This document shows, one piece after another, positions 1 to 64,000 of a stretch of 64,000 bases of DNA (the first letter of the stretch is position 1; the number at the start of each line of letters is the position of its first letter). The stretch lies in assembly GCA_024638645.1 (NCBI GenBank), contig JAHEJX010000005.1, positions 1-64,000 of the forward strand, written 5' to 3'. Source of the DNA: Actinomycetes bacterium. Its GTDB lineage: Bacteria; Actinomycetota; Acidimicrobiia; Spongiisociales; UBA5794. The position numbers and the translations under genes are program-made. A model generated the notes under the pieces. The model was given only the letters and a program-made list of their open reading frames with translations, was not told the origin of the DNA and did no database searches.

Positions 1-163
1 CCAGGATTTCCTGAATCACACCGGCAGCTGGCGAAGGCACCTCGGTATCGACCTTGTCTGTCGAAATCTCGAGCAACACCTCGTCTTCGGCAATCGTGTC
101 GCCTACGGCTTTCGCCCAAGACAGAATCGTTCCCTCGGTCACCGTCTCACCGAGCTGGGGCAT
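1..163 (-). repeat. Direct repeat copy encoding lipoyl domain 2 (offset 405 bp from the other copy)
   Basis: Bases 1-163 match 406-568 at 162 of 163 positions; the one difference (122 versus 527) is a synonymous Leu codon change. The repeat may extend past the window edge. It covers the lipoyl domain of the E2 gene, so the two domains arose by recent tandem duplication or are kept alike by gene conversion. Confidence 0.95.
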
Positions 164-586
164 CGTGACCGTTGTTGTATCGGCTGAAGCGGCGGGGGCA
201 ACGGCCGGCGCGGGCTCGGCGGCCGGAGCCATTTCGACTACGGGATCGGCAGCGGTAGGAGGCGGCGGGGGCGGGGGTGCCGCTTCAGCAACATCGACCG
301 TTGGCGCCGGAGCTGCATCGCCGGCCGGGGCGTCGCCGGACGACTCACCAGCCTCACCAATAACGGCAAGCGCGGTGCCGACGGAGACGGTCTCCCCCTC
401 GCCGACCAGGATTTCCTGAATCACACCGGCAGCTGGCGAAGGCACCTCGGTATCGACCTTGTCTGTCGAAATCTCGAGCAACACCTCGTCTTCGGCAATC
501 GTGTCGCCTACGGCTTTCGCCCAAGAAAGAATCGTTCCCTCGGTCACCGTCTCACCGAGCTGGGGCATGCTGACGGTCACTGCCAT
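1..586 (-). CDS. Dihydrolipoamide acyltransferase (E2), N-terminal part, two lipoyl domains; cut by window edge
   Basis: N-terminal 195 residues of the E2 component of a 2-oxoacid dehydrogenase complex (pyruvate, 2-oxoglutarate or branched-chain; not resolvable here). It begins MAVTVSMPQLGETV, and two lipoyl domains each carry the lipoylated lysine in EISTDKVDTEV. They are joined by an Ala/Pro-rich flexible linker with a run of seven prolines. The ATG at 586 is chosen because AAAGGAGG lies just upstream. E3 (lpdA) lies 23 nt upstream in the same direction, so the two are probably cotranscribed. The peripheral-subunit-binding and catalytic domains lie beyond the window start. The two lipoyl domains are almost identical at DNA level, which is unusual. 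Confidence 0.93.
   Translation of the reverse strand, partial: MAVTVSMPQLGETVTEGTILSWAKAVGDTIAEDEVLLEISTDKVDTEVPSPAAGVIQEILVGEGETVSVGTALAVIGEAGESSGDAPAGDAAPAPTVDVAEAAPPPPPPPTAADPVVEMAPAAEPAPAVAPAASADTTTVTMPQLGETVTEGTILSWAKAVGDTIAEDEVLLEISTDKVDTEVPSPAAGVIQEIL
406..568 (-). repeat. Direct repeat copy encoding lipoyl domain 1
   Basis: This is the partner of the repeat at 1-163, with a period of 405 bp or 135 codons. Identity stops abruptly at the ends of the shared lipoyl domain; the first residues after the start codon and the proline-rich linker are not duplicated. Confidence 0.95.
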
Positions 587-609
587 CTATGAAATCCTCC
601 TTTGAACCG

Positions 610-1983
610 TCAGTGCAGGCTTCGCCCGCTTGCGCTGAGCAATGTCTCGCCGATTGCTTCTGAAATCGTCGGATGGGCATGAATATAGGCGGCGGCCTCT
701 GCCGGGAGCGCTTCCCATGCCACCGTGTACATGAGCTCGTGAATCATCTCGCCTGCTCCGGGCCCGGCAACCGATGCACCGACGATGGGGCCGTCGGTCT
801 CGTGAACAACCTTTACCGTCCCCCCGACTTCGCCCTGGATGATGGCGCGACCGACACCGCGCATTCCGTGGCTTGTGGCCACGACGTCGATCCCGTTGGC
901 GGCCGCCTGAGCTTCTGTCATGCCGACCTGTGCCACCTCGGGGTGGGTATACACCACCAGAGGAATCGCCCGGTAGTCAACCGGAGCTGCCTCACCGGTG
1001 GCGATGAACGTGATTGCCGAGATGCCTTCGGCAAAGCCGGCGTGGGCCAGCTGGGGCGTGGCGGCGACGATGTCACCGACGGCAAAAAGCTTCTCTTGGG
1101 CCGTCTGCATGGTGGCGAGATCGACCTCGACGAATCCGCGATCAACGACTGCGGCAGTGTCTTCGAGGCCCACGTTGTCTGTGACGGGGCCACGACCCAC
1201 CGCCATGAGGACGACGTCCACCTCGACTGACTTGCCGTCGCCGTAGTTGATAGTCACGCCGCCGTCTGCCAACTCAGGAGGGCCAACCATCGTCGACGTG
1301 TTGATCTTGACTTTCTTCTTGCGCAGTGCCCGCTCCAGCGGCTTGACCGCCTCGGGATCCATTCCGGGCAGGAGCTGATCAAGCGCCTCGAAGATGTGGA
1401 CCTCGCTGCCGAAGTCGGAAAGGAGCGAGGCGAACTCGCAGCCGATGACGCCGCCTCCCACGACGGCAACGCGGTGCGGCTGTTCTTCCCAGTCGAGGGC
1501 GTGATCGCTGGTGACGATGCGCTCACCGTCAATTTCGTACCCGGGGATGCTGCGCGGCACAGAGCCGGTGGCGAGAATGATGTTGTCGGCCTCGATATGT
1601 TGGGTTCCCCCATCGCTGAGCGCCACCTCGACGCCACGGTTCTTGAGGGATCCATAGCCGTTGATGACGTCGACGTCACGCGCTTTCAGCAGCCCGCTCA
1701 GTCCGTTGACAAGGCCATTCACGACGTTGTTCTTTCGATCCAACGCAACCTTCCAGTCCACAGTGGGCTCTGAGCTGTTGACGCCGAACTCACTGGACTT
1801 CTTGACGACCGAAAACACATGGGCAGCTTGCAGCCAAGTCTTGGCCGGGATGCAGCCCCGGATCAGGCAGGTTCCACCCACCCTCTCCTTCTCGACGAGC
1901 GCCACTTTCAGACCGAAATTGTGGGCGTAGAGAGCGGCCGCGTATCCCCCGGGGCCGCCGCCGATTATTGCGACGTCGTACAA
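610..1983 (-). CDS. lpdA: Dihydrolipoamide dehydrogenase (E3)
   Basis: FAD-dependent E3 subunit that reoxidises dihydrolipoyl groups with NAD+ in 2-oxoacid dehydrogenase complexes; 457 residues, normal length. It shows the N-terminal FAD fold GGGPGG (residues 8-13), the redox-active disulfide C39-x4-C44 within GGTCLIRGCIPAK, the NAD fold VVGGGVIGCEFAS in the middle, and the C-terminal HAHPTISE that supplies the His-Glu catalytic pair. The start is TTG at 1983, directly after GGAGGAACG. It lies upstream of the E2 gene on the same strand with a 23-nt gap, consistent with an E3-E2 operon. Confidence in function is high; the complex it serves is not known from this window. Confidence 0.96.
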   Translation of the reverse strand: MYDVAIIGGGPGGYAAALYAHNFGLKVALVEKERVGGTCLIRGCIPAKTWLQAAHVFSVVKKSSEFGVNSSEPTVDWKVALDRKNNVVNGLVNGLSGLLKARDVDVINGYGSLKNRGVEVALSDGGTQHIEADNIILATGSVPRSIPGYEIDGERIVTSDHALDWEEQPHRVAVVGGGVIGCEFASLLSDFGSEVHIFEALDQLLPGMDPEAVKPLERALRKKKVKINTSTMVGPPELADGGVTINYGDGKSVEVDVVLMAVGRGPVTDNVGLEDTAAVVDRGFVEVDLATMQTAQEKLFAVGDIVAATPQLAHAGFAEGISAITFIATGEAAPVDYRAIPLVVYTHPEVAQVGMTEAQAAANGIDVVATSHGMRGVGRAIIQGEVGGTVKVVHETDGPIVGASVAGPGAGEMIHELMYTVAWEALPAEAAAYIHAHPTISEAIGETLLSASGRSLH

Positions 1984-2120
1984 CGTTCCTCCGAATCAAG
2001 AATGAGATGCGCGATGGTAGTGCGATTGGGGTGCGCTATTGGCGGGCAAACTTTGCGGGTGGTTGCCACAACTCGGCACTGGCTGTGTCTCCACATAGCT
2101 CAGTTACAGTTCGCCCCCGA

Positions 2121-2207
2121 ATGCAGACGCGTTATCTGATCCTTGCTTCGCTGGTCACCGGCATGGCCATCTTGGTGGCCGCTGCTGTGTGGCTGACGCG
2201 CTACTGA
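2121..2207 (+). CDS. Small single-pass membrane peptide (28 aa), hypothetical
   Basis: A 28-residue open frame starting MQTRYLILASLVTGM, with one predicted membrane helix over about residues 5-24. Its TGA stop overlaps the ATG of the next gene as TGATG, the arrangement expected for translational coupling to the alpha/beta hydrolase. There is no convincing Shine-Dalgarno, so it may be leaderless or spurious. I recognise no family. The support is hydrophobicity plus the stop/start overlap only. Confidence 0.4.
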   Translation: MQTRYLILASLVTGMAILVAAAVWLTRY

Positions 2208-2839
2208 TGACCCACCACGAGACGCTTGCGATCGACGGACCCGGCGCCAGTTTGCAGGCTCGCTGGGATCTGCCTGAAGAGCCCCAGCAGGCCGTAGTGC
2301 TCTGCCATCCGCACCCGTTGCAGCGGGGAAGTATGAACGCGCCCCTCATGGTCGCCATTGCGGAAAACTTGGCCCACAACGGGTTTGCCGTACTGCGGTT
2401 CAACTTCCGTGGCGTCGGAGAGTCTCAAGGCGAGCATGATTTCGGCGACGGCGAGATGGACGACGTCGCATCGGCCGTACAAGTTGCCCTGGAACGATTT
2501 CCGGAGCTGCCACTTGGTGTAGCCGGTTGGAGCTTCGGCGCCGTAACGTCGTTGCGGTGGCAGGCGCGCGACAACAACGACCTGAGCTGGGTCGGAGTGG
2601 CCGCGCCCGTCGGTTCTACCCGGTCTCGCGACATGCCGCAGCCGGGAACACTGCAGAAGGCGCGGCGCACGATGATCATCGGCGATCGCGACCAGTTCGC
2701 CTCGGTCGCCAACAGCAGGGCGTATGCGGATTCGATCGCGGCTCAACACCAGGTGATGAAGGGCAGCGACCACTTCTTCTACTTCCGCGAGGAGAAGCTG
2801 GCGTCGCTGGTAGCGGCCGGCCTCAGCGAACCGGCTTGA
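2207..2839 (+). CDS. Alpha/beta-fold hydrolase of the dienelactone hydrolase-like / COG2945 type
   Basis: A 210-residue serine hydrolase. The nucleophile elbow GWSFGA places the catalytic Ser at residue 109. An N-terminal CHPHPLQRGSMNAP segment and RFNFRGVGESQG match the oxyanion-loop and strand regions of the COG2945 family. GSDHFF near the C-terminus supplies the His, and IIGDRDQF a candidate Asp. I chose the ATG at 2207, which overlaps the preceding short frame, over an upstream ATG at 2189 because the family N-terminus aligns from MTHHETL. The substrate is unknown; acyl esters or small lactones would be typical. Confidence 0.85.
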   Translation: MTHHETLAIDGPGASLQARWDLPEEPQQAVVLCHPHPLQRGSMNAPLMVAIAENLAHNGFAVLRFNFRGVGESQGEHDFGDGEMDDVASAVQVALERFPELPLGVAGWSFGAVTSLRWQARDNNDLSWVGVAAPVGSTRSRDMPQPGTLQKARRTMIIGDRDQFASVANSRAYADSIAAQHQVMKGSDHFFYFREEKLASLVAAGLSEPA

Positions 2840-3029
2840 AACCTCGATTACGGGCCTCGCTCAGCTCATCTGGAGCGAAGGTCTGCACCAGATTCCGACC
2901 CACGAGATCGGCTGAGTCGATGCGCTCGCGCAGCGTTGCTGCCTGAGCCGCATCGTCGGTGTCGTAGACCTTCATGTCGTCGCGCGAACCTACGAAACGG
3001 TGCGATTCCAGTCTTTTGAGTCTTGCCAT
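2823..3029 (-). CDS. Conserved-looking small hypothetical protein (68 aa)
   Basis: A 68-residue charged protein beginning MARLKRLESHRFVGSRDD, with no membrane segment or signal. It fills the gap between the hydrolase and the lipoprotein gene. Its 3' end overlaps the convergent hydrolase gene by 17 nt. Codon use looks like the neighbours (GC-rich third positions), which favours a real gene. No family is recognised and no clear Shine-Dalgarno is seen. Confidence 0.6.
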   Translation of the reverse strand: MARLKRLESHRFVGSRDDMKVYDTDDAAQAATLRERIDSADLVGRNLVQTFAPDELSEARNRGFKPVR

Positions 3030-3049
3030 AGCCGCGGAGCCTAGGCGTG

Positions 3050-3520
3050 TCAGCCGTCGGCAGTCACCGTTACGACGGCTTCGGACACATCCTGGGAACC
3101 GAGGGAGATGGCAATGATGCCCGTAGTGGCATTGCCAGAGAAGGCAATGTCCCAGCGGGTCTCACCCCCGGCAGACGAATCGACCGTGAAGTCGCGGCCG
3201 GGCAGGTTCGCCTCGAAAAACTCAGCAAGCGCTTCGACCCCGGCCGGCACACGGAAGATGACTTCGGTGACGTTGCGGTTGCGGTCGATGAGCGTTCTAC
3301 CGATCACTGCCTCAGCGGGAAAAGGGAACCCGTCAGGCATCGTCTCTGGGATGGAACCGGATCCAAAGACGACTGCCTCATTGGGATCGGCTGTCGCCGT
3401 GGGTGCGGTGGTGGTCGTCGCCGAAGTCACAGACGGCTCGACAACGGTTGTCACGGTGTTGCTATCACACGCAGTGGCGACAACAGCCAACGCGACGACA
3501 GCTAGTGCGTATTTCTTCAC
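3050..3520 (-). CDS. Putative lipoprotein, unknown function
   Basis: 156 residues with a type II signal peptide: MKKYALAVVALAVVATACDS, where the lipobox ATAC puts the lipidated Cys at residue 18. A Thr/Val-rich linker follows, then a compact domain of about 100 residues containing a GVEALAEFFEANLPG segment. The protein should be exported and membrane-anchored. The domain resembles small substrate- or dimer-forming lipoprotein domains of actinobacteria, but I cannot name a family. It is probably transcribed alone, divergent from maf. Confidence 0.8.
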   Translation of the reverse strand: MKKYALAVVALAVVATACDSNTVTTVVEPSVTSATTTTAPTATADPNEAVVFGSGSIPETMPDGFPFPAEAVIGRTLIDRNRNVTEVIFRVPAGVEALAEFFEANLPGRDFTVDSSAGGETRWDIAFSGNATTGIIAISLGSQDVSEAVVTVTADG

Positions 3521-3616
3521 AACAAGTCCAAATATCGGGAAAAGAAGTGCTGCCGACCGGCAGCTCGGCCAGTTTACCGGCCTGGACGACTAAGCCATCT
3601 GCAATAGAGTCAGGCC

Positions 3617-4204
3617 ATGCTTCGGCTCATACTTGCGAGCAGTTCTCCTCGGCGACGGCATCTGCTCGACGAGGCCGGCTACATCTACGACGCAGTGTCG
3701 CCGAATGTCGACGAGAGCCACCGCAACGGGGAGACCGCGTACGCCTACGCGCTTCGCATCGCACAGGAGAAGGCGCTCGAGGTCGTCGCAGAAGGCGCCG
3801 TGACTCTGGGTGCGGACACGGTCGTGGTCTACGCCGGCCAAGCTCTTGGCAAGCCTCGTGACGCCGCAGATGCCGCCCAAGTGCTCGAACTGTTGAGCGG
3901 TGAGCCTCACCAAGTCATGACCGGATGGGCGCTCGCCGACTCTGACGGGATCATCGTCAGCGGCGTCGAGGTCACCGGAGTCTCTTTTCGGGAGCTCTCG
4001 CGCGATCAGATCGAAGACTACGTCGACAGCGGCGAGCCCCTCGACCGGGCCGGGTCGTATGCGATCCAGGGCGGCGCCGCCGGATTCGTGGCCGGAATCG
4101 ACGGCTCGTACTCGAACGTCATGGGCCTGCCGATTGAGACACTGGCAATTGCGCTGGCCGAGGTCGGCGTTCTCCCTGAACCGATTGACGATTCAGCAAC
4201 GTAG
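3617..4204 (+). CDS. maf: Maf-like nucleoside triphosphate pyrophosphatase
   Basis: 195 residues, family-typical length. It shows the Maf N-terminal signature LILASSSPRRRHLL, the central LGADTVVVYAGQALGKPRDAADA motif and the C-terminal GSYAIQGGAAGFVAGIDGSYSNVMGLP motif. Maf proteins hydrolyse non-canonical or methylated dTTP/UTP/CTP to monophosphates and have been linked to septum control. The ATG at 3617 agrees with the family start. The DUF427 gene follows 8 nt later on the same strand, so the two may be cotranscribed. Confidence 0.95.
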   Translation: MLRLILASSSPRRRHLLDEAGYIYDAVSPNVDESHRNGETAYAYALRIAQEKALEVVAEGAVTLGADTVVVYAGQALGKPRDAADAAQVLELLSGEPHQVMTGWALADSDGIIVSGVEVTGVSFRELSRDQIEDYVDSGEPLDRAGSYAIQGGAAGFVAGIDGSYSNVMGLPIETLAIALAEVGVLPEPIDDSAT

Positions 4205-4212
4205 AACTTCTC

Positions 4213-4701
4213 ATGAAGCGAATTGAACCAAAACCGGGCCAAGAATCCGTCTGGGACTACCCCAGGCCACCTCGCATCGAGCCAGAGGCCCGTCGCGTTC
4301 GGGTGATGTTTGGCGGCGTCACAATTGCCGATTCGACCGACGCCATGAGAGTTCTCGAGACGAGCCATCCGCCGGGCATCTACATTCCTCCGCAAGACAT
4401 CTCTACAGGGGTACTGATGCCAAATCCCCTGACCACGATGTGTGAGTGGAAGGGCCGGGCCGCCTACTGGGACCTAGCTGTGGGGGGCCGCAGCGCTGAT
4501 GCAGTCGGCTGGAGCTACCCGGATCCGACTCCGCCGTTCCGATCCATCGTCGATTACGTGTCCTTCTACCCGGGCCGGGTTGATGAGTGCTACCTCGACG
4601 ACGAGCTCGTCACAGCACAGGCAGGCAACTTCTACGGGGGATGGGTTACGTCCGAAATCGTCGGACCCTTCAAGGGGGCTGCAGGAACTTGGGGCTGGTA
4701 G
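4213..4701 (+). CDS. DUF427 domain protein
   Basis: 162 residues matching the DUF427 family, small beta-rich proteins common in actinobacteria. Visible marks are RVRVMFGGVTIADSTDAMRV, IYIPPQDI, CEWKGRAAYWDL and the terminal DYVSFYPGRVDECYLDDE with GNFYGGWVT. The biochemical function of the family is not established. It lies 8 nt downstream of maf. The ATG at 4213 lacks a strong Shine-Dalgarno, consistent with reinitiation after maf. Confidence 0.9.
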   Translation: MKRIEPKPGQESVWDYPRPPRIEPEARRVRVMFGGVTIADSTDAMRVLETSHPPGIYIPPQDISTGVLMPNPLTTMCEWKGRAAYWDLAVGGRSADAVGWSYPDPTPPFRSIVDYVSFYPGRVDECYLDDELVTAQAGNFYGGWVTSEIVGPFKGAAGTWGW

Positions 4702-4762
4702 CTAGCTGCGCCGCATCAGCGCAGGTGTGGGATCTCCCACCGGAAGCACCGCCACCGGGCGG

Positions 4763-4788
4763 GAGTCGAGATGTGTCCACATCGACTC
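4763..4788. terminator. Possible bidirectional hairpin terminator between convergent genes
   Basis: GAGTCGAGATGTG (4763-4775) can pair with CACATCGACTC (4778-4788), with a 2-nt bulge and a very short loop. It lies between the convergent DUF427 and membrane-protein genes. No U-tract follows on either side, so the call is tentative. Confidence 0.35.
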
Positions 4789-4847
4789 ATGCTCCGATGG
4801 GGCGAGAGCGAAGTAGATAGCCAACATCACAGCGCGCAGCGCTCGCC

Positions 4848-5309
4848 TCACGAGGCACCATCGCTCTCCACCGGTACATCGGCCTCCAGTTGCGCCACCT
4901 CGTCTGCCGTCAATGGGTCGCCAATAGCTCCGATGGCCGCCAGATACTCGGCGCGCAAGTCGAGCACCTCGATGATCTCAGGACCGTCATATACATATCC
5001 TTGGCGCGCCAGCGAGTCCTGGGCATACTCGGCAGACGGCAAGCCGCCGGCGACAATGGGCGTGTCGCCGTGAACCCCCGGGTCCTGGAGCCAGCGCACC
5101 TCCCACTCGAGAATGCGCCTGACGTCGAGCTTGTTGAGATTGCCTCTGTGGGGCTCGCTGAGACGTTCGTACACATAGGCGATCGAGTCCTCGACGGAGT
5201 AGATAGTCACGTCCTCCTCCTCAGACCGCTTCTCTTGCCAGGCGAAAGCAAAGGCCACAAAGAGGAAGACGAGCCCAAGGACGATCAACAAAATGACGGA
5301 AGGCGTCAT
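4848..5309 (-). CDS. Hypothetical membrane-anchored protein
   Basis: 153 residues: an N-terminal membrane helix (about residues 4-24, MTPSVILLIVLGLVFLFVAF) followed by a soluble acidic domain with YSVEDSIAYVYERLSEPHRGNLNKL and LEWEVRWLQD. The topology suggests a single-pass protein with a cytoplasmic domain. The open frame extends 79 codons upstream into the acyl-CoA dehydrogenase gene, but the ATG at 5309 gives the natural membrane-anchor start. No named family is recognised. Confidence 0.75.
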   Translation of the reverse strand: MTPSVILLIVLGLVFLFVAFAFAWQEKRSEEEDVTIYSVEDSIAYVYERLSEPHRGNLNKLDVRRILEWEVRWLQDPGVHGDTPIVAGGLPSAEYAQDSLARQGYVYDGPEIIEVLDLRAEYLAAIGAIGDPLTADEVAQLEADVPVESDGAS

Positions 5310-5392
5310 ACGAGAAGGGTAGGCGCTAAGCCATCCCTCTCGAGCGAAGCGCCCAACCCGCGCCCGGCCTTGCCGCTCCCCGCCCCAAGTCT

Positions 5393-6514
5393 CTACAGAC
5401 CTAGCCGGCTTGCGAGCAAAGCCCGCCATTCGCCTGGGTCGCCGAGCATCAGCTGAGTCGACTTCGCTCGCTTGAGGTAGAGGTGGGCGTCGTGTTCCCA
5501 GGTGAAGCCGATGCCGCCGTGGACCTGGATGCTCTCGGCAGCGCACGAGAAGTAGGCATCTGAGCAGTATGCCTTGGCCGTTGGAGCGGCCACCATCAGC
5601 TCGTCGTGGCTGTGGGAGGCCGCCCAGCCGGCGTAATACGCCGCGCTACGAGCCGATTCCACTTGCACCAGCATGTCGGCGCACTTGTGTTTGATCGCCT
5701 GGAAGGAGCCGATGGCACGGCCGAACTGCTTGCGATCCTTGGCATATTCCACAGACATCTCCATGCAGCGTTGGGCACCGCCAACCTGCTCGAATGCGAG
5801 CATCGCGGCGGCAACGTCGTAGAGCATGTCGAGAGTGGCCACGCCTGAGCCGGCCTCGCCGAGCCGAGCAGACGCGGGCACGCGGGCGCCGTCGAAGCTG
5901 ATCACAGCCTGCTGGCGGGTCATGTCCATCGTCTCCATCCGATGCCGTGTCACGTTCGGGATGTCGGCCGGCACCAGAAAGAGGCTCACGCCGCTCCCTT
6001 CCCGCGCCGAGACAACGAGCATGTCCGCGCTGTGGCCGTCGACCACGTACGACTTGGCGCCGTGGATCACGAACGAATCATCGTCCGGGGTGGCCTCAGC
6101 CGCGATGTCGCCCGTCCCCCAGCCACGACCTTCCTCAGTGATGGCGAGCGCAAGGCGCATCTCGCCGGCGCCGACCTTGGGAAGAACGTCGGCCTTCTGC
6201 TCAGGGGATCCGGCGATCAGCACAGCCGTCGCGCCAAGAACGACGGACGAGAAGTAGGGCACCGGAGCCACCGCCCGGCCAAGCTCCTCGAGGACGAGGC
6301 CGGTTTCCATCAACGTGAACCCGGCGCCGCCGTACTCCTCGGGCAGATGCATGGCCTGCAGTCCCATCTCGGCCATGGCACCCCATAGGTCGTCGTCGAC
6401 ACCGTTCGGGCTTTCCATGACCTCGCGGACTCGGGGCGAGGCAGCCTTGTCCTCCAGCAACGACCGCACAGTGTCCCGCAGCATGCTCTGCTCGTCGGTC
6501 AGAGTGAACTCCAT
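5393..6514 (-). CDS. Acyl-CoA dehydrogenase
   Basis: FAD-dependent acyl-CoA dehydrogenase, 373 residues. It has the N-terminal helical domain (MEFTLTDEQSMLRDTVRSLL), the central LALAITEEGRGWG region, and C-terminal FAD/tetramer motifs (DRKQFGRAIGSFQAIKHKCADM; IQVHGGIGFTWEHDAHLYLKRA). I start at the ATG at 6514, 9 nt after GAGGAGC, rather than the upstream in-frame ATG at 6550. The usual catalytic Glu position is not clearly identifiable. Members of this divergent actinobacterial group often act on steroid side chains or branched acyl-CoAs, but the substrate here is unknown. Confidence 0.9.
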   Translation of the reverse strand: MEFTLTDEQSMLRDTVRSLLEDKAASPRVREVMESPNGVDDDLWGAMAEMGLQAMHLPEEYGGAGFTLMETGLVLEELGRAVAPVPYFSSVVLGATAVLIAGSPEQKADVLPKVGAGEMRLALAITEEGRGWGTGDIAAEATPDDDSFVIHGAKSYVVDGHSADMLVVSAREGSGVSLFLVPADIPNVTRHRMETMDMTRQQAVISFDGARVPASARLGEAGSGVATLDMLYDVAAAMLAFEQVGGAQRCMEMSVEYAKDRKQFGRAIGSFQAIKHKCADMLVQVESARSAAYYAGWAASHSHDELMVAAPTAKAYCSDAYFSCAAESIQVHGGIGFTWEHDAHLYLKRAKSTQLMLGDPGEWRALLASRLGL

Positions 6515-6591
6515 GGCCGTTGCGCTCCTCAGATTCGTTAGACGGGGCATTCTGCCACGGCCCGGGACCAGCCTGATCTAGATTCAACGCC

Positions 6592-7206
6592 ATGGACCGC
6601 ACCACCCGCGACTGGCATTACGCAGACGACGAGATTCTCGTCGACAAGGTTGTTGTCGGCCCACTCGAGAACAACGTGTTTCTGCTCGTCGACCCCGCCA
6701 CTCGAAAGTCAATCGTCATCGACGCAGCAGCGGATGCGCCGCTCATCCTCGAGATGGCGAACGGCACCGAGGTCCAGGCTGTGCTGACAACTCATGGCCA
6801 CTGGGACCACGTGGGCGCCGCCGTCGAGGTGGGCGAAGCGCTCGATGTCCCGGTCTTCATCGGACCGCAGGACAAGGCCATGAGCAAGTTGCCGCACGCA
6901 TCCGACCTCAATGCGGGCTCCATGACTCTCGGTGAGCTCGAGCTCGAGATAATTGAAACCCCGGGACACACCCCAAGCTCTCGCTGCGTCAAGGTCGGGC
7001 ATCTCATCTTCACCGGCGATACGCTCTTCCCGGGAGGGCCAGGAGCGACGCAGTCGCCGAATGACTTCAAGATGATCATGGAGAGCCTGGACAACAAGCT
7101 CTTCACCCAGCCCGACGAAACCATGATCCTGCCTGGCCACGGACTGGACACGACAATTGGCCGTGAGCGCCCGGACGTTGAGGAGTGGAGGGCTCGCGGC
7201 TGGTAG
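6592..7206 (+). CDS. Metallo-beta-lactamase-fold hydrolase (glyoxalase II-like)
   Basis: 204 residues with the binuclear metal motif THGHWDH (about residues 67-73), a later TPGHTPSS (third His), FTGDTLF (bridging Asp) and LPGHG (last His). The order and length match small glyoxalase II-like hydrolases acting on thioesters or related substrates in the cytoplasm. It stands alone, just upstream of the 102-bp repeat array. The exact substrate is unknown. Confidence 0.9.
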   Translation: MDRTTRDWHYADDEILVDKVVVGPLENNVFLLVDPATRKSIVIDAAADAPLILEMANGTEVQAVLTTHGHWDHVGAAVEVGEALDVPVFIGPQDKAMSKLPHASDLNAGSMTLGELELEIIETPGHTPSSRCVKVGHLIFTGDTLFPGGPGATQSPNDFKMIMESLDNKLFTQPDETMILPGHGLDTTIGRERPDVEEWRARGW

Positions 7207-7233
7207 CACGACGAAACTGCAATCGACGGATCA

Positions 7234-7641
7234 AAGGCCGATGAAATCGGCTTGGAGTTCGATGCAATCGAACTCCACCACAGGCACTACACAGAGCTAT
7301 TGAGGAGATGCAATAGCAAGTCGGATTGATGGTCAAAGGCCGATGAAATCGGCTTGGAGTTCGATGCAATCGAACTCCACCACAGGCACTACACAGAGCT
7401 ATTGAGGAGATGCAATAGCAAGTCGCATAGATGAGCCAAGGCCGATGAAATCGGCTTGGAGTTCGATGCAATCGAACTCCACCACAGGCACTACACAGAG
7501 CTATTGAGGAGATGCAATAGGAAGTCGCATAGATGAGCCAAGGCCGATGAAATCGGCTTGGAGTTCGATGCAATCGAACTCCACCACAGGCACTACACAG
7601 AGCTATTGAGGAGATGCAATTGGAAGTCGGATTGATGGTGG
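7234..7641 (+). repeat. Four tandem 102-bp units; the last contains the RBS, start codon and first nine codons of the next gene
   Basis: Units at 7234-7335, 7336-7437, 7438-7539 and 7540-7641. The first 80 nt of each unit are identical in all four copies. Each unit folds into three hairpins: GCCGAT-gaa-ATCGGC, GGAGTTCGAT-gca-ATCGAACTCC, and CTATTG-aggagatg-CAATAG, the last holding GGAG and an ATG in its loop. In units 1-3 that ATG is followed by CAA TAG. In unit 4 it is CAA TTG and opens the luciferase-like gene, with the third hairpin weakened. Variation lies in the last 20 nt. This fills the 407 nt between the flanking genes. Confidence 0.97.
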
Positions 7642-8564
7642 AGCCGCAGGCGGGCGGTACTTATGACGAGCTTTGTGAGTTGGCGCAGTGGGCTGACCGC
7701 GCCGGCCTGGCTTCGTTTGCGCGCTCCGACCACTACCTCAACGGCGAGTCGTCCGATTCGGCGACGGATGCGCTGACTTCGTTCGGCGGCCTCGCTCGGG
7801 AAACCGAGGACATCAAGCTGACGGTCCTCGTCACTCCCCTCACCTTCCGTCACCCGGCAGTGATTGCGAAGACTGCCGCCACCCTCGACGAGATGTCAGG
7901 TGGACGGTTCGAGCTCGGCGTCGGCACCGGCTGGATGGAGAGCGAGCATGAAAAGCTCGGCATCGAGCTCCCCGACTTGCGAACCCGTTTCAGCCTCCTC
8001 TACGAAACGCTGGCCTTTGTGAGCACCGCCTTCGGCCGGGAGGAAGAGTCGACCTACCGCGGGCGGCACCACCATCTCGACGTGCCGGACGTCAAGCCCA
8101 AGCCGGCCAATTGCCCGATCATCATCGGCGGAGGAGGACCGAAGAAGACGCCGCGCCTCGCCGGGCGCTTCGCCGACGAATACAACATGTTCATGACGGA
8201 CCCGGAGACACTCGCGGGCCGCCTCGAGCACATGCGGGCCAGCGCCACAGAGAGCGGCCGTGACCCCGACTCCATCAAGCTCTCGATGATCTCTCAGGTC
8301 CTCGGCGGTGCGGACGCGGCCGAGTACCGCACCAATCTCGAAGTCGATGCCGCGCGTCGCGAGATGGACCCGGGCGAGCTCGAGGACCGCTACCGCGGCA
8401 GGGGAATGTTGTGTGGCACCCACGAGCAGATCGCGGAACGTGTCGGCGAGATAAGGGACATGGGCGTGGGCCGCCTCTACATCCAGTACTACGCCGATCT
8501 GGGTGACATAGACCGCACCCGCATGGCCGCCGACATCGAAGCCGTCCAGGCGGCCGCAGGATGA
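7614..8564 (+). CDS. LLM-class (luciferase-like) F420-dependent oxidoreductase
   Basis: 316 residues of the luciferase-like monooxygenase / F420-dependent oxidoreductase TIM-barrel family. Visible marks are LEVGLMVEPQ at the N-terminus, ARSDHYLNG, the VLVTPLTFRHPAVIAKTAATLDEMSGGRFELGVGTGWMESEHEKLG block and the PIIIGGGGPKKTPRLAGRFADEYN block. These enzymes use F420 or FMN for hydride transfer; the substrate is not predictable. The ATG at 7614 is preceded by GAGGAG, and both lie inside the fourth 102-bp repeat unit. The stop overlaps the next gene as ATGA. Confidence 0.93.
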   Translation: MQLEVGLMVEPQAGGTYDELCELAQWADRAGLASFARSDHYLNGESSDSATDALTSFGGLARETEDIKLTVLVTPLTFRHPAVIAKTAATLDEMSGGRFELGVGTGWMESEHEKLGIELPDLRTRFSLLYETLAFVSTAFGREEESTYRGRHHHLDVPDVKPKPANCPIIIGGGGPKKTPRLAGRFADEYNMFMTDPETLAGRLEHMRASATESGRDPDSIKLSMISQVLGGADAAEYRTNLEVDAARREMDPGELEDRYRGRGMLCGTHEQIAERVGEIRDMGVGRLYIQYYADLGDIDRTRMAADIEAVQAAAG

Positions 8565-8920
8565 ACGACCACGAGGCTGTTGCCGCGGTTCTGCGCGACT
8601 ACATCGAAGCTTGGTACGAGGGTGATGCCGATCGAATGGCCCGTTCCCTTCACGACGGCCTGGCGAAGCGGATACTCGCCGGTCGAGACGCGCCCGGCGA
8701 GCTGCGTGAAGTGTCGAAGGAGAGGATGGTTGGCCTGACTCGAGATGGCGACGGTATCGATCCAACCGGGCCGAGCGAGGTCGTCGTCTACGACGTTTCG
8801 GACGACATCGCCACCGGCCACATCCTGTCGAAGGACTACCTCGACTACGCCCACCTCGCCCGCACTCCGGACGGCTGGAAGATCACAAACATCATGTTCC
8901 GAACTCGTGGCGACGACTAG
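8561..8920 (+). CDS. NTF2/SnoaL-like fold protein (putative lumazine-binding family)
   Basis: 119 residues matching the NTF2-like small-barrel fold: AVLRDYIEAWYEGDADRMARSLHDGLAKR at the N-terminus and GWKITNIMFRTRG at the C-terminus, as in the putative lumazine-binding group. It begins in a 4-nt ATGA overlap with the luciferase-like oxidoreductase, so the two are translationally coupled and may act on one pathway. Function is unknown; this fold serves as isomerase, hydratase or ligand binder. Confidence 0.85.
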   Translation: MNDHEAVAAVLRDYIEAWYEGDADRMARSLHDGLAKRILAGRDAPGELREVSKERMVGLTRDGDGIDPTGPSEVVVYDVSDDIATGHILSKDYLDYAHLARTPDGWKITNIMFRTRGDD

Positions 8921-9018
8921 TCCTGCGGGGCTGATCAGCCGACTGCGCAAATACTGACTAGCGAATACCGGCCAAATTCAGGGTTTCGAACGCCCCACCC
9001 GGTGTTACCCTTTCGCCC

Positions 9019-9774
9019 ATGTCCTCCCCCCTTCTTTCCATTGAGAACCTGCACGTCTCCGCCGGCGATACCAAGATCATCAAAGGCATGGCTCTCACGC
9101 TCAACGCGGGAGAAATCCACGCGCTCATGGGCCCCAACGGCTCAGGGAAATCCACGCTGGCCAATGTGCTTCTCGGGCATCCCGACTACCAGGTCACCCA
9201 GGGCACGATTCGCTACAAGGGCGAGGACATCTCCGATTGGACGGCGGACGAACGCGGCAGGGCCGGGATGTTCTTGGGGTTTCAGTATCCCGAGGAGATC
9301 CCGGGCGTAACCGTCGTCAACTTCCTGCGCGCCGCTCTCTCCAATCGCACCGGCACCGAGTACACCGTGCTCGAGCTGCGCCTGAAGGTGATGGACGCCA
9401 TGAAGGAACTCGGCCTCGACGGCTCGTTCGCCGACCGCTACCTGAACGAGGGCTTCTCAGGCGGAGAGCGCAAGCGCAACGAGATCCTGCAACTGGCCGT
9501 CCTCGAACCGGAGTTGGCCATCCTCGATGAGACCGACTCAGGACTGGACATCGACGCCCTCCGCACCGTTGCTGAAGGGGTCAAGAAGGTTGCCACCGAT
9601 GAGCGCGGCTTTCTGATCATCACGCACTACCAGCGGATGCTGGATTACATCACGCCAGATGTTGTTCACATCTTCATGGACGGCAACATCATCGAGACCG
9701 GTGGCCCAGACCTCGCCGTCAAGATCGAGGAGCAGGGTTACGACGACTATCGCGTCGAGGCCCCGGCGACATGA
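9019..9774 (+). CDS. sufC: Fe-S cluster assembly ATPase SufC (copy 1)
   Basis: 251-residue ABC-type ATPase of the SUF scaffold complex. It shows Walker A GPNGSGKS (38-45), FQYPEEIPGV (SufC-specific Q-loop region), signature FSGGE (146-150), Walker B LAILDE with the SufC-type ETDSGLDIDAL, and an IITHYQRML H-loop. It would bind SufB and SufD in the cytoplasm. It overlaps sufS by 4 nt (ATGA). A second SufC lies at 27713-28474 next to sufD. Which of the two pairs with SufBD cannot be told from sequence alone. Confidence 0.95.
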   Translation: MSSPLLSIENLHVSAGDTKIIKGMALTLNAGEIHALMGPNGSGKSTLANVLLGHPDYQVTQGTIRYKGEDISDWTADERGRAGMFLGFQYPEEIPGVTVVNFLRAALSNRTGTEYTVLELRLKVMDAMKELGLDGSFADRYLNEGFSGGERKRNEILQLAVLEPELAILDETDSGLDIDALRTVAEGVKKVATDERGFLIITHYQRMLDYITPDVVHIFMDGNIIETGGPDLAVKIEEQGYDDYRVEAPAT

Positions 9775-11000
9775 GCGACCTCTCCCACCTGATCGAGGAC
9801 TTCCCGATCCTGGCAAGGGAGGTAAACGGAAACCGCCTCGCCTACCTCGATTCGGCAGCTACTTCGCAGAAGCCCAAGCAGGTCATCAAGGCGATCTCTC
9901 ACTATTACGAGCACACCAACGCCAACGTCCATCGCGGCGCGCACACCCTCGCCCACGAAGCCACAGTCGCCTACGAAGGGGCGCGGGCCAAGGTCGCCGA
10001 ATTCATCGGTGCACGCTCCCCCAACGAAATCGTGTTCACCAAAGGCACGTCGGCGGCTATCAATCTGGTGGCATACGGCTGGGGTCTGCGGCGGCTGAAG
10101 AAGGGCGACAGGATCGTCGCCACCGTCCAGGAACACCACTCCAACATCGTGCCGTGGCAGCTCATCACAGAGCTGACCGGGGCCGAGTTGGCTTATCTAG
10201 AGCTGACAGACCAGTTGACCGTCGACACTGCCACGCTCGAAGCGGTGATCGATGACAAGACGAAGATCGTGGCGATCTCTGGCATGTCCAACGTCACCGG
10301 CGCCATCGGACCGGTCGCCGAAATCGTCGCGGCTGCACGAGCAGTCGACGCCATCGTGGTGATGGACGGCGCACAGTCTGTACCGCATATGAAGACAGAC
10401 GTTGCCGAGCTCGGCGTCGATTTCCTCGCGTTCTCGGCCCACAAGATGCTCGGCCCCACCGGAATTGGTGGCCTCTGGGGAAAGCCGGAAATGCTAGAAG
10501 CCATGAGCCCGGTCGAGGGCGGCGGCGAAATGATCACAGACGTCGGCCTCTACGAGTCGAGATGGGCACCGGTGCCACACAAGTTCGAAGCGGGTACACC
10601 CCCGATCGCTCAGGCCGTCGGTTGGGGGGCGGCAGTGGACTACCTGACAAAGATCGGCATGGACGAGGTGCGCGGCCACGAAATCGAGATCACCAAATAC
10701 GCTCTCGAAGCACTGGCCGAGATCCCGGATCTCACGGTGTACGGTCCGACAGATCTCACCCTGCGCGGAGGTGCGGTGAGCTTCGAGCTCGGCGACATCC
10801 ATGCCCATGATCTGGCGACAATCCTCGACCAAGACGGCGTTGCCGTACGGGCGGGGCATCACTGCGCCAAGCCGCTCATGCGCTACCTAGAGGTTCCAGC
10901 CACGGCCCGGGCAAGCTTCTACGTATACAGCATCGAAGAAGACGTCGACCAGCTTGTCAAAGGCCTCTGGAACGCCCGCAAGGTCTTTGGGCTCGACTGA
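9771..11000 (+). CDS. sufS: Cysteine desulfurase SufS
   Basis: 409-residue PLP enzyme that extracts sulfur from cysteine for Fe-S assembly. It shows the group II desulfurase start PILAREVNGNRLAYLDSAATSQKP, the PLP lysine K225 in SAHKMLGPTGIGGLWG, and the catalytic cysteine C365 in RAGHHCAKPLM. SufU encoded at 24199-24654 is its probable sulfur acceptor. It is translated from an ATGA overlap with sufC copy 1. Confidence 0.96.
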   Translation: MSDLSHLIEDFPILAREVNGNRLAYLDSAATSQKPKQVIKAISHYYEHTNANVHRGAHTLAHEATVAYEGARAKVAEFIGARSPNEIVFTKGTSAAINLVAYGWGLRRLKKGDRIVATVQEHHSNIVPWQLITELTGAELAYLELTDQLTVDTATLEAVIDDKTKIVAISGMSNVTGAIGPVAEIVAAARAVDAIVVMDGAQSVPHMKTDVAELGVDFLAFSAHKMLGPTGIGGLWGKPEMLEAMSPVEGGGEMITDVGLYESRWAPVPHKFEAGTPPIAQAVGWGAAVDYLTKIGMDEVRGHEIEITKYALEALAEIPDLTVYGPTDLTLRGGAVSFELGDIHAHDLATILDQDGVAVRAGHHCAKPLMRYLEVPATARASFYVYSIEEDVDQLVKGLWNARKVFGLD

Positions 11001-11016
11001 CCGCCCAGCCCGGCAG

Positions 11017-11247
11017 TTACGGCCGGCCGTCGTATTGGGGCGTGGCCGTTGGGGCGGCAACGCTTTCGGCGACGGTGTGCGGGTCGAACACGTCGCCGTC
11101 GATGGTGCGGGTGCCCGCAACGGATGACTCGCACTCGCCGTGTTCGCAGACGCAGGCCCGTGCATCGGTACCGTCGGCACATGCCGGCGAGCAGAACTCC
11201 TCGTTGGATGTGGTGGTGCAAGTGCACGCACGATGTGCGCATGTCAT
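11017..11247 (-). CDS. Metallothionein-like small Cys-rich protein
   Basis: 76 residues with nine cysteines in the first 40: CAHRACTCTTTSNEEFCSPACADG then CVCEHGEC. The spacing CxxxxCxC ... YCSxxCA(D/A)G ... C.C...C follows the bacterial SmtA/BmtA metallothionein pattern, which binds Zn, Cd or Cu and contains a zinc-finger-like fold. The C-terminal 35 residues are Cys-free. I start at the ATG at 11247 because GGAGGAG lies 5-7 nt upstream. It is convergent with sufS, 16 nt away. Metal preference is unknown. Confidence 0.85.
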   Translation of the reverse strand: MTCAHRACTCTTTSNEEFCSPACADGTDARACVCEHGECESSVAGTRTIDGDVFDPHTVAESVAAPTATPQYDGRP

Positions 11248-11800
11248 GGTCTTCTCCTCCGTAGCGACCAGTCGAGACATACCCCCGATGGCGGCGACGG
11301 AAACATCGCGCTGCGGGGCGCGAGCGATTGAGCCCTCTCGCTTTCCCGGCCGTATGCATCTGGCGCGTCGGATTGGCCGACGTCGAAACTGATCTCAGAC
11401 AACCCGGGCGCCGGCTTGGAGGGTGAGAAATCCATGAGCGCACCGGACAACCACATGCAGGCGTGATCTCCATTCCGCTCGGGCTCGCCGCCGTGGCTGC
11501 GGCAAAGCTCGCGGTCAAGAGATCCGCCCCGCCCTCGGTACAGCCAGACGCTCGCTGAGTCATTGGACCACGTCGCAGCCGAAAGACTGCGGCCGATCGT
11601 TGCGCAACGAATCCCACTGGCCGAGGCTCCGCACGCTCATGCTGTTGTCGGCCGGGCAGGATTCGCCGGGAAGCTCGTGCTCGGCACCGGTCGGTGACGG
11701 CGCATTGACTGTCGGCTGTGTGCCCCCAACAAGAGCGGAAGCCCACATTTGGTCAAGAGCCAATAGGACGCGCGCTCGGGCCGATCGCTAGGTTCGAACT
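11248..11800. other. 553-nt region with no confident gene
   Basis: No recognisable protein or RNA. It contains a perfect hairpin CGTCGG-attgg-CCGACG (11366-11382). A pair of very short coupled frames also occurs: 10 aa from an ATG at 11434, preceded by GGAGG, overlapping as GTGA a 31-aa frame at 11463-11558 that begins with a hydrophobic stretch and ends in a basic/proline-rich tail. Weak frames exist on both strands at 11560-11790. It may hold promoters for the divergent metallothionein and membrane genes, or decayed sequence. Confidence 0.5.
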
Positions 11801-12160
11801 ATGGACCTGCGCCGCGTCACCCTGAGCTACTTGGTCATCTACCTGGCCGTCGCCGCTGTGGGGTTTGCCTTCTTCCCGCAGCAGTTCATGGACGTGTTCC
11901 AGTCGAATGGCGAATACGGGGATGTGATGCCGCGGCTCGTGGGGTTGATGATGGGGGCACTGTCGTTTCTCATCTTCAACATCCTGCGCAACGAGGACTG
12001 GCACTATTACGTCGTCTCGATATATGTACGCACGGTGATCGTGATCTTCCTCGTCTATCTGTGGGTGATCTCGGACGATCCGATGTTCCTGTTGATCAAC
12101 ATCGTCGTTCTCATCGGCCTCGTGCCCAGCTATTACGTGCACTTCGTGCGAGGCGATTAG
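11801..12160 (+). CDS. Hypothetical membrane protein, four predicted helices
   Basis: 119 residues, strongly hydrophobic. Four likely membrane helices lie at about residues 8-26, 45-63, 70-90 and 94-113. Charged residues (RNEDWHYY) sit between helices 2 and 3. No signal peptide, enzyme motif or recognised family. The ATG at 11801 opens the first helix. It is a stand-alone gene. Confidence 0.8.
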   Translation: MDLRRVTLSYLVIYLAVAAVGFAFFPQQFMDVFQSNGEYGDVMPRLVGLMMGALSFLIFNILRNEDWHYYVVSIYVRTVIVIFLVYLWVISDDPMFLLINIVVLIGLVPSYYVHFVRGD

Positions 12161-12249
12161 GGCCACTTCGATTCGTCTCCGAGCGACACAGCATCACTCG
12201 GCCGGCCGTACTGTATTTGTGACTTGTAGGCGCAACGACAGGAGTGGCA

Positions 12250-12648
12250 GTGCGGATCGACATGGAGCAGGTGAATGGGCGCCGTTTCAAGATCAAAGCT
12301 CGCGACGTCGAGCTGATCGTCGACGACACACTTGAAGCGGGCGGGCCGGGCGACGGGTTTCGGCCCAGCGAGTTGCTGATGGGCGCCCTTGCCGCGTGCA
12401 TGGCCGGCACGATGCTCAACTTCGCGCGCGGCCAGGACATTGCGGTCCATGACATCACGATCGCAATCGAGGACGAGGCTCTCGAGCATCCCGATCGCAT
12501 CGGGAGGCTGTCAATCGAGATGGCGGTGGCCGCCGCTGCGACCGAAAAACAGGTCGCTTCACTGCGCCGGGTCGCGGCCGCCTGCAAGATCCACAACACC
12601 CTCGAGCGGCCTCCCGCCGTCGACCTCGACTTCACCGTGACGCAATGA
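12250..12648 (+). CDS. OsmC-family protein
   Basis: 132 residues of the OsmC/Ohr fold. The first conserved cysteine lies in the helix motif PSELLMGALAACMAGTM, and the second in RRVAAACKIHNTLE. Family members reduce organic hydroperoxides through this Cys pair, although many of the wider OsmC group are uncharacterised. I chose the GTG at 12250, 5 nt after AGGAG; a GTG at 12244 overlaps that Shine-Dalgarno. It overlaps the rhodanese gene by 4 nt (ATGA), suggesting a shared sulfur or redox role. Confidence 0.88.
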   Translation: MRIDMEQVNGRRFKIKARDVELIVDDTLEAGGPGDGFRPSELLMGALAACMAGTMLNFARGQDIAVHDITIAIEDEALEHPDRIGRLSIEMAVAAAATEKQVASLRRVAAACKIHNTLERPPAVDLDFTVTQ

Positions 12649-13484
12649 GTGGGCTCGTTGCGCCGGAGTGGCTGGCGGACCGCCTCGACGATCCATCGCT
12701 CGTGCTCCTCGAAGTGGCCTTCAAGCTCCCGGGTGAAGCGGCCTGGCACCACGGGCACATTCCAGGCTCGCGCTATGTCTATTGGAAAGACCTCTGCTGG
12801 GACGACAGCGATCGGCAGTTCCCATCGCCCGATGTGATGGCGAATCGGCTTGGCGCCCTTGGAGTCGGTGAGGACAGGACTGTCATTCTGATCGGCGACA
12901 CGATCCAGTTCGCCACTTACGCCTATTGGGTGATGACGATGACGGGGTTCGAACATATCGCCGTCGTGCTCGACGGGGGCCACCAGACCTGGGAGGGCCG
13001 CGGGCTCCCGATGACCCTGGCCGCGGCCCCGCCTGTCGAAGCGGCTTCCGTGCAGCCGCGGACCCCAGACACGTCGAGCCGGATCGGGAGAGATGACGTT
13101 CTCAGCCACCTCGCAGACCCTGCCCGCACGCTTGTCGATCTGCGATCAGATGAGGAGTACCGCGGCGAGAGGGTGTCCCCACTCACCGCTCCCTATGACC
13201 ACGGAGCCGAACGCGGCGGGCACATCCCCGGAGCAAGCCACCTCTATTACGAACGCCTGCTGACCGGCGACGGCACATTTCGACAGCCGGCCGAAATCGC
13301 AGCCGAGTTTGCAGGCGTCGGCGCCTCTCGCGATCGCGACACCGTGACCTACTGTCGCCTGTCCCACCGGGCATCGCTTGGCTGGTTTGCGCTCACCCGG
13401 CTCAACGACTGGAAACATGTCCGGGTCTACGACGGATCCTGGACGGAATGGGGTTCGATGGTGGGCATGCCCGTCGAACGCTGA
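12645..13484 (+). CDS. Thiosulfate/3-mercaptopyruvate sulfurtransferase (tandem rhodanese)
   Basis: 279 residues with two rhodanese domains. The N-terminal inactive domain includes GHIPGSRYVYWKDLCWDD, and the C-terminal catalytic domain includes LVDLRSDEEYRGER and GGHIPGASHLYYERLL. The active-site cysteine is C237 in TYCRLSHRAS. It should move sulfane sulfur from thiosulfate or mercaptopyruvate to a thiophile. The first-domain-plus-second-domain length matches the family. It is coupled to the OsmC gene. The TPP enzyme follows 38 nt later. Confidence 0.93.
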   Translation: MSGLVAPEWLADRLDDPSLVLLEVAFKLPGEAAWHHGHIPGSRYVYWKDLCWDDSDRQFPSPDVMANRLGALGVGEDRTVILIGDTIQFATYAYWVMTMTGFEHIAVVLDGGHQTWEGRGLPMTLAAAPPVEAASVQPRTPDTSSRIGRDDVLSHLADPARTLVDLRSDEEYRGERVSPLTAPYDHGAERGGHIPGASHLYYERLLTGDGTFRQPAEIAAEFAGVGASRDRDTVTYCRLSHRASLGWFALTRLNDWKHVRVYDGSWTEWGSMVGMPVER

Positions 13485-13522
13485 CGTCGACCCAGCCTGC
13501 ATCTCGTCTATACGATGCACCC

Positions 13523-15115
13523 ATGAACACTGGTGAGGCAATAGTTCGCCTTCTCGAGGGATATGGTGTCGACACCGTCTTCGGCATCCCCGGCGTCCAC
13601 ACCCTCGAGCTGTACCGGGGTCTCGGTGACAGCTCGATCCGTCATATCCAGCCGCGCAATGAGATGGGCGGTGGCTTCATGGCGGACGGCTACGCACGGG
13701 CGAGTGGACGGCCCGGGGTGTGTTTCGTCATCAGCGGGCCCGGTGTCACCAACCTCACCACACCTATGGGCCAGGCGTACGCGGATTCGGTGCCGATGCT
13801 CGTGATCTCGTCTTCTCCCCCGGCGGAGACGCTCGGCAAGGGTTGGGGCATGCTGCACGAGATCTCGGACCAGGTGGCGGTTACCAAGCCGATTACCGCC
13901 TTCAGTGCAACGGCGCTGGCCCCTGACGATGTCCCCGATCTCGTCGCCAAGGCATTCGACGTGTTTGCAACGGGGCGGCCGCGGCCCGTTCACATCACGA
14001 TCCCGCTCGATGTCCTGGCGATGGAGGCCGGCGGCGGCTGGGGAGTCGCCCAGCCCAAGGCACCGTTGGACCCGGACCCGGAAGCGGTCGCGCGCGCCGC
14101 CGAGCTCCTATCGGGAGCGCGGTCGCCGCTCATCTACATCGGCAGCGGTGCTCGCGGATGCGGACCCGAACTGGCATCAATCGCAGAACTGCTCCAGGCG
14201 TCCGTTGTCACCACCAACGGCGGCAAAGGCGTCATCGGAGACGACCACCCCCTGAACCTCGGCACAACGGTGATAAGGCAGACCGTGCACAGGGCTATGA
14301 ATGCGGCAGACGTCGTGCTGGCAATCGGGACCGAGATGGGCCACTCGGATCACTTCGCGGGCCCCAAGCTCAGCCTTACCGGCAAGATAATTCGCGTTGA
14401 CATCGACCCGGCCAAGGTCGACGACTTATACGACGCCGAGGTCGGAATAGTCGCCGACGCCCGCCGATTCGCTGCCGCCCTTCGAAGAGCTCTCGACGGG
14501 GCGGAGCCACATGCGAGCCGAGAGGCCGAGATAGCCGAGATCCGCTCCGCTGCAATGTCCGACCTCAGCTATCGGGAACGGCAACATCTCCACCTCCTCG
14601 GCGCCATTCGCCGAGCTGCGCCCCCTGATGCCATCACCTATGTCGACATGACTCAGCTCGGCTACACCGGGTCGTGGGGGTTCCCGGTCTACGGCGAGAG
14701 GCAGTGGCTCTACCCGTCAGGATTCTGCACCCTCGGTCCGGCGCTGCCTGGAGCCATCGGAGCCAAGCTGGCAATGCCCGCCAGGGCCGTGATGGCCCTC
14801 GTCGGCGATGGTGGGCTCATGTTCACCGTGCAGGAGCTCATCACGGGAGCCGAACTCGGGCTACCAATTCCGATCATCCTCTGGAACAACCAGGGATACC
14901 AGCAGATCCGCGGCGACATGAAGAAGAAGGACATTGCGCAGATCGGTGTCAGCGGTGTCAATCCCCACTTCATGCAGCTGGCCGCGGCGATGCGATGTCA
15001 CGGAGTTCAGCCGACCAACGGTGAAGAACTGGGCGCCGCACTGCGGACCGCTTTCGCTGCCGATCGCCCGACGATCATCGAGATTCGCGAGGGCGCGGAC
15101 TGGTTAACGGCCTGA
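13523..15115 (+). CDS. Thiamine-diphosphate enzyme, AruI / acetolactate-synthase-like
   Basis: 530 residues of the ThDP decarboxylase/synthase family. The N-terminus, GYGVDTVFGIPGVHTLELYRG with RNEMGGGFMADGYAR (catalytic Glu of the PYR domain), is close to 5-guanidino-2-oxopentanoate decarboxylase (AruI). The ThDP/Mg motif is GDGGLMFTVQELITGAELGLPIPIILWNN in the C-terminal domain. I take the ATG at 13523; the open frame's upstream ATG at 13448 overlaps the rhodanese gene. No arginine transaminase is nearby, so the arginine role is not supported by context, and another 2-oxoacid decarboxylase activity is possible. Confidence 0.85.
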   Translation: MNTGEAIVRLLEGYGVDTVFGIPGVHTLELYRGLGDSSIRHIQPRNEMGGGFMADGYARASGRPGVCFVISGPGVTNLTTPMGQAYADSVPMLVISSSPPAETLGKGWGMLHEISDQVAVTKPITAFSATALAPDDVPDLVAKAFDVFATGRPRPVHITIPLDVLAMEAGGGWGVAQPKAPLDPDPEAVARAAELLSGARSPLIYIGSGARGCGPELASIAELLQASVVTTNGGKGVIGDDHPLNLGTTVIRQTVHRAMNAADVVLAIGTEMGHSDHFAGPKLSLTGKIIRVDIDPAKVDDLYDAEVGIVADARRFAAALRRALDGAEPHASREAEIAEIRSAAMSDLSYRERQHLHLLGAIRRAAPPDAITYVDMTQLGYTGSWGFPVYGERQWLYPSGFCTLGPALPGAIGAKLAMPARAVMALVGDGGLMFTVQELITGAELGLPIPIILWNNQGYQQIRGDMKKKDIAQIGVSGVNPHFMQLAAAMRCHGVQPTNGEELGAALRTAFAADRPTIIEIREGADWLTA

Positions 15116-15408
15116 TGGCTCGCCTTGGCATGCTGCTGGCCGGCGTCATCAGCGCAATTGCGTGGGTGTGGATTGTCGCGATCACCTTCGAGGTCGTACG
15201 TGAAGAGCAGACCTCCTTCCAATCGCTATGGCAGGGTGTGCCAGTTCTGGCCATTGCGATCATTGCGACGGCGGTCGCTATGGGCTCAGCGCTCCAAACC
15301 AGCAGGCGATCGGAGCGCATTTTCTTGGGTGGCTATTGGATCGCATCGGCTGTGCTCTGGGGCGCAGCACTGACGCTTGGCCTCGTAACGTCCCGGATCG
15401 TCTACTGA
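15115..15408 (+). CDS. Hypothetical membrane protein, three predicted helices
   Basis: 97 residues with helices at about 4-26, 42-59 and 72-92, separated by short polar loops (VREEQTSF, QTSRRSERI). The ATG overlaps the TGA of the TPP enzyme by one base (TGATG), so it is cotranslated with it. No family recognised. An accessory role to the TPP enzyme is only a guess from coupling. Confidence 0.75.
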   Translation: MARLGMLLAGVISAIAWVWIVAITFEVVREEQTSFQSLWQGVPVLAIAIIATAVAMGSALQTSRRSERIFLGGYWIASAVLWGAALTLGLVTSRIVY

Positions 15409-15450
15409 AGGCAGGGGATGTTCAGGGCCCCCGACGATTAATTGCCGGCC

Positions 15451-16218
15451 TCACGTCGGCACTCCCAGGTGCCTCGACACCTGGCCGGCCGCCTCCACAA
15501 GCACCCGCGTAATGCGACGCTGGCTGCGCCCGCCAGGGAAGCGATAGCTGGGCCCGTATAGGTTGATCGCAGCTACAACATGGCCCAAGGCATCGACAAC
15601 GGGAGCGGCCGCGCCGTTAATGCCCTCCGCCCAAGCCTCGCTCGTCCATGCATAGCCGTCCTCGCGTGTGGCCTCGATGAGTTTCCGCAGTTTCTTGGGT
15701 GAAGTGACCGTTGCCCTGGTTGGCTTTGCCAATTCGCCGCCGAGAAACTCGTCGAGGTCGGTCTCCGGCAGAGCGCCGAGCAGTACATATCCCGCTGCGG
15801 TCGTGTGCGATGGAAATCGTTGCCCCGTCCAATCCTGAACCTGCACGGGCTGGGATGATTGCACCTGGTCGATGTACAACACCTCGGCACCATCTGCGAT
15901 CGCCAGGCCGGCGTCCTCTCCCACCTCGTCGACCAGGTCTCGCAGGTACGGCCTGGCCAACGCAGTCAGCTCCGCCAACCCAACGGCCGGTTGCACGATT
16001 GCTCGCATCTGGGCGCCGATGGAATAGCGGCCCTCGGCGACCCGATCGACCGTCCCGATCTCGACCATCGTCGACAGCAACCGGCTCACAGTGCTCTTGG
16101 GCAGATCGCTCTCGGCAGCGATCAAAGCAAGCGGCACGGAAGCGCCGTGACGGCTGATCACGCGTAGCACCGCGAAGGCTCGCTCTACTGACTGAATCGA
16201 ATCGCTGCGAATCGTCAT
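15451..16218 (-). CDS. IclR-family transcriptional regulator of the adjacent betaine/carnitine operon
   Basis: 255 residues. The N-terminal winged helix-turn-helix (SIQSVERAFAVLRVISRHG ... LPKSTVSRLLSTMVEIG) is followed by the IclR effector-binding domain (VLYIDQVQSSQPVQV, TAAGYVLLGALPE, GYAWTSEAWAEGINGAAAPV, HVVAAINLYGPSYRF). It is divergent from the BKACE gene. Two tandem TTCyG-n5-CrGAA palindromes between them are the natural operator candidates, so the protein probably controls both itself and the operon. The effector is unknown; a carnitine-pathway metabolite is inferred from context. Confidence 0.93.
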   Translation of the reverse strand: MTIRSDSIQSVERAFAVLRVISRHGASVPLALIAAESDLPKSTVSRLLSTMVEIGTVDRVAEGRYSIGAQMRAIVQPAVGLAELTALARPYLRDLVDEVGEDAGLAIADGAEVLYIDQVQSSQPVQVQDWTGQRFPSHTTAAGYVLLGALPETDLDEFLGGELAKPTRATVTSPKKLRKLIEATREDGYAWTSEAWAEGINGAAAPVVDALGHVVAAINLYGPSYRFPGGRSQRRITRVLVEAAGQVSRHLGVPT

Positions 16219-16228
16219 GCCGATTCCA

Positions 16229-16258
16229 TTGACACAATCGGTTTGGCCGCCCTACATT
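16229..16258 (+). promoter_or_regulatory. Predicted sigma-70 promoter of the betaine/carnitine operon
   Basis: -35 TTGACA (16229-16234), 18-nt spacer, -10 TACATT (16253-16258). The -35 matches the consensus in all six positions and the -10 in four. Transcription would begin near 16265, at the edge of the paired palindromes and about 100 nt before the BKACE start. Confidence 0.55.
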
Positions 16259-16264
16259 GCATGC

Positions 16265-16299
16265 GTTCTGTATAGCAGAACATTCCGCATTACGGAATG
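16265..16299. promoter_or_regulatory. Two tandem IclR-like operator palindromes
   Basis: GTTCTG-tatag-CAGAAC (16265-16281) and CATTCCG-catta-CGGAATG (16281-16299) are both perfect inverted repeats sharing one base at 16281. Both fit TTCyG-n5-CrGAA, the spacing and symmetry typical of IclR-family sites. They cover the predicted transcription start, so binding should repress. Confidence 0.65.
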
Positions 16300-16301
16300 G
16301 T

Positions 16302-16352
16302 CGTCTGTTGTGCTTGGCAAAGCGCATAACCGGACGTTAAGCACAACAGACG
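16302..16352 (+). promoter_or_regulatory. Perfect 14-bp inverted repeat in the operon leader
   Basis: CGTCTGTTGTGCTT (16302-16315) is the exact reverse complement of AAGCACAACAGACG (16339-16352), with a 23-nt loop. It ends 3 nt before the Shine-Dalgarno GAGGGAG of the BKACE gene. In RNA it would form a stable 5'-UTR stem; in DNA it could be a widely spaced operator. Confidence 0.6.
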
Positions 16353-16368
16353 AATGAGGGAGATCACT

Positions 16369-17295
16369 ATGAGCGTCATTGTCACCTGTGCGGTTACGGG
16401 GGGTTCGCACACCCCCACCATGAACAGCGATATCCCGATCACGATCGACGAGCACATCGACCAGTCCGTCGCTGCCGCGGAAGCCGGGGCATCGGTGATC
16501 CATATCCACGCTCGGGATCCGGAGGACGGCCGTCCGGTGAGCGACGTCGGGATCTTCCGCGATTACTGCAGCGGCATCAAGGCCCGCAGCGACGCCGTGA
16601 TTTCGATCACGACCGGCGGAGCGACCGGGCAGACCATCGAAGAGCGGCTTCGCGTCATCAAACAGCTACGTCCCGAGCTGGCCACCTGCAACCTCGGCAC
16701 GATGAATTACGGACTATTCCAGATGATCCCCAAATACGAGGGCCGCTGGAAGTACGACTGGGAGGAAGACTTCCTCGCCAGCACCAAATGGGAGCCCTTC
16801 GTCAACAACTTCGGCGATATCGAGTACATGCTCACGGAGCTCGCCGCGGAGACCGGCTGCCGCTTCGAGTTCGAGGCGTATGACATCTCCCACCTCTACA
16901 CCCTCGCCTACTTCGCAGACATGGGCCTGGTGAAACCGCCGATCTTCATGCAGTTCGTGATGGGCACATTCGGTGGTATCGGTCCGGACATCGAAAACGT
17001 CGTGGCGATGAAGACCGTCGCCGACCGGCTGTTCGGCAGGGACATCGAATGGTCGATCCTCGGCGGCGGACGCCACCAGTTCGATCTCGTCACCGCCGGA
17101 GCGACGATGGGCGGCAACGTCAGGGTCGGCCTCGAGGACGGCCTCTACCTCCGCAAGGGCAAATTGGCTGAGTCGAATGCCGAACAGGTCGAGAAGATCG
17201 TGCGGATCCTGAAGGAGCTATCGCGCGAGCCGGCCACTCCCGAGGAGACGCGAGAGCGGCTCGACCTCAAGGGCCTGGACGCGGTCAATTTCTAG
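16369..17295 (+). CDS. BKACE-family 3-keto acid cleavage enzyme; probable 3-dehydrocarnitine cleavage enzyme
   Basis: 308 residues of the beta-keto acid cleavage enzyme family, zinc-dependent enzymes that condense a 3-keto acid with acetyl-CoA and yield acetoacetate plus a new acyl-CoA. The zinc ligands H45-x-H47 lie in VIHIHARDPEDGRP, and SILGGGRHQFDLVTAGATMGGNVRVGLEDGLYL is the conserved C-terminal block. Next to an L-carnitine dehydrogenase fused to a thioesterase, the expected substrate is 3-dehydrocarnitine, giving betainyl-CoA. I chose the ATG at 16369 because an upstream ATG at 16354 lies within the Shine-Dalgarno region. It ends directly before the next ATG. Confidence 0.9.
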   Translation: MSVIVTCAVTGGSHTPTMNSDIPITIDEHIDQSVAAAEAGASVIHIHARDPEDGRPVSDVGIFRDYCSGIKARSDAVISITTGGATGQTIEERLRVIKQLRPELATCNLGTMNYGLFQMIPKYEGRWKYDWEEDFLASTKWEPFVNNFGDIEYMLTELAAETGCRFEFEAYDISHLYTLAYFADMGLVKPPIFMQFVMGTFGGIGPDIENVVAMKTVADRLFGRDIEWSILGGGRHQFDLVTAGATMGGNVRVGLEDGLYLRKGKLAESNAEQVEKIVRILKELSREPATPEETRERLDLKGLDAVNF

Positions 17296-18777
17296 ATGCG
17301 GAAGGACGTCTCCACCTTTGGCGTCGTCGGGTGCGGTGTTATCGGGTCCGGCTGGGCCGCTCGGGCTCTAGGCCGCGGACTCGACGTCGTCGCTTGGGAC
17401 CCGGCCGATGGCGCCGAGGAGCGGATGCGATCGGCCGTGGCGAGGGCGTGGCCGTCGGTTCGCAAGCTCGGCCTCTATCCCGGCGCCGAGAGAAGCCGGC
17501 TGCGCTGGGTCGAGTCGATCGAGGAAGTCGGCGCCGAGGCCGATTTCATCCAGGAGTCTGCACCAGAAGACGTTGCGCTCAAGAAGTTGCTGCTGGCGCA
17601 GGTCGATGCTGCCGCTGCGGCCGACATCGTCATCGGCACGAGCACATCCGGCTTGCTCGTCTCCGAGCTCACCACCGAATGCGCCCATCCCGAGCGCATC
17701 GTCGTCGGCCATCCTTTCAACCCCGTCTACCTATTGCCGCTGTGTGAGATCGTCGGTGGCGACAAGACCTCGGATGCTGCGTTAGACGCCGCCTCAGCCA
17801 TCTACGACATGCTCGACATGTACCCGCTCCGCGTCCGCCACGAGATCGACGGCCACCTGTCTGACCGGCTGCAAGAGGCAATGTGGCGCGAGATCCTCCA
17901 CATCATCAAGGACGGTTACGCCACGACCGGAGAACTCGACGACTCGATCATCTATGGGCCCGGCCTGCGCTGGGCGGCCATGGGCACCAACCTGATCTTC
18001 CACCTCGCCGGCGGCCAGCAGGGCATGCGGCACATGCTCCACCATTTCGGACCCGCCCTCGAGCTGCCCTGGTCGAAGCTGGAGGCGCCGGCGCTTACCG
18101 CGGACCTCATCGACGCCCTGGTCGAGGGAACCGAGGCTCAGGCAGACGGCCGCTCCATCGACGAACTGGAGCGCCTTCGCGACGACTGCCTGATCGCAAC
18201 CATGAAGGCGCTGCGCGCCGTCAACATCGGCGCCGGCAAGATCTACGCACAGCGGGAAGCGCGCCGCTACGACCAGGAGGCCGTGCGCTGGAGAGAGGGC
18301 GAGAGCATCGACGGACCGCTGGAGCTGTATCGCTGTCAGGTCGAGCCGGAGTGGGTCGATTACAACGACCACATGACCGAGGCGGCATTTCTCACGGCTT
18401 TCGGGTGGGCGTCGGATGCCCTTTTCCGGTATATCGGCGACGACGAGGGCTACCGAGCCGCCGCGAACTCCTTCTACACCGTCGAGAGCCACATCAACTA
18501 TCGACGGGAGGCCCTCCTCGACGACCCGCTGCGCTTCACCACCCAGCTCCTCGGTTTCGACGAAAAGCGCCTCCACTTCTTCCATTCGATGTACAACGAA
18601 GACACCGGCGATTTGCTCTGCACAACCGAACAGATGCTGGTCCACGTCGACATGGCCGCCGCCAAGGCAGTGCCGATCATGCCGGGACCAAAGAGGGCAC
18701 TCGACGCCATATGGGAAGTGCACAAGACAATGGAGAAGCCAACAAACGTGGGGAGCGTCATGGAGGTTCCAAAGTGA
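17296..18777 (+). CDS. L-carnitine dehydrogenase fused to betainyl-CoA thioesterase
   Basis: 493 residues in two parts. Residues 1-330 are a 3-hydroxyacyl-CoA-dehydrogenase-type NAD enzyme (GVVGCGVIGSGWAARAL at the start; HPFNPVYLLPLCEIVGG in the middle; EIDGHLSDRLQEAMWRE). From about 345 a hotdog thioesterase domain begins (CQVEPEWVDYNDHMTEAAFL). This fusion is known for carnitine dehydrogenases: the first part oxidises carnitine to 3-dehydrocarnitine, and the second hydrolyses betainyl-CoA to glycine betaine. It abuts the BKACE gene with no gap, which supports the assignment. Substrate identity is inferred, not proved. Confidence 0.88.
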   Translation: MRKDVSTFGVVGCGVIGSGWAARALGRGLDVVAWDPADGAEERMRSAVARAWPSVRKLGLYPGAERSRLRWVESIEEVGAEADFIQESAPEDVALKKLLLAQVDAAAAADIVIGTSTSGLLVSELTTECAHPERIVVGHPFNPVYLLPLCEIVGGDKTSDAALDAASAIYDMLDMYPLRVRHEIDGHLSDRLQEAMWREILHIIKDGYATTGELDDSIIYGPGLRWAAMGTNLIFHLAGGQQGMRHMLHHFGPALELPWSKLEAPALTADLIDALVEGTEAQADGRSIDELERLRDDCLIATMKALRAVNIGAGKIYAQREARRYDQEAVRWREGESIDGPLELYRCQVEPEWVDYNDHMTEAAFLTAFGWASDALFRYIGDDEGYRAAANSFYTVESHINYRREALLDDPLRFTTQLLGFDEKRLHFFHSMYNEDTGDLLCTTEQMLVHVDMAAAKAVPIMPGPKRALDAIWEVHKTMEKPTNVGSVMEVPK

Positions 18778-18779
18778 AG

Positions 18780-18839
18780 GTACCTGGTATCTGGTATCTC
18801 GTAGCTCGTGCCGGATACGAGATACCGGATACGAGGTAC
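18780..18839. repeat. Imperfect 24-bp inverted repeat (intergenic palindromic element)
   Basis: Left arm 18780-18803 and right arm 18816-18839 pair at 22 of 24 positions around a 12-nt loop, and the sequence is built from short repeats of GGTATCTGG / CCGGATACGAG. It fills almost the whole gap between two operon genes. Related motifs (TATCTGGTGTC, CGTATCCGGCAT, ATATCCGGCAT) appear at 38830-38855 and 39816-39852, suggesting a dispersed element. Confidence 0.75.
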
Positions 18840-18859
18840 GGCAAGCCGGAGGCGCAGCT

Positions 18860-20020
18860 CTGAACTTCGCACTCACGCCCGAACAGCAGCTCATCGTCCA
18901 GACCACACGAGGCTTCGTTGAGAAGGAGCTCCTTCCCCACGAGGCTGACGTCGAAAAGAACGACCGCGTCCCGCCGACGCTCGTTGAGTCCATCAAGGCG
19001 AAAGCAATTGCGGCCGGGATCTACGCACCCAACATGCCTGAGGAATACGGTGGCGGAGGGCTCGACCCCTTCACGATGATCCTCGTCGAACGCGAGCTCG
19101 GAGCAGCCAGCTACGCGCTCAACTACATCGTGGCGCGCCCCTCAAACATCCTCATGGCGTGCGAGGGAGACCAGATCGAGCGCTACCTGATCCCAACCAT
19201 CAAGGGTGACCGCTATGACTGTCTCGCAATGTCTGAGCCAGATGCCGGCTCTGACGTGCGCGGCATGAAATGCACCGCGGTTCGCGATGGCGACGAGTAC
19301 GTCATCAACGGCACCAAACACTTCATCAGCCACGCCGACATGGCCGACTACGTAATCCTCTTTGTCGCCACCGGCGAGGAGGACACTCCCCGCGGCCCTA
19401 AAAAGCGGATCACCAGCTTCCTCGTCGACATGGGAACGCCCGGCTTCGAGATGGTGCCGGGCTACAACGCAGTGTCCAACAAGGGGTATCACAACTTCAT
19501 TCTGAACTTCGACGACTGCCGTGTGCCCGTCGGCAACGTGCTCGGCGAGGAGCACAGAGGCTTCGAGGTCGCCAACGAATGGCTCGGAGCGACTCGTCTC
19601 CAGGTGGCGGCGATCTGCCTCGGCCGAGCTCGTCGTGCCATCGAACTGGCAACGGAGTGGGCCGCCAGCCGGGAGCAGTTCGGCCAGAAGATCGGCAAGT
19701 TCCAAGGCGTCTCGTTCAAGCTCGCCGACATGCAGACGCAGTATGACGCAGCCGAGCTACTCACCTTCCGGGCTGCGTGGAAGGACGCCCAGGGAACGAT
19801 GACCGACTCGGACGCGGCAATGGCGAAGGTCTTCGCCACAGAGATGTGCCAATTCGTGACTGACGAGGCGATCCAGATCTTCGGTGGTATGGGACTCATG
19901 GACGAGCTCCCGCTGGAACGCTTCTGGCGTGACACCAGGGTCGATCGCATCTGGGACGGCACATCCGAGATCCAGCGTCACATCATCTCGCGCTCGATGC
20001 TGCGACCGTTGGGTGGCTGA
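18860..20020 (+). CDS. Acyl-CoA dehydrogenase; probable gamma-butyrobetainyl-CoA dehydrogenase
   Basis: 386 residues. N-terminal NFALTPEQQLIVQTTRGFVEKELLP; CLAMSEPDAGSDVRGMKCTA (FAD/substrate loop); SREQFGQKIGKFQGVSFKLADMQ; DEAIQIFGGMGLMDELPLERFWRDTRVDRIWDGTSEIQR at the C-terminus. No ATG, GTG or TTG fits. The codon CTG at 18860 lies 7 nt after GGAGG and aligns with the family start, so a CTG start is likely. By operon context it would turn gamma-butyrobetainyl-CoA into crotonobetainyl-CoA (as CaiA-type enzymes interconvert), but the substrate is inferred. Confidence 0.88.
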   Translation: MNFALTPEQQLIVQTTRGFVEKELLPHEADVEKNDRVPPTLVESIKAKAIAAGIYAPNMPEEYGGGGLDPFTMILVERELGAASYALNYIVARPSNILMACEGDQIERYLIPTIKGDRYDCLAMSEPDAGSDVRGMKCTAVRDGDEYVINGTKHFISHADMADYVILFVATGEEDTPRGPKKRITSFLVDMGTPGFEMVPGYNAVSNKGYHNFILNFDDCRVPVGNVLGEEHRGFEVANEWLGATRLQVAAICLGRARRAIELATEWAASREQFGQKIGKFQGVSFKLADMQTQYDAAELLTFRAAWKDAQGTMTDSDAAMAKVFATEMCQFVTDEAIQIFGGMGLMDELPLERFWRDTRVDRIWDGTSEIQRHIISRSMLRPLGG

Positions 20021-20027
20021 CGTGTCG

Positions 20028-20156
20028 ATGACGCGCCTCCGCGATATGGACGAGGACGAGACCTTCGTCATTGCCCCTCGCGGCGACGCCGGTCCCGCCA
20101 CGAGGGCCCCAGACTGCAGCCGCGACCGGATCCCGACCGGGTCCACGAGACCATGA
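20028..20156 (+). CDS. Possible 42-aa frame between operon genes (doubtful)
   Basis: An open frame from ATG 20028 (or GTG 20022) ends in an ATGA overlap with the acyl-CoA synthetase start at 20153. It is hydrophilic and rich in Asp, Arg and Pro, with no recognisable motif. The overlap hints at translation that couples to the next gene; equally it may be chance in the 132-nt gap. Confidence 0.25.
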   Translation: MTRLRDMDEDETFVIAPRGDAGPATRAPDCSRDRIPTGSTRP

Positions 20157-22225
20157 GCACCGGCGTTCGGTTGCAGGGCGGAGAACCGCACCAACAGCAT
20201 CGCGGCTTGGGCCGCCTGCTCAATCCGCACACGATTGCCGTGATCGGAGGGCGCCAGGCCGAGCTGGCGATCGAACAGTGTGACCTTCTCGGTTTCGGCG
20301 GTGAGATCTGGCCGGTTCATCCTTCGCGTGAGGAAATGGTGGGCCGCCGCGTTTATCGCTCTGTCGAGGAGCTGCCGGCTCCACCGGACGCGGCCTTCGT
20401 GGCCGTGAATCGCCGGCAGACGGTCGACGTCGTCCAGCGCCTTGCCAGGCTTGGCGCAGGCGGCGCAATTTGTTACGCCGCAGGCTTCGCAGAGGCCGGG
20501 GCGGAAGGCCTCGAGTTGCAGCGCAAGCTCGTCGACCACGACATGCCGGTCATCGGGCCGAACTGCTACGGCGTCATCAACGGCAAGCTCGGTGCGGCCC
20601 TCTGGCCGGACGTGCAGGGATGTGAACGCCTCCATGGGCAACGAGGTGCCGCCATTGTGACCCAATCGGGCAACATCGCCCTCAACCTCACGATGAACAT
20701 GCGCGGGATCCCTTTCACTCACGTGATCTCCATAGGGAACCAAGCTGGAGTTCGGATCGAGGATTGCATCGCGGAGCTTGCTTCGGATCCTGACGTGGCC
20801 GTCATCGGCGTGCACGCGGAGTCGATCATCGACCCGATCGCATTCGGGCACGCCGCCATCACGGCTCACGACACCAAGACCCCGATCGTGATGCTCAAGA
20901 CCGGGATCTCGGAAACAGCAGCACACATTGCGGCATCCCACACCGCCGCCATCGCCAAGCCGGCCGATGTCTACTCCGCCCTTTTCGAACGCTACGGGAT
21001 CATCACCGTGGACTCGGTTTCGACCATGGCCGCCGTACTCAGCTTCCTGATCGTGGCGGGCCCACTATCGGGCAATCGGATGGTGTCGCTCAGTTGCTCG
21101 GGGGGAGAAGCCTCGCTGGTGGCCGATCGCGCCGAGGCCCACGGCATCGTGTTCGAGGCGTTCGATGAGGACCAGGCCGCGAAGATCCGATCATCCCTCG
21201 GCGACCTCGTGGCCATCACCAACCCGCTCGACTACCACACCTTCATCTGGGGCGATCGTGTGGCTTTGACCGCATGCTTCACGGCTGCCCTCGATGGGCC
21301 GGCCGACGCCGCGATGCTGGTTCTCGACTGGCCGACAAGTGGTGATGTCGAGTCCTGGTTTCCGACTGTGGAGGCTATCGAAACCGCCCATCGTGCGTCC
21401 GGAACTCTGACCGTCGTTGCAGCGACGCTGCCCGAAAACATGCCCCATCCCTTGCGGGCGTGGCTGCAGGAACGGGGCATTGCGGTTGCCTACTCCATCG
21501 ACGAAGCCCTCGAGGCGGTATCTGCCGCCGCGCGAGTCGGTCAATGGATCGCGGCCGATCCTCCCAGGATTCACACCGCTGCCGGCCGCTACCGCCACGC
21601 CACCGACACGATTGCGGAGGTTGCGGCCAAACAGATCCTGGCGAAGGCCGGGATCACCGTCCCGCCAAGCGTCCATGGCCCGGCGGGTGAGGTCGACTCT
21701 TCGAGCCTGCGCTTTCCGGTCGTCGCGAAGGCTTCGGGCGTCGCCCACAAGACGGACTCCGGCGGAGTCATCGTCGGCATCAATGACGAAGTGGCGCTTG
21801 CGGCCGCCCTCGATGATCTCGCGCAGCTCACGAGCGAGGTTCTCGTCGAGGAACAGATCACGGACACCGTGGCCGAGCTGCTTGTGACAGTCCGCCGTGA
21901 CTGGCCCATCGGCGTGTCTGTGGTCATCGGCAGCGGTGGAACGCTGGTCGAGCTGGTCGGCGACATGAAGACGACGCTCGCACCGGTTATGGCGGAAAAG
22001 CTCTTGGACATGCTCAGCACCCTGAAGATCGGCAGGCTTCTCGACGGCCACCGCGGCCACGCCGCCGCCGACCACCAGGCCATCATCGACGTTGTCAACA
22101 AGTTGGAGGCACTCATGGCGACCCGCCCCGATATCGTCGAAATCGAAATCAACCCTCTGCTCGCAACCCCGACCGACGCAGTCGCCGTCGATGCGCTGAT
22201 CACTCTCGGAGAGGAGAGCAAGTGA
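20153..22225 (+). CDS. NDP-forming acyl-CoA synthetase (CoA-binding, ligase and ATP-grasp domains)
   Basis: 690 residues, the usual length for fused alpha-beta ADP-forming acyl-CoA synthetases. Domains in order: CoA-binding Rossmann domain (LLNPHTIAVIGGRQAELA, PVIGPNCYGVINGK), succinyl-CoA-ligase-like domains with the phosphohistidine-type motif ASHTAAIA (about residue 263) and ITNPLDYHTF, then a C-terminal ATP-grasp domain from about 480 (FPVVAKASGVAHKTDSGGVIVG; VEIEINPLLATP). It would activate an acid to its CoA thioester. In this operon the likely substrate is gamma-butyrobetaine, crotonobetaine or carnitine. It overlaps the hydratase gene by 4 nt (GTGA). Confidence 0.92.
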   Translation: MSTGVRLQGGEPHQQHRGLGRLLNPHTIAVIGGRQAELAIEQCDLLGFGGEIWPVHPSREEMVGRRVYRSVEELPAPPDAAFVAVNRRQTVDVVQRLARLGAGGAICYAAGFAEAGAEGLELQRKLVDHDMPVIGPNCYGVINGKLGAALWPDVQGCERLHGQRGAAIVTQSGNIALNLTMNMRGIPFTHVISIGNQAGVRIEDCIAELASDPDVAVIGVHAESIIDPIAFGHAAITAHDTKTPIVMLKTGISETAAHIAASHTAAIAKPADVYSALFERYGIITVDSVSTMAAVLSFLIVAGPLSGNRMVSLSCSGGEASLVADRAEAHGIVFEAFDEDQAAKIRSSLGDLVAITNPLDYHTFIWGDRVALTACFTAALDGPADAAMLVLDWPTSGDVESWFPTVEAIETAHRASGTLTVVAATLPENMPHPLRAWLQERGIAVAYSIDEALEAVSAAARVGQWIAADPPRIHTAAGRYRHATDTIAEVAAKQILAKAGITVPPSVHGPAGEVDSSSLRFPVVAKASGVAHKTDSGGVIVGINDEVALAAALDDLAQLTSEVLVEEQITDTVAELLVTVRRDWPIGVSVVIGSGGTLVELVGDMKTTLAPVMAEKLLDMLSTLKIGRLLDGHRGHAAADHQAIIDVVNKLEALMATRPDIVEIEINPLLATPTDAVAVDALITLGEESK

Positions 22226-23004
22226 CTGAAACCGTCGCCGCCGTCCGCAACGGTCCGATCTTGGAGATCACGCTGGACCGGCCCAAAGCCAATGCCATCG
22301 ATGCTTCAACCAGCCAAGCGCTCAGCGCCAAGTTCGTCGAATTTCGCGACGACCCTGAGCTGCGGGTCGCCATCCTGACCGGAGCAGGCGAGCGCTTCTT
22401 CACTGCCGGATGGGACCTAAATGCAGCGAGCGAGGGCGAGGAGTTCGAGAGCGACTATGGCCCGGGTGGTTTCGGTGGTTTCGGCGAGCTCGATGGCCTC
22501 AACAAGCCGGTGATTCTGGCGATCAACGGAATGGCTGTGGGAGGCGGGTTCGAGATGACGATGGCCGCGGACCTCGTCGTCGCTGCTGACCACGCCCAGT
22601 TCTTCCTGCCCGAAACCGGCGTCGGCATCATCCCCGACGTCGGAACCATCCGACTACCCAAGCTTCTCCCCCACCCGATCGCGATGGAGGTGCTGATCGG
22701 CGGGCGCCGCCTCAACGCGCACGACGCAATGCGCTGGGGCTTGGTCAACCACGTCGTGTCGGCCGACGAACTGATGGACACAGCCCGCGAGATGGCCAAC
22801 CGCATCATTTCTGGAGCCCCGCTCGCAGTCTCGGCGATCATCGATCTCATCAAGCGCACTCGACACCTCAGCGTCGAGGACGGCCTTGCCCTCATGCGAT
22901 CAGGCGACGTCGAGATCTACGAAACGATGCTCACCAGCGAAGACGCCCAGGAGGGCCCGCTGTCGTTCGTGGAGAAGCGCCCCCCAGAGTGGAAGGGCCA
23001 CTGA
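22222..23004 (+). CDS. Enoyl-CoA hydratase/isomerase; probable crotonobetainyl-CoA (CaiD-like) hydratase
   Basis: 260 residues of the crotonase fold. The N-terminal LEITLDRPKANAIDASTSQALS leads into an oxyanion-hole segment with AGERFFTAGWDLNAA and NGMAVGGGFEMTMAADLVVAAD. The catalytic Glu lies in FFLPETGVGIIPDVGTI. N-terminal wording and overall pattern resemble CaiD, carnitinyl-CoA dehydratase. It starts at GTG 22222 in a GTGA overlap with the synthetase and is the last clear gene of the operon. Confidence 0.9.
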   Translation: MTETVAAVRNGPILEITLDRPKANAIDASTSQALSAKFVEFRDDPELRVAILTGAGERFFTAGWDLNAASEGEEFESDYGPGGFGGFGELDGLNKPVILAINGMAVGGGFEMTMAADLVVAADHAQFFLPETGVGIIPDVGTIRLPKLLPHPIAMEVLIGGRRLNAHDAMRWGLVNHVVSADELMDTAREMANRIISGAPLAVSAIIDLIKRTRHLSVEDGLALMRSGDVEIYETMLTSEDAQEGPLSFVEKRPPEWKGH

Positions 23005-23065
23005 GCACGTATCAGGCTGGGGCGTTCGTGGTCTGGTTTGACAGAAGACGGCTAGAAGGAGAGCA

Positions 23066-24124
23066 ATGGAAGAAGAACTCGTCTTCCCCAGATCGGGGAC
23101 GTGGAGGGTCCGAGGTAGCAATCGCACGTACGACTGGATCGGCCCTCGCTCGACAATCCCGGGCGCCGGCAACATGTTCGCGGTCTTCGACCGCTACCTC
23201 CCTTTCACACGCTTCATCACTTGGCTTCGCAAGTTGTTCGGCAAGGACGACATGGACGGTGCGGCGACCGTCAAGCTGAGCGACTGCAGCCGGCTGCTGG
23301 AAACTCGCGGGATGGTCCTCGAGCGCACGGGAAACGAGTTCGTGGTGGAGCGGGACATCGAAGGCACAATCCACGAAATGCGCCTGAAGGCCATCTCGGA
23401 CACCGAGATGATCGAGACGTGGACTTTCTCACTCGGCGATGCCACCGCCGAGATGACGCCCGAACAGATTGTGGAGGTCCAACAGGCGGGAGTGAGCATC
23501 GACTCCTTGAAGGACATCCTTCTGGAGAGGGACGCGCACATGGTCTGGACATACCAGGGCGATCCGACAACGGACTACGAATGGCTTCCCGATTGCATCG
23601 AGGCGATCCGGCGGTCCATCTTCACACAGCGGGCATACCGCGACGCTTACGCCGACCCAGACTTGCTCGCATTGGCTATCGGCCAAGGCTGGGACTACGA
23701 CAATCTCACCGAAGCCGTCTACCACCGGGGGCAGCTCGCCGCAGCTGCCGAGTTCGGAGAGGTCGACGAGCTGTCTCGCCACATTTCCGACGTGGCAAGT
23801 GCCCTCGCCAAGACTCACGACTCCCAAGGTGTCTACGAGACCGCCGGGTCGACAGACACAAGTGGAACGGTTGCGATTTCGCCTGGGTACGACCCCATCA
23901 AACAGGCCTCGATTGAGGCACATGAGGCAGTACACGTGGAACAGGTCGCTGAGTTCCGCCAGAACTGGCAACCGGACGGACAGAACGCCACGGTTGAAGA
24001 AGCCATCGTCGCCAAGTTCAAAGATCCTGAGACGGCTGCCGAGTGGGAACCTGATGCATATCAAGCAGGCATTGACGTGTACCAGGAGTTCCTCGATGCT
24101 GCCTCGCTGGACGAGCTTCCCTAG
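23066..24124 (+). CDS. Orphan protein with a C-terminal HEAVH zinc-metallopeptidase-like motif
   Basis: 352 residues, no family recognised. There is no signal peptide. Residues 1-70 are a basic/hydrophobic segment (GTWRVRGSNRTYDWIGP; FTRFITWLRKLFG), and the middle is acidic. HEAVH at 286-290 fits HExxH. Downstream, EWEPDAYQAG resembles the ExEADxxA third-ligand motif of DUF4157-type zincins. The pattern suggests a zinc metallopeptidase or a degenerate one. GGAGAG precedes the ATG. It follows the betaine operon by 61 nt and may be cotranscribed. Enzyme activity is inference. Confidence 0.6.
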   Translation: MEEELVFPRSGTWRVRGSNRTYDWIGPRSTIPGAGNMFAVFDRYLPFTRFITWLRKLFGKDDMDGAATVKLSDCSRLLETRGMVLERTGNEFVVERDIEGTIHEMRLKAISDTEMIETWTFSLGDATAEMTPEQIVEVQQAGVSIDSLKDILLERDAHMVWTYQGDPTTDYEWLPDCIEAIRRSIFTQRAYRDAYADPDLLALAIGQGWDYDNLTEAVYHRGQLAAAAEFGEVDELSRHISDVASALAKTHDSQGVYETAGSTDTSGTVAISPGYDPIKQASIEAHEAVHVEQVAEFRQNWQPDGQNATVEEAIVAKFKDPETAAEWEPDAYQAGIDVYQEFLDAASLDELP

Positions 24125-24198
24125 CGGTGACCTAGCATTGCGGCGGGAATTCCCAGACGCAGGTGGCGTTACCGAAATGCATCCCGAGAGAGACACCC

Positions 24199-24654
24199 AT
24201 GGCACTAGATGAGCTCTATAGAGAAGTGATCCTCGATCACTATCGCAACCCGCGACGCAAAGGGTCCCTCGATGGCGACCATATCCACGCCGAGGGACAG
24301 AACCCATCTTGTGGCGATGAATTCTCTCTCGACCTCCGAATCGACGACGACACCGTCTCCGACGTGGCGATTCAAGGCATCGGCTGTTCAATCTCGCAGG
24401 CATCCGGCTCGATGATGGCCGAGGCATTGATGGGCAAGACGCTGAACGAAGTCGTCGAGATGACCCACAATTTCAAGCGCATGATGGGGATCGTTGAGGG
24501 TGACAATCCTGTGGACGCCGATCGCCCCGGATCTGTGCTCGGCGACCTCGAAGCTCTGCAGGGTGTTCGCAAGTTCCCGGTGCGGGTGAAGTGCGCCGAC
24601 CTTCCCTGGACGACCCTCGAAAGCGCTATCAAGAACGCCGAGGGGGCCGCCTAG
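24199..24654 (+). CDS. sufU: Fe-S scaffold / sulfur-acceptor protein SufU
   Basis: 151 residues of the IscU/NifU-N fold. LYREVILDHYRNPRRKG is the family N-terminus, and the three metal-binding cysteines are C38 (NPSCGDE), C63 (GIGCSIS) and C132 (RVKCADLPW), with D40. The insertion between the second and third Cys and its length fit SufU, the zinc-dependent sulfur acceptor of SufS in Gram-positive bacteria. I chose the ATG at 24199 after GAGAGAG rather than an upstream ATG at 24163. It is separated from both suf clusters. Its stop shares CTAG with the convergent MFS gene. Confidence 0.95.
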   Translation: MALDELYREVILDHYRNPRRKGSLDGDHIHAEGQNPSCGDEFSLDLRIDDDTVSDVAIQGIGCSISQASGSMMAEALMGKTLNEVVEMTHNFKRMMGIVEGDNPVDADRPGSVLGDLEALQGVRKFPVRVKCADLPWTTLESAIKNAEGAA

Positions 24655-25835
24655 GGAGCAGCCTGATCTGCCGATTGAGCCGTTGCTTCGTCGTCATGTT
24701 CGACTACGAAGGCGAGCATCAGCACAAACGCCAGCAGGTTGAGCGCCACTGCCAACATGGCGTTCGCTCCGAAGCCGAAAGCTACGAACACCCTCGTGCC
24801 AGCGAACGCGGCCACCGTTCTGCCGGCGTTGATCGTCACGACCATCCAGGCCAGGTACCGGGCTCGCGCATTCGGCACCGCTTCGGAGGCCAATGGGAAA
24901 GTCGAGACAATCATGAACTCGAATGCGGCAAAGGCAAGCATGGCGGCACCAACGCCGAGTACGAGCGTGTCCCGCCCGATCGCCATCAGCAAATAGCCGG
25001 TGGCGCCGATGAGCAAGCCCGCCATCACCGCCCGACGCTTGCCGAGCCGATCGGTTATCGCAGCCGTCAACGATGATCCAGAGAGCTCGAAGAGCCCGAT
25101 GAGTGCGGTCAAGCCGGCGATTGCTCCGAGAGCGATCATGAACGCGTCCTCGAACCAAGCTCCCAACACAACTGACATGAACTCGGCGGCCCCGGCGAAG
25201 AGGCCGGCAGCTCCCAGCAGCGCAATGCTCGACCGATCGAGAACGAGCTTGCCGCGCTCACCGTCACCCGGCTGGTCGTGCTCGACGAATCTCTGCGAAG
25301 CAAGGATGGTCAGGGCAGTCAGGCCACCGGTTATGTAGAACGCCGCAGCCCAGCCCCAGATGTCGATGATGAGGCCGACGGCCGGTGCGCCGACGAGGAA
25401 GCCGCCAGCCCAGGTCACCTCGAAGAGGGCGATATAGCGGGCACGTTTGGCATACGGCGTGCGATCGGACAGATACGCCTGTCCCGAGACGTCGAAAACG
25501 GCTTTGCCGAGGCCCATCACCGCAAAACCGAAGATCGCCCCGATATAGGCATTCGTGGCGGCAGTTAGGACCGCCCCGGCCGAGAACATCACGATCCCGA
25601 GCTGGATCACCAAACGGCGGTCCCGCTTTCGGTTGGCGGTGACGACGAAAGGGGTCGCCATCGCCGCAGCCGAGCGAGCCGCCACCAGCGTCCCCGCCTG
25701 CTCGAGCGGGATTCCCAGGCCGCGTGCAATCACCGGTAGGAACGGCGACGACATGCGATGAGCAGTGTTGATAACCAGCCGCGCAGCCGTCAACAACAAC
25801 AGTGCCGGGCGCAGGCTTCCGCGAGGCCCGCTCAT
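24651..25835 (-). CDS. Major facilitator superfamily transporter
   Basis: 394 residues with about 12 hydrophobic segments. The first-loop MFS pattern and a central break (residues 180-215, RFVEHDQPGDGERGKL) match two 6-helix halves. The tail is acidic. It is probably an exporter or drug/metabolite transporter; the substrate is unknown. The start ATG at 25835 lies 8 nt upstream of the fumC stop, so the two are cotranscribed with fumC upstream. Confidence 0.87.
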   Translation of the reverse strand: MSGPRGSLRPALLLLTAARLVINTAHRMSSPFLPVIARGLGIPLEQAGTLVAARSAAAMATPFVVTANRKRDRRLVIQLGIVMFSAGAVLTAATNAYIGAIFGFAVMGLGKAVFDVSGQAYLSDRTPYAKRARYIALFEVTWAGGFLVGAPAVGLIIDIWGWAAAFYITGGLTALTILASQRFVEHDQPGDGERGKLVLDRSSIALLGAAGLFAGAAEFMSVVLGAWFEDAFMIALGAIAGLTALIGLFELSGSSLTAAITDRLGKRRAVMAGLLIGATGYLLMAIGRDTLVLGVGAAMLAFAAFEFMIVSTFPLASEAVPNARARYLAWMVVTINAGRTVAAFAGTRVFVAFGFGANAMLAVALNLLAFVLMLAFVVEHDDEATAQSADQAAP

Positions 25836-25842
25836 GGAGGGT

Positions 25843-27231
25843 TCAATCGATGATGCCGCCCTCGGTCATTCGCTTGATGTCGAGCAGTTCATCGACCTGC
25901 TCTTCTGTGAGCCAGCCCTTCTCAATCACTACATCACGAACATTGCGACCCGAGGCGAACGCTTCCTTGGCTGCCACTGCCCCCTTGTCGTATCCGATAT
26001 GGGGGTTGAGGGCCGTCACCACAATGATGTTCGCCTCGGCCAGCGCCCGCGAGCGCGCTACGTCTGCCTCAATGCCGTCTACACACCGTTCCCGGAAAGT
26101 ATCCGCCGCATTGGCAAGCAAGCTGATCGACTCGAGGAGATTGTGGGCGATCAGGGGCATCATGACATTGAGCTCGAAGTTGCCGTTCGCTCCACCCCAT
26201 GTGATCGCCGTGTCGTTGCCAATCACCTGCGAGCAGACTTGCATCATCATCTCGGACATCACCGGGTTCACCTTGCCGGGCATGATCGATGAGCCGGGCT
26301 GGAGTGACGGGAGCCGGATCTCAGCGATGCCGGTTCGCGGGCCAGAAGACAACCAGCGCAGGTCGTTGGCGATCTTGAACAACGATGTGGCCACAGTCTT
26401 GAGAGCCCCCGATGCGTTGACGGCGGCATCCTTGGCCGCTTGCGCCTCGAAGTGATCGTCTGCCTCGCGGAACGGATAGCCCGTAATTGCTGCCATGTCT
26501 GCGATGACCGCTGCGGGAAAGCCGTCGGGAGCGTTGAGGCCTGAGCCGACAGCCGTTCCACCGAGGGCGAGCTCTTCGAGCTCGGGAAGGACCTTTTCGA
26601 CCCTCTGGATGCCTTTGCGAACCTGAGTCGCGTAGCCGCCGAACTCCTGGCCAATCGTCACCGGTGTGGCATCCATGAGGTGGGTGCGTCCCGACTTCAC
26701 GACATCGGCGAACTCTTCGGCCTTGGCCTCGAGCCCGTCTGCGAGCCCACCTAGCTTGGGAAGCAGTTCCTCGCGGATCGCCGCAACAGCAGCGACGTGG
26801 ATCGCTGAGGGGATCACATCGTTTGACGACTGACCGAAGTTCACGTGATCATTGGGGTGGACCTTGCCGCTGCCCAAGTCGCCGCCAAGAATCACGGAGG
26901 CCCTGTTGGCGATGACCTCGTTGGCGTTCGTGTTGGTGGAAGTGCCCGATCCGGTCTGGAAGATATCGAGGACGAACTCCCCGTCGAGCTTGCCGTCACG
27001 AACCTCGTTCGCCGCCTGCACGATGGCGTCCGCTAGCTCGGCTTCGACATGGCCGGCAGGCCCGGACACTCTTGCCGCCGAGCCCTTCAGCAACCCCAGT
27101 GCCCAAATGAATCGGCGACCGAACCGCAAGTCTGAGATGGGGAAGTTCTCCACCGCCCGCTGGGTTGAGGCGCCGTAGTGCGCTCCATCTGGGACTTGGA
27201 CTTCGCCCATCGAGTCACGTTCAATACGCAT
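25843..27231 (-). CDS. fumC: Class II fumarate hydratase
   Basis: 462 residues, family length. It catalyses fumarate to L-malate in the TCA cycle and needs no Fe-S cluster. It shows HYGASTQRAVENFPIS at the N-terminus, TGSGTSTNTNANEVIANRA, SGRTHLMDATPVTIGQEF, and the superfamily signature GSSIMPGKVNPVMSEMM. I use the ATG at 27231, 4 nt after GAGGAG, instead of the ATG at 27246. It is a housekeeping gene and probably heads the operon with the MFS gene. Confidence 0.96.
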   Translation of the reverse strand: MRIERDSMGEVQVPDGAHYGASTQRAVENFPISDLRFGRRFIWALGLLKGSAARVSGPAGHVEAELADAIVQAANEVRDGKLDGEFVLDIFQTGSGTSTNTNANEVIANRASVILGGDLGSGKVHPNDHVNFGQSSNDVIPSAIHVAAVAAIREELLPKLGGLADGLEAKAEEFADVVKSGRTHLMDATPVTIGQEFGGYATQVRKGIQRVEKVLPELEELALGGTAVGSGLNAPDGFPAAVIADMAAITGYPFREADDHFEAQAAKDAAVNASGALKTVATSLFKIANDLRWLSSGPRTGIAEIRLPSLQPGSSIMPGKVNPVMSEMMMQVCSQVIGNDTAITWGGANGNFELNVMMPLIAHNLLESISLLANAADTFRERCVDGIEADVARSRALAEANIIVVTALNPHIGYDKGAVAAKEAFASGRNVRDVVIEKGWLTEEQVDELLDIKRMTEGGIID

Positions 27232-27293
27232 GCTGCTCCTCGTCATGACCGCGCGCTCATACGCAGCTCAGGTTAGACCGGGGTGAATTGCGA

Positions 27294-27716
27294 TCAGCCC
27301 TCGAACCACCTGATTGCGACAACCGCAGCTGCCGCCAGCGTCGCAATCATCACGACCCAGGGCACGGCTTTCCATCCAGCCCACATGCTCCGTTTGTCCA
27401 CGGCCTCTGCAAATGGGGCGCGGCCGTAAGTGAGCTCACGCAATGCTTTGTCTCTAGAGGAGAGCGTCTCCCGCTTGGGAATCGAACGGCCTTCCGGGTC
27501 GCTGCCAAACTTCTCCTGAACCCGGTTCTGCAAAGGGCTCATCAGGATGAACAGCGCAACCAGCAGTGCAACCCCGACGATGATTGCAATGACGCCCCGA
27601 CTGGCGGCAAGCGCTCCAAGACCGAGGAGCCATACGACCCAGAGCTTGCCAACCTCGCCGATGTACTTTTTGGCGTCAGCCTGGTCGACAAACCAAGTCT
27701 CGGCGGATTCGGTCAT
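27294..27716 (-). CDS. Hypothetical membrane protein downstream of sufC copy 2
   Basis: 140 residues with three likely membrane helices (about 25-40, 42-60 and 116-135) and a basic cytoplasmic loop (PLQNRVQEKFGSDPEGRSIPKRETLSSRDKALREL). No family recognised. It begins in a 4-nt ATGA overlap with sufC copy 2, so it belongs to the suf transcript. A role in Fe-S assembly is only suggested by coupling. Confidence 0.75.
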   Translation of the reverse strand: MTESAETWFVDQADAKKYIGEVGKLWVVWLLGLGALAASRGVIAIIVGVALLVALFILMSPLQNRVQEKFGSDPEGRSIPKRETLSSRDKALRELTYGRAPFAEAVDKRSMWAGWKAVPWVVMIATLAAAAVVAIRWFEG

Positions 27717-28474
27717 GGCAGATCGAGCAGCGGGTCCCTGACTGGGACGAGTCCGAGCTCCGCCCGCAGCGCCTCGTAGCCGGTGTCTTCGAGCTCGTCT
27801 GCGACTTCTCGGCCGCCGCTACGGACAATGCGGCCACCGATCATCACGTGAATCCGGTCCGGCTTCATGTAGTTCAGGATGCGGGAATAGTGAGTGATCA
27901 CAAGAACGCCAAGGTTCTCGGAACGTGAACTCTCCACGAGGCCGGCGACTTCGCGAACCGCATCGACGTCGAGCCCGGAGTCGATCTCGTCGAGGACGGC
28001 AACTTTGGGTTGGACCAGCGCAAGCTGGAACATCTCCGAGCGCTTCTTCTCGCCACCGGAGAGACCTTCATTGATCGGGCGTTTGAGGAAACGACCCATC
28101 CCCAGCTGAGCAGTAGATGCTGCAACCCGGCTGGCAAAGTCACCATTGCCAACCGCTCCGCCGATTTCCTCGACCAGATCGTCGAGGGAGACACCCGGGA
28201 CCTCCACCGGGTACTGGAAGGCCTCGAAAAGCCCCTTGCGAGCCCGCTCGTCGACACCGAGCCCCATTATTTCTTCGCCGTCGAGCAGGACACTGCCGCT
28301 TGACGTGTAATCGTCCTTACCCATGAGCACGTGGCTGAGGGTGGACTTGCCCGACCCGTTCGGGCCCATCAGGGCATGGACCTCCCCGAATGGAATCTCG
28401 AGGTCGACGCCTTTGAGAATCTCGAGATCGCCGATACTGGCATGCAGATCCTTGATGACGAGTGCATTCCTCAT
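27713..28474 (-). CDS. sufC: Fe-S cluster assembly ATPase SufC (copy 2)
   Basis: 253 residues. Walker A GPNGSGKS (37-44), FQYPVEVPGV Q-loop, signature LSGGE (138-142), Walker B VAVLDEIDSGLDVDAV and LVITHYSRIL. It is clearly diverged from copy 1 at 9019-9774. It is coupled by 4-nt overlaps to the Rieske gene upstream and the membrane gene downstream, and sits in the sufD cluster, so it is the more likely partner of SufB-SufD. Confidence 0.95.
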   Translation of the reverse strand: MRNALVIKDLHASIGDLEILKGVDLEIPFGEVHALMGPNGSGKSTLSHVLMGKDDYTSSGSVLLDGEEIMGLGVDERARKGLFEAFQYPVEVPGVSLDDLVEEIGGAVGNGDFASRVAASTAQLGMGRFLKRPINEGLSGGEKKRSEMFQLALVQPKVAVLDEIDSGLDVDAVREVAGLVESSRSENLGVLVITHYSRILNYMKPDRIHVMIGGRIVRSGGREVADELEDTGYEALRAELGLVPVRDPLLDLP

Positions 28475-28794
28475 CCTGCACCGTCCTCGATGACGAGCGT
28501 GGCCTGGTCGCCCTGGACGATCACTTCGTAAACCGGCACCGGCTTGGTGGCAGGAAACGATCCGGGCAGGCCGGTCTCGAGGTTGAACTCAGATCCGTGC
28601 CGCGGGCACTCGACCTCCATGCCGAACAACTCTCCTTCTGCTAGTGACGCTTCGGCGTGGCTGCAACGATCGCCAATGGCGTAGATGGCGTCACCCACCC
28701 GGAAAACGGCGACACGATGCTCGCCATAGTCGACTCGAATTCCCCGACCTGCAGGAAGGTCGGCGACGCTGCCGAGAGCGATCTTCTCGCTCAC
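28471..28794 (-). CDS. Rieske [2Fe-2S] ferredoxin
   Basis: 107 residues with the Rieske cluster ligands C44-x-H46 (DRCSHAEA) and C63-xx-H66 (ECPRHGSEFN), typical of small soluble Rieske ferredoxins rather than oxygenase subunits. The start is GTG at 28794, overlapping the sufD TGA as GTGA. Such proteins are common inside actinobacterial suf operons, but their exact role there is not settled; it may be electron donor or cluster client. Confidence 0.93.
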   Translation of the reverse strand: MSEKIALGSVADLPAGRGIRVDYGEHRVAVFRVGDAIYAIGDRCSHAEASLAEGELFGMEVECPRHGSEFNLETGLPGSFPATKPVPVYEVIVQGDQATLVIEDGAG

Positions 28795-30023
28795 AGCCGG
28801 CCCTCCTCCTGCGCCCTCAAGAACTTCTCGTTGAAACGGCCGCGCAGCGGCTCGACAATTGCAGGCACCGGGAAACGGCTCAGAGCCTCCTCGAAGAATC
28901 CGCGGACTTGAAGCCGGTCGGCACTTGGTCGATCGAGGCCTCGGCTCATGAGGTAGTAGCGCTGTTCCGGATCGAGCTGACCGACGGTTGAGCCATGGCC
29001 GCATTTGACGTCGTTGGCGAGAATCTCGAGGTTCGGCACCGACTGCGCCGAAGCTCCGTCGCTGAGAATGAGGTTTCGATTGGTCTGGAATGCGTCCGTC
29101 TTCTGAGCGATCTCGTCGATCCGGATCATGCCGGTGAACACGGAGCCGGCCTCGTCCTCCACTGCACCCTTGAGGAACATCTCCGAATGCGTATTGGGGG
29201 CGGCGTGGTGCATGACGTAGCGGTAGTCGAGAATCTGCTCCTCGTCGCCGAAGTAGGCGCCGACCACCTTGGCATTGGAGCCTTGGCCGGCCAGTTTGAT
29301 GTCGAGCTGCCAGCGCGCAAGCGCGCCGCCGAGGCCGGCTTCGGCCGTCTTGAGTGAAGCGTCGCGACCGACCGAGAACACGATTTGGCCGATCGAACGA
29401 GTGGCTCGACCCCAGCCCTGATCGACGACCACCGTCAGGTTCGAATTGTCGCCGAGGCTGCCTTCGACGTGCGGCACCACGAGTGCCGGCAAATCGTCCG
29501 CCGAGCGCAACCGGAGCGCAACGGTGGCTTCCGAGCCCTTTCCCACTCGGATTCGGACAGCCGGGAAGCTGGCGCCCTCAGAGGAGGCCGACACATCGAT
29601 GAATATCGGCGATTCGATGGCCTTCCCGTCTGCGACGACTACGTCAACCCGTTCGGCACCATGGGCGGCTTGCGCCGCAGTGAAGATGTCCTGTCCGGGA
29701 TCGATCAGTGATTCGAAACGATCTGTGGCGCGTCCAACGGTCAGATTGGGATCGCTGGATTCAGCTGCCACAACTGAACCATCCACCACCAAAGCGAACC
29801 CTGCCGAGTCGGGCACCGGAGGCCGCTCGTCGATCGATTCGGCGGCGACGGCTACCTCAAAATCTTCCAGGTCGAAGTCGAGATCGACGTAGCGCCAGAC
29901 TTCTTCGCGACCTGTTGGCATGGCAAAGTCAGCCAGTTTGGCCAATGCGTGCTGACGGGTCTCCAGCGATTCGTCAGACTCGCCGGGAACGCGCAACAAA
30001 GTGCTTGATGTCAAGGGCGTCAA
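28791..30023 (-). CDS. sufD: Fe-S cluster assembly protein SufD
   Basis: 410 residues. Beta-helix protein of the SufBCD scaffold, with GREEVWRYVDLDFDLEDFE near the N-terminus and NRNLILSDGASAQSVPNLEILANDVKCGHGSTVGQLDPEQRYYLMSRGL near the C-terminus (the SufB/SufD family block). I start at TTG 30023, 7 nt after AGGAG; the open frame extends further upstream, but that part lacks SufD similarity. It is the first gene of the sufD-Rieske-sufC-membrane cluster. Confidence 0.93.
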   Translation of the reverse strand: MTPLTSSTLLRVPGESDESLETRQHALAKLADFAMPTGREEVWRYVDLDFDLEDFEVAVAAESIDERPPVPDSAGFALVVDGSVVAAESSDPNLTVGRATDRFESLIDPGQDIFTAAQAAHGAERVDVVVADGKAIESPIFIDVSASSEGASFPAVRIRVGKGSEATVALRLRSADDLPALVVPHVEGSLGDNSNLTVVVDQGWGRATRSIGQIVFSVGRDASLKTAEAGLGGALARWQLDIKLAGQGSNAKVVGAYFGDEEQILDYRYVMHHAAPNTHSEMFLKGAVEDEAGSVFTGMIRIDEIAQKTDAFQTNRNLILSDGASAQSVPNLEILANDVKCGHGSTVGQLDPEQRYYLMSRGLDRPSADRLQVRGFFEEALSRFPVPAIVEPLRGRFNEKFLRAQEEGRL

Positions 30024-30217
30024 GGCCGATCTCCTATGGAGGCGGAGGAAGCCTAACGCAGATGAGAACGGTGCGATTCTCAGCATGCGCTCATCCAAGG
30101 GACCAGGACGAACATGAGGCCGATGAACGCACTTGACACATTTGCTAACAGCGTTCACCATGAATACTCGGTAGGGAGCACCGGTCGCTGGAACCGTGCT
30201 GTGGTGGAGGCCATTCG

Positions 30218-30805
30218 ATGCGGAAGTTGACACTGCTGGCGCTCGTCGCCGCCCTTACCTCGACGCTGGTCATCGCCGTCACGCCTGCCGCTGCCGACGA
30301 AGGCTTCGAGTTCACCTACTTCCCCCACGAGGGAATCGACGTTGACTTCACCAATGACTGGGGAAGACCTCGCGACGGCGGCGAACGCACTCACAAGGGC
30401 ACCGACGTGTTTTCTCCCAAGCTCACCCCGATAGTTGCCGTCGCCGACGGGTTCATAACCATGATGGGCAAAGGCGACCGTCCCGGATATCAGGTCCGCA
30501 TCCGTCACGCCAACGGTTGGCAAACCTGGTATTTCCACCTGAACAACGACACGCCCGGTACCGACAACAACCGCGGTGGCCCTGATTCTGCCTTTGCCGA
30601 GGGCCTCGAAGAGGGCATGTTCGTCGAGGCCGGCACAGTGATCGGCTACGTAGGCGATTCAGGAAACGCTGAGCCGACTCCTCCCCATACTCACTTCGAG
30701 CTACATCGCGGCGGCAAAGCCATCAATCCGTACTACCACCTGCGGGATGCCTGGCGCCGACAGCAGCGGGTGTATCGACTGTTCAACTCGCTGGAATTGG
30801 ATTAG
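30218..30805 (+). CDS. Secreted M23-family peptidoglycan peptidase
   Basis: 195 residues with a signal peptide (MRKLTLLALVAALTSTLVIAV, cleavage after TPAAA about residue 27). The zinc ligands of the LytM/M23 fold are HKGTD (His and Asp) and HTHFELH. It lacks SH3, LysM or coiled-coil domains. The likely role is cell-wall endopeptidase or activator outside the membrane. RBS GGTGGAGG lies upstream. It is divergent from sufD with a 194-nt promoter gap. Confidence 0.92.
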   Translation: MRKLTLLALVAALTSTLVIAVTPAAADEGFEFTYFPHEGIDVDFTNDWGRPRDGGERTHKGTDVFSPKLTPIVAVADGFITMMGKGDRPGYQVRIRHANGWQTWYFHLNNDTPGTDNNRGGPDSAFAEGLEEGMFVEAGTVIGYVGDSGNAEPTPPHTHFELHRGGKAINPYYHLRDAWRRQQRVYRLFNSLELD

Positions 30806-30835
30806 CTCGCGGTGGCCGGTTGGCCGACCGCGTAG

Positions 30836-31519
30836 TCACTTCGAGGAAATCTCCACCGCACGATCAACGATCGCGTCGAGCATCTCTTCTGTCAGCCGGC
30901 CGGTGAAGGTGTTTTGCTGGCTTGGGTGATAGCTGCAGATGATCGTGAAGTCCTCCAGCTCGATTTCGACGCCGTGGCCGAACTTGGGCCTGGGTTTGGG
31001 AAGCTCGACTCCGGCACCGCCGAGGTGTCGCCATAGCGCCTGGTACCCAAAGCCGCCAAGGCACACATAGACCTTGGTTTGATCCAGTAGCCCGAGCTCG
31101 GCTTGCATCCAGGTTGAACAGTTGTCCCTTTCCACAGAAGTTGGTTTGTTGTCCGGCGGAGCACAATGGACGGCCGACGTGACGAACGCGTTCGTGAGGA
31201 CAAGGCCGTCATCAGCCGCGGTCGATTCCGGCTGGCTCGACAGCCCGGCACTATTCAAAGCTCTGTAGAGCCAATCACCACTGCGATCGCCGGTGAACAT
31301 CCGACCGGTTCGGTTGGCGCCATGTGCCGCCGGCGCCAGGCCGACGAAAACGATCCGGGCGTGTGGATCGCCGAAGCCGGGGACCGGCCTTCCCCAATAA
31401 TCCTGGTGCGCAAAGGACGCCCGCTTCTCGGCGGCGACCCTCTCCCGCCACTCGACGAGGCGCGGACAGCGCCGGCAGTCGACAAGATCAGCATGGATGA
31501 CCGCGAGGGAGTTACTCAC
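30836..31519 (-). CDS. Type 5 uracil-DNA glycosylase UdgB
   Basis: 227 residues. Fe-S cysteines C15 and C18 in DCRRCPRLVEWRE; the family-5 motif GLAPAAHGANRTGRMFTGDRSGDWLY; and SYHPSQQNTFTGRLT at the C-terminus with the catalytic-loop His. Type 5 enzymes remove uracil (and other deaminated bases) from double-stranded DNA without an acidic catalytic residue in motif A. It overlaps the upstream DUF4015 gene by 4 nt (31516-31519). Confidence 0.93.
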   Translation of the reverse strand: MSNSLAVIHADLVDCRRCPRLVEWRERVAAEKRASFAHQDYWGRPVPGFGDPHARIVFVGLAPAAHGANRTGRMFTGDRSGDWLYRALNSAGLSSQPESTAADDGLVLTNAFVTSAVHCAPPDNKPTSVERDNCSTWMQAELGLLDQTKVYVCLGGFGYQALWRHLGGAGVELPKPRPKFGHGVEIELEDFTIICSYHPSQQNTFTGRLTEEMLDAIVDRAVEISSK

Positions 31520-33102
31520 TCAGGCGGGGGGAGATGCCCGGCGTCGAAGATCGTGTTGGCGCTCCACAGCATCCACCCCATGTCGCGGTCTTCGGCCACC
31601 CGCTGGATAGCCAGTATCTCGTCGTCTGGGATGAACGCCCGCTGCAGCCACGGTCGGTAGATGCTGAAGCCCTCGAGACGAGGAATGCCGGAGTCGAGCG
31701 CAAGCGTCACGAGCTCGATCGCGTGCTCGTTCGGGTCGTCCCAGCCCTTCCATCCTGGCCCATATGTGTAGGTGTAGATCATGGGGCTGAGCACATCGAT
31801 GTAGTTGGAGAAGACTCCCGGTGCCTGCCCGATGCCCTCGTCCGAGGAGCTCTCCAGCGTGATTGCGAAGATGTCGGCGGCCACGGCGCATCCCATTGGA
31901 TTGAGCCGGCCGTGCGCCTCCTGGAGGAACGCCGAGATGGTCATGACGCGGAACTCCTGTTTCTCCTTGTCGTAGTAACCGTCGCCGCCGCGCAACTCGT
32001 CGAAGACCAGACGGCTCACCGGCCCGTCCGAGGGAAAGCGGATGTAGTCGAACTGGATCTCGTCGAAGCCCCGGCGGCATGCCTCCTCGGCGAGGTCGAG
32101 GGCATAGTCCCACGAGTTGCGATCGGTCGGATCGAGCCAGCGGATCCCCTTGTTGTTCCGCCACAGCTCGCCTGTCTCGGAGTCGCGTGCAGCAATCTCG
32201 GGCCGGGCCTTGGCTAGGAAGTTGTCTTGGAAGGTGACGATCCTGGTGATCTTGTAGATGCCATGGTCATCCATGTCTTGGATGATCTTGTCCAGGTTGT
32301 AGAAGGTCTTGACAGCACCGATCTCGTGAGCGAGCGCCACCTCGGTGTCGTGAAACACGGTGCCGCCCTCGGCTTTGGTGTCCACTACGAAGGCGTTGAT
32401 ACCGGTCTGGTCGGCCAGCTCGAGCAGCGACTCCCAGGTCTCACGGTCTCCGGCCTTGTCGCCGGCCACACGAAGCGCCCGGATCATCAGGGGCTCGAGC
32501 GTGAGCGTTATGGCGGTTTCCGTCCCATCCCAGGCGACAGTCGCCGACTGCCACGCGGGACGGTCCAATTGCAGCTCGCCGGTCATGGCCCTACTGATCT
32601 CGAACGCCCCTTCCGCATCGGTTCGTGCCGTGGCGCGTCCCAGTTTCACTGCGGTTCCCGGTAGCGCTCGTCCATCGGGAGTCACCACTCGACCGGTCAG
32701 AACGATCGGATCGAGCGCGAGTGTCAGCGAACCGTCTTCCGGCAAGTCGGCAACAGTGGTCGCAGCAGAGCGAAAGCCGGGAGCGCTGGCCGAGATATCC
32801 AGGCCCGTGTCGCCGAAACGCCAGTCGATCGACAGGCGCCCTGTCTCGTCCGTCTCCAACTGTTCGTCGCCTACGGAAAGGGTGGCCGGCAGCGCCGTCG
32901 AGTCGTCGGCCGCAACGATTGCGACGGTGAGCACAGGAGCTTCGGGTTCGAGCGGCCGCACCGACTCGCCGCCGAGAAGGCCGACCGGGCTGGCGCACGC
33001 ACCGAGCCCAAATGCGAACAGGGCGCCGAGCACGAAGCGGCGAAGCGCGCGCCTCGCGCGCTTCGAATGCTCGATGGGGAATGTGGATGCGTGCACTATC
33101 AC
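31516..33102 (-). CDS. DUF4015 lipoprotein (putative glycoside hydrolase)
   Basis: About 528 residues. A basic N-region (SKRARRALRRFVLGALFAFGLGAC) ends in a lipobox, so the protein is exported and lipidated. Residues 50-190 are a pair of carboxypeptidase-regulatory-like / beta-sandwich domains (GRVVTPDGRALPGTAVKLG). From about 220 comes the DUF4015 putative glycosidase domain (AFVVDTKAEGGTVFHDTE, EIQFDYIRFPSDG, SPMIYTYTYGPGWKG). The start codon is uncertain: GTG at 33102 or 33096 gives a normal signal peptide, while the first ATG at 33189 adds 29 residues. Substrate unknown. Confidence 0.85.
   Translation of the reverse strand: MIVHASTFPIEHSKRARRALRRFVLGALFAFGLGACASPVGLLGGESVRPLEPEAPVLTVAIVAADDSTALPATLSVGDEQLETDETGRLSIDWRFGDTGLDISASAPGFRSAATTVADLPEDGSLTLALDPIVLTGRVVTPDGRALPGTAVKLGRATARTDAEGAFEISRAMTGELQLDRPAWQSATVAWDGTETAITLTLEPLMIRALRVAGDKAGDRETWESLLELADQTGINAFVVDTKAEGGTVFHDTEVALAHEIGAVKTFYNLDKIIQDMDDHGIYKITRIVTFQDNFLAKARPEIAARDSETGELWRNNKGIRWLDPTDRNSWDYALDLAEEACRRGFDEIQFDYIRFPSDGPVSRLVFDELRGGDGYYDKEKQEFRVMTISAFLQEAHGRLNPMGCAVAADIFAITLESSSDEGIGQAPGVFSNYIDVLSPMIYTYTYGPGWKGWDDPNEHAIELVTLALDSGIPRLEGFSIYRPWLQRAFIPDDEILAIQRVAEDRDMGWMLWSANTIFDAGHLPPPE
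33041..33065. repeat. GC-rich perfect hairpin in the signal-peptide codons
   Basis: CGAAGCGCGCG (33041-33051) pairs perfectly with CGCGCGCTTCG (33055-33065), 3-nt loop. It lies in the codons for the basic n-region of the DUF4015 lipoprotein, soon after the translation start, where a strong stem could slow translation. Confidence 0.7.
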
Positions 33103-33296
33103 GTCGATCTCTGCCAGCTGTGCCCAACCCGCGTACGCCACGATCGTAGTTCCCCCGAAGCGCAACACCAGGTTGGAGAAGCGTTCCAACCTGCTGCGAC
33201 CAGGGGAAATCGCTTGCTGGACACTCCGTTTGCTGATAATTTCGAGTCAATGCTCTCCCTGTGCGAGGGGGGTCGTTCTCGACCGAAGGGGAGCCG

Positions 33297-34241
33297 ATGT
33301 CACAACGTGTGGCGCGGCGGGTTTCGCGACCGAAGTCGACTGATGCCGTCGGGATTTATCTCGACGAAGTTTCAGCCCACGCGTTACTCACTGCCGAAGA
33401 TGAAGTTCGATTGGCGCGCGCCATCGAATTGGGAAGGGTCGCAGGCGAGACGCTGATCGCCGGCGGCGGATTCACGAAGTCCGAGAGAGCTCAACTCGAC
33501 GCCGCCGTCAGCGCCGGCGCAGAAGCGAAGGCAGCGTTCATACGCTCCAACCTCCGCCTCGTGATCTCTATCGCCAAGCGATACACGGGGCGCGGGCTCG
33601 ACCTCATCGATCTGATCCAGGAAGGCAACGTTGGATTGATTCGCGCCGTCGAAAAGTTCGACTGGCGCAAGGGTTTCAAGTTCTCGACCTACGCCACCTG
33701 GTGGATCAGGCAATCAATCACTCGAGGGCTCGGCAACAACGCCCGCACGATCAGGCTGCCGGTCCATATGATCGACATCGTTCGCACCGTCCAGGAAACA
33801 GCACTGCAACTGGCGGAGGTTTACCAGCGCACGCCCTCGATAGCCGAGATCTCCATTGCGAGCGGCCTCGACGAGGACAAGGTGTCGGCAGCCATGGGAG
33901 CGCCGGATGATTGTGTATCGCTTGACCAAACCGTCGGCGATAGCTCGGAAACCGCTCTCGGCGATCTTGTTGAGGACGAATTGGCTGACAATCCGGAAGC
34001 AGTGGCGGTGTTGGCGTCGCGTGACGCCGAGCTTGTCCAAGCACTCGAACACCTCGAGGAAACGGAACGAGCCGTGATGGTGCTCCGGTTCGGCCTGAAC
34101 GGCGGTGAGCCCATGACGCTTGCCGGCATCGGCCGCCACCTCGGAGTCACGAGGGAGCGGGTACGCCAGATCGAAGGAAAGGCTCTGGGCAAGCTGCGGC
34201 ATCCGAGCATGAACTTCAGCCTGGAGGGTTTGCTCAACTGA
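33297..34241 (+). CDS. RNA polymerase sigma-70 factor, primary-like (group 2)
   Basis: 314 residues with region 1.2 ([29 protein letters not shown]), region 2 ([55 protein letters not shown]), region 3 ([19 protein letters not shown]) and region 4 ([29 protein letters not shown]). It lacks the long acidic region 1.1 and is short, so a group 2 factor is more likely than the vegetative sigma. I start at the ATG at 33297, after GGGAG, instead of ATG 33261. No anti-sigma gene is adjacent. Confidence 0.93.
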
Positions 34242-34264
34242 GCCCTCACTAACCTCGCTGCAAC

Positions 34265-34975
34265 GTGAACATCGATTCCACCGCGCCTGTCGTCGCCGCC
34301 GTCCTTGCCGCCGGTAGCGGGGAGCGCATGGCCGGCGATGTGCCGAAACAGTTTCGAACCCTTGGCGGTAGGCCGCTTCTGGCTCATAGCCTGATCGCAT
34401 TCGAAAACACCCCCGAAATCACCGGAATCGTGCTGGTCAGCCAAACCGACCATCTGTCACAATCGCGCCGGGTTGCCGAAGGTGCAGGCATAACCAAGCT
34501 CGTTGCCGTCGTCGACGGTGGAGCGACTCGCAGCGCCTCGAGCAGAGCAGCCGTGGAAGCCGTCAATCACCTCCAAGACGGCATGATTCTGATTCACGAC
34601 GCGGCGCGGCCTCTCGTCGAGATCGAAACAATCCAGGCTGTGATCGAGTCGCTGCAAACGGCTCAGGCAACCGCTCCCGCTCTCCCGGCAAGCGACACCA
34701 TCGTCTCCGCAACCGGCGACATTCTCACCGGCGCGCCCGACCGAACGCTCCTGCGACAGATGCAGACTCCTCAGGGATTTCATCTCGAGACGCTGCGCCG
34801 CGCTTACGAGCTTGCCGCACAGGATCCAGAATTCGCAGCTAGCGACGACTGCGGCGTTGTACACGAGTACCTACCGTCTGTCGCCATCACGCTGCTGCCC
34901 GGATCGAGGCGCAACCTCAAGATCACATATGAACAAGACCTCAAGCTCGCAGAGATCTTGATCAGCGGCCTCTAG
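34265..34975 (+). CDS. ispD: 2-C-methyl-D-erythritol 4-phosphate cytidylyltransferase
   Basis: 236 residues; third step of the MEP isoprenoid pathway (CTP + MEP to CDP-ME). It shows [20 protein letters not shown] (CTP-binding Gly-rich loop), [28 protein letters not shown], and [28 protein letters not shown] and [18 protein letters not shown] close the protein. It starts with GTG at 34265 and lacks a strong Shine-Dalgarno. It ends in CTAG shared with the convergent nucS. No ispF is next to it. Confidence 0.95.
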
Positions 34976-35631
34976 AACAAGCGCAGAGTGGAGGACTCGA
35001 TCCCGCGCAGACGTTCGTAGTCGACTTCCACCCAGGCGATGCCGCGGTCCTGGGCGAGCGTCCGAGCCTGCGGCTTGACCTCTTGGGCGGCGAATATGCC
35101 TCGCACCACTCCAAGTCGATTGTCGCGGGACAAGAACTCGAGATATCGCGTCAGCTGCTCGACTCCGTCGATATCGCCTCGCCGCTTGATCTCGACGGCA
35201 ACAGTTGACCCGTCGCCACCGCGACACAGAAGATCAACTGGACCGATCGGTGTCGGATATTCACGACGGATCAGCTCCAAACCTTCCTCGAGTTCCTGTG
35301 GCACTTCTGCCAACAGCTTCTGCAGGTCGGCCTCGACACCGTCCTTTTGCAGACCCGGGTCATCGCCTAGATCCATGGAGGTATCGAAGTGGATCTCCTC
35401 GAACGTGATGGTGAGCCGCTCCCCCTTTGGATTGAGGACAATCCATCGGCCCTCCTCCTCGATGAGGTCGTTCGGAGCGTTCATCCAGTTGAGCGGCTTG
35501 TAGGCACCACCGTCGGCATGAACCGCGACACATCCGTCCGCCTTCACCATCACCAGACGTGTGGCGGGGGGCAGATAAGCATTGAGCCGCCCTTCGTATT
35601 GCACCGTGCAGTCGGCCAGAACGATCCGCAT
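34972..35631 (-). CDS. nucS: Mismatch-specific endonuclease NucS/EndoMS
   Basis: 219 residues. N-terminal DNA-binding beta domain and C-terminal RecB-like nuclease domain with PVDLLCRG and VAVEIKRRG (PD-(D/E)xK-type acidic/lysine residues), QLTRYLEFL. The terminal LRLF fits the sliding-clamp-binding tail of bacterial NucS. In actinobacteria, NucS replaces MutS/MutL in mismatch repair by double-strand cleavage at mismatches. It shares CTAG with ispD and is probably monocistronic. Confidence 0.94.
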
Positions 35632-35655
35632 TGCCCGGAGAGTAGCTGCGGACCG

Positions 35656-36186
35656 CTACCCCAGTGTCTGCGTCGACACGACCTCGCTGAGCCGCCCTGT
35701 TGCAATGTCGTAGATGTGGCCGGAGACTTTCAGCTCACGCGGAACCGTGGGGTTGGAGCGCAACCGTTCGACGTCCCCCGCCAGCGTCTCGTTGAGATCT
35801 GGAATGCCATACGTCTCGACGACGGCCGACGTCCCGAACCTGGCCGTGACCTTCTCGGCGACCTCGGGCAACGCGAAACGAGCCATCCCGCATTGGGTGT
35901 GTTGAATGATGACGAGCTCGATTTCCGGCGTTGTGCCGCTCGCCATGCTCATCAACGCCCACAGCATCGCCACCTCGAGACCGACTGCGTCTGTGACTCT
36001 GGCGCCGACATTGCGCAACGTGAGCGCATCACCAAGATCGAGCCCTGCGTAGTGGGCAGGATCGACGCGAGCGTCCACACACGTGAGGATCAGCGTTGAC
36101 AGGCCAGGCTTGATTGGCAGATCGCCCTGGTCGAAGCCGGCGGCAAAAGCTGCGTTCCGTTCGTACAGCGTGGCGAGGTCAGACAA
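35656..36186 (-). CDS. Beta-class carbonic anhydrase
   Basis: 176 residues. Zinc ligands C36-x-D38 in LTCVDARVDP and the H-x2-C pair in HTQCGM (about residues 95-98). DLGDALTLRNVGARVTDA is the family block. It interconverts CO2 and bicarbonate in the cytoplasm. Short, like the beta-CA group of actinobacteria. It is upstream of nucS by 24 nt and may be cotranscribed with it. Confidence 0.9.
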   Translation of the reverse strand: MSDLATLYERNAAFAAGFDQGDLPIKPGLSTLILTCVDARVDPAHYAGLDLGDALTLRNVGARVTDAVGLEVAMLWALMSMASGTTPEIELVIIQHTQCGMARFALPEVAEKVTARFGTSAVVETYGIPDLNETLAGDVERLRSNPTVPRELKVSGHIYDIATGRLSEVVSTQTLG

Positions 36187-36228
36187 TGCAGTTCCTTTCC
36201 ATACACAGCGTTCGACGCCAATCTAAGC

Positions 36229-36259
36229 GAAGGGCCCCGGGAAATCCTCGGGGCCCTTC
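36229..36259 (-). terminator. Strong hairpin between carbonic anhydrase and VOC genes
   Basis: GAAGGGCCCCG (36229-36239) pairs perfectly with CGGGGCCCTTC (36249-36259) across a 9-nt loop, an 11-bp stem. It lies downstream of the VOC gene (minus strand) and upstream of the carbonic anhydrase. On the minus strand it is followed by GCTTAGATTGG, which lacks a run of U, so it is a plausible intrinsic or bidirectional terminator. Confidence 0.6.
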
Positions 36260-36289
36260 TCGTGATTCTCAGTCCTGAGTGCTCAGTCC

Positions 36290-37105
36290 TCAATCAGCCG
36301 GTGGCGGATCGATAATCGAGAACGTCCCACCGTGGGGATCGTTGATCACCGCAATCTTGCCGGCGGGCGTCTGGAAAGGCTCGACGCTGACGTTGCCGCC
36401 GAGCGCCTTCACCTTGGCCGCTGTCGCGTCGGTGTCGGCTACCCGGAAGTACACCATCCAATGCGATGGAATCTCGGCGGGCCAGTTGTCATCCATCTTG
36501 ATGATTCCGCCGTTGAAGTCGTCGTCCATATCGCCGTCGCCATCGACCTTCGTGTCCATATGGATGGTCCAGTAGTCGGCGGGCGATTGCTCAGGCGGCA
36601 ACTTGTTGAATGACCAAGGAAACACAGTCCCGTAGAAGTCGATTATCCCGTTGGGGTCGCGGCTCGCCAGCTCGTTCCAGCCCATCGTGCCGGCCCCCAT
36701 GAAGAGGTCTGCACCTAGGTGAGTGCCGGGTTGCCAAACGCCAAAGACGGCGCCGCCGGGATCTTGGAGATAGGCGAGTCGGCCGCTGTCCATGACGTCC
36801 ATTGCAGGTAACACAACGGTGGCCCCTGCCTCGACTGCCATGGCAACGACGTCGTCGACATCGTTGACGTTGATGTACGAATTCCAAATCGGCGGCATGC
36901 CTTGCAATCCCTCCGGCTGGCCGCCGAGGCCGGCAACGCTCTTGCCGCCAATTCGCATCATGGTGTAGATGTAGTTGCCGTCGGAGTCGGTCTGGTCCTC
37001 CGCATCCCAGGAGAAGAGGCCCGTATAGAACTCCTTGGCTCCCGCTGGATCCGGTGAGGCAAGATCCGCCCAACTGAATAGGCCATGTGGGTAGTTGTCG
37101 GCCAC
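36290..37105 (-). CDS. Two-domain VOC-family (glyoxalase/bleomycin resistance-like) protein
   Basis: 271 residues with two vicinal-oxygen-chelate domains: residues 5-130 (LFSWADLASPDPAGAKEFYTGLFSWDAED) and 140-265 (GWNELASRDPNGIIDFYGTVFPW; HWMVYFRVADTDATAAKVKALGGNVSVEPFQTPAGKIAVINDPHGGTFSII). This is the hydroxylase-like two-domain group found in actinobacteria. Metal ligands are not certain by eye. Function unknown. Confidence 0.88.
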   Translation of the reverse strand: MADNYPHGLFSWADLASPDPAGAKEFYTGLFSWDAEDQTDSDGNYIYTMMRIGGKSVAGLGGQPEGLQGMPPIWNSYINVNDVDDVVAMAVEAGATVVLPAMDVMDSGRLAYLQDPGGAVFGVWQPGTHLGADLFMGAGTMGWNELASRDPNGIIDFYGTVFPWSFNKLPPEQSPADYWTIHMDTKVDGDGDMDDDFNGGIIKMDDNWPAEIPSHWMVYFRVADTDATAAKVKALGGNVSVEPFQTPAGKIAVINDPHGGTFSIIDPPPAD

Positions 37106-37323
37106 TTCGCCGCCCTCCTCATCTTGTGCGTAGCCCGAAACCTACCGATCTGGTGTGACAGAAATTGCGGGCGGATGACGCCGGAAGGGCAATTCTGCAG
37201 CAGCAGTATCGGCTACGCCTCCAACAATCAGACGTCTGAGGAGAGCGCAGCGAAGCGATACGATTGCTGAAGCACAGCTACTCGGGAGCGAGCCGCACCG
37301 CGGCGAGCGATTGCGGAGGTCGG

Positions 37324-38727
37324 CTAGCCGACCGCTCCTTCCATCTGCAGTTCGATGAGGCGGTTGAGCTCGACGGCATATTCCATCGGAAGCTCCTTGA
37401 CGATGGGCTCGATGAATCCGGCCACAATCATCGCAGTCGCCTCTTCCTCCGACAGTCCGCGGCTCATCAGATAAAAGAGCTGCTCCTCGCCCACCTTCGA
37501 CACTGACGCCTCGTGGCCGATCTCGGTGTTGGACTCCTCAATCTCCATGTAGGGATAGGTGTCAGAGCGCGATTCGGGGTCGAGGATCAACGCATCACAG
37601 CGTACGAAGCTCTTGGCGTTCTCAGCGCCTTCTTCGACCCGAAGCAGGCCGCGATAACCGGCCCGGCCTCCATGCATGGAGATGGACTTCGAAGTGATCA
37701 GCGACGTGGTATCAGGAGCAACGTGCACAATCTTCGCACCGGCATCCTGATGCTGGCCTTCACCGGCGAACGCAATGGAGAGCACCTCGCCGTGAGCGCC
37801 TGGCTCCATGAGCCAAACGGCCGGGTACTTCATCGTGAGACGAGAACCGATATTGCCGTCGACCCACTCCATGGTGGCGTTTTTGTATGCAGCTGCGCGC
37901 TTGGTGACGAGGTTGAAGACGTTGTTCGACCAGTTCTGGATGGTCGTGTAGCGGCATCGGCCGCCTTCCTTCACAACGATCTCGACAACCGCTGAGTGCA
38001 GCGAGTCCGACGTGTAAACGGGCGCCGAGCAGCCTTCGACGTAGTGAACGTAGGCACCCTCGTCGACGATGATCAGAGTGCGCTCGAACTGGCCCATGTT
38101 CTCGGCATTGATGCGGAAGTATGCCTGCAACGGATCACTCACGTGGACGCCGGGCGGCACGTATATGAATGATCCCCCGCTCCATACGGCCGAGTTGAGC
38201 GCGGCAAACTTGTTGTCGTTGGGCGGGATGATCGTCCCGAAGTATTCCTGCACGATCTCGGGGTAGTCCCTCACGGCGGTGTCCATGTCGCAGAAGATCA
38301 CACCGAGCTGCTCGAGGTCTTCGCGGTTGCGGTGGTACACCACTTCCGACTCGTACTGAGCCGTGACACCGGCGAGGTACTTGCGCTCTGCCTCCGGAAT
38401 GCCGAGCTTCTCGTAGGTGTCTTTGATGGATTCAGGGACCATGTCCCAGTCCTTGGCCTGGCCCTCCATCGGCTTGATGTAGTAGTAGATGTCGTCGAAG
38501 TCGATTTCATTGAGCGCGCCATCGCCGCCCCAAGTGGGGACGGGTTTGCGCAGGAATCGCTTATACGCCTTCAGCCGAAACTCGAGCATCCACTCGGGTT
38601 CCTTCTTGATGGCCGACATTTCGCGGATGATTGCCTCGTTCAAGCCCTTCTGCGGCTTGAAGACGTAATCCTCCTCGTCGGACCAGCCAAGCTGATACGA
38701 GCCGAGATCGATGTCAACTGTTGCCAT
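37324..38727 (-). CDS. sufB: Fe-S cluster assembly protein SufB
   Basis: 467 residues. SufB-family beta-helix protein and central subunit of the SufBCD scaffold. It shows [71 protein letters not shown], and the C-terminal [66 protein letters not shown]. It stands alone, 8.7 kb from sufD. The ATG start at 38727 fits the family. Confidence 0.96.
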
Positions 38728-38807
38728 AGGTACGGGACTCCCAACGAGGTCTCAGGTGATACCTAGATTCTAAGGCCTACAACAACGTTGCGGACCGGTT
38801 TGTTTCA

Positions 38808-38851
38808 CAGGATGCGAAAACATCCTGGGTAGCCGGCATTCAATATCCGGC
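38808..38851. repeat. Two adjacent hairpins in the sufB-EamA gap
   Basis: CAGGATG-cgaaaa-CATCCTG (38808-38827, 7-bp stem) and GCCGG-cattcaatat-CCGGC (38832-38851, 5-bp stem). They lie after the stop of the minus-strand EamA gene and before sufB. The first may end EamA transcription; the second resembles the ATATCCGGCAT motif of other intergenic regions in this window. Confidence 0.5.
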
Positions 38852-38859
38852 ATCCCGAC

Positions 38860-39768
38860 TCACGTTTCGGCGCGGCTCGCGGTCCAGGCGCCGAGCAGGA
38901 CGAGGACGACTCCAGCGAGGGCAATGGCTTCGAGGGATTCGTTGAGGATCGTCACACCCAAGGCGATGGCAACGATTGGTACGAAATAGATGGCGATTCC
39001 GCCTCGGGGGGCTCCAACCCGGCCCACCAGATTCGCCATGAAGACGAAAGCGAGGCCTGTGCCAAGGACACCAAGCGGCACCATCGCCAGGGCAGAGTCC
39101 CAAGCCCAAGTCGACTGGCCGAGTTGCGCTAGCCCAACGGGAACGACGATCACGAGCGCCGCGAGTTGGGCCCGCAACAGCACAGGCAAGGCACCGTACT
39201 TCTGCTGGAGCGGGACCGCCAGATTGGTAGAGAGCCCATAGAAGGCCACGGCGAGCAAGGACAGGCCAACGCCGAGTGCGTTGGCGCTCGAGTTCTGTAG
39301 CTCCGGCCACGACATGGCCAAGACGCCGACGAACCCAATGCCTATGCCGATCAGCTGCCGCCGCCCTGGGGCTCTGCGCAGGAGAACCGTTGTCCAGATC
39401 GCGGCCGAGATCGGAACTGCTGCATTGAGCATCCCGGTGACTGACGATGAGATCCATTGCTGCGCTATCGGGAAGATTGTCAGGGGAATCGCAATCCAGA
39501 TCACTCCAAGCACAAACACCCGCGGCAGGTCCTCTCGATCAATTGGCCGCCGCGCCTTCGCCACAAAGGCCAGCGCAGCCGCACCCAATGCGACCCGAGC
39601 CAGCGTCACGATGCCGGGCGCAAACGCCTCGATCCCAATCTCCATGAAGAAGAACGAAGAGCCCCATATCAAGGCAATCCCCGCCAGCAGCCCCCACTCG
39701 GCCGTCCCAAAGGCATCGAGGTTGGTTCCACGTGAAGTAGAAGGAAGCGAAGAGCGCGCGGTTGCCAT
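38860..39768 (-). CDS. EamA/DMT-family transporter
   Basis: 302 residues, about ten membrane helices in two EamA repeats (WGLLAGIALIWGSSFFFMEIG ... ; second half from LGVGLSLLAVAFYGLSTNLA). The Trp-Gly-Ser-Ser-Phe first-helix motif is typical of drug/metabolite exporters of the EamA type. I use the ATG at 39768; the open frame reaches 140 codons further upstream, but that part lacks hydrophobic or transporter features. Substrate unknown. Confidence 0.9.
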   Translation of the reverse strand: MATARSSLPSTSRGTNLDAFGTAEWGLLAGIALIWGSSFFFMEIGIEAFAPGIVTLARVALGAAALAFVAKARRPIDREDLPRVFVLGVIWIAIPLTIFPIAQQWISSSVTGMLNAAVPISAAIWTTVLLRRAPGRRQLIGIGIGFVGVLAMSWPELQNSSANALGVGLSLLAVAFYGLSTNLAVPLQQKYGALPVLLRAQLAALVIVVPVGLAQLGQSTWAWDSALAMVPLGVLGTGLAFVFMANLVGRVGAPRGGIAIYFVPIVAIALGVTILNESLEAIALAGVVLVLLGAWTASRAET

Positions 39769-40290
39769 ATGAGAGAGAACACCGATCGGATCAAGTGTGT
39801 TGCCGGACCGCCCTGAGAGTATCTGGTGTCGGGAACTTCGTATCCGGCATGAGAATCTCGATCTGCCTTTCCTCCGACATTCGGGAACTAGCCGCACCCA
39901 CCGCGTCGTTTCCTGGGTACAAGATGACCCCCGGCGCCGGATGCGGTCGGCGCTCTCCGGCTTCTCTCGGCCGGAGTCCCCCACTCCCGAATGTCCGCAG
40001 ACAAACGGCGCCGGTGGGTCATCGCCAGGTTTTACCCAGGCAATAACCTTGTTGCCTAAGCTGCGCTTCTGCGCCGGCCCAGAGGGGCACGATGTTGTTC
40101 TGCCTGATCGGGACAACGGATACCATCCTGGCTTGATATGCACCATCCTGCATAAACCTCGTAGCCCTGGATTTCCCTCCTTTGGCATGCGCTACGCTGG
40201 CCTTTCCGCCCGAGGACCACATGGGTTTCGTTGAACCCAAAAATGCGCATACGTGAATGTGCTTGGGTGGCTTTATGAGAGGTGCACTCG
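39769..40290. other. 522-nt non-coding region upstream of gltB, rich in inverted repeats
   Basis: No convincing gene in either orientation. It holds a degenerate copy of the GTATCTGGT / CGTATCCGG motif (about 39816-39852), the interleaved stems at 39876-40040, a hairpin at 40039-40056 (GGCAA...TTGCC) and a hairpin at 40222-40239 (TGGGTT-tcgttg-AACCCA, then AAAAAT). The gltB Shine-Dalgarno AGAGG is at 40278-40282. It is therefore a possible gltB leader, or contains an RNA gene in either direction. Confidence 0.6.
39876..40040. ncRNA. Candidate structured RNA with interleaved (pseudoknot-type) stems
   Basis: Stem A: GACATTCGGGA (39876-39886) with TCCCGAATGTC (39985-39995), 11 bp perfect. Stem B: three collinear 8-bp helices, CCTGGGTA (39912-39919) with TACCCAGG (40033-40040), GATGACCC (39923-39930) with GGGTCATC (40016-40023), and CGGCGCCG (39932-39939) with CGGCGCCG (40006-40013). 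A and B interleave, so both can form together only as a pseudoknot; otherwise they are alternative folds. A further hairpin CTCCGG...CCGGAG lies inside. Strand and function are unknown; no known riboswitch signature is recognised. Confidence 0.45.
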
Positions 40291-43200
40291 ATGAAGCAAG
40301 CGCCGCCAGGCTTATATCGCTCATCCTTTGAGCACGACTCTTGCGGAGTCAGCTTCGTCGCGCATCTAAGAGGAAAACGTAGCCACGAGATCGTGCAATT
40401 GGGCGTTGGAGCGCTGTGCAACCTAGAGCATCGCGGTGCCGAAGGCGCCGATCCCAACTCCGGGGACGGCGCAGGCATTCTCCTCCAAGTCCCAGACGCT
40501 TTCTTCAGAGCTGTCGTCGATTTCGATCTTCCTCCTGAAGCGCACTACGCGACCGGGATCGCCTTTCTTCCTCAAGACTCGGACCAGGCCGCCAAAGGTG
40601 TCGCTGCAATCGAGGCGATCGTCGCCGACGAAGGCATGGTCGTACACGGCTGGCGCAGCGTGCCGATCAACGAGACAGGTCTCGGCAAGGGCGCCCTCGA
40701 GACGATGCCGACCTTCAAGCAGATCTTCATCAGCAAGCCAGGCGTGTCCGGCAAGGACTTGGAACGCTGGGCGTATGTCGTCCGCAAACGCATCGAACAC
40801 GAGGTCCACCTCGACGCCGGTAATGACGAAATCAACGAGGCGATCGGCGGGGCGTCTGAAATGCACGACGGCGTGTACTTCCCCTCACTGTCGGGGCGCA
40901 CCTTCGTGTACAAGGGGATGCTGACGTCGCCACAACTCGGCGACTTCTATCCAGATCTCCATGATGACCGCGTCATGAGCGCCGTTGTGCTCGTGCACTC
41001 CCGATTCTCGACGAACACCTTCCCGAGCTGGCCGCTGGCACATCCCTATCGACTGATCGCTCACAACGGGGAGATCAACACGATTCAAGGCAACCGCAAC
41101 TTCATGCTGTCGCGGGAGACGTTGTTGAAGTCGGACCTCATTCCGGGCGACATCTCACGCATCTTCCCTGTCTGCACTCCGGGCGCTTCGGACACCGCGG
41201 GATTCGATGAGGCGCTCGAACTCCTCTACATGGGTGGCTACTCCCTGCCCGAGGCCATCCTGATGATGATCCCGGAGCCGTGGGAACGTCACGAGCACAT
41301 GGACCCGGATGTCAAGGCGTACTACGAGTATCACGCCTCACTCATGGAGCCGTGGGACGGGCCGGCCTCGATAGCTTTCACCGACGGCAAGATCATCGGG
41401 GCTCTGCTCGATCGCAATGGACTGCGTCCAAGCCGTTATTGGGTCACTGAAGACGACCTGGTGATCATGGCAAGCGAAGTCGGCGTGGCGGATGTGCCCG
41501 CCGCCAAGATCGTCGAAAAGGGCCGGCTCCAGCCGGGCAAGATCTTCCTGATCGACACCGCAAAGGGCCGCATCGTGCGCGATGAGGAGTTGAAAAAGGA
41601 GCTGGCAGCTGCCCGCCCCTATCGAGAATGGCTCGATCGACAGCTGCTCCACATCGACGACGTGGAGCCCCGCAGCCCGGAGCGCTCTGATGAGACGCCA
41701 CTGCTTCTGCGCCAGCAGACATTCGGCTATACCCACGAAGAGTTGAAGCTGATCCTTGCCCCGATGGCGCGCAGCTCCAAAGAGCCGCTCGGATCGATGG
41801 GTACCGACACCCCGCTGGCCCCGCTTTCGCAGCGCCCCCGCCTCCTCTACGACTACTTCAAGCAGATGTTCGCCCAGGTGACCAATCCGCCGCTTGATGC
41901 AATCCGTGAAGAACTGGTGACCTCACTGCGCTCCTTCATGGGGCCGGAGTCGAACCTATTCGAACCATCCGAGCGGTCCTGCTCGATGATCGAGCTCGAC
42001 AGCCCGATCATCACCAATCGGCAGCTCGTTCAGCTGTTACACATGGATGAGATCGATACCGTCGAGGGCTTCACGGTCGTCGTCCCGGCCCTCTACGAGT
42101 GGGCACGTGGCGGTGATGGCCTCCGTGATGCGATCGAAGGCGTATTTGCCGAGGTGGATCGACTCATAGAACAAGGCGTGTCCGCCATCGTCCTGTCGGA
42201 CCGGGGCATGACGCCGGACCTCGCTCCCATTCCATCATTGTTGATAACCGCAGCTGTTCACCACCACCTGATCCGCAGCAAGCAGCGCACCAAGGTGGGC
42301 CTGGTGGTCGAATCCGGTGACGCCCGCGAGGTGCATCACCTGTGCCTGCTCGTCGGATATGGCGCTGCCGCGGTGAATCCATACGGGGCTCTGGAAACGA
42401 TCGAGCAAATGGTCGAAGAAGACGCCTACAGCCTCGGCACCATGGACGTGAAGACGGCACTGGCCAACTACGTGGCGGCGGCCGGCAATGGCATCTTGAA
42501 GGTCATGTCAAAGATGGGAATCTCCACGGTCGCCTCATACACAGGCGCTCAGATCTTCGAGGCAATCGGACTCGGGCAGGGACTGGTGGATGAGTACTTC
42601 ACCGGCACGGTGAGCCGGCTCGGCGGGATCGGTCTCGATGTGGTTGCCGAAGAGGTGGCAAAGCGCCATCGCATCGCATTCAATCCAATTCCCGAGTCTC
42701 GGGCGCATCGCGAGCTCGACGCAGGTGGCGAGTACCAATGGCGGCGCAACGGCGAGTTTCATCTCTTCAATCCGGAAACGGTTTACAAGCTGCAGCACTC
42801 GACTCGGTCGGGGCGCTACGACCTCTTCAAGGAATACACGACCCAGGTAAACGACCAATCGGAGAACCTCGGCACGCTCCGGGGACTGTTCCGCTTCCGT
42901 ACGGACGAGCGCTCACCTATTCCGATCGAAGAAGTCGAGCCGGTGGCGGAGATTGTCAAACGCTTCTCGACCGGCGCCATGTCCTACGGATCCATCTCCA
43001 AGGAAGCTCACGAGACGCTCGCCATCGCTATGAATCGAATCGGTGGCAAATCGAACACCGGTGAGGGTGGCGAAGATTCGGATCGTTTTACGCCGGACGC
43101 CAACGGCGATTCACGCCGCAGCGCCATCAAGCAGGTCGCATCAGGCCGATTCGGCGTCACGTCGGAATATCTGGTCAACGCAGATGACCTCCAGATCAAG

Positions 43201-44880
43201 ATGGCCCAGGGCGCCAAGCCCGGCGAAGGCGGCCAATTGCCGGGGAACAAGGTTTACCCGTGGATCGCGGCGACTCGCCACTCGACACCGGGCGTGGGCC
43301 TGATCTCGCCACCGCCGCACCATGACATCTATTCGATCGAAGACATCAAGCAGCTCATCCACGATCTCAAGAATGCCAATCCCGAGGCCCGAGTCCACGT
43401 GAAGTTGGTAGCGCAGATGGGCGTCGGCACCGTTGCGGCGGGTGTGGCCAAGGCCAAATCCGACGTGGTACTCATCTCCGGCCACGACGGCGGTACGGGT
43501 GCTTCACCTCTGACTTCGCTCAAGCATGCCGGAGGACCATGGGAGCTCGGCCTTGCCGAGACCCAGCAGACGCTCCTGCTCAATGAACTGCGGGATCGCA
43601 TCGTGGTCCAGGTGGACGGCCAGCTGAAGACCGGGCGGGATGTGATGATCGCCGCACTGCTCGGCGCGGACGAGTTCGGCTTTGCCACTGCGCCGCTTGT
43701 CGTGTCCGGGTGCATCATGATGCGCGTCTGCCACCTCGACACCTGCCCCGTGGGCGTGGCCACTCAAAACCCTGAGTTGCGCAAGAAGTTCACCGGCAGG
43801 GCCGAGTTCGTCGTCAACTTCATGGAGTACGTCGCGCAGGAGGTCAGGGAGTTGCTTGCCGAGCTCGGATTCCGCTTCCTAGACGAGGCCATCGGTCGCG
43901 CCGAGCTGCTCGACACGGTTGGAGCCATTGACCACTGGAAAGCCGATGGCCTCGACCTTTCTCCAATCTTCTATGTCCCCGACGGCGATAAGGACACCCC
44001 CCGCCACAACGTCGCCCGGCAGGATCACGGTCTCGAGCACGCCCTCGACCAGACGCTGATCCAGCTGGCGGCAGGAGCCATCAACGAGGGGAAACCGGTG
44101 ACACTCGATCTGCCCATCCGCAACGTCAACCTCACGGTTGGCACGCTCCTCGGGCACCACGTCACCAAGAAACACGGGGCGCGGGGACTTCCCAGCGACA
44201 CGATCACGGTGAACTTCACGGGTTCCGCCGGCATGAGCTTCGGCGCGTTCCTCCCCAAGGGTGTGACGCTGAACCTGATTGGTGACGCCAACGACTTCGT
44301 GGGCAAAGGGCTATCTGGTGGTCGAATCGTTGTGAAACCGCCCCCAGACGCCGGATTCGAGCCGGAAGAGAACATCATTGCGGGCAACGTGATCTTGTAC
44401 GGCGCCACCTCGGGCGAGATCTTCATCAGAGGCATCGTCGGCGAGCGGTTCTGTGTCCGCAACAGCGGCGCCACCGCGGTCGTTGAAGGGGTAGGAGACC
44501 ATGGCTGCGAGTACATGACGGGCGGCCGAGCCATCGTTCTCGGCCCTACCGGACGCAATTTTGCCGCTGGCATGTCGGGCGGCATTGCCTACGTGCAGGA
44601 TGTCGACGGCACTTTCGCCACCAAGGTCAACCTCGAGATGGTTGATCTCGATCCACTTGACGATGCGGACGAAACCTTCCTACGGGACCGCATCGAGGCG
44701 CATTTGAAGGAGACAGACTCAACCGTTGCGGCGAGGCTCCTCAACAACTGGGCGGACAGTGCCGGCAGCTTCGTGAAGGTCATGCCGAAGGACTACAAGC
44801 GAGTGCTGCACGCAGCCAAGGCGGCCGAAGAGCGTGGCGAGGACCCGATTGAGGCCATCATGGGAAGCGCCCATGGCTGA
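40291..44880 (+). CDS. gltB: Glutamate synthase (NADPH) large subunit
   Basis: 1529 residues. Residues 1-17 are a short propeptide before the catalytic Cys C18 (EHDSCGVSF) of the class II glutaminase domain. A central domain follows, then the FMN/3Fe-4S synthase domain ([74 protein letters not shown]) and the C-terminal GXGXG beta-helix domain. It makes two glutamates from glutamine and 2-oxoglutarate. I start at ATG 40291, 8 nt after AGAGG. It overlaps gltD by 8 nt. Confidence 0.97.
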
Positions 44881-46336
44881 TCCCAAGGGCTTTCTCAAAT
44901 ACCAGAGGAGGACGCCGCGGAGGCGCCCGTCGCAGCTCAGGATCCTCGACTGGAACGAGGTCTATGAAGACTTCCCCCCAGACCAGCTTCGCGACCAGGC
45001 GGCCCGCTGCATGGACTGCGGCATACCCTTCTGCAACAACGGTTGCCCCCTCGGCAACCTCATCCCCGACTGGAACGATCTCGTCTACAGAGACAACTGG
45101 CGCGCCGCGATCGAACGCTTGCACGCAACCAACAACTTTCCCGAGTTCACTGGTCGGCTCTGCCCGGCACCATGCGAAGCGGCCTGTGTGCTCGGCATCA
45201 ACGAAGACCCGGTCACGATCAAACAGGTGGAAGTCGAGATCATCGACAGAGCGTGGCAGGAGGGCTGGGTGGGCCCAGTCTTGCCGTCGGTGAAAACGGG
45301 CAAGAAAGTCGCAGTTGTCGGTTCCGGTCCGGCAGGGCTGGCTGCGGCACAACAGCTGACACGGGCGGGGCATGGAGTCGTCGTCTTCGAACGGGACGAC
45401 CGCATCGGCGGGCTACTCCGCTACGGAATCCCGGAATTCAAGATGGAGAAACGGTTCCTCGAACGCCGCCTCGGCCAGATGGCAGCCGAGGGCACCGAGT
45501 TCCGCACAGACACCGAGATCGGCCTCGCAGTAACCGCAGATGAGCTCAGGTCTGAGTTCGATGCGATCGTCCTCGCCGGGGGCGCCACAGCAGGCCGCGA
45601 CCTGCCGATAGAAGGCCGCGACCTGGCCGGCATCCATCAGGCCATGGAGTACCTCAAGCCATCGAATCAGGTCCAGGAGGGCGATCTCGAAGAGTCCCCG
45701 ATCTCGGCCAAAGGCAGGAACGTGATCATCATCGGCGGGGGCGACACCGGAGCCGATTGTCTCGGCACGGCCCATCGCCAGGGGGCAGCCTCGATCCACC
45801 AGTTCGAGATCATGCCCCGGCCCCCGGACACTCGGTCGGACTCGACGCCGTGGCCCACGTGGCCGCTCCAGTATCGAGTGTCTTCGGCCCACGAAGAGGG
45901 CGGCGGCCGCGAATTCGCCATCAGCACTGTGCGATTCATCGACGACGGCACGGGAAGGGTGGCCGGGTTGGACACTCATCGGGTCGAACCGGACTTCACA
46001 GAGGGCCGGATGTCGTTCGCCGAGGTGGCGGGCAGCGAAGACCACTTCGAGGCGGATCTCGTGCTCTTGGCCATGGGGTTCACCGGCCCCGAGCGCAGCC
46101 CGATGCTCGAGCAGTTCGGAGTCGAACTAACCGATCGCGGCAATGTGGATCGCGACGACACCTGGTCAACCAACGTCGAGGGAGTGTTCGTCGCAGGCGA
46201 CATGGGCCGCGGTCAGAGTCTCATCGTGTGGGCGATCGCCGAAGGGCGCTCGGCCGCGGCAGCCGTTGATGAGTACCTCATGGGAGAAACCACGCTGCCG
46301 GCTCCCGTACGCCCAACCGATCAGCCCTTGCGCTAG
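44873..46336 (+). CDS. gltD: Glutamate synthase small subunit
   Basis: 487 residues. N-terminal 4Fe-4S cysteines C46, C49, C54 and C58 ([22 protein letters not shown]) continue with [14 protein letters not shown]. The FAD-binding [20 protein letters not shown] and the NADPH-binding [15 protein letters not shown] complete the pyridine-nucleotide oxidoreductase part. It supplies electrons from NADPH to GltB. The ATG at 44873 overlaps the end of gltB by 8 nt; an upstream ATG at 44834 is within gltB and less likely. Confidence 0.96.
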
Positions 46337-46386
46337 ACCGCGCGACCGCTGGTCGGCTGGATTCGACGGCCGGTTAGCCTTGACCC

Positions 46387-46845
46387 ATGCCTGTGATTGT
46401 TGTTGGAGCGGACACGCCCCTTGGGGAGGCCGTCATGGACGAGCTGCTGCCGCGCGACAGTCAGGTCAGGGCGTTCGTGACATCGCCGCACGCTGCTGGG
46501 GAGCTCAAGGCGCGGGGAGTGAAGGTGGCGCTTGGGGATGTCTCAGACGGTTCTCATGTCGGCGGGGCCGCGCTCAACGCCTACTGCGCCGTGCTGATTC
46601 ACGAGGCTGCGATTGACGACAGAGAGCGTTCATTTGCCAAGGACCCCGCAGAGGTATTGGCAGCATGGGCCGAGGGCATCAACGACGCCGAGGTGTCCCG
46701 CACCATCGTGGTGTGGAATCGACCGCCTGCGGCGGAGCTCGCCAGCATTCGCTCCGAGAAAGTCGTTGTCGACGTTGCAGAACGCACCCCGGTGGAGATT
46801 GCGGCGGAGGTAGCTCGCCTCGAGGACCTCGCCCAGCTCGATTAG
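46387..46845 (+). CDS. Short NAD(P)-fold (NmrA/SDR-like) protein, possibly truncated
   Basis: 152 residues with a Rossmann-like start (MPVIVVGADTPLGEAVMDELLPR) and RAFVTSPHAAGELKARGVKVALGDVSD, which resembles the first half of NmrA-like/SDR proteins. The Gly motif GADTPLG replaces the canonical GATGxxG. The second half is short, so it is either a small family member or a decayed one. It ends in TTAG shared with the convergent acetyltransferase. Confidence 0.7.
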   Translation: MPVIVVGADTPLGEAVMDELLPRDSQVRAFVTSPHAAGELKARGVKVALGDVSDGSHVGGAALNAYCAVLIHEAAIDDRERSFAKDPAEVLAAWAEGINDAEVSRTIVVWNRPPAAELASIRSEKVVVDVAERTPVEIAAEVARLEDLAQLD

Positions 46846-48059
46846 TACACCTCAGGGCACCATGGCGCGGGCTCGCTGAGCAGAAGGCGGCCGAAACGCT
46901 GCACTGCCCCTTCGTGCCCATGGATCAATCCGGCCTGCGCCATCGCCCAGGCTCCCGGCGCGCCGAGGTAGAGACGCGAAAGCGTCGCAACGCCGAGGGT
47001 GACATCGGGATCATCGGATGACGTCGTCACCTCAACGCCCTCGGGCGAGGCATCGATGCGGAAAGTCCCGCCGGTCAAGCCGTGCGAGTCTTCGACGCCA
47101 ACCACCAGAGAATCTGTCGCTTGATACCCGCGGGCAGTAAGCGCCGCCGGAACATCGAGCACCCTGATGTATTGGCCGTCGCCAGTTATCCGCTTGATGG
47201 CGCGCGGGTTGGCAACCTGATTGGGAAACTCCCAATCGATCGGCACACCCCAGGCTTCGACCTTCGGAAAGAGGTCGACACTGCTGACGAGCGACCACAG
47301 GCTGAGCCTGGCGTCACTGTCGAGACCAATGACCTCGCCAACCGTGACGGAGCCGCCGGGCATACCTTCGTCCCACTTCGACTTCTGCCGGTAGGTCGTG
47401 TACCCGACAGGCTCACCGTCGCGATAAGCCACGACGTAACGACGCTCTGTGCCGCCGTTGCGCCATTCCTCGGGATCGCGCAGGTGCCGATATTCCCACC
47501 ACACATCACTGCGAGCGAGTTGACCCGGCCGTGAGGTGAGGACCTGGGAGTAGATGGCCTTCATCGCATCTTCGGCATCTTCCTTGCCGACGATTCTCGT
47601 TTCGTCCGGACCGGCAGGCACTCCCACTTTCGAGCTGTCGTAGCTCACTTGAAACACAGGGCACGCGTCTCCGTATCCGTAGCGTCCATAGATCGAGGAT
47701 TCCGATGCCCACAAGCCCGCAACCAGCTCGCCTCTGGCCTTGCAGTCTGCGAAGTGTGCGGCCACGAGCCGGTTGAGTAGGCCGCGCCTGCGATGAGTTG
47801 GCACGACGGCAACCATCGTCAGCCCGCCCAGCGCCGTCATGGCGCCTCCGGGAAGAGACATGTCAAAAGAAAATGTCGCCGCGGTACCCACTACTTCGTC
47901 GCCTTCAAACGCGCTATAGGTCCGGTCCAGATCGACCTGGTCGCGGAAACGCTGCAATGACTCCTCGTCGTCTTTGGCGTCGCCGCCAAAGGCGCGGCTG
48001 ATGACCTGGCGAAACGCTGCAATCTCGTTGTCGGTGATGGAGCGGATGTCGATTGCCAT
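46842..48059 (-). CDS. Eis-like GNAT acetyltransferase with SCP2-type C-terminal domain
   Basis: 405 residues. The N-terminal GNAT domain includes GGLTMVAVVPTHRRRGLLNRLV (acetyl-CoA binding Q/RxxGxG/A equivalent) and WASESSIYGRYGYGDA. A second GNAT-like domain and a C-terminal SCP2 sterol-carrier-like domain (ASPEGVEVTTSSDDPDVTLGVATLSRLYLGAPGAW) follow. The tripartite layout matches Eis of mycobacteria, which acetylates aminoglycosides and other amines. The native substrate is unknown. Confidence 0.9.
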   Translation of the reverse strand: MAIDIRSITDNEIAAFRQVISRAFGGDAKDDEESLQRFRDQVDLDRTYSAFEGDEVVGTAATFSFDMSLPGGAMTALGGLTMVAVVPTHRRRGLLNRLVAAHFADCKARGELVAGLWASESSIYGRYGYGDACPVFQVSYDSSKVGVPAGPDETRIVGKEDAEDAMKAIYSQVLTSRPGQLARSDVWWEYRHLRDPEEWRNGGTERRYVVAYRDGEPVGYTTYRQKSKWDEGMPGGSVTVGEVIGLDSDARLSLWSLVSSVDLFPKVEAWGVPIDWEFPNQVANPRAIKRITGDGQYIRVLDVPAALTARGYQATDSLVVGVEDSHGLTGGTFRIDASPEGVEVTTSSDDPDVTLGVATLSRLYLGAPGAWAMAQAGLIHGHEGAVQRFGRLLLSEPAPWCPEVY

Positions 48060-48137
48060 ACAACCGAAATTAGCGGCCTGAGCTTGGAACGGGGCGGTCT
48101 ATTGTGACCCAGCCCGCGCCATTCCGAGGAGGATCAT

Positions 48138-48923
48138 TTGAGCAACGTCAGAATCGCGATCCAGTTCCATCCCCAGCACGCCCAGTACGCCGCCATCCGC
48201 GACGCCGTCACCCGCGCCGAGGAGATGGGCGTCGACATCGCCTACAACTGGGATCACTTCTACCCGCTGTACGGCGAACCTGACGGGGAACACTTCGAGT
48301 GCTGGACGATGCTCGGGGCGTGGGCCGAACAGACTTCGACCATCGAGATTGGGCCGCTCGTCACCTGTAACAGCTACCGCAACCCACAGCTACTTGCCGA
48401 CATGGCTCGTACCGTCGATCACATATCGAATGGACGGCTCATCTTCGGCATCGGTTCTGGCTGGTTCGAGCGCGACTACGAAGAGTACGGATACGAGTTC
48501 GGCACCGCAGGCGGACGCTTGCAGAATCTGAAGCGTGACCTGCCAATCATCAAAGAGCGTTGGGGCAAACTCAACCCACTACCGACTCGCGAGCTCCCCA
48601 TCCTCATCGGTGGCGGCGGCGAGAAAGTGACACTGCGCCTCGTCGCCGAGCACGCCCACATCTGGCACTATTTCGGATCTCCGGATTCGATGGGCGCCAA
48701 GCTGGACATCCTGCGGGGGCACTGCGAGGCAGTTGGCCGCGACTACGACGAAATCGAGAAGTCGGTGGGAATCGACTGGGAGAAGGTATCGGACGTATCG
48801 GCTCTCGGTGATCAGTTCTACGACCTCGGATTCCGCCAATACACATTCGGCGTCAACGGTCCCGACTACGACGTTGGATTCATCAAGGAATGGCTGGAGT
48901 GGAGGAACACCAAGAACGCCTGA
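48138..48923 (+). CDS. LLM-class F420-dependent oxidoreductase (second copy)
   Basis: 261 residues of the luciferase-like family: RIAIQFHPQH at the start, YNWDHFYPLYG, GPLVTCNSYRNPQLLADMARTVDHISNGRLIFGIGSGWFERDYEEYGY, and LPILIGGGGEKVTLRLVAEHAHIW. It starts at TTG 48138 after GAGGAGGATCAT. It is a different subgroup from the protein at 7614. A deazaflavin cofactor is likely by family. Substrate unknown. Confidence 0.92.
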   Translation: MSNVRIAIQFHPQHAQYAAIRDAVTRAEEMGVDIAYNWDHFYPLYGEPDGEHFECWTMLGAWAEQTSTIEIGPLVTCNSYRNPQLLADMARTVDHISNGRLIFGIGSGWFERDYEEYGYEFGTAGGRLQNLKRDLPIIKERWGKLNPLPTRELPILIGGGGEKVTLRLVAEHAHIWHYFGSPDSMGAKLDILRGHCEAVGRDYDEIEKSVGIDWEKVSDVSALGDQFYDLGFRQYTFGVNGPDYDVGFIKEWLEWRNTKNA

Positions 48924-48929
48924 GTTCGC

Positions 48930-49589
48930 TCAGGACCAGCCGGGGCGGGTGTAATTGGCGATGTTCTCAGGGGTCGCGACCCCTGGGAGCAGCCGATCAT
49001 CGGAAACTGGATCACCTGAAACCGTCGAAATGGGGATGACTCCCGCCCAGATGGGCTCTGCGTAGTCAGACTCGTCGTCGACTGCGCCATGGCCCCGAAC
49101 CTTGGCGGATGCTTCGTTGAGGTCGAGAGCAACGACGAGCGTCCCCTTCAGCTCCTTCTCGGAGATGGGCCGCGACTGCGCCCAGCGACCTGCGATCACA
49201 TGATCTGTGACAGATTCCAGCGCCGCGAGCTTTTCCACAGAGCTGTCGACGATTCTGGGCTCACCGATCACCACGACCGAGCGGTAGTTCATCGAGTTGT
49301 GGAATGCGCTGCGGGCGACGACTACGCCGTCGATCAGGGTGACCGTCACACAGATCTCATCACCGGATTTCATCGAACGCAGCAATCGGCTCGCAGGCGA
49401 ACCGTGCAAATAGAGCGTGTTGCCGGAACGTGCGTGAATCGTTGGTATCACCACCGGATAGCCGTCCGCGGTGTTGATTCCAACATGGCAGATCATTGCT
49501 TCGTCGAGGATCGAATCGATCACTTCCCGATCGTATTCCGCCCGTTCAGGCAGACGCCTGACCTTGGTGCGCTCAGATGGTGCCGCCAT
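48930..49589 (-). CDS. Pyridoxamine 5'-phosphate oxidase-fold flavin-binding protein
   Basis: 219 residues of the flavin split-barrel fold, NimA/DUF-type nucleotide-binding group: AMICHVGINTADGYPVVIPTIHARSGNTLYLHGSPASRLLRSM, VARSAFHNSMNYRSVVVIGEPRIV. This motif set is typical of flavin reductase-like proteins with H-G-S-P-A-S-R in the FMN/heme site. It lies 6 nt after, and convergent with, the luciferase-like gene. Confidence 0.88.
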   Translation of the reverse strand: MAAPSERTKVRRLPERAEYDREVIDSILDEAMICHVGINTADGYPVVIPTIHARSGNTLYLHGSPASRLLRSMKSGDEICVTVTLIDGVVVARSAFHNSMNYRSVVVIGEPRIVDSSVEKLAALESVTDHVIAGRWAQSRPISEKELKGTLVVALDLNEASAKVRGHGAVDDESDYAEPIWAGVIPISTVSGDPVSDDRLLPGVATPENIANYTRPGWS

Positions 49590-49741
49590 TGGGTAACTCT
49601 AGATTGCTCTACAAGGTCCGACGCACCGATATGATGGCGGGCGTTCGTACCGCAATTCGGCCCTCAATAGGGTCAAGGCCCCCCCGATTCGGGCCGATCA
49701 AATGCATGGGCGCATGACGCGCCCCGTTATGGAGCATTCAC

Positions 49742-50713
49742 TTGGCAGTTAAGAAAACCACTGCGCTCGGCTCAGGCATGCGCACGTTTGTCGGCCTCGC
49801 CCTGCTCACGGCAGGGTTTCTAGGAACCCTTGCGACGATCCTCGGCTTCTTCGGATCAACCGCCTGGTTCTTCGATGTGCTGGCCAACTTCCGTTTCCAA
49901 CTGGCAATTGGCCTCATCGCCGTCGGCATCGTGTATTTCTTTGGTTTTGGACGTTGGACGGCGTTCGTCTTCATGGCCCTGGGAGCGGTCAATGCCTTCC
50001 TCGTGGCCCCCCTGTATCTCGAGAACCCAGCACCACCGGCAAGCGAGACGACGCTCAAGATCGTCAGCTACAACGTCGGCGCCGGTTCGGCTGATCAGCA
50101 GGAAGTCATCGACTACGTCGCAGCCAGGAATCCCGACCTCGTCTTCTTCCTCGAGTCGACTGAGGAGTGGGTGAATGCCATGCCAATGGCAGGCACCGGA
50201 TACGCCGTAGGCAACCGGATTCCCGAAGACCGTGTGTACGGCATATCCGTACTCGGTGACGGAGTTACGGTCGTCGAGCAGCTGCGATTGGGTACAACCC
50301 GAGATCCGGTGATGCGCGTGCAAGCGACGCTCGAAGACCAACAGATCGCCGTATACGCCGTCCACCCCCGGCCCCCCGACTCCGAGGGGACCACTGAAGC
50401 CAGAGATACGCTGTTTTCCGATCTGGCCGAGTTGATAGCGCAGGAGACGATTCCGGTCGTCGTTATCGGCGACTTCAATGCAACTCCGTGGTCGTACGTA
50501 TTCCGGGATTTCACGTCCGGCACGGGCCTGGTGAACAGTCAGAACGGGTACGGCCTCTCCGCGACCTGGCCGAGCACGCTCCCACTGACGCTGATACCGC
50601 TCGATCACATGCTGCACAGCGATTCGCTGACCACGGTGAATCGGCGCGTTGGCCCGGACCTGGGCTCGGACCATCTCCCTCTGCTGGTTGAGGTCACCCG
50701 CGCTGTTGGGTAG
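49742..50713 (+). CDS. Membrane-anchored endonuclease/exonuclease/phosphatase-family protein
   Basis: 323 residues. Three N-terminal membrane helices (about 12-35, 45-65 and 72-88) are followed by an extracytoplasmic EEP domain: LKIVSYNVGAGSADQQEVIDYVAARNPDLVFFLE (metal-binding Asn/Glu), VVVIGDFNATPWS, PLDHMLHSDS, LGSDHLPLLVEV. The fold is Mg-dependent nuclease or phosphodiesterase. Start TTG at 49742 after GGAG. The leader at 49704-49726 contains GGGCGC-atgac-GCGCCC, a small hairpin. Confidence 0.88.
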   Translation: MAVKKTTALGSGMRTFVGLALLTAGFLGTLATILGFFGSTAWFFDVLANFRFQLAIGLIAVGIVYFFGFGRWTAFVFMALGAVNAFLVAPLYLENPAPPASETTLKIVSYNVGAGSADQQEVIDYVAARNPDLVFFLESTEEWVNAMPMAGTGYAVGNRIPEDRVYGISVLGDGVTVVEQLRLGTTRDPVMRVQATLEDQQIAVYAVHPRPPDSEGTTEARDTLFSDLAELIAQETIPVVVIGDFNATPWSYVFRDFTSGTGLVNSQNGYGLSATWPSTLPLTLIPLDHMLHSDSLTTVNRRVGPDLGSDHLPLLVEVTRAVG

Positions 50714-50744
50714 ATCGGTGCCCCACGTCAACTAGCCTCGCGAC

Positions 50745-52688
50745 GTGCTCAACGACTACACAATCATCACCGCCCAAGGCGTCGAGGACGTCACCGAATC
50801 TGCCATTGCCCGCGCCGACCAGTTGATCGATGGTGCCGCCGGCGCAACGAGTCCCACGTGGGAGAGCGTGATGGTCCCGCTCGAGAAGGCAGGGGCAATC
50901 GTCGGCGACGCCTACGGTGCTGCACCGTTCATGGCTCGCGTTCATCCCGACAAGGATGTGGTGGCCAAGGCGATCGAGATGGAAGAACGCCTTCAGAAGT
51001 GGTCCACGGACATCGTGTTTCGGCGCGATCTTTATGAAACGGTCAAGGCACTCGCCGAAGCTGTCGATTCGCTCGACGCAGTCGAACAGCGCCTGATCGA
51101 ACATTGGATGCGTGACTTTCGCCGGGCCGGGCACGAGCTGCCAGAGGAAGACCGCCAGGCGCTCCAGCAAATGCAGAAACGTTTGATCGAGCTCCAGGTC
51201 GCCTTCTCGAAGAACCTCGACGAGTTCGAGGACTTCATCGATGTCTCAGAAGAGCAACTCGCCGGGCTGTCTGCGGACTACATCGCCCGTCTCGGCAAGG
51301 GCGATGCAAAGGGTACGTACCGCATCACGATGGCCTATCCCGACTATGTGCCGTATATGGAGCAGGGCAGGGATCGATCGCTGCGGAAGGCGCTGCAGCA
51401 CAAGTTCTGGAATCAGGCTGCGTCGCAAAACAAACCACTCCTCGAACAGGCCGTGGCAATCCGCCAGGAGATGGCCGCCCTGCTCGGCTACGCCACATGG
51501 GCGCACTACGCCATGGAGCCCAAGATGGCCGCGGCACCAGGCAACGTCGAAGAGTTCTACTCCGGCCTCATCGATCGCCTCCAGGAAAAAGCTGCCGAAG
51601 AGTTGGCAGCGATGAAGCCGGCAATGGAGGCCGAGTACCCGAGCGAAGACATCCGTACGTGGGACTGGAGCTACCTCGACACCCTGCAGCGCAAGAATGA
51701 CTACGGGGTAGACCCCGACGAGGTCGCATCGTACTTCTCCCTCGAACCGCTGATCGAAGGCATGTTCGACGTGACAGGAGATGTTCTGGGCCTCGACTAC
51801 GAGAGGATCGAAGACACTAAGGCCTGGCACCCCGACGTATTCCTCTACGCAATAAAGAACCGCGGAGAATCGGAACCGATCGCATACTTCTATGCCGACC
51901 TGTTTCCACGTGAGGGCAAATTCGGCCACGCCGCAGCATTCGCAATCCAATACGGGCGCGAGGAGCAAGGCGAATACGTCAAACCGGTCGCAGCCATCGT
52001 GGCCAACTTCACAAAACCGACTGCGGACTCCCCGAGCCTCTTGCAGCACGGCGAGGCCGTCACGCTCTGGCACGAATTCGGTCACGTTCTCCACTTCTGC
52101 CTGACCACGGTCGACCTCGTGCGATTCTCCGGTTACGACACGGAGTGGGACTTCGTCGAGGCACCGAGCCAGATCATGGAGAACTGGATGTGGGAGCCGG
52201 AAGTGTTGCAGCGCTTCGCCAGGCACCACGAGACAGGAGAGCCAATACCGGATGAACTGGTGGGAAAGCTGGTCGAGGCAAGGGACCTAAACGTCGGATT
52301 GAGAACGCTGCGCCAGATGTTCCTGGGCCGCCTCGACCTCGACATGCACTCCACGAGTGGGCCCGTCGACATCGAGGAGATCTACCGCACCTCCCACGAC
52401 CTCACGCAGCTGCCGTTCCACGAAGAGACGTTCTTCCCGGCCGTCTTTGGCCACCTCATGGGCGGCTACGACGCCGGCTACTACGGATACCTGTGGGCTC
52501 AAGTTTACGGAGATGACATGTTCAGCGTGTTCGAATCTGAAGGCATCACCAGCCCTGACGTTGGTCGGCGTTACCGGGAAGAAGTGCTGGCGACCGGAGG
52601 GTCGCGCGACGCCATCGATCATCTCAGAGCCTTCCTCGGCAGGGAACCGTCGAGCGAGGCGTTCCTGGCCAAACTCGGCCTCGACTGA
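50745..52688 (+). CDS. M3-family oligoendopeptidase
   Basis: 647 residues of thimet-oligopeptidase type. Zinc motif HEFGH at about residues 443-447 within ALWHEFGHVLHFCLT-type sequence, with downstream Glu in VEAPSQIMENWMWE, the M3 third-ligand block. It would cleave short cytoplasmic peptides. It starts at GTG 50745. It is a single gene downstream of the EEP protein. Confidence 0.94.
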   Translation: MLNDYTIITAQGVEDVTESAIARADQLIDGAAGATSPTWESVMVPLEKAGAIVGDAYGAAPFMARVHPDKDVVAKAIEMEERLQKWSTDIVFRRDLYETVKALAEAVDSLDAVEQRLIEHWMRDFRRAGHELPEEDRQALQQMQKRLIELQVAFSKNLDEFEDFIDVSEEQLAGLSADYIARLGKGDAKGTYRITMAYPDYVPYMEQGRDRSLRKALQHKFWNQAASQNKPLLEQAVAIRQEMAALLGYATWAHYAMEPKMAAAPGNVEEFYSGLIDRLQEKAAEELAAMKPAMEAEYPSEDIRTWDWSYLDTLQRKNDYGVDPDEVASYFSLEPLIEGMFDVTGDVLGLDYERIEDTKAWHPDVFLYAIKNRGESEPIAYFYADLFPREGKFGHAAAFAIQYGREEQGEYVKPVAAIVANFTKPTADSPSLLQHGEAVTLWHEFGHVLHFCLTTVDLVRFSGYDTEWDFVEAPSQIMENWMWEPEVLQRFARHHETGEPIPDELVGKLVEARDLNVGLRTLRQMFLGRLDLDMHSTSGPVDIEEIYRTSHDLTQLPFHEETFFPAVFGHLMGGYDAGYYGYLWAQVYGDDMFSVFESEGITSPDVGRRYREEVLATGGSRDAIDHLRAFLGREPSSEAFLAKLGLD

Positions 52689-52732
52689 GGATCCCATCCG
52701 CAAAGTCCAGCCACTCCTAGGCTTTCGAGGCC

Positions 52733-55681
52733 ATGGGTGAACGACGCGTCGCAAGCATATTGATCGGTGCAGTGCTTGCGCTCAGCGCGTGCTCCCCAAC
52801 CGCTGAGCCTCCACCGCAAACAACATCCACGACGACAGCCCCGACGACACAAGCACCAACGACAACAACGTCGACATCACTGGTGCCTGCCCCCATCCTC
52901 GACGGGCAAGGTTCCTATGCCGTCGTTGCCTTCACCAACCACTTGCCGACATTCGGCGAGACCGCCGACGGCACGCCCGACAGGCCATGGGCCAGGCTGC
53001 ACACGACCCGCGACTACATAACCCAGACGCGGCTGCTCGCCGCTTCTGACGCCAAACTCGTGATGAGCTTCTCACCGACATTGCTCGAATCGATAGCTGA
53101 ATCCATCGCAGGCGACCTGGATCACGCAGCCGCCCTCACCGCCAAACGGTCGACGGAGCTGACCGCAGAAGACAGGGCATACATCGACGAAGTGTTCTTC
53201 ACCGCCAGCCCTGACCAGATCGAACGCTTCCCTCGATATCGAGATATCGCAGAGCGGCGCGCCTCCGGTCGGAGTCTGACCAGCTCCGAGTATCGGGACC
53301 TCCAGGTGCTGTTCAACCTGGCGTGGACCAGCCCGCTCCTGCTCCAGGAGGAGCCGCTGCTGACCCTGGCGGCGAAGGGCAGCAACTTCTCTGAAGAAGA
53401 CAAAGCCGTGCTCCTCGACGCGCATCGAGCCACAATGGCCGAGTTCCTCGAGTCCCTCGTCCTTCTCCAGGAGCAAGGCAAACTCGACGTCGCCACGTCT
53501 CCGCTCTACAACCCAACTCTCCCCTTTCTCATTCGAAACAGAATGGACGATGACGCGGTTGACCACATCAGGCGCGGCGCAACCACAAGTGCCGAAGTGC
53601 TCGGTGTCGCTCCGGAAGGTTTTGCGCCGCGAGCGGGATTGATCGATCAGGCCAACGCAGAGTCGATTGCGGCAGCCGGATTCGAGTGGGCAATCCTGGC
53701 GGCACACGAACCGACGCAGCCGGTCCGACTCACCGCCGAAGCGGGAGACCTGCTGGCGCTTCCAGCGGACCGCGTGTTCGCAGACGGAGTGGCCACGAGC
53801 TACTACGAGATGGATCCCCATGCGGCTGCTCTCGACGTGGTGCGTTACATCGAGGCCGCCGTCACCGGCAAGCCGGGAGCGGTGGTGACGCTGCGGGCCG
53901 ACGGAACAGAGCCATGGTCACGATACGAGGATTCTGGCGTCGCCTTTATCGAAAGTTTGCTGCGACAGCTGTCCGCCGCCCAATCGTTCCGACCTGTACT
54001 CGCCTCCGAGATCGATGCCGCCCTCGTCTTCGACGCCGGTCCGTTCCCGCCATTGCCGGACAGCTATCTGAGTGAGCCAGACGAACTGGCCGCCTGGGCA
54101 TATCTCGGCGAGACAAGGCGAGAGTTGTTGCGAGCTCGTCAGGTCGGCACTGTGAGCCGCGCCGACCTCGACGCGGCATACGAGCTGATCCTGCAGGCTC
54201 AAGACACCGAATGGTATTGGTGGTTCGGCGCTGAGCGTTCATCCGGGGAAGACGCCTACTTCGACCGGCTGTTTCGCAGCAAACTCGAAACAGCCTGGAC
54301 CTTGCTCGGCTCCGTAGCCCCAGAGTGGGCCCGCATCCCCCTGTTCGACACCGAAGCTCAGCTACCGACGCGAGTCAACACGCCAACGCCGGCAACAATC
54401 GCAATCGACAATCAAATCCGAGAAGCCGAGTGGTTCGCGGCCGGCCGTTACGAGGAATCCACGTCCGACCTGATCCGGCGGGTCTCCTACACCTTTGACG
54501 AGGAGACGCTCTACATGCGGATTGACTTCACAAGCGAAGTCCTCGGCGACAGTGCACCCGCATTCGACTTGTACTTGGGGGGGCCCAGTGCTGCCGGATC
54601 GGCACTCTCCCCCGACGGCTTTCCCCTCGACTTCGAGCCGGACAGGGTCGTCAGGTGGCGCGCCACCAACCCGGTCCGAGTGACGGGAGCGCAGCCCTAT
54701 CCCGGTCAGGTCACAGGCGACGCCGAGGTAGAGGCCGGGTTCGACGGCGACACCATCGAGTTCGCCATAGGGCTCGATGACATAAGACTTGGGCTGCGCC
54801 CGGGCGACTCGATCGACTTCAGAATCGTGGATGTGTCAGGCGGCCCAGAAAGAGGTGCCTTCCCCCTGGCGGGCCGGGGCAGCTTCGAATACCCCAACCT
54901 GGAACAGGGGACGCCGCTTGCCGAGATTCGGGATCAGGTGCGCGACGACTACGGGCCGGGCCGCTACTCATACGTGGTCGACAGCGAAGTAACTGCGGGA
55001 ACCTATGACCTAGCCGGGCTTGCGGTGCGCCGAATCGGCGGCCCTTCCGAGGCCGATCCCGACGCAGTTGGCCAAATCCAGTTTGAGATCACATTCCGCG
55101 AGCCACTGAACAACCCGTGGAGCGCCCCCGCCGGTTTTTCGCATCAGACGGTTGACCTCTATCTGGAGGCCTACCCGGGAACTGAGACAGGAGCGCAAAG
55201 GCTGCTGCCGGGAAGGGTGGCAGCCACTCCGACCGGAAGCGGATGGGATTACGCGTTTACGATCAACGGGTGGGAGGCCGCGCACTATCTGGCCCGTCCC
55301 TCCGGCGAGGTGACTGAGGTCACAACGGCGCTCAGCTACGCGCTCCTCTCCGATCGGCGCACTCTCCTCGTCACAGTCGACCGCTCCACACTGCCACCAG
55401 GCGATGAGTCGATCTGGCAATACGGTGTTGCGGTACTGGCAAACCAGGCGATTCCCAGCCTTGGCATCCATGGTTTGCGAGCTCTGGCGACAGTGCCCAG
55501 CCGCTTCCGACTGGGCGGCGGCACCGGCGCGGTGAACGATCCCATGCTCATCGACGTGCTCCATCCCGACGCCGGTGTACAGGAGGAAATGCTGACATAC
55601 GAGACCCCCGTCGCTAGCGGCGAGCCAGACTCGATCGACGTGGCCCGATTAGCCATATTGCCCATAGTGGGAGCCCGCTAG
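52733..55681 (+). CDS. Large GH57-like lipoprotein with glucodextranase-like C-terminal region; catalytic Glu missing
   Basis: 982 residues. Signal peptide with lipobox (VLALSAC), then a Thr/Pro-rich linker. Residues 60-450 follow the amylopullulanase-type GH57 pattern (FTNHLPTFGE, PWARLHTTRDY, MSFSPTLLESI, SPLYNPTLPFL, DGTEPWSRY). Where active members have the nucleophile Glu in a PxEG-type motif, this has GFAPRAG with Ala at 301; the Asp of the DG motif is kept (D390). The C-terminal half (about 540-980) resembles glucodextranase-like/carbohydrate-binding beta domains. It may be a cell-surface polysaccharide-binding protein rather than an enzyme. Confidence 0.8.
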   Translation: MGERRVASILIGAVLALSACSPTAEPPPQTTSTTTAPTTQAPTTTTSTSLVPAPILDGQGSYAVVAFTNHLPTFGETADGTPDRPWARLHTTRDYITQTRLLAASDAKLVMSFSPTLLESIAESIAGDLDHAAALTAKRSTELTAEDRAYIDEVFFTASPDQIERFPRYRDIAERRASGRSLTSSEYRDLQVLFNLAWTSPLLLQEEPLLTLAAKGSNFSEEDKAVLLDAHRATMAEFLESLVLLQEQGKLDVATSPLYNPTLPFLIRNRMDDDAVDHIRRGATTSAEVLGVAPEGFAPRAGLIDQANAESIAAAGFEWAILAAHEPTQPVRLTAEAGDLLALPADRVFADGVATSYYEMDPHAAALDVVRYIEAAVTGKPGAVVTLRADGTEPWSRYEDSGVAFIESLLRQLSAAQSFRPVLASEIDAALVFDAGPFPPLPDSYLSEPDELAAWAYLGETRRELLRARQVGTVSRADLDAAYELILQAQDTEWYWWFGAERSSGEDAYFDRLFRSKLETAWTLLGSVAPEWARIPLFDTEAQLPTRVNTPTPATIAIDNQIREAEWFAAGRYEESTSDLIRRVSYTFDEETLYMRIDFTSEVLGDSAPAFDLYLGGPSAAGSALSPDGFPLDFEPDRVVRWRATNPVRVTGAQPYPGQVTGDAEVEAGFDGDTIEFAIGLDDIRLGLRPGDSIDFRIVDVSGGPERGAFPLAGRGSFEYPNLEQGTPLAEIRDQVRDDYGPGRYSYVVDSEVTAGTYDLAGLAVRRIGGPSEADPDAVGQIQFEITFREPLNNPWSAPAGFSHQTVDLYLEAYPGTETGAQRLLPGRVAATPTGSGWDYAFTINGWEAAHYLARPSGEVTEVTTALSYALLSDRRTLLVTVDRSTLPPGDESIWQYGVAVLANQAIPSLGIHGLRALATVPSRFRLGGGTGAVNDPMLIDVLHPDAGVQEEMLTYETPVASGEPDSIDVARLAILPIVGAR

Positions 55682-57003
55682 AGGAGTCCCTTCGCCTTCT
55701 CGCGATCGACTTTGCCGTTCGGCAGCAGAGGCAGGGGGCCGACGACGGTAACCCGCTTGGGAACAGCGTGGCGAGGAATACCGTCGACCGCCGCGAGCAC
55801 TTCGTCTCCGTCGATGTTCTTACCTGAGATCACGGCAACGACCTGCTGGCCCCATTCGTCGTCTTGTAATCCGAACACCACGGCGTCCGTAACTCCGGTG
55901 ACGGCGCATAGGGCTCGCTCGACCAGCTTTGGGTGTACGTTCTCGCCCCCGGAGACAATGACCTCATCGCGACGACCCACCACGACGAGTCGGCCCGAAC
56001 CGTCGAAGAAGCCGAGATCGTTGGTCTGCAGCGGTCCGCGCCGTGCGTCCTCATCGATGTATCCGGGCGAAACAGTTGACCCTTCGATGCTGATCGTGCC
56101 AACGTCCCCCGGCGGAGCATCAACCGTGATCCTCACCCCCGGAAGCGGAAAGCCGACAGTGCCGCGGGATGCAAGCTCTTGCCCTGGCAACACGGTGCAG
56201 GCTTGGGAAGTCGTCTCCGTCATTCCGTAAGTAGGCAGCGCCGGGATCCCGCGCCCCGCTGCGTCGTTGAGCAATGCGTCCGGGACATGGGCTCCCCCAA
56301 CGAGCATCCCGCGCAGTCGGGGCGCATCGAAAGGCATCGCCAGCAGCCGCCGCAGCATCGTGGGCACGACGCTGGTCCAGCACACGTCTTGTGCCAACGC
56401 GGCGGCAAACGTATCGGCAGCAAAACCGTCTTGAATGATCACAGCGCCTCCGTCGTGGGCTGCCCGCCACAGCATTGCCAGGCCTGCGACGTGGTGCAGC
56501 GGCATGGCAAGCAGCCAGACGTCCTCTCGGCGTGAACCGAGGTGCAACTGGGAAGCAAAGGCGGCGGCGACGACATTGCCAAACGTGAGGACAACGCCGC
56601 GAGGCGAGCCCGAGCTACCAGATGTCGCCACGACGTACGCCGGCGCATTGGGAACCGGCTGCCGGTCGGCACGAATTGCCTCTTCCTGTGCGGGCCATCC
56701 CAGGGTTGCCCCCAGGCGTGCGGCCATATCGGCAGCCTCGCCAACACCGAGCGCCGGATCGATCGGCACTGCAATGCCCCCGCCCCGCGGGATCCCCCAG
56801 AGGGCTGCCACGGTGCCTGGTGTCATCTCGGCTCGAAATGCGACCCGTTCGCCGGCCGGCACCCTGCCGGCAATCTCGGAAGCGGCATAGTCGAGCTCGG
56901 CAAAGGTCCATTCGCCCGCCGTAGAGCGCAGAGCGACTGCTTCCGGCCAGGTTCCGGCAGCAGTCGCAAGCAAGTCCTGGGGAGTCGTATCGTCCATGTG
57001 CAT
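55678..57003 (-). CDS. menE: O-succinylbenzoate-CoA ligase
   Basis: 441 residues. Acyl-activating (AMP-forming) enzyme: ATSGSSGSPRGVVLTFGNV (phosphate loop), PTYGMTETTSQAC, GDVGTISIEGSTVSPGYID, NDLGFFDGSGRLVVVGRRDEVIVSGGENVHPKLVE, and C-terminal LPNGKVDREKAK with the catalytic lysine. Length and the menaquinone gene context support MenE over a fatty-acyl ligase. The ATG at 57003 is chosen; the frame opens earlier, but those codons overlap menB. Converts OSB to OSB-CoA. Confidence 0.9.
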   Translation of the reverse strand: MHMDDTTPQDLLATAAGTWPEAVALRSTAGEWTFAELDYAASEIAGRVPAGERVAFRAEMTPGTVAALWGIPRGGGIAVPIDPALGVGEAADMAARLGATLGWPAQEEAIRADRQPVPNAPAYVVATSGSSGSPRGVVLTFGNVVAAAFASQLHLGSRREDVWLLAMPLHHVAGLAMLWRAAHDGGAVIIQDGFAADTFAAALAQDVCWTSVVPTMLRRLLAMPFDAPRLRGMLVGGAHVPDALLNDAAGRGIPALPTYGMTETTSQACTVLPGQELASRGTVGFPLPGVRITVDAPPGDVGTISIEGSTVSPGYIDEDARRGPLQTNDLGFFDGSGRLVVVGRRDEVIVSGGENVHPKLVERALCAVTGVTDAVVFGLQDDEWGQQVVAVISGKNIDGDEVLAAVDGIPRHAVPKRVTVVGPLPLLPNGKVDREKAKGLL

Positions 57004-57046
57004 CACTACAGTATCGACCCGACCCACAACGCAGGATCGGGAGATC

Positions 57047-57949
57047 GTGTCCACAGCAGCGATATCTGACATCTTTGACCCTGCGGCGTGGACCGCAGTG
57101 CCGGGTTTCGACTTCACAGACATCACATATCACCGCGCCAATGATGTCGGCGCCGTCCGTGTTGCATTCAACAGGCCGGAGGTGCGCAACGCCTTCCGTC
57201 CCCACACCGTGGATGAGCTCTATCGGGCACTCGACCACGCCCGCATGACGTCGTCCGTCGGGTGTGTCTTGCTCACGGGCAACGGGCCGTCCCCCAAGGA
57301 TGGCGGCTGGGCGTTCTGCTCGGGTGGCGACCAACGGATCAGGGGCAAGGACGGCTACCAATACGAAGGCGAAAACGGACCGGATCCGGCTCGCCTCGGG
57401 CGCCTTCACATCCTGGAAGTACAGCGACTGATCAGGTTTATGCCCAAAGTCGTCATCGCCGTCGTCCCCGGCTGGGCGGTCGGTGGCGGCCACAGCCTGC
57501 ACGTGGTGTGCGATCTCACCTTGGCGTCACGCGAACACGCCGTTTTCAAACAGACGGATGCAGACGTCGCCAGCTTCGACGGCGGTTACGGCTCGGCGCT
57601 GCTGGCACGCCAGGTTGGGCAGAAACGTGCCAGGGAGATCTTTTTTCTCGGCCGCGACTATTCGGCTCAGGACGCTCACGACATGGGAATGGTCAACGCA
57701 GTGGTTGCGCACGCCGAATTGGAAGCGACAGCGCTGCAATGGGCCGACGAGATCACAGCCAAGTCGCCCACCGCACAACGAATGCTGAAGTTCGCCTTCA
57801 ACCTCCCCGACGACGGAATGGTCGGCCAGCAGATCTTTGCCGGCGAGGCGACTCGACTCGCTTATGGCACAGGGGAAGCCGACGAGGGGCGCAGGGCGTT
57901 TCTCGACAAGCGGGAGCAGGACTACTCCGAGTTTCCCTGGCACTTCTGA
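57047..57949 (+). CDS. menB: 1,4-dihydroxy-2-naphthoyl-CoA synthase
   Basis: 300 residues, crotonase family. NRPEVRNAFRPHTVDELYRALDHAR; LTGNGPSPKDGGWAFCSGGDQRIRGKDGYQY; VVPGWAVGGGHSLHVVCDLTLAS; DADVASFDGGYGSALLARQVGQKRAREIFFLGRDYSAQDAHDMGMVNAVV. It cyclises OSB-CoA to DHNA-CoA in menaquinone synthesis. The GTG at 57047 follows GGGAG. It is divergent from menE; menA starts 1 nt after its stop. Confidence 0.95.
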   Translation: MSTAAISDIFDPAAWTAVPGFDFTDITYHRANDVGAVRVAFNRPEVRNAFRPHTVDELYRALDHARMTSSVGCVLLTGNGPSPKDGGWAFCSGGDQRIRGKDGYQYEGENGPDPARLGRLHILEVQRLIRFMPKVVIAVVPGWAVGGGHSLHVVCDLTLASREHAVFKQTDADVASFDGGYGSALLARQVGQKRAREIFFLGRDYSAQDAHDMGMVNAVVAHAELEATALQWADEITAKSPTAQRMLKFAFNLPDDGMVGQQIFAGEATRLAYGTGEADEGRRAFLDKREQDYSEFPWHF

Positions 57950-57950
57950 C

Positions 57951-58835
57951 ATGCTGGGAGCCTGGACGCTGGCTGCTCGCCCGGCAACCCTGTGGGCGGC
58001 CGTCGCCCCGCTGCTGATTGCCGGATCGCTCGCAGCCCGCGACGACGTCTTCGAGTGGGTCCGCTTCCTCGTTGCCATGCTCGGGGCCATCGCAATCCAG
58101 ATCGGCGTCAACTTCGCGAACGACGTCGCCGACGCAGCCAAGGGAGCCGACACAGCAGCTCGTATCGGCCCGACTCGGGCGGTCGCCTCCGGCCTGCTGA
58201 CCAGTCGGCAGATGTGGACGGGAGTCGTGGCGGCCTTCGGAGTCGCTGCGCTCTGCGGCGTTTACCTGATAGCAGTGGCAGGCTGGGTGATCGCGATCAT
58301 CGGCGTGGCTTCGATCCTGGCAGCCCTCGGCTACACGAACGGCCCCAACCCCTACGGATATCGAGGCCTCGGCGAGGCATTCGTATTCGTATTCTTCGGG
58401 CTGGTGGCCACGGTCGGAGCCCGGTATGTGTTCGATAGAACGGCGCCTCTGGACGCATGGCTGGCCGGAACGGCGATGGGCTTGCTGGCCACCGCAATCC
58501 TGCTGGCCAACAACGTCAGAGACATCGAGACCGACGCAATGTCGGGCAAGCAGACTCTGGTGGTCAGAGTCGGGCGACAGGGCGGAGTCGCCATCTACAA
58601 CGCAGCAGTGGCCGGGGCCTACGCCGTGGTTCTTCTCGCTGTGGCCTCCGGTTGGCTGGCGGCATGGACGCTCATCAGCCTGGCGACCATCCCGCTTGCC
58701 GTCCCGCTCATGCGGACATTGCGGAAGGAGACCTCGGGACCACCTTTGATCGCGGTCTTGAAGGGCACGGCCCGCCTCCAGCTGCTGGTTGGAATCCTGA
58801 TCAGCGCCGGGGTGCTGCTGGATCGCTACCTGTAA
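57951..58835 (+). CDS. menA: 1,4-dihydroxy-2-naphthoate polyprenyltransferase
   Basis: 294 residues, about nine membrane helices, UbiA superfamily. The first Asp-rich motif NFANDVADAAKGADTAARIGPTRAVASGLLT and the second NNVRDIETDAMSGKQTLVVRVG are MenA-type. It attaches the polyprenyl chain to DHNA in the membrane. The ATG at 57951 follows the menB stop by 1 nt, so the two are coupled. Its end overlaps the next, convergent gene by 35 nt. Confidence 0.94.
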   Translation: MLGAWTLAARPATLWAAVAPLLIAGSLAARDDVFEWVRFLVAMLGAIAIQIGVNFANDVADAAKGADTAARIGPTRAVASGLLTSRQMWTGVVAAFGVAALCGVYLIAVAGWVIAIIGVASILAALGYTNGPNPYGYRGLGEAFVFVFFGLVATVGARYVFDRTAPLDAWLAGTAMGLLATAILLANNVRDIETDAMSGKQTLVVRVGRQGGVAIYNAAVAGAYAVVLLAVASGWLAAWTLISLATIPLAVPLMRTLRKETSGPPLIAVLKGTARLQLLVGILISAGVLLDRYL

Positions 58836-59085
58836 CAGAAGCAATATCGCTCCGGCCTGAGCGGAACCCGATGAAGCCACCAATTGCGGCGCCGAGGATC
58901 GTGATGGCGCCGGCTAGGTATGAAGCGGCAACGGCCTCGGCCTCAATCGCTGCGACACCCCAGATCCACGACGCCACCAGCGCACCGACCGCAATGCCGA
59001 ACGAGGCGCCAACTGCCACCCCAAGCACGGTCTTGCCGAAGCGCAGCAGACGGATGCGGGTTGACGGAGATAACGGGAAGCTCAC
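58801..59085 (-). CDS. Hypothetical small membrane protein, divergent from menD
   Basis: 94 residues with two glycine-rich membrane helices at about 16-44 and 55-73 (GKTVLGVAVGASFGIAVGALVASWIWG; LAGAITILGAAIGGFIGF) and a basic N-terminus. It starts at GTG 59085, inside the 34-bp palindrome. Its 3' end overlaps menA by 35 nt. No family; the sequence looks like a genuine glycine-zipper-like membrane protein, but no enzyme motif is seen. Confidence 0.65.
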   Translation of the reverse strand: MSFPLSPSTRIRLLRFGKTVLGVAVGASFGIAVGALVASWIWGVAAIEAEAVAASYLAGAITILGAAIGGFIGFRSGRSDIASVTGSDPAAPRR

Positions 59086-59113
59086 GTGGCAACGTTAACG
59101 TTGCCACGTGAGC
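59080..59113. promoter_or_regulatory. 34-bp perfect palindrome joining two divergent GTG starts
   Basis: The left half GCTCACGTGGCAACGTT is followed by its exact reverse complement with no spacer (centre between 59096 and 59097). It contains both GTG start codons: 59085 (minus) and 59108 (plus, menD), placed symmetrically, each reading GTGAGC. No Shine-Dalgarno stands before either, so leaderless transcripts or reassigned starts are possible. It may bind a dimeric regulator or form a cruciform. Confidence 0.7.
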
Positions 59114-60787
59114 AGCCAGCCACAGTTCGCCTTCTGCAGCGCCCTTGTCGATGCGCTCGTCGCCAATGGAGTTCGCCACGCCGCAGTGAGCCCTGGGTCG
59201 CGCAATACGCCGCTCTTGGTTGCTCTGGGTGCTCATCGAGGCATCGATCTGACGGTGCACCACGATGAACGCACCGGCGCTTTCTTCGCCCTCGGCCTGG
59301 CCAAGGCCACCGGCCGGCCGACCGTGCTGTGCTGTACCTCCGGCACGGCGGCGACCGAATACATGCCGGCGATAACCGAAGCCCGCATGGCCCACGTTCC
59401 CCTGGTCGTTCTCACCGCAGATCGGCCGCCAGAACTGCAGGATCGGGGTGCTCCGCAGACCATCAATCAGACCAATCTCTATGGACCGTCCGCCAAGTGG
59501 TTCTACGACACCGGAGTTCCGGAGACAGACGCCACCGCCGACGCCGCCCACCTCGCCAGACAGGCTGTGTCTACCTCGATAGAGGCACCTGCCGGGCCCG
59601 TGCACATCAATGTGCCTCTGCGCGAGCCGCTGGTGCCCAGCGAACCGATCGTGCCGGTACCAGCTGCGACAGCGGCGGCTTTGCCCACAGTGACTCGACC
59701 CATCGCAGATGAACCGGCTCTCAGGAGCACAGCAGAGATCATCAGGGAGAAACGGGTGGCCTTCATTGCCGGCCAGACACCGACCCGCAACGCCGGCTCA
59801 GCCATTTTGGAGCTCGCCGAGGCCAGCGACGGCATTGTGTTTGCCGACCCACAGTCTGATGCGAGATTCAACGGCGCCGACCATCCCAGACTCGTATCTC
59901 TCGGTGATCTGCTCATCGCATCAGGCGTGGATCTGCCCGCTCCGGAAGCAATCGTCCATTTCGGCGCAATCCATACGTCGAAACCTCTCAACGAGTGGAT
60001 CGCCGCCCTCGGGGTGCCTCTGATTCACGTCCACAACGGACAGTGGCACGACCCCCTCGGGGTCGCAACATCCGTGGTGTTCGCAGAGCCTGCCACAACC
60101 GCCACTCAGCTGGCCAAGCTGGCGCAACCTCCGGCCCGCTCGTTTGCCGAGCAATGGCGAGTCGCAGACGACCGCGCATCCTCCAGCCTGACTGCCATCC
60201 CCCCGGGCTCCGAGCCCGATGTCGCCCGCACAGTCGTCGACGCCATGACGAGCAGTTCGGTCCTGGTCGCCGGATCTTCGATGCCTATTCGGCTTGTTGA
60301 CAGCTACGCGGTCCGCAGGAACAGTCCGCTGCAGGTGATCTCCAACCGCGGCGCCAACGGTATCGACGGCACGATTGCCACGACGCTCGGGGTAGCGGCG
60401 GCGGGTCCGGCCGTGACCGCGTTCATCGGCGATCTGACTGCGTTGGCCGATGTCGGCTCTCTCGCTGCCCTCGCCACCAGTGAAGCATCGGTGACGCTGG
60501 TCGTCCTCAACAACGACGGCGGCGGCATCTTCGATTTCCTGCCACAGTCCGACGAAACCCGCGTTTCCTCAGACGTCTACCGCAGCTTGATCAAGGTACC
60601 GCACGGACTATCTCTGGCCGCGATCGCATCAGGGTTCGGACTCGATGCTACGAGGGCCGCAACGGTTGCCGACCTCCGTGAGCTGCTGACCGGACAAGCA
60701 AAGGGACCTCGGCTAATCGAGATCGACGTTGCGAGCGGCACGGGACCACAGGCCCGTCTGGCCGTTCTGGACGCGATCCGCAGCTAG
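59108..60787 (+). CDS. menD: 2-succinyl-5-enolpyruvyl-6-hydroxy-3-cyclohexene-1-carboxylate synthase
   Basis: 559 residues, ThDP-dependent. FCSALVDALVANGVRHAAVSPGSRNTPL is the MenD N-terminal signature; HHDERTGAFFALGLAKATGRPTVLCCTSGTAATEYMPAITEARM contains the catalytic Glu; and RGANGIDGTIATTLG with FIGDLTALADVGSLAAL and NNDGGGIFDFLPQ close the cofactor region. Converts isochorismate and 2-oxoglutarate to SEPHCHC. It starts at GTG 59108 within the palindrome, matching the family start, and ends in CTAG shared with menF. Confidence 0.95.
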   Translation: MSSQPQFAFCSALVDALVANGVRHAAVSPGSRNTPLLVALGAHRGIDLTVHHDERTGAFFALGLAKATGRPTVLCCTSGTAATEYMPAITEARMAHVPLVVLTADRPPELQDRGAPQTINQTNLYGPSAKWFYDTGVPETDATADAAHLARQAVSTSIEAPAGPVHINVPLREPLVPSEPIVPVPAATAAALPTVTRPIADEPALRSTAEIIREKRVAFIAGQTPTRNAGSAILELAEASDGIVFADPQSDARFNGADHPRLVSLGDLLIASGVDLPAPEAIVHFGAIHTSKPLNEWIAALGVPLIHVHNGQWHDPLGVATSVVFAEPATTATQLAKLAQPPARSFAEQWRVADDRASSSLTAIPPGSEPDVARTVVDAMTSSSVLVAGSSMPIRLVDSYAVRRNSPLQVISNRGANGIDGTIATTLGVAAAGPAVTAFIGDLTALADVGSLAALATSEASVTLVVLNNDGGGIFDFLPQSDETRVSSDVYRSLIKVPHGLSLAAIASGFGLDATRAATVADLRELLTGQAKGPRLIEIDVASGTGPQARLAVLDAIRS

Positions 60788-62076
60788 GTGGCGGTCAGTA
60801 GATTCAGCATCGGCCGAAACTTGAGCCGCGTCTCATTCAGCTCGGCTTCGGGATTCGAGTCGGCGACTATGCCGGCCCCCGCATAGAGACGAGAGACGTT
60901 GCCCACTACCAGCGCACACCGCAGCGGGATGGCGAAAGTAGCGTCACCATCTGCAGTGATGAAGCCGATGCCGCCGGTATACCAGCCGCGATCGATCCCC
61001 TCGGCCTTGTCGACGAAAGCCAGAGCCTCAGCCCGGGGGGTGCCGCCCACTGCCGGGGTCGGATGAAGCGCCTCAACCAGCTGAAACGGACCGACATCGT
61101 CGACGAGGCTGCCTCGGATCTCGCTGGAGAGGTGCTGAACTGTCGCCATGCGACGTAACGATGGCGCCGCGGGCAATACAAGGCCATCGACAAACGGGCC
61201 GAGGCGTTCTGCAATATCTTGGACCACGAGCGCGTGCTCTTCGCGATCCTTGGCAGAGTGCATCAGGGCCTCTCCGACAGCGCGATCGTCTGCGTCGCCC
61301 TCGCCACGGCGGGCCGAGCCTGCCAACGGGTTGACGCGCACCGTTGGGCCGGTCGCCTCGAGTAGCAGCTCGGGCGACGCCCCGAAAAAGACCGCACTTC
61401 CCGCCTGCCACACGAACACGTAGCACTGTGGGTAGGCCGCCCGCAGAAAATCGACAAGGTCAAAAGGGTGCGGCGTGTATTCGGTAATTACGTCGACGCT
61501 ACGGCTCAGTACGACCTTCGACAGTGAACCCTGGGCAATCGCCCCGATGGCTTCTTCAACCTCGCTACGCCAATCAGAAGAACTCGGGCGGGCGACCACC
61601 GTGTGGTCGCCCGGCTCGAACTCCTCCGGCGCCGGCGGCGCGCTCAAGCCGGCAAGCAGCTCGATCATGTCGGACGTCGAGCTGGTCGGCCCACTACGAA
61701 TCACCATCCGGCCACCGCCATCGTCGGCCAACAACGTGACTTGGGGCACGATCAGCTCGGCGCTCGGGAAACTCTCCCACTCGCTGCTGCTGGCACCGTC
61801 TGGCCGGAATGAGAAACCGGCAAATGCCTGCTTTCCCGGAACAGCGCCGAGTGCCTGCTCCATCGATGAAAAACGGTTCTCGCCGGATGCCGTTGCCCGC
61901 CAAGAAATGCCGAGACCAAGCCGCTTCGCGCCATCGGGACTGCAAAAGAGCTGAACCGTCGAAAAGAGCGGACCTGCAGCACGCGCCAGGGCAACCGGGT
62001 CGGCCGTGGTCGCAATGTCGATCACGTCCCCAGAGGCAGCGCGCATGGCAGCGATTTCATCGGCTGGAAAAAGCAC
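60784..62076 (-). CDS. menF: Isochorismate synthase
   Basis: 430 residues of the chorismate-utilising enzyme family. The C-terminal catalytic domain has VFVWQAGSAVFFGASPELLLEATGPTVRVNPLAGSARRGEGDADD, MHSAKDREEHALVVQDIAERLGPF, LHPTPAVGGTPRAEALAFVDKAEGIDRGWYTGGIGFI, and ALVVGNVSRLYAGAGIVADSNPEAELNETRLKFRPML. The family and the men cluster point to isochorismate synthase (first menaquinone step) rather than siderophore synthesis. Convergent with menD. Confidence 0.93.
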   Translation of the reverse strand: MLFPADEIAAMRAASGDVIDIATTADPVALARAAGPLFSTVQLFCSPDGAKRLGLGISWRATASGENRFSSMEQALGAVPGKQAFAGFSFRPDGASSSEWESFPSAELIVPQVTLLADDGGGRMVIRSGPTSSTSDMIELLAGLSAPPAPEEFEPGDHTVVARPSSSDWRSEVEEAIGAIAQGSLSKVVLSRSVDVITEYTPHPFDLVDFLRAAYPQCYVFVWQAGSAVFFGASPELLLEATGPTVRVNPLAGSARRGEGDADDRAVGEALMHSAKDREEHALVVQDIAERLGPFVDGLVLPAAPSLRRMATVQHLSSEIRGSLVDDVGPFQLVEALHPTPAVGGTPRAEALAFVDKAEGIDRGWYTGGIGFITADGDATFAIPLRCALVVGNVSRLYAGAGIVADSNPEAELNETRLKFRPMLNLLTAT

Positions 62077-62085
62077 GCCGGGAGG

Positions 62086-62937
62086 TTACCGTCGCGACGA
62101 GTCGTTGCCGTATTCCTCGAGCGTGGTGGCGATGATCGCCGCAACGAGTCGCGGCTTCTGCATGGGCACAAAGTGGTTGGCTCCGCTCACCTCAATTGTC
62201 TCTGCACCCGGGATTCGGTCTGCGATGTCGATGAAGAAGGACGGCGCAAAAGGCTCTGTGGCGGACCCGAAGACAACCTTCGTCGGCACTTGGAGCTCTC
62301 CCAAACGCAAATACGCGCCATGGGATTCCGCAGTTCGGTAGAACTCGGCCTCGTCCTCGGGATCACAGGCCAACCTCGCCGGGCCATTGCCGGTCAGCCC
62401 ACAAGACAAGTAGCCCCTGAGGGCGCGTTCGTCCCAGCCTGCGAATGCACCGCGACCCCGATAATTGAGGGCCGCAGCTTCTCTCGATTCGAAACTGCTG
62501 CGGCGTTTGGAGGCCGATTTGGCGAGAGGGTGGTCATCCGAGCGGCCGAGGGGAGGAGGCGGCAGGATCGGCTCGATCAAGACAAGCGACCGAAACGTTC
62601 CCGGCGCCAATAGCTCGGCCATTGCCAGCGCAGCACCGCCAGAAGAGTGTCCCACGCCGATGGGTCGCCGCCCTCCGACCACTCTGCCTACATCGCTGCC
62701 GAGTTGCCACCAATCGGTGACGCCGCTACCGACCGACCCGCCGTGGGCGCGCTGATCCATCAACTGGATCGACATTGCGGCTCCGAGGCGAGCGGCCTCG
62801 GCGACAACCGGGATCCATACACCCCGGCAGAATCCGGTGGCATGGACAAATAGGACATCGGGCCCTCCACCGTTCACCCCCGCGTGGTCGACGGCAAGCA
62901 CGGCATCACCGCTGACGACCCGGGTAGAGCGGATCAC
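62086..62937 (-). CDS. Alpha/beta hydrolase, candidate MenH
   Basis: 283 residues with nucleophile elbow GHSSGG (Ser about residue 102), oxyanion-side FVHATGFCRGVW, and C-terminal SGANHFVPMQKP carrying the His. Sequence type is a general alpha/beta hydrolase. Position downstream of menF on the same strand with 9 nt upstream of it makes it a candidate for MenH (SHCHC synthase), the step otherwise missing here; this is inference. The GTG at 62937 is chosen over ATG 62991, which overlaps the CBS gene. It is transcribed ahead of menF. Confidence 0.75.
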   Translation of the reverse strand: MIRSTRVVSGDAVLAVDHAGVNGGGPDVLFVHATGFCRGVWIPVVAEAARLGAAMSIQLMDQRAHGGSVGSGVTDWWQLGSDVGRVVGGRRPIGVGHSSGGAALAMAELLAPGTFRSLVLIEPILPPPPLGRSDDHPLAKSASKRRSSFESREAAALNYRGRGAFAGWDERALRGYLSCGLTGNGPARLACDPEDEAEFYRTAESHGAYLRLGELQVPTKVVFGSATEPFAPSFFIDIADRIPGAETIEVSGANHFVPMQKPRLVAAIIATTLEEYGNDSSRR

Positions 62938-62944
62938 GGAAGGA

Positions 62945-63547
62945 TTATTCGATCGGCGACCAGATGAGGCGGTTCTCGACGCGTAGTACACCGTCGAGGC
63001 GCCGCACCAGCTCCTCGAGGAGAGCCGCTTCGGCCCTGGTGTCGATCGTTCCGGTGAATGTCACGACACCCGAATCGACTTTGACGTCGATCGCATCGAG
63101 ATCCACGGCCATGAGGCGCCGCAAAACGTCTTCGCGGATTTCATCTTCGATGACGTCGTCTGGCCTGGTGAAGGCGGCAACCACATCAAGGCGGGAGATG
63201 ATGCCCAGCATGCGGTTTTCTGCATCGACGACGGGCAACCGGTTGATGTCTTCCTTGACCATGACCGCGGCGACTTCAGACAGCTCGGCAGTTGGATCGA
63301 TCGTCATTACGTCTTCCGTCATCACCTGACCAACGGTCTCGACGGTCGACATGTCCCCGTCGGAATGCCGGTCTACCTCGAGGCGCAGGAAATCGGCTTC
63401 GGTGATCATCCCGACCAGACAGGAATCTGCGTCACAGACGGGCAACCCGGAAATTCGATTCCGGAACATCAAGCGAGCAGCTTCTGTAATCGTCGTGCTC
63501 GCCCGCACCGTGATCACATCGCTGGTCATTACATCTACAACCCGCAC
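62945..63547 (-). CDS. CBS-domain pair plus BON domain protein
   Basis: 200 residues. Two CBS domains (VVDVMTSDVITVRASTTITEAARLMFRNRISGLPVCDADSCLVGMITEADFLR and MTEDVMTIDPTAELSEVAAVMVKEDINRLPVVDAENRMLGIISRLDVV) and then a C-terminal BON domain (ALDADID-type VKVDSGVVTFTGTIDTRAEAALLEELVRRLDGVLRVENRLI). CBS pairs bind adenine nucleotides; BON domains associate with membranes or lipids. I start at GTG 63547 after GGGAGGG. Its role, often stress or redox sensing in actinobacteria, is not known here. Confidence 0.9.
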   Translation of the reverse strand: MRVVDVMTSDVITVRASTTITEAARLMFRNRISGLPVCDADSCLVGMITEADFLRLEVDRHSDGDMSTVETVGQVMTEDVMTIDPTAELSEVAAVMVKEDINRLPVVDAENRMLGIISRLDVVAAFTRPDDVIEDEIREDVLRRLMAVDLDAIDVKVDSGVVTFTGTIDTRAEAALLEELVRRLDGVLRVENRLIWSPIE

Positions 63548-63646
63548 TTCCAACCCTCCCTTGGGGAGACCATTCTGCCAGGACAGGCGGCCGACGACGA
63601 CTTGCCGGCGGTCACCAAACACTCCGCGGCCAGGTAGCCTCACCCG

Positions 63647-64000
63647 ATGCGCAAGACTCTCGCACTCGTGTTGCTTCTGCTCGCAGGGGGCTGCTCGACT
63701 CCGACGGACACAACGGGAACAACAGAACCACCTACGACCGTCGTGGCGACGACTACGGCACCGTCTGTTGCACCTTCTACCACAACCTCTACCACAGCAC
63801 CGCCCACAACCGAGGCCTCCTCCACCACAGTGGAGCCGACAACCACAATCGTGGCAGGTGGGATGCCTGCCATCCGCCTCGACGAGATCGTCTTTGCAGG
63901 CGACCCCTACCTGATCATCACCAATCGCGGCAATGGAGTCGGTTCCACTTCGGGCCTATTCATCTGCCGCTTCCCCGACTACTACGAACTACCCGCGATA
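63647..64000 (+). CDS. Lipoprotein with Thr-rich linker and possible lamin-tail-like domain; cut by window edge
   Basis: 118 residues visible, running off the window. MRKTLALVLLLLAGGC is a type II signal peptide with lipobox AGGC (Cys 16). A Thr/Pro-rich linker follows to about residue 73. Then IRLDEIVFAGDPYLIITNRGNGVGSTSGLFIC resembles a lamin-tail (LTD)-type beta domain used by secreted actinobacterial proteins. The domain assignment is tentative because only its beginning is present. Confidence 0.8.
   Translation, partial: MRKTLALVLLLLAGGCSTPTDTTGTTEPPTTVVATTTAPSVAPSTTTSTTAPPTTEASSTTVEPTTTIVAGGMPAIRLDEIVFAGDPYLIITNRGNGVGSTSGLFICRFPDYYELPAI

Follow-up and report, generated by a model that had tools for sequence, protein, structure and literature searches.

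Results

A tandem array lies between an MBL-fold hydrolase gene and an oxidoreductase gene

The window, that is, the whole 64,000-nt stretch of DNA analysed, lies in contig C136 of an Acidimicrobiia MAG (4.1 Mb in 215 contigs, 84.7 % complete). It carries an operon-like pair, an MBL-fold hydrolase gene followed by an F420-type luciferase-like oxidoreductase gene, and inside this pair sits an array of four head-to-tail units. The features of the locus are as follows.

6592..7206 (+), MBL-fold hydrolase gene (PF00753), glyoxalase-II-like
7207..7233 (+), unique 27-nt stretch from the MBL stop codon to the array
7234..7335 (+), unit 1; TAG 7314–7316 at the position of the gene's probable start codon
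7336..7437 (+), unit 2; TAG 7416–7418 at the same position
7438..7539 (+), unit 3; TAG 7518–7520 at the same position
7540..7641 (+), unit 4; enters the gene and bears its probable working start
7236..7276 (+), double-hairpin core (REP-like), copy 1; covariance model R1, 71.8 bits; covariation over 24 elements
7338..7378 (+), double-hairpin core, copy 2 (model R1)
7440..7480 (+), double-hairpin core, copy 3 (model R1)
7542..7582 (+), double-hairpin core, copy 4 (model R1)
7608..7613 (+), oxidoreductase Shine–Dalgarno sequence GAGGAG, 6 nt ahead of TTG 7620
7620..8564 (+), F420-type luciferase-like oxidoreductase gene (PF00296, homologues), probable start TTG 7620

The nearest NCBIfam model to the oxidoreductase is TIGR03560, with a score (227.4 bits) slightly under the cut-off of 231.4. 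Of 29 homologous loci, 19 have the same MBL gene as the immediate upstream neighbour of the oxidoreductase gene, in the same orientation and with 10–46 nt from its stop codon to the oxidoreductase start. In three congeners, whose oxidoreductase proteins are ~69–73 % identical, the gap is 17–18 nt and holds no array, as compared with 413 nt here; the array at this gap was observed in this genome only, and at none of the homologous loci examined, those of the congeners included.

Unit-by-unit comparison of the assembled sequence and TRF (7229–7637, 102-bp unit, 4.0 copies, 96 % matches, no indels) both bore out the four 102-bp units at 7234–7641 reported in an earlier note. The identity of the first part of the units also held, although it extends over 81 nt rather than the 80 nt claimed. 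All eight variable columns (82, 84, 91, 94, 99, 100, 101 and 102) fall within the last 21 nt of the unit; if the differences were randomly placed, all eight would lie in the last 22 nt with P ~5e-6. This confinement is not fully explained, and requires homogenisation, recent duplication or multi-base events. As proposed in the note, the full 102-bp unit was searched for in its own genome, where it was found at this locus only.

The longest exact repeat in the array is 99 nt, so the assembler required longer words or long reads to build it. With an assembly in 215 contigs, this leaves some room for an artefact in which the real genome has fewer units, but the tails that differ from unit to unit argue against a purely artefactual array, as do comparable arrays in other genomes, and we judge such an error to be quite unlikely. 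An open frame of 156 aa also spans the array on the minus strand (7103–7573), and with a third-position GC of 0.41 it is probably non-coding. That the array encodes a repetitive peptide in this frame is scarcely credible: the unit length of 102 is a multiple of 3 and no stop codon interrupts the frame within the array, but third-position GC reaches 0.82 in the adjacent oxidoreductase ORF, and the frame extends into the end of the MBL gene. This ORF was rejected as coding on the basis of its codon composition.

The gene probably starts at TTG 7620

An NTG codon (ATG, GTG or TTG) is aligned with TTG 7620 in all 29 homologues, most of which also have a GGAG-type Shine–Dalgarno-like motif at the matching place a few bases upstream. 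Because of this conservation, TTG 7620 is probably the start of the oxidoreductase gene rather than ATG 7614, which has zero spacing from GAGGAG. The earlier note took the ATG as the start, followed by CAA and an immediate TAG stop in the upstream units, a reading that these alignments make improbable. With a start at TTG 7620, the TAG of units 1–3 would replace the start codon itself and not the third codon, and unit 4 would be ancestral at this site. The difference between TTG in unit 4 and TAG in units 1–3 is thus real, while its direction is probably the reverse of that proposed, from TTG to TAG in the other units. The claim that the upstream copies are unable to start the gene is supported, and GAGGAG is retained in all four units.

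Predicted folding of the units

Each unit folds better than shuffled sequences (z −3.1 to −4.3). Three hairpins per unit had been described; two strong ones formed in all four units, while the third, with GGAG and ATG in its loop, formed in units 1–3 and occurs at this locus only. In units 1–3 the third inverted repeat, around AGGAGATG, carries two changes, one at column 82 (T to A), which lengthens it from 4 to 6 bp, and one at column 84 (G to C), which brings it to 7 bp. The Shine–Dalgarno sequence lies in the hairpin loop, with a mean unpaired probability in silico of 0.62–0.79 across all four units. Being mostly unpaired everywhere, it does not fit the idea of an RBS-sequestering hairpin weakened in unit 4, and the predicted folding does not support a strong Shine–Dalgarno sequestration switch. 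A search of the array against Rfam 15 gave no match above chance (best 11.8 bits, as compared with a gathering score of 47).

The core of the unit belongs to a dispersed double-hairpin family

Two adjacent hairpins, GGCCGATGAAATCGGC-TT-GGAGTTCGATGCAATCGAACTCC, with loops of 3 nt, mostly GNA, make up the initial ~43 nt of every unit. This core matches elements scattered in other genera of the family, most notably the genus g11. A different family of the order has matching elements as well, one of which (genome G064) is 98 % identical to the core over 41 nt; the genomes with the same element that were identified by name are Acidimicrobiia MAGs. Allowing one mismatch, the second-hairpin pattern was matched in 27 of 99 relatives and a reversed control pattern in none, while a search for the strict double hairpin in 296 genomes drawn from across the class gave matches in the window's order only. 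Over 24 distinct elements, 96.6 % of cells were paired and changes on both sides occurred in 7 of 17 pairs, as compared with 2.4 in shuffles; both core stems are therefore supported by the covariation that the earlier note had suggested looking for. With no more than 66 candidates scored per genome, model R1 matched at least 66, 50, 39, 27 and 23 elements in five g11 genomes (G045, G049, G042, G037 and G029, respectively), from which the model itself was partly built; in the own genome its matches were limited to two arrays and one or two weak, isolated ones.

Copies in sister genomes lie mostly outside genes, and many adjoin gene 3′ ends or sit between convergent genes. In a census of 92 elements, which used crude ORF-based gene calls, counted tandem copies and had no null model, 52 lay no more than 60 nt from the 3′ end of a gene, and 15 contained the end of the gene to their left. 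These 15 elements supply the stop codon, usually as NNN-GGC-TGA or GGC-CRA-TGA (L082:4053, L139:4025, L086:2146, L064:1457, L153:3753, L021 and L009 are among them); their shared frame may simply reflect the sole frame with an early stop. In the five g11 genomes the family is REP-like, with 3-nt loops and neither a GTAG tag nor a Y1 transposase; it has no visible mobiliser and sometimes supplies the stop codon of the adjoining gene.

No mobilising enzyme was found for the family: Y1 transposase (Y1_Tnp, PF01797; RAYT) was detected in 0 of 13 genomes, while the positive controls were detected. The exact double hairpin had no match in viral contigs, nor had the array in a blastn search against plasmids. 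Among the openly accessible papers searched, judged by title and abstract, none described the family for Acidimicrobiia.

Other arrays are built from the same core and unrelated local DNA

A second array of the family is present in the own genome (G000; C180:4524–4835, also L134:2025–2336), with 41-bp units followed by 83-bp units, the 83-bp-period part spanning C180:4623–4830. It is flanked by the 3′ ends of a TrpB-like gene and of a convergent ORF whose sequence resembles histidine kinases, and its first unit includes the stop codon of the TrpB-like gene. In relatives, the array periods are 41, 48, 53, 63, 68 and 86 bp, and the spacers are unrelated and locus-specific. One array (L148:3176–3469, G042:C10) mixes 48-, 63- and 111-bp periods from single and double hairpins. 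The varied periods and unrelated spacers indicate that units are made in situ from the palindrome and adjoining local DNA, which in the window's array is the RBS and the gene start. Since copies are mostly intergenic and the second array sits at gene 3′ ends, the family is unlinked to gene starts. The alternative that the note itself had raised, an ordinary dispersed palindromic family without a link to starts, thus largely holds for the core, but dispersal does not extend to the complete 102-bp unit.

These results bear on the suggestion that units 1–3 tune translation of the oxidoreductase, either as RNA-binding modules or by presenting decoy ribosome-binding sites. All units keep GAGGAG and fold well, and units 1–3 have lost their starts without any change in their first 81 nt. 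Nevertheless, the array is confined to one genome: neither the three congeners nor any other homologous locus examined has it. It gave no Rfam match above chance; its repeat family is unlinked to starts, with many elements placed next to gene 3′ ends or in the space separating convergent genes; and a kept Shine–Dalgarno sequence is expected anyway under recent duplication. We found no positive support for a decoy or riboregulator role and consider it unlikely; that selection removed the extra starts and kept the Shine–Dalgarno sequence, with copy number tuning the downstream enzyme, would be very unlikely.

Discussion

Relationship to known REP systems

Like GTAG-tagged REPs, BIMEs and REP clusters (PMC3733652), a paper in which the word Actinobacteria is absent, the present family consists of paired short palindromes, intergenic and often near gene 3′ ends, that are tandemly iterated with local flanking DNA and patchy among related species. 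It forms hairpins with compensatory variation and, in sister genera, has many dispersed copies mostly outside genes. In contrast to GTAG REPs it lacks the terminal unpaired tag: 3 of 153 loci have GTAG in the 6 nt preceding the element, and none is visible at the window's copies. The associated Y1/RAYT transposase is likewise absent from the 13 genomes. CGTC-tagged REPs (PMC3733652) also have no dedicated transposase, but their tag is absent, as judged by eye, from the element ends here, and their loops are of 4–5 nt rather than 3 nt. Because the tag and the Y1 transposase are absent, we call the family REP-like and not a proven member of the GTAG/RAYT system.

A proposed history of the array

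We favour, with a probability of roughly 0.85, a history in which a REP-like palindrome in the intercistronic gap was followed by local tandem duplication that took in the RBS and the gene start. Given the observed array, its repeat family, the homologous start codon, the short gap of the congeners and the second array in the own genome, we infer the following steps. A REP-like double hairpin would have entered the short MBL–oxidoreductase gap before any duplication; this step is drawn from three fairly distant congeners, and no intermediate holding a lone palindrome at this place was found. The duplicated segment would have run from the palindrome through the local linker and the RBS into the first ~22–27 nt of the oxidoreductase gene, and the palindrome may have promoted the slippage or unequal exchange that brought the copies to four. 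The earlier proposal that a leader was multiplied together with the beginning of its gene is supported in this respect.

Unit 4 would have retained the ancestral TTG start, while in the extra copies the start would have decayed from TTG to TAG, lengthening the arms of the third inverted repeat. Either quasipalindrome template switching or the relaxed or selective loss of false starts fits this change. In keeping with quasipalindrome template switching (e.g. PMC7202029), the changes T to A and G to C in units 1–3 both lengthen the inverted repeat, although with two substitutions at one locus this is a proposal rather than a demonstrated event. Any effect on the mRNA would be at most passive and REP-like, in that the MBL transcript may be stabilised and its coupling to the oxidoreductase gene lowered.

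The suggestion of an undescribed regulatory system is not supported, as the core is a dispersed intergenic palindromic repeat that also forms arrays elsewhere. The array looks like ordinary genome repeat behaviour and not a new control system, with the gene's start signal apparently carried along in the amplification by accident. The locus would indicate that a REP-like palindrome can pull the initiation region of a gene into a tandem array, and the array may be read as a natural record of the decay of surplus start sites.
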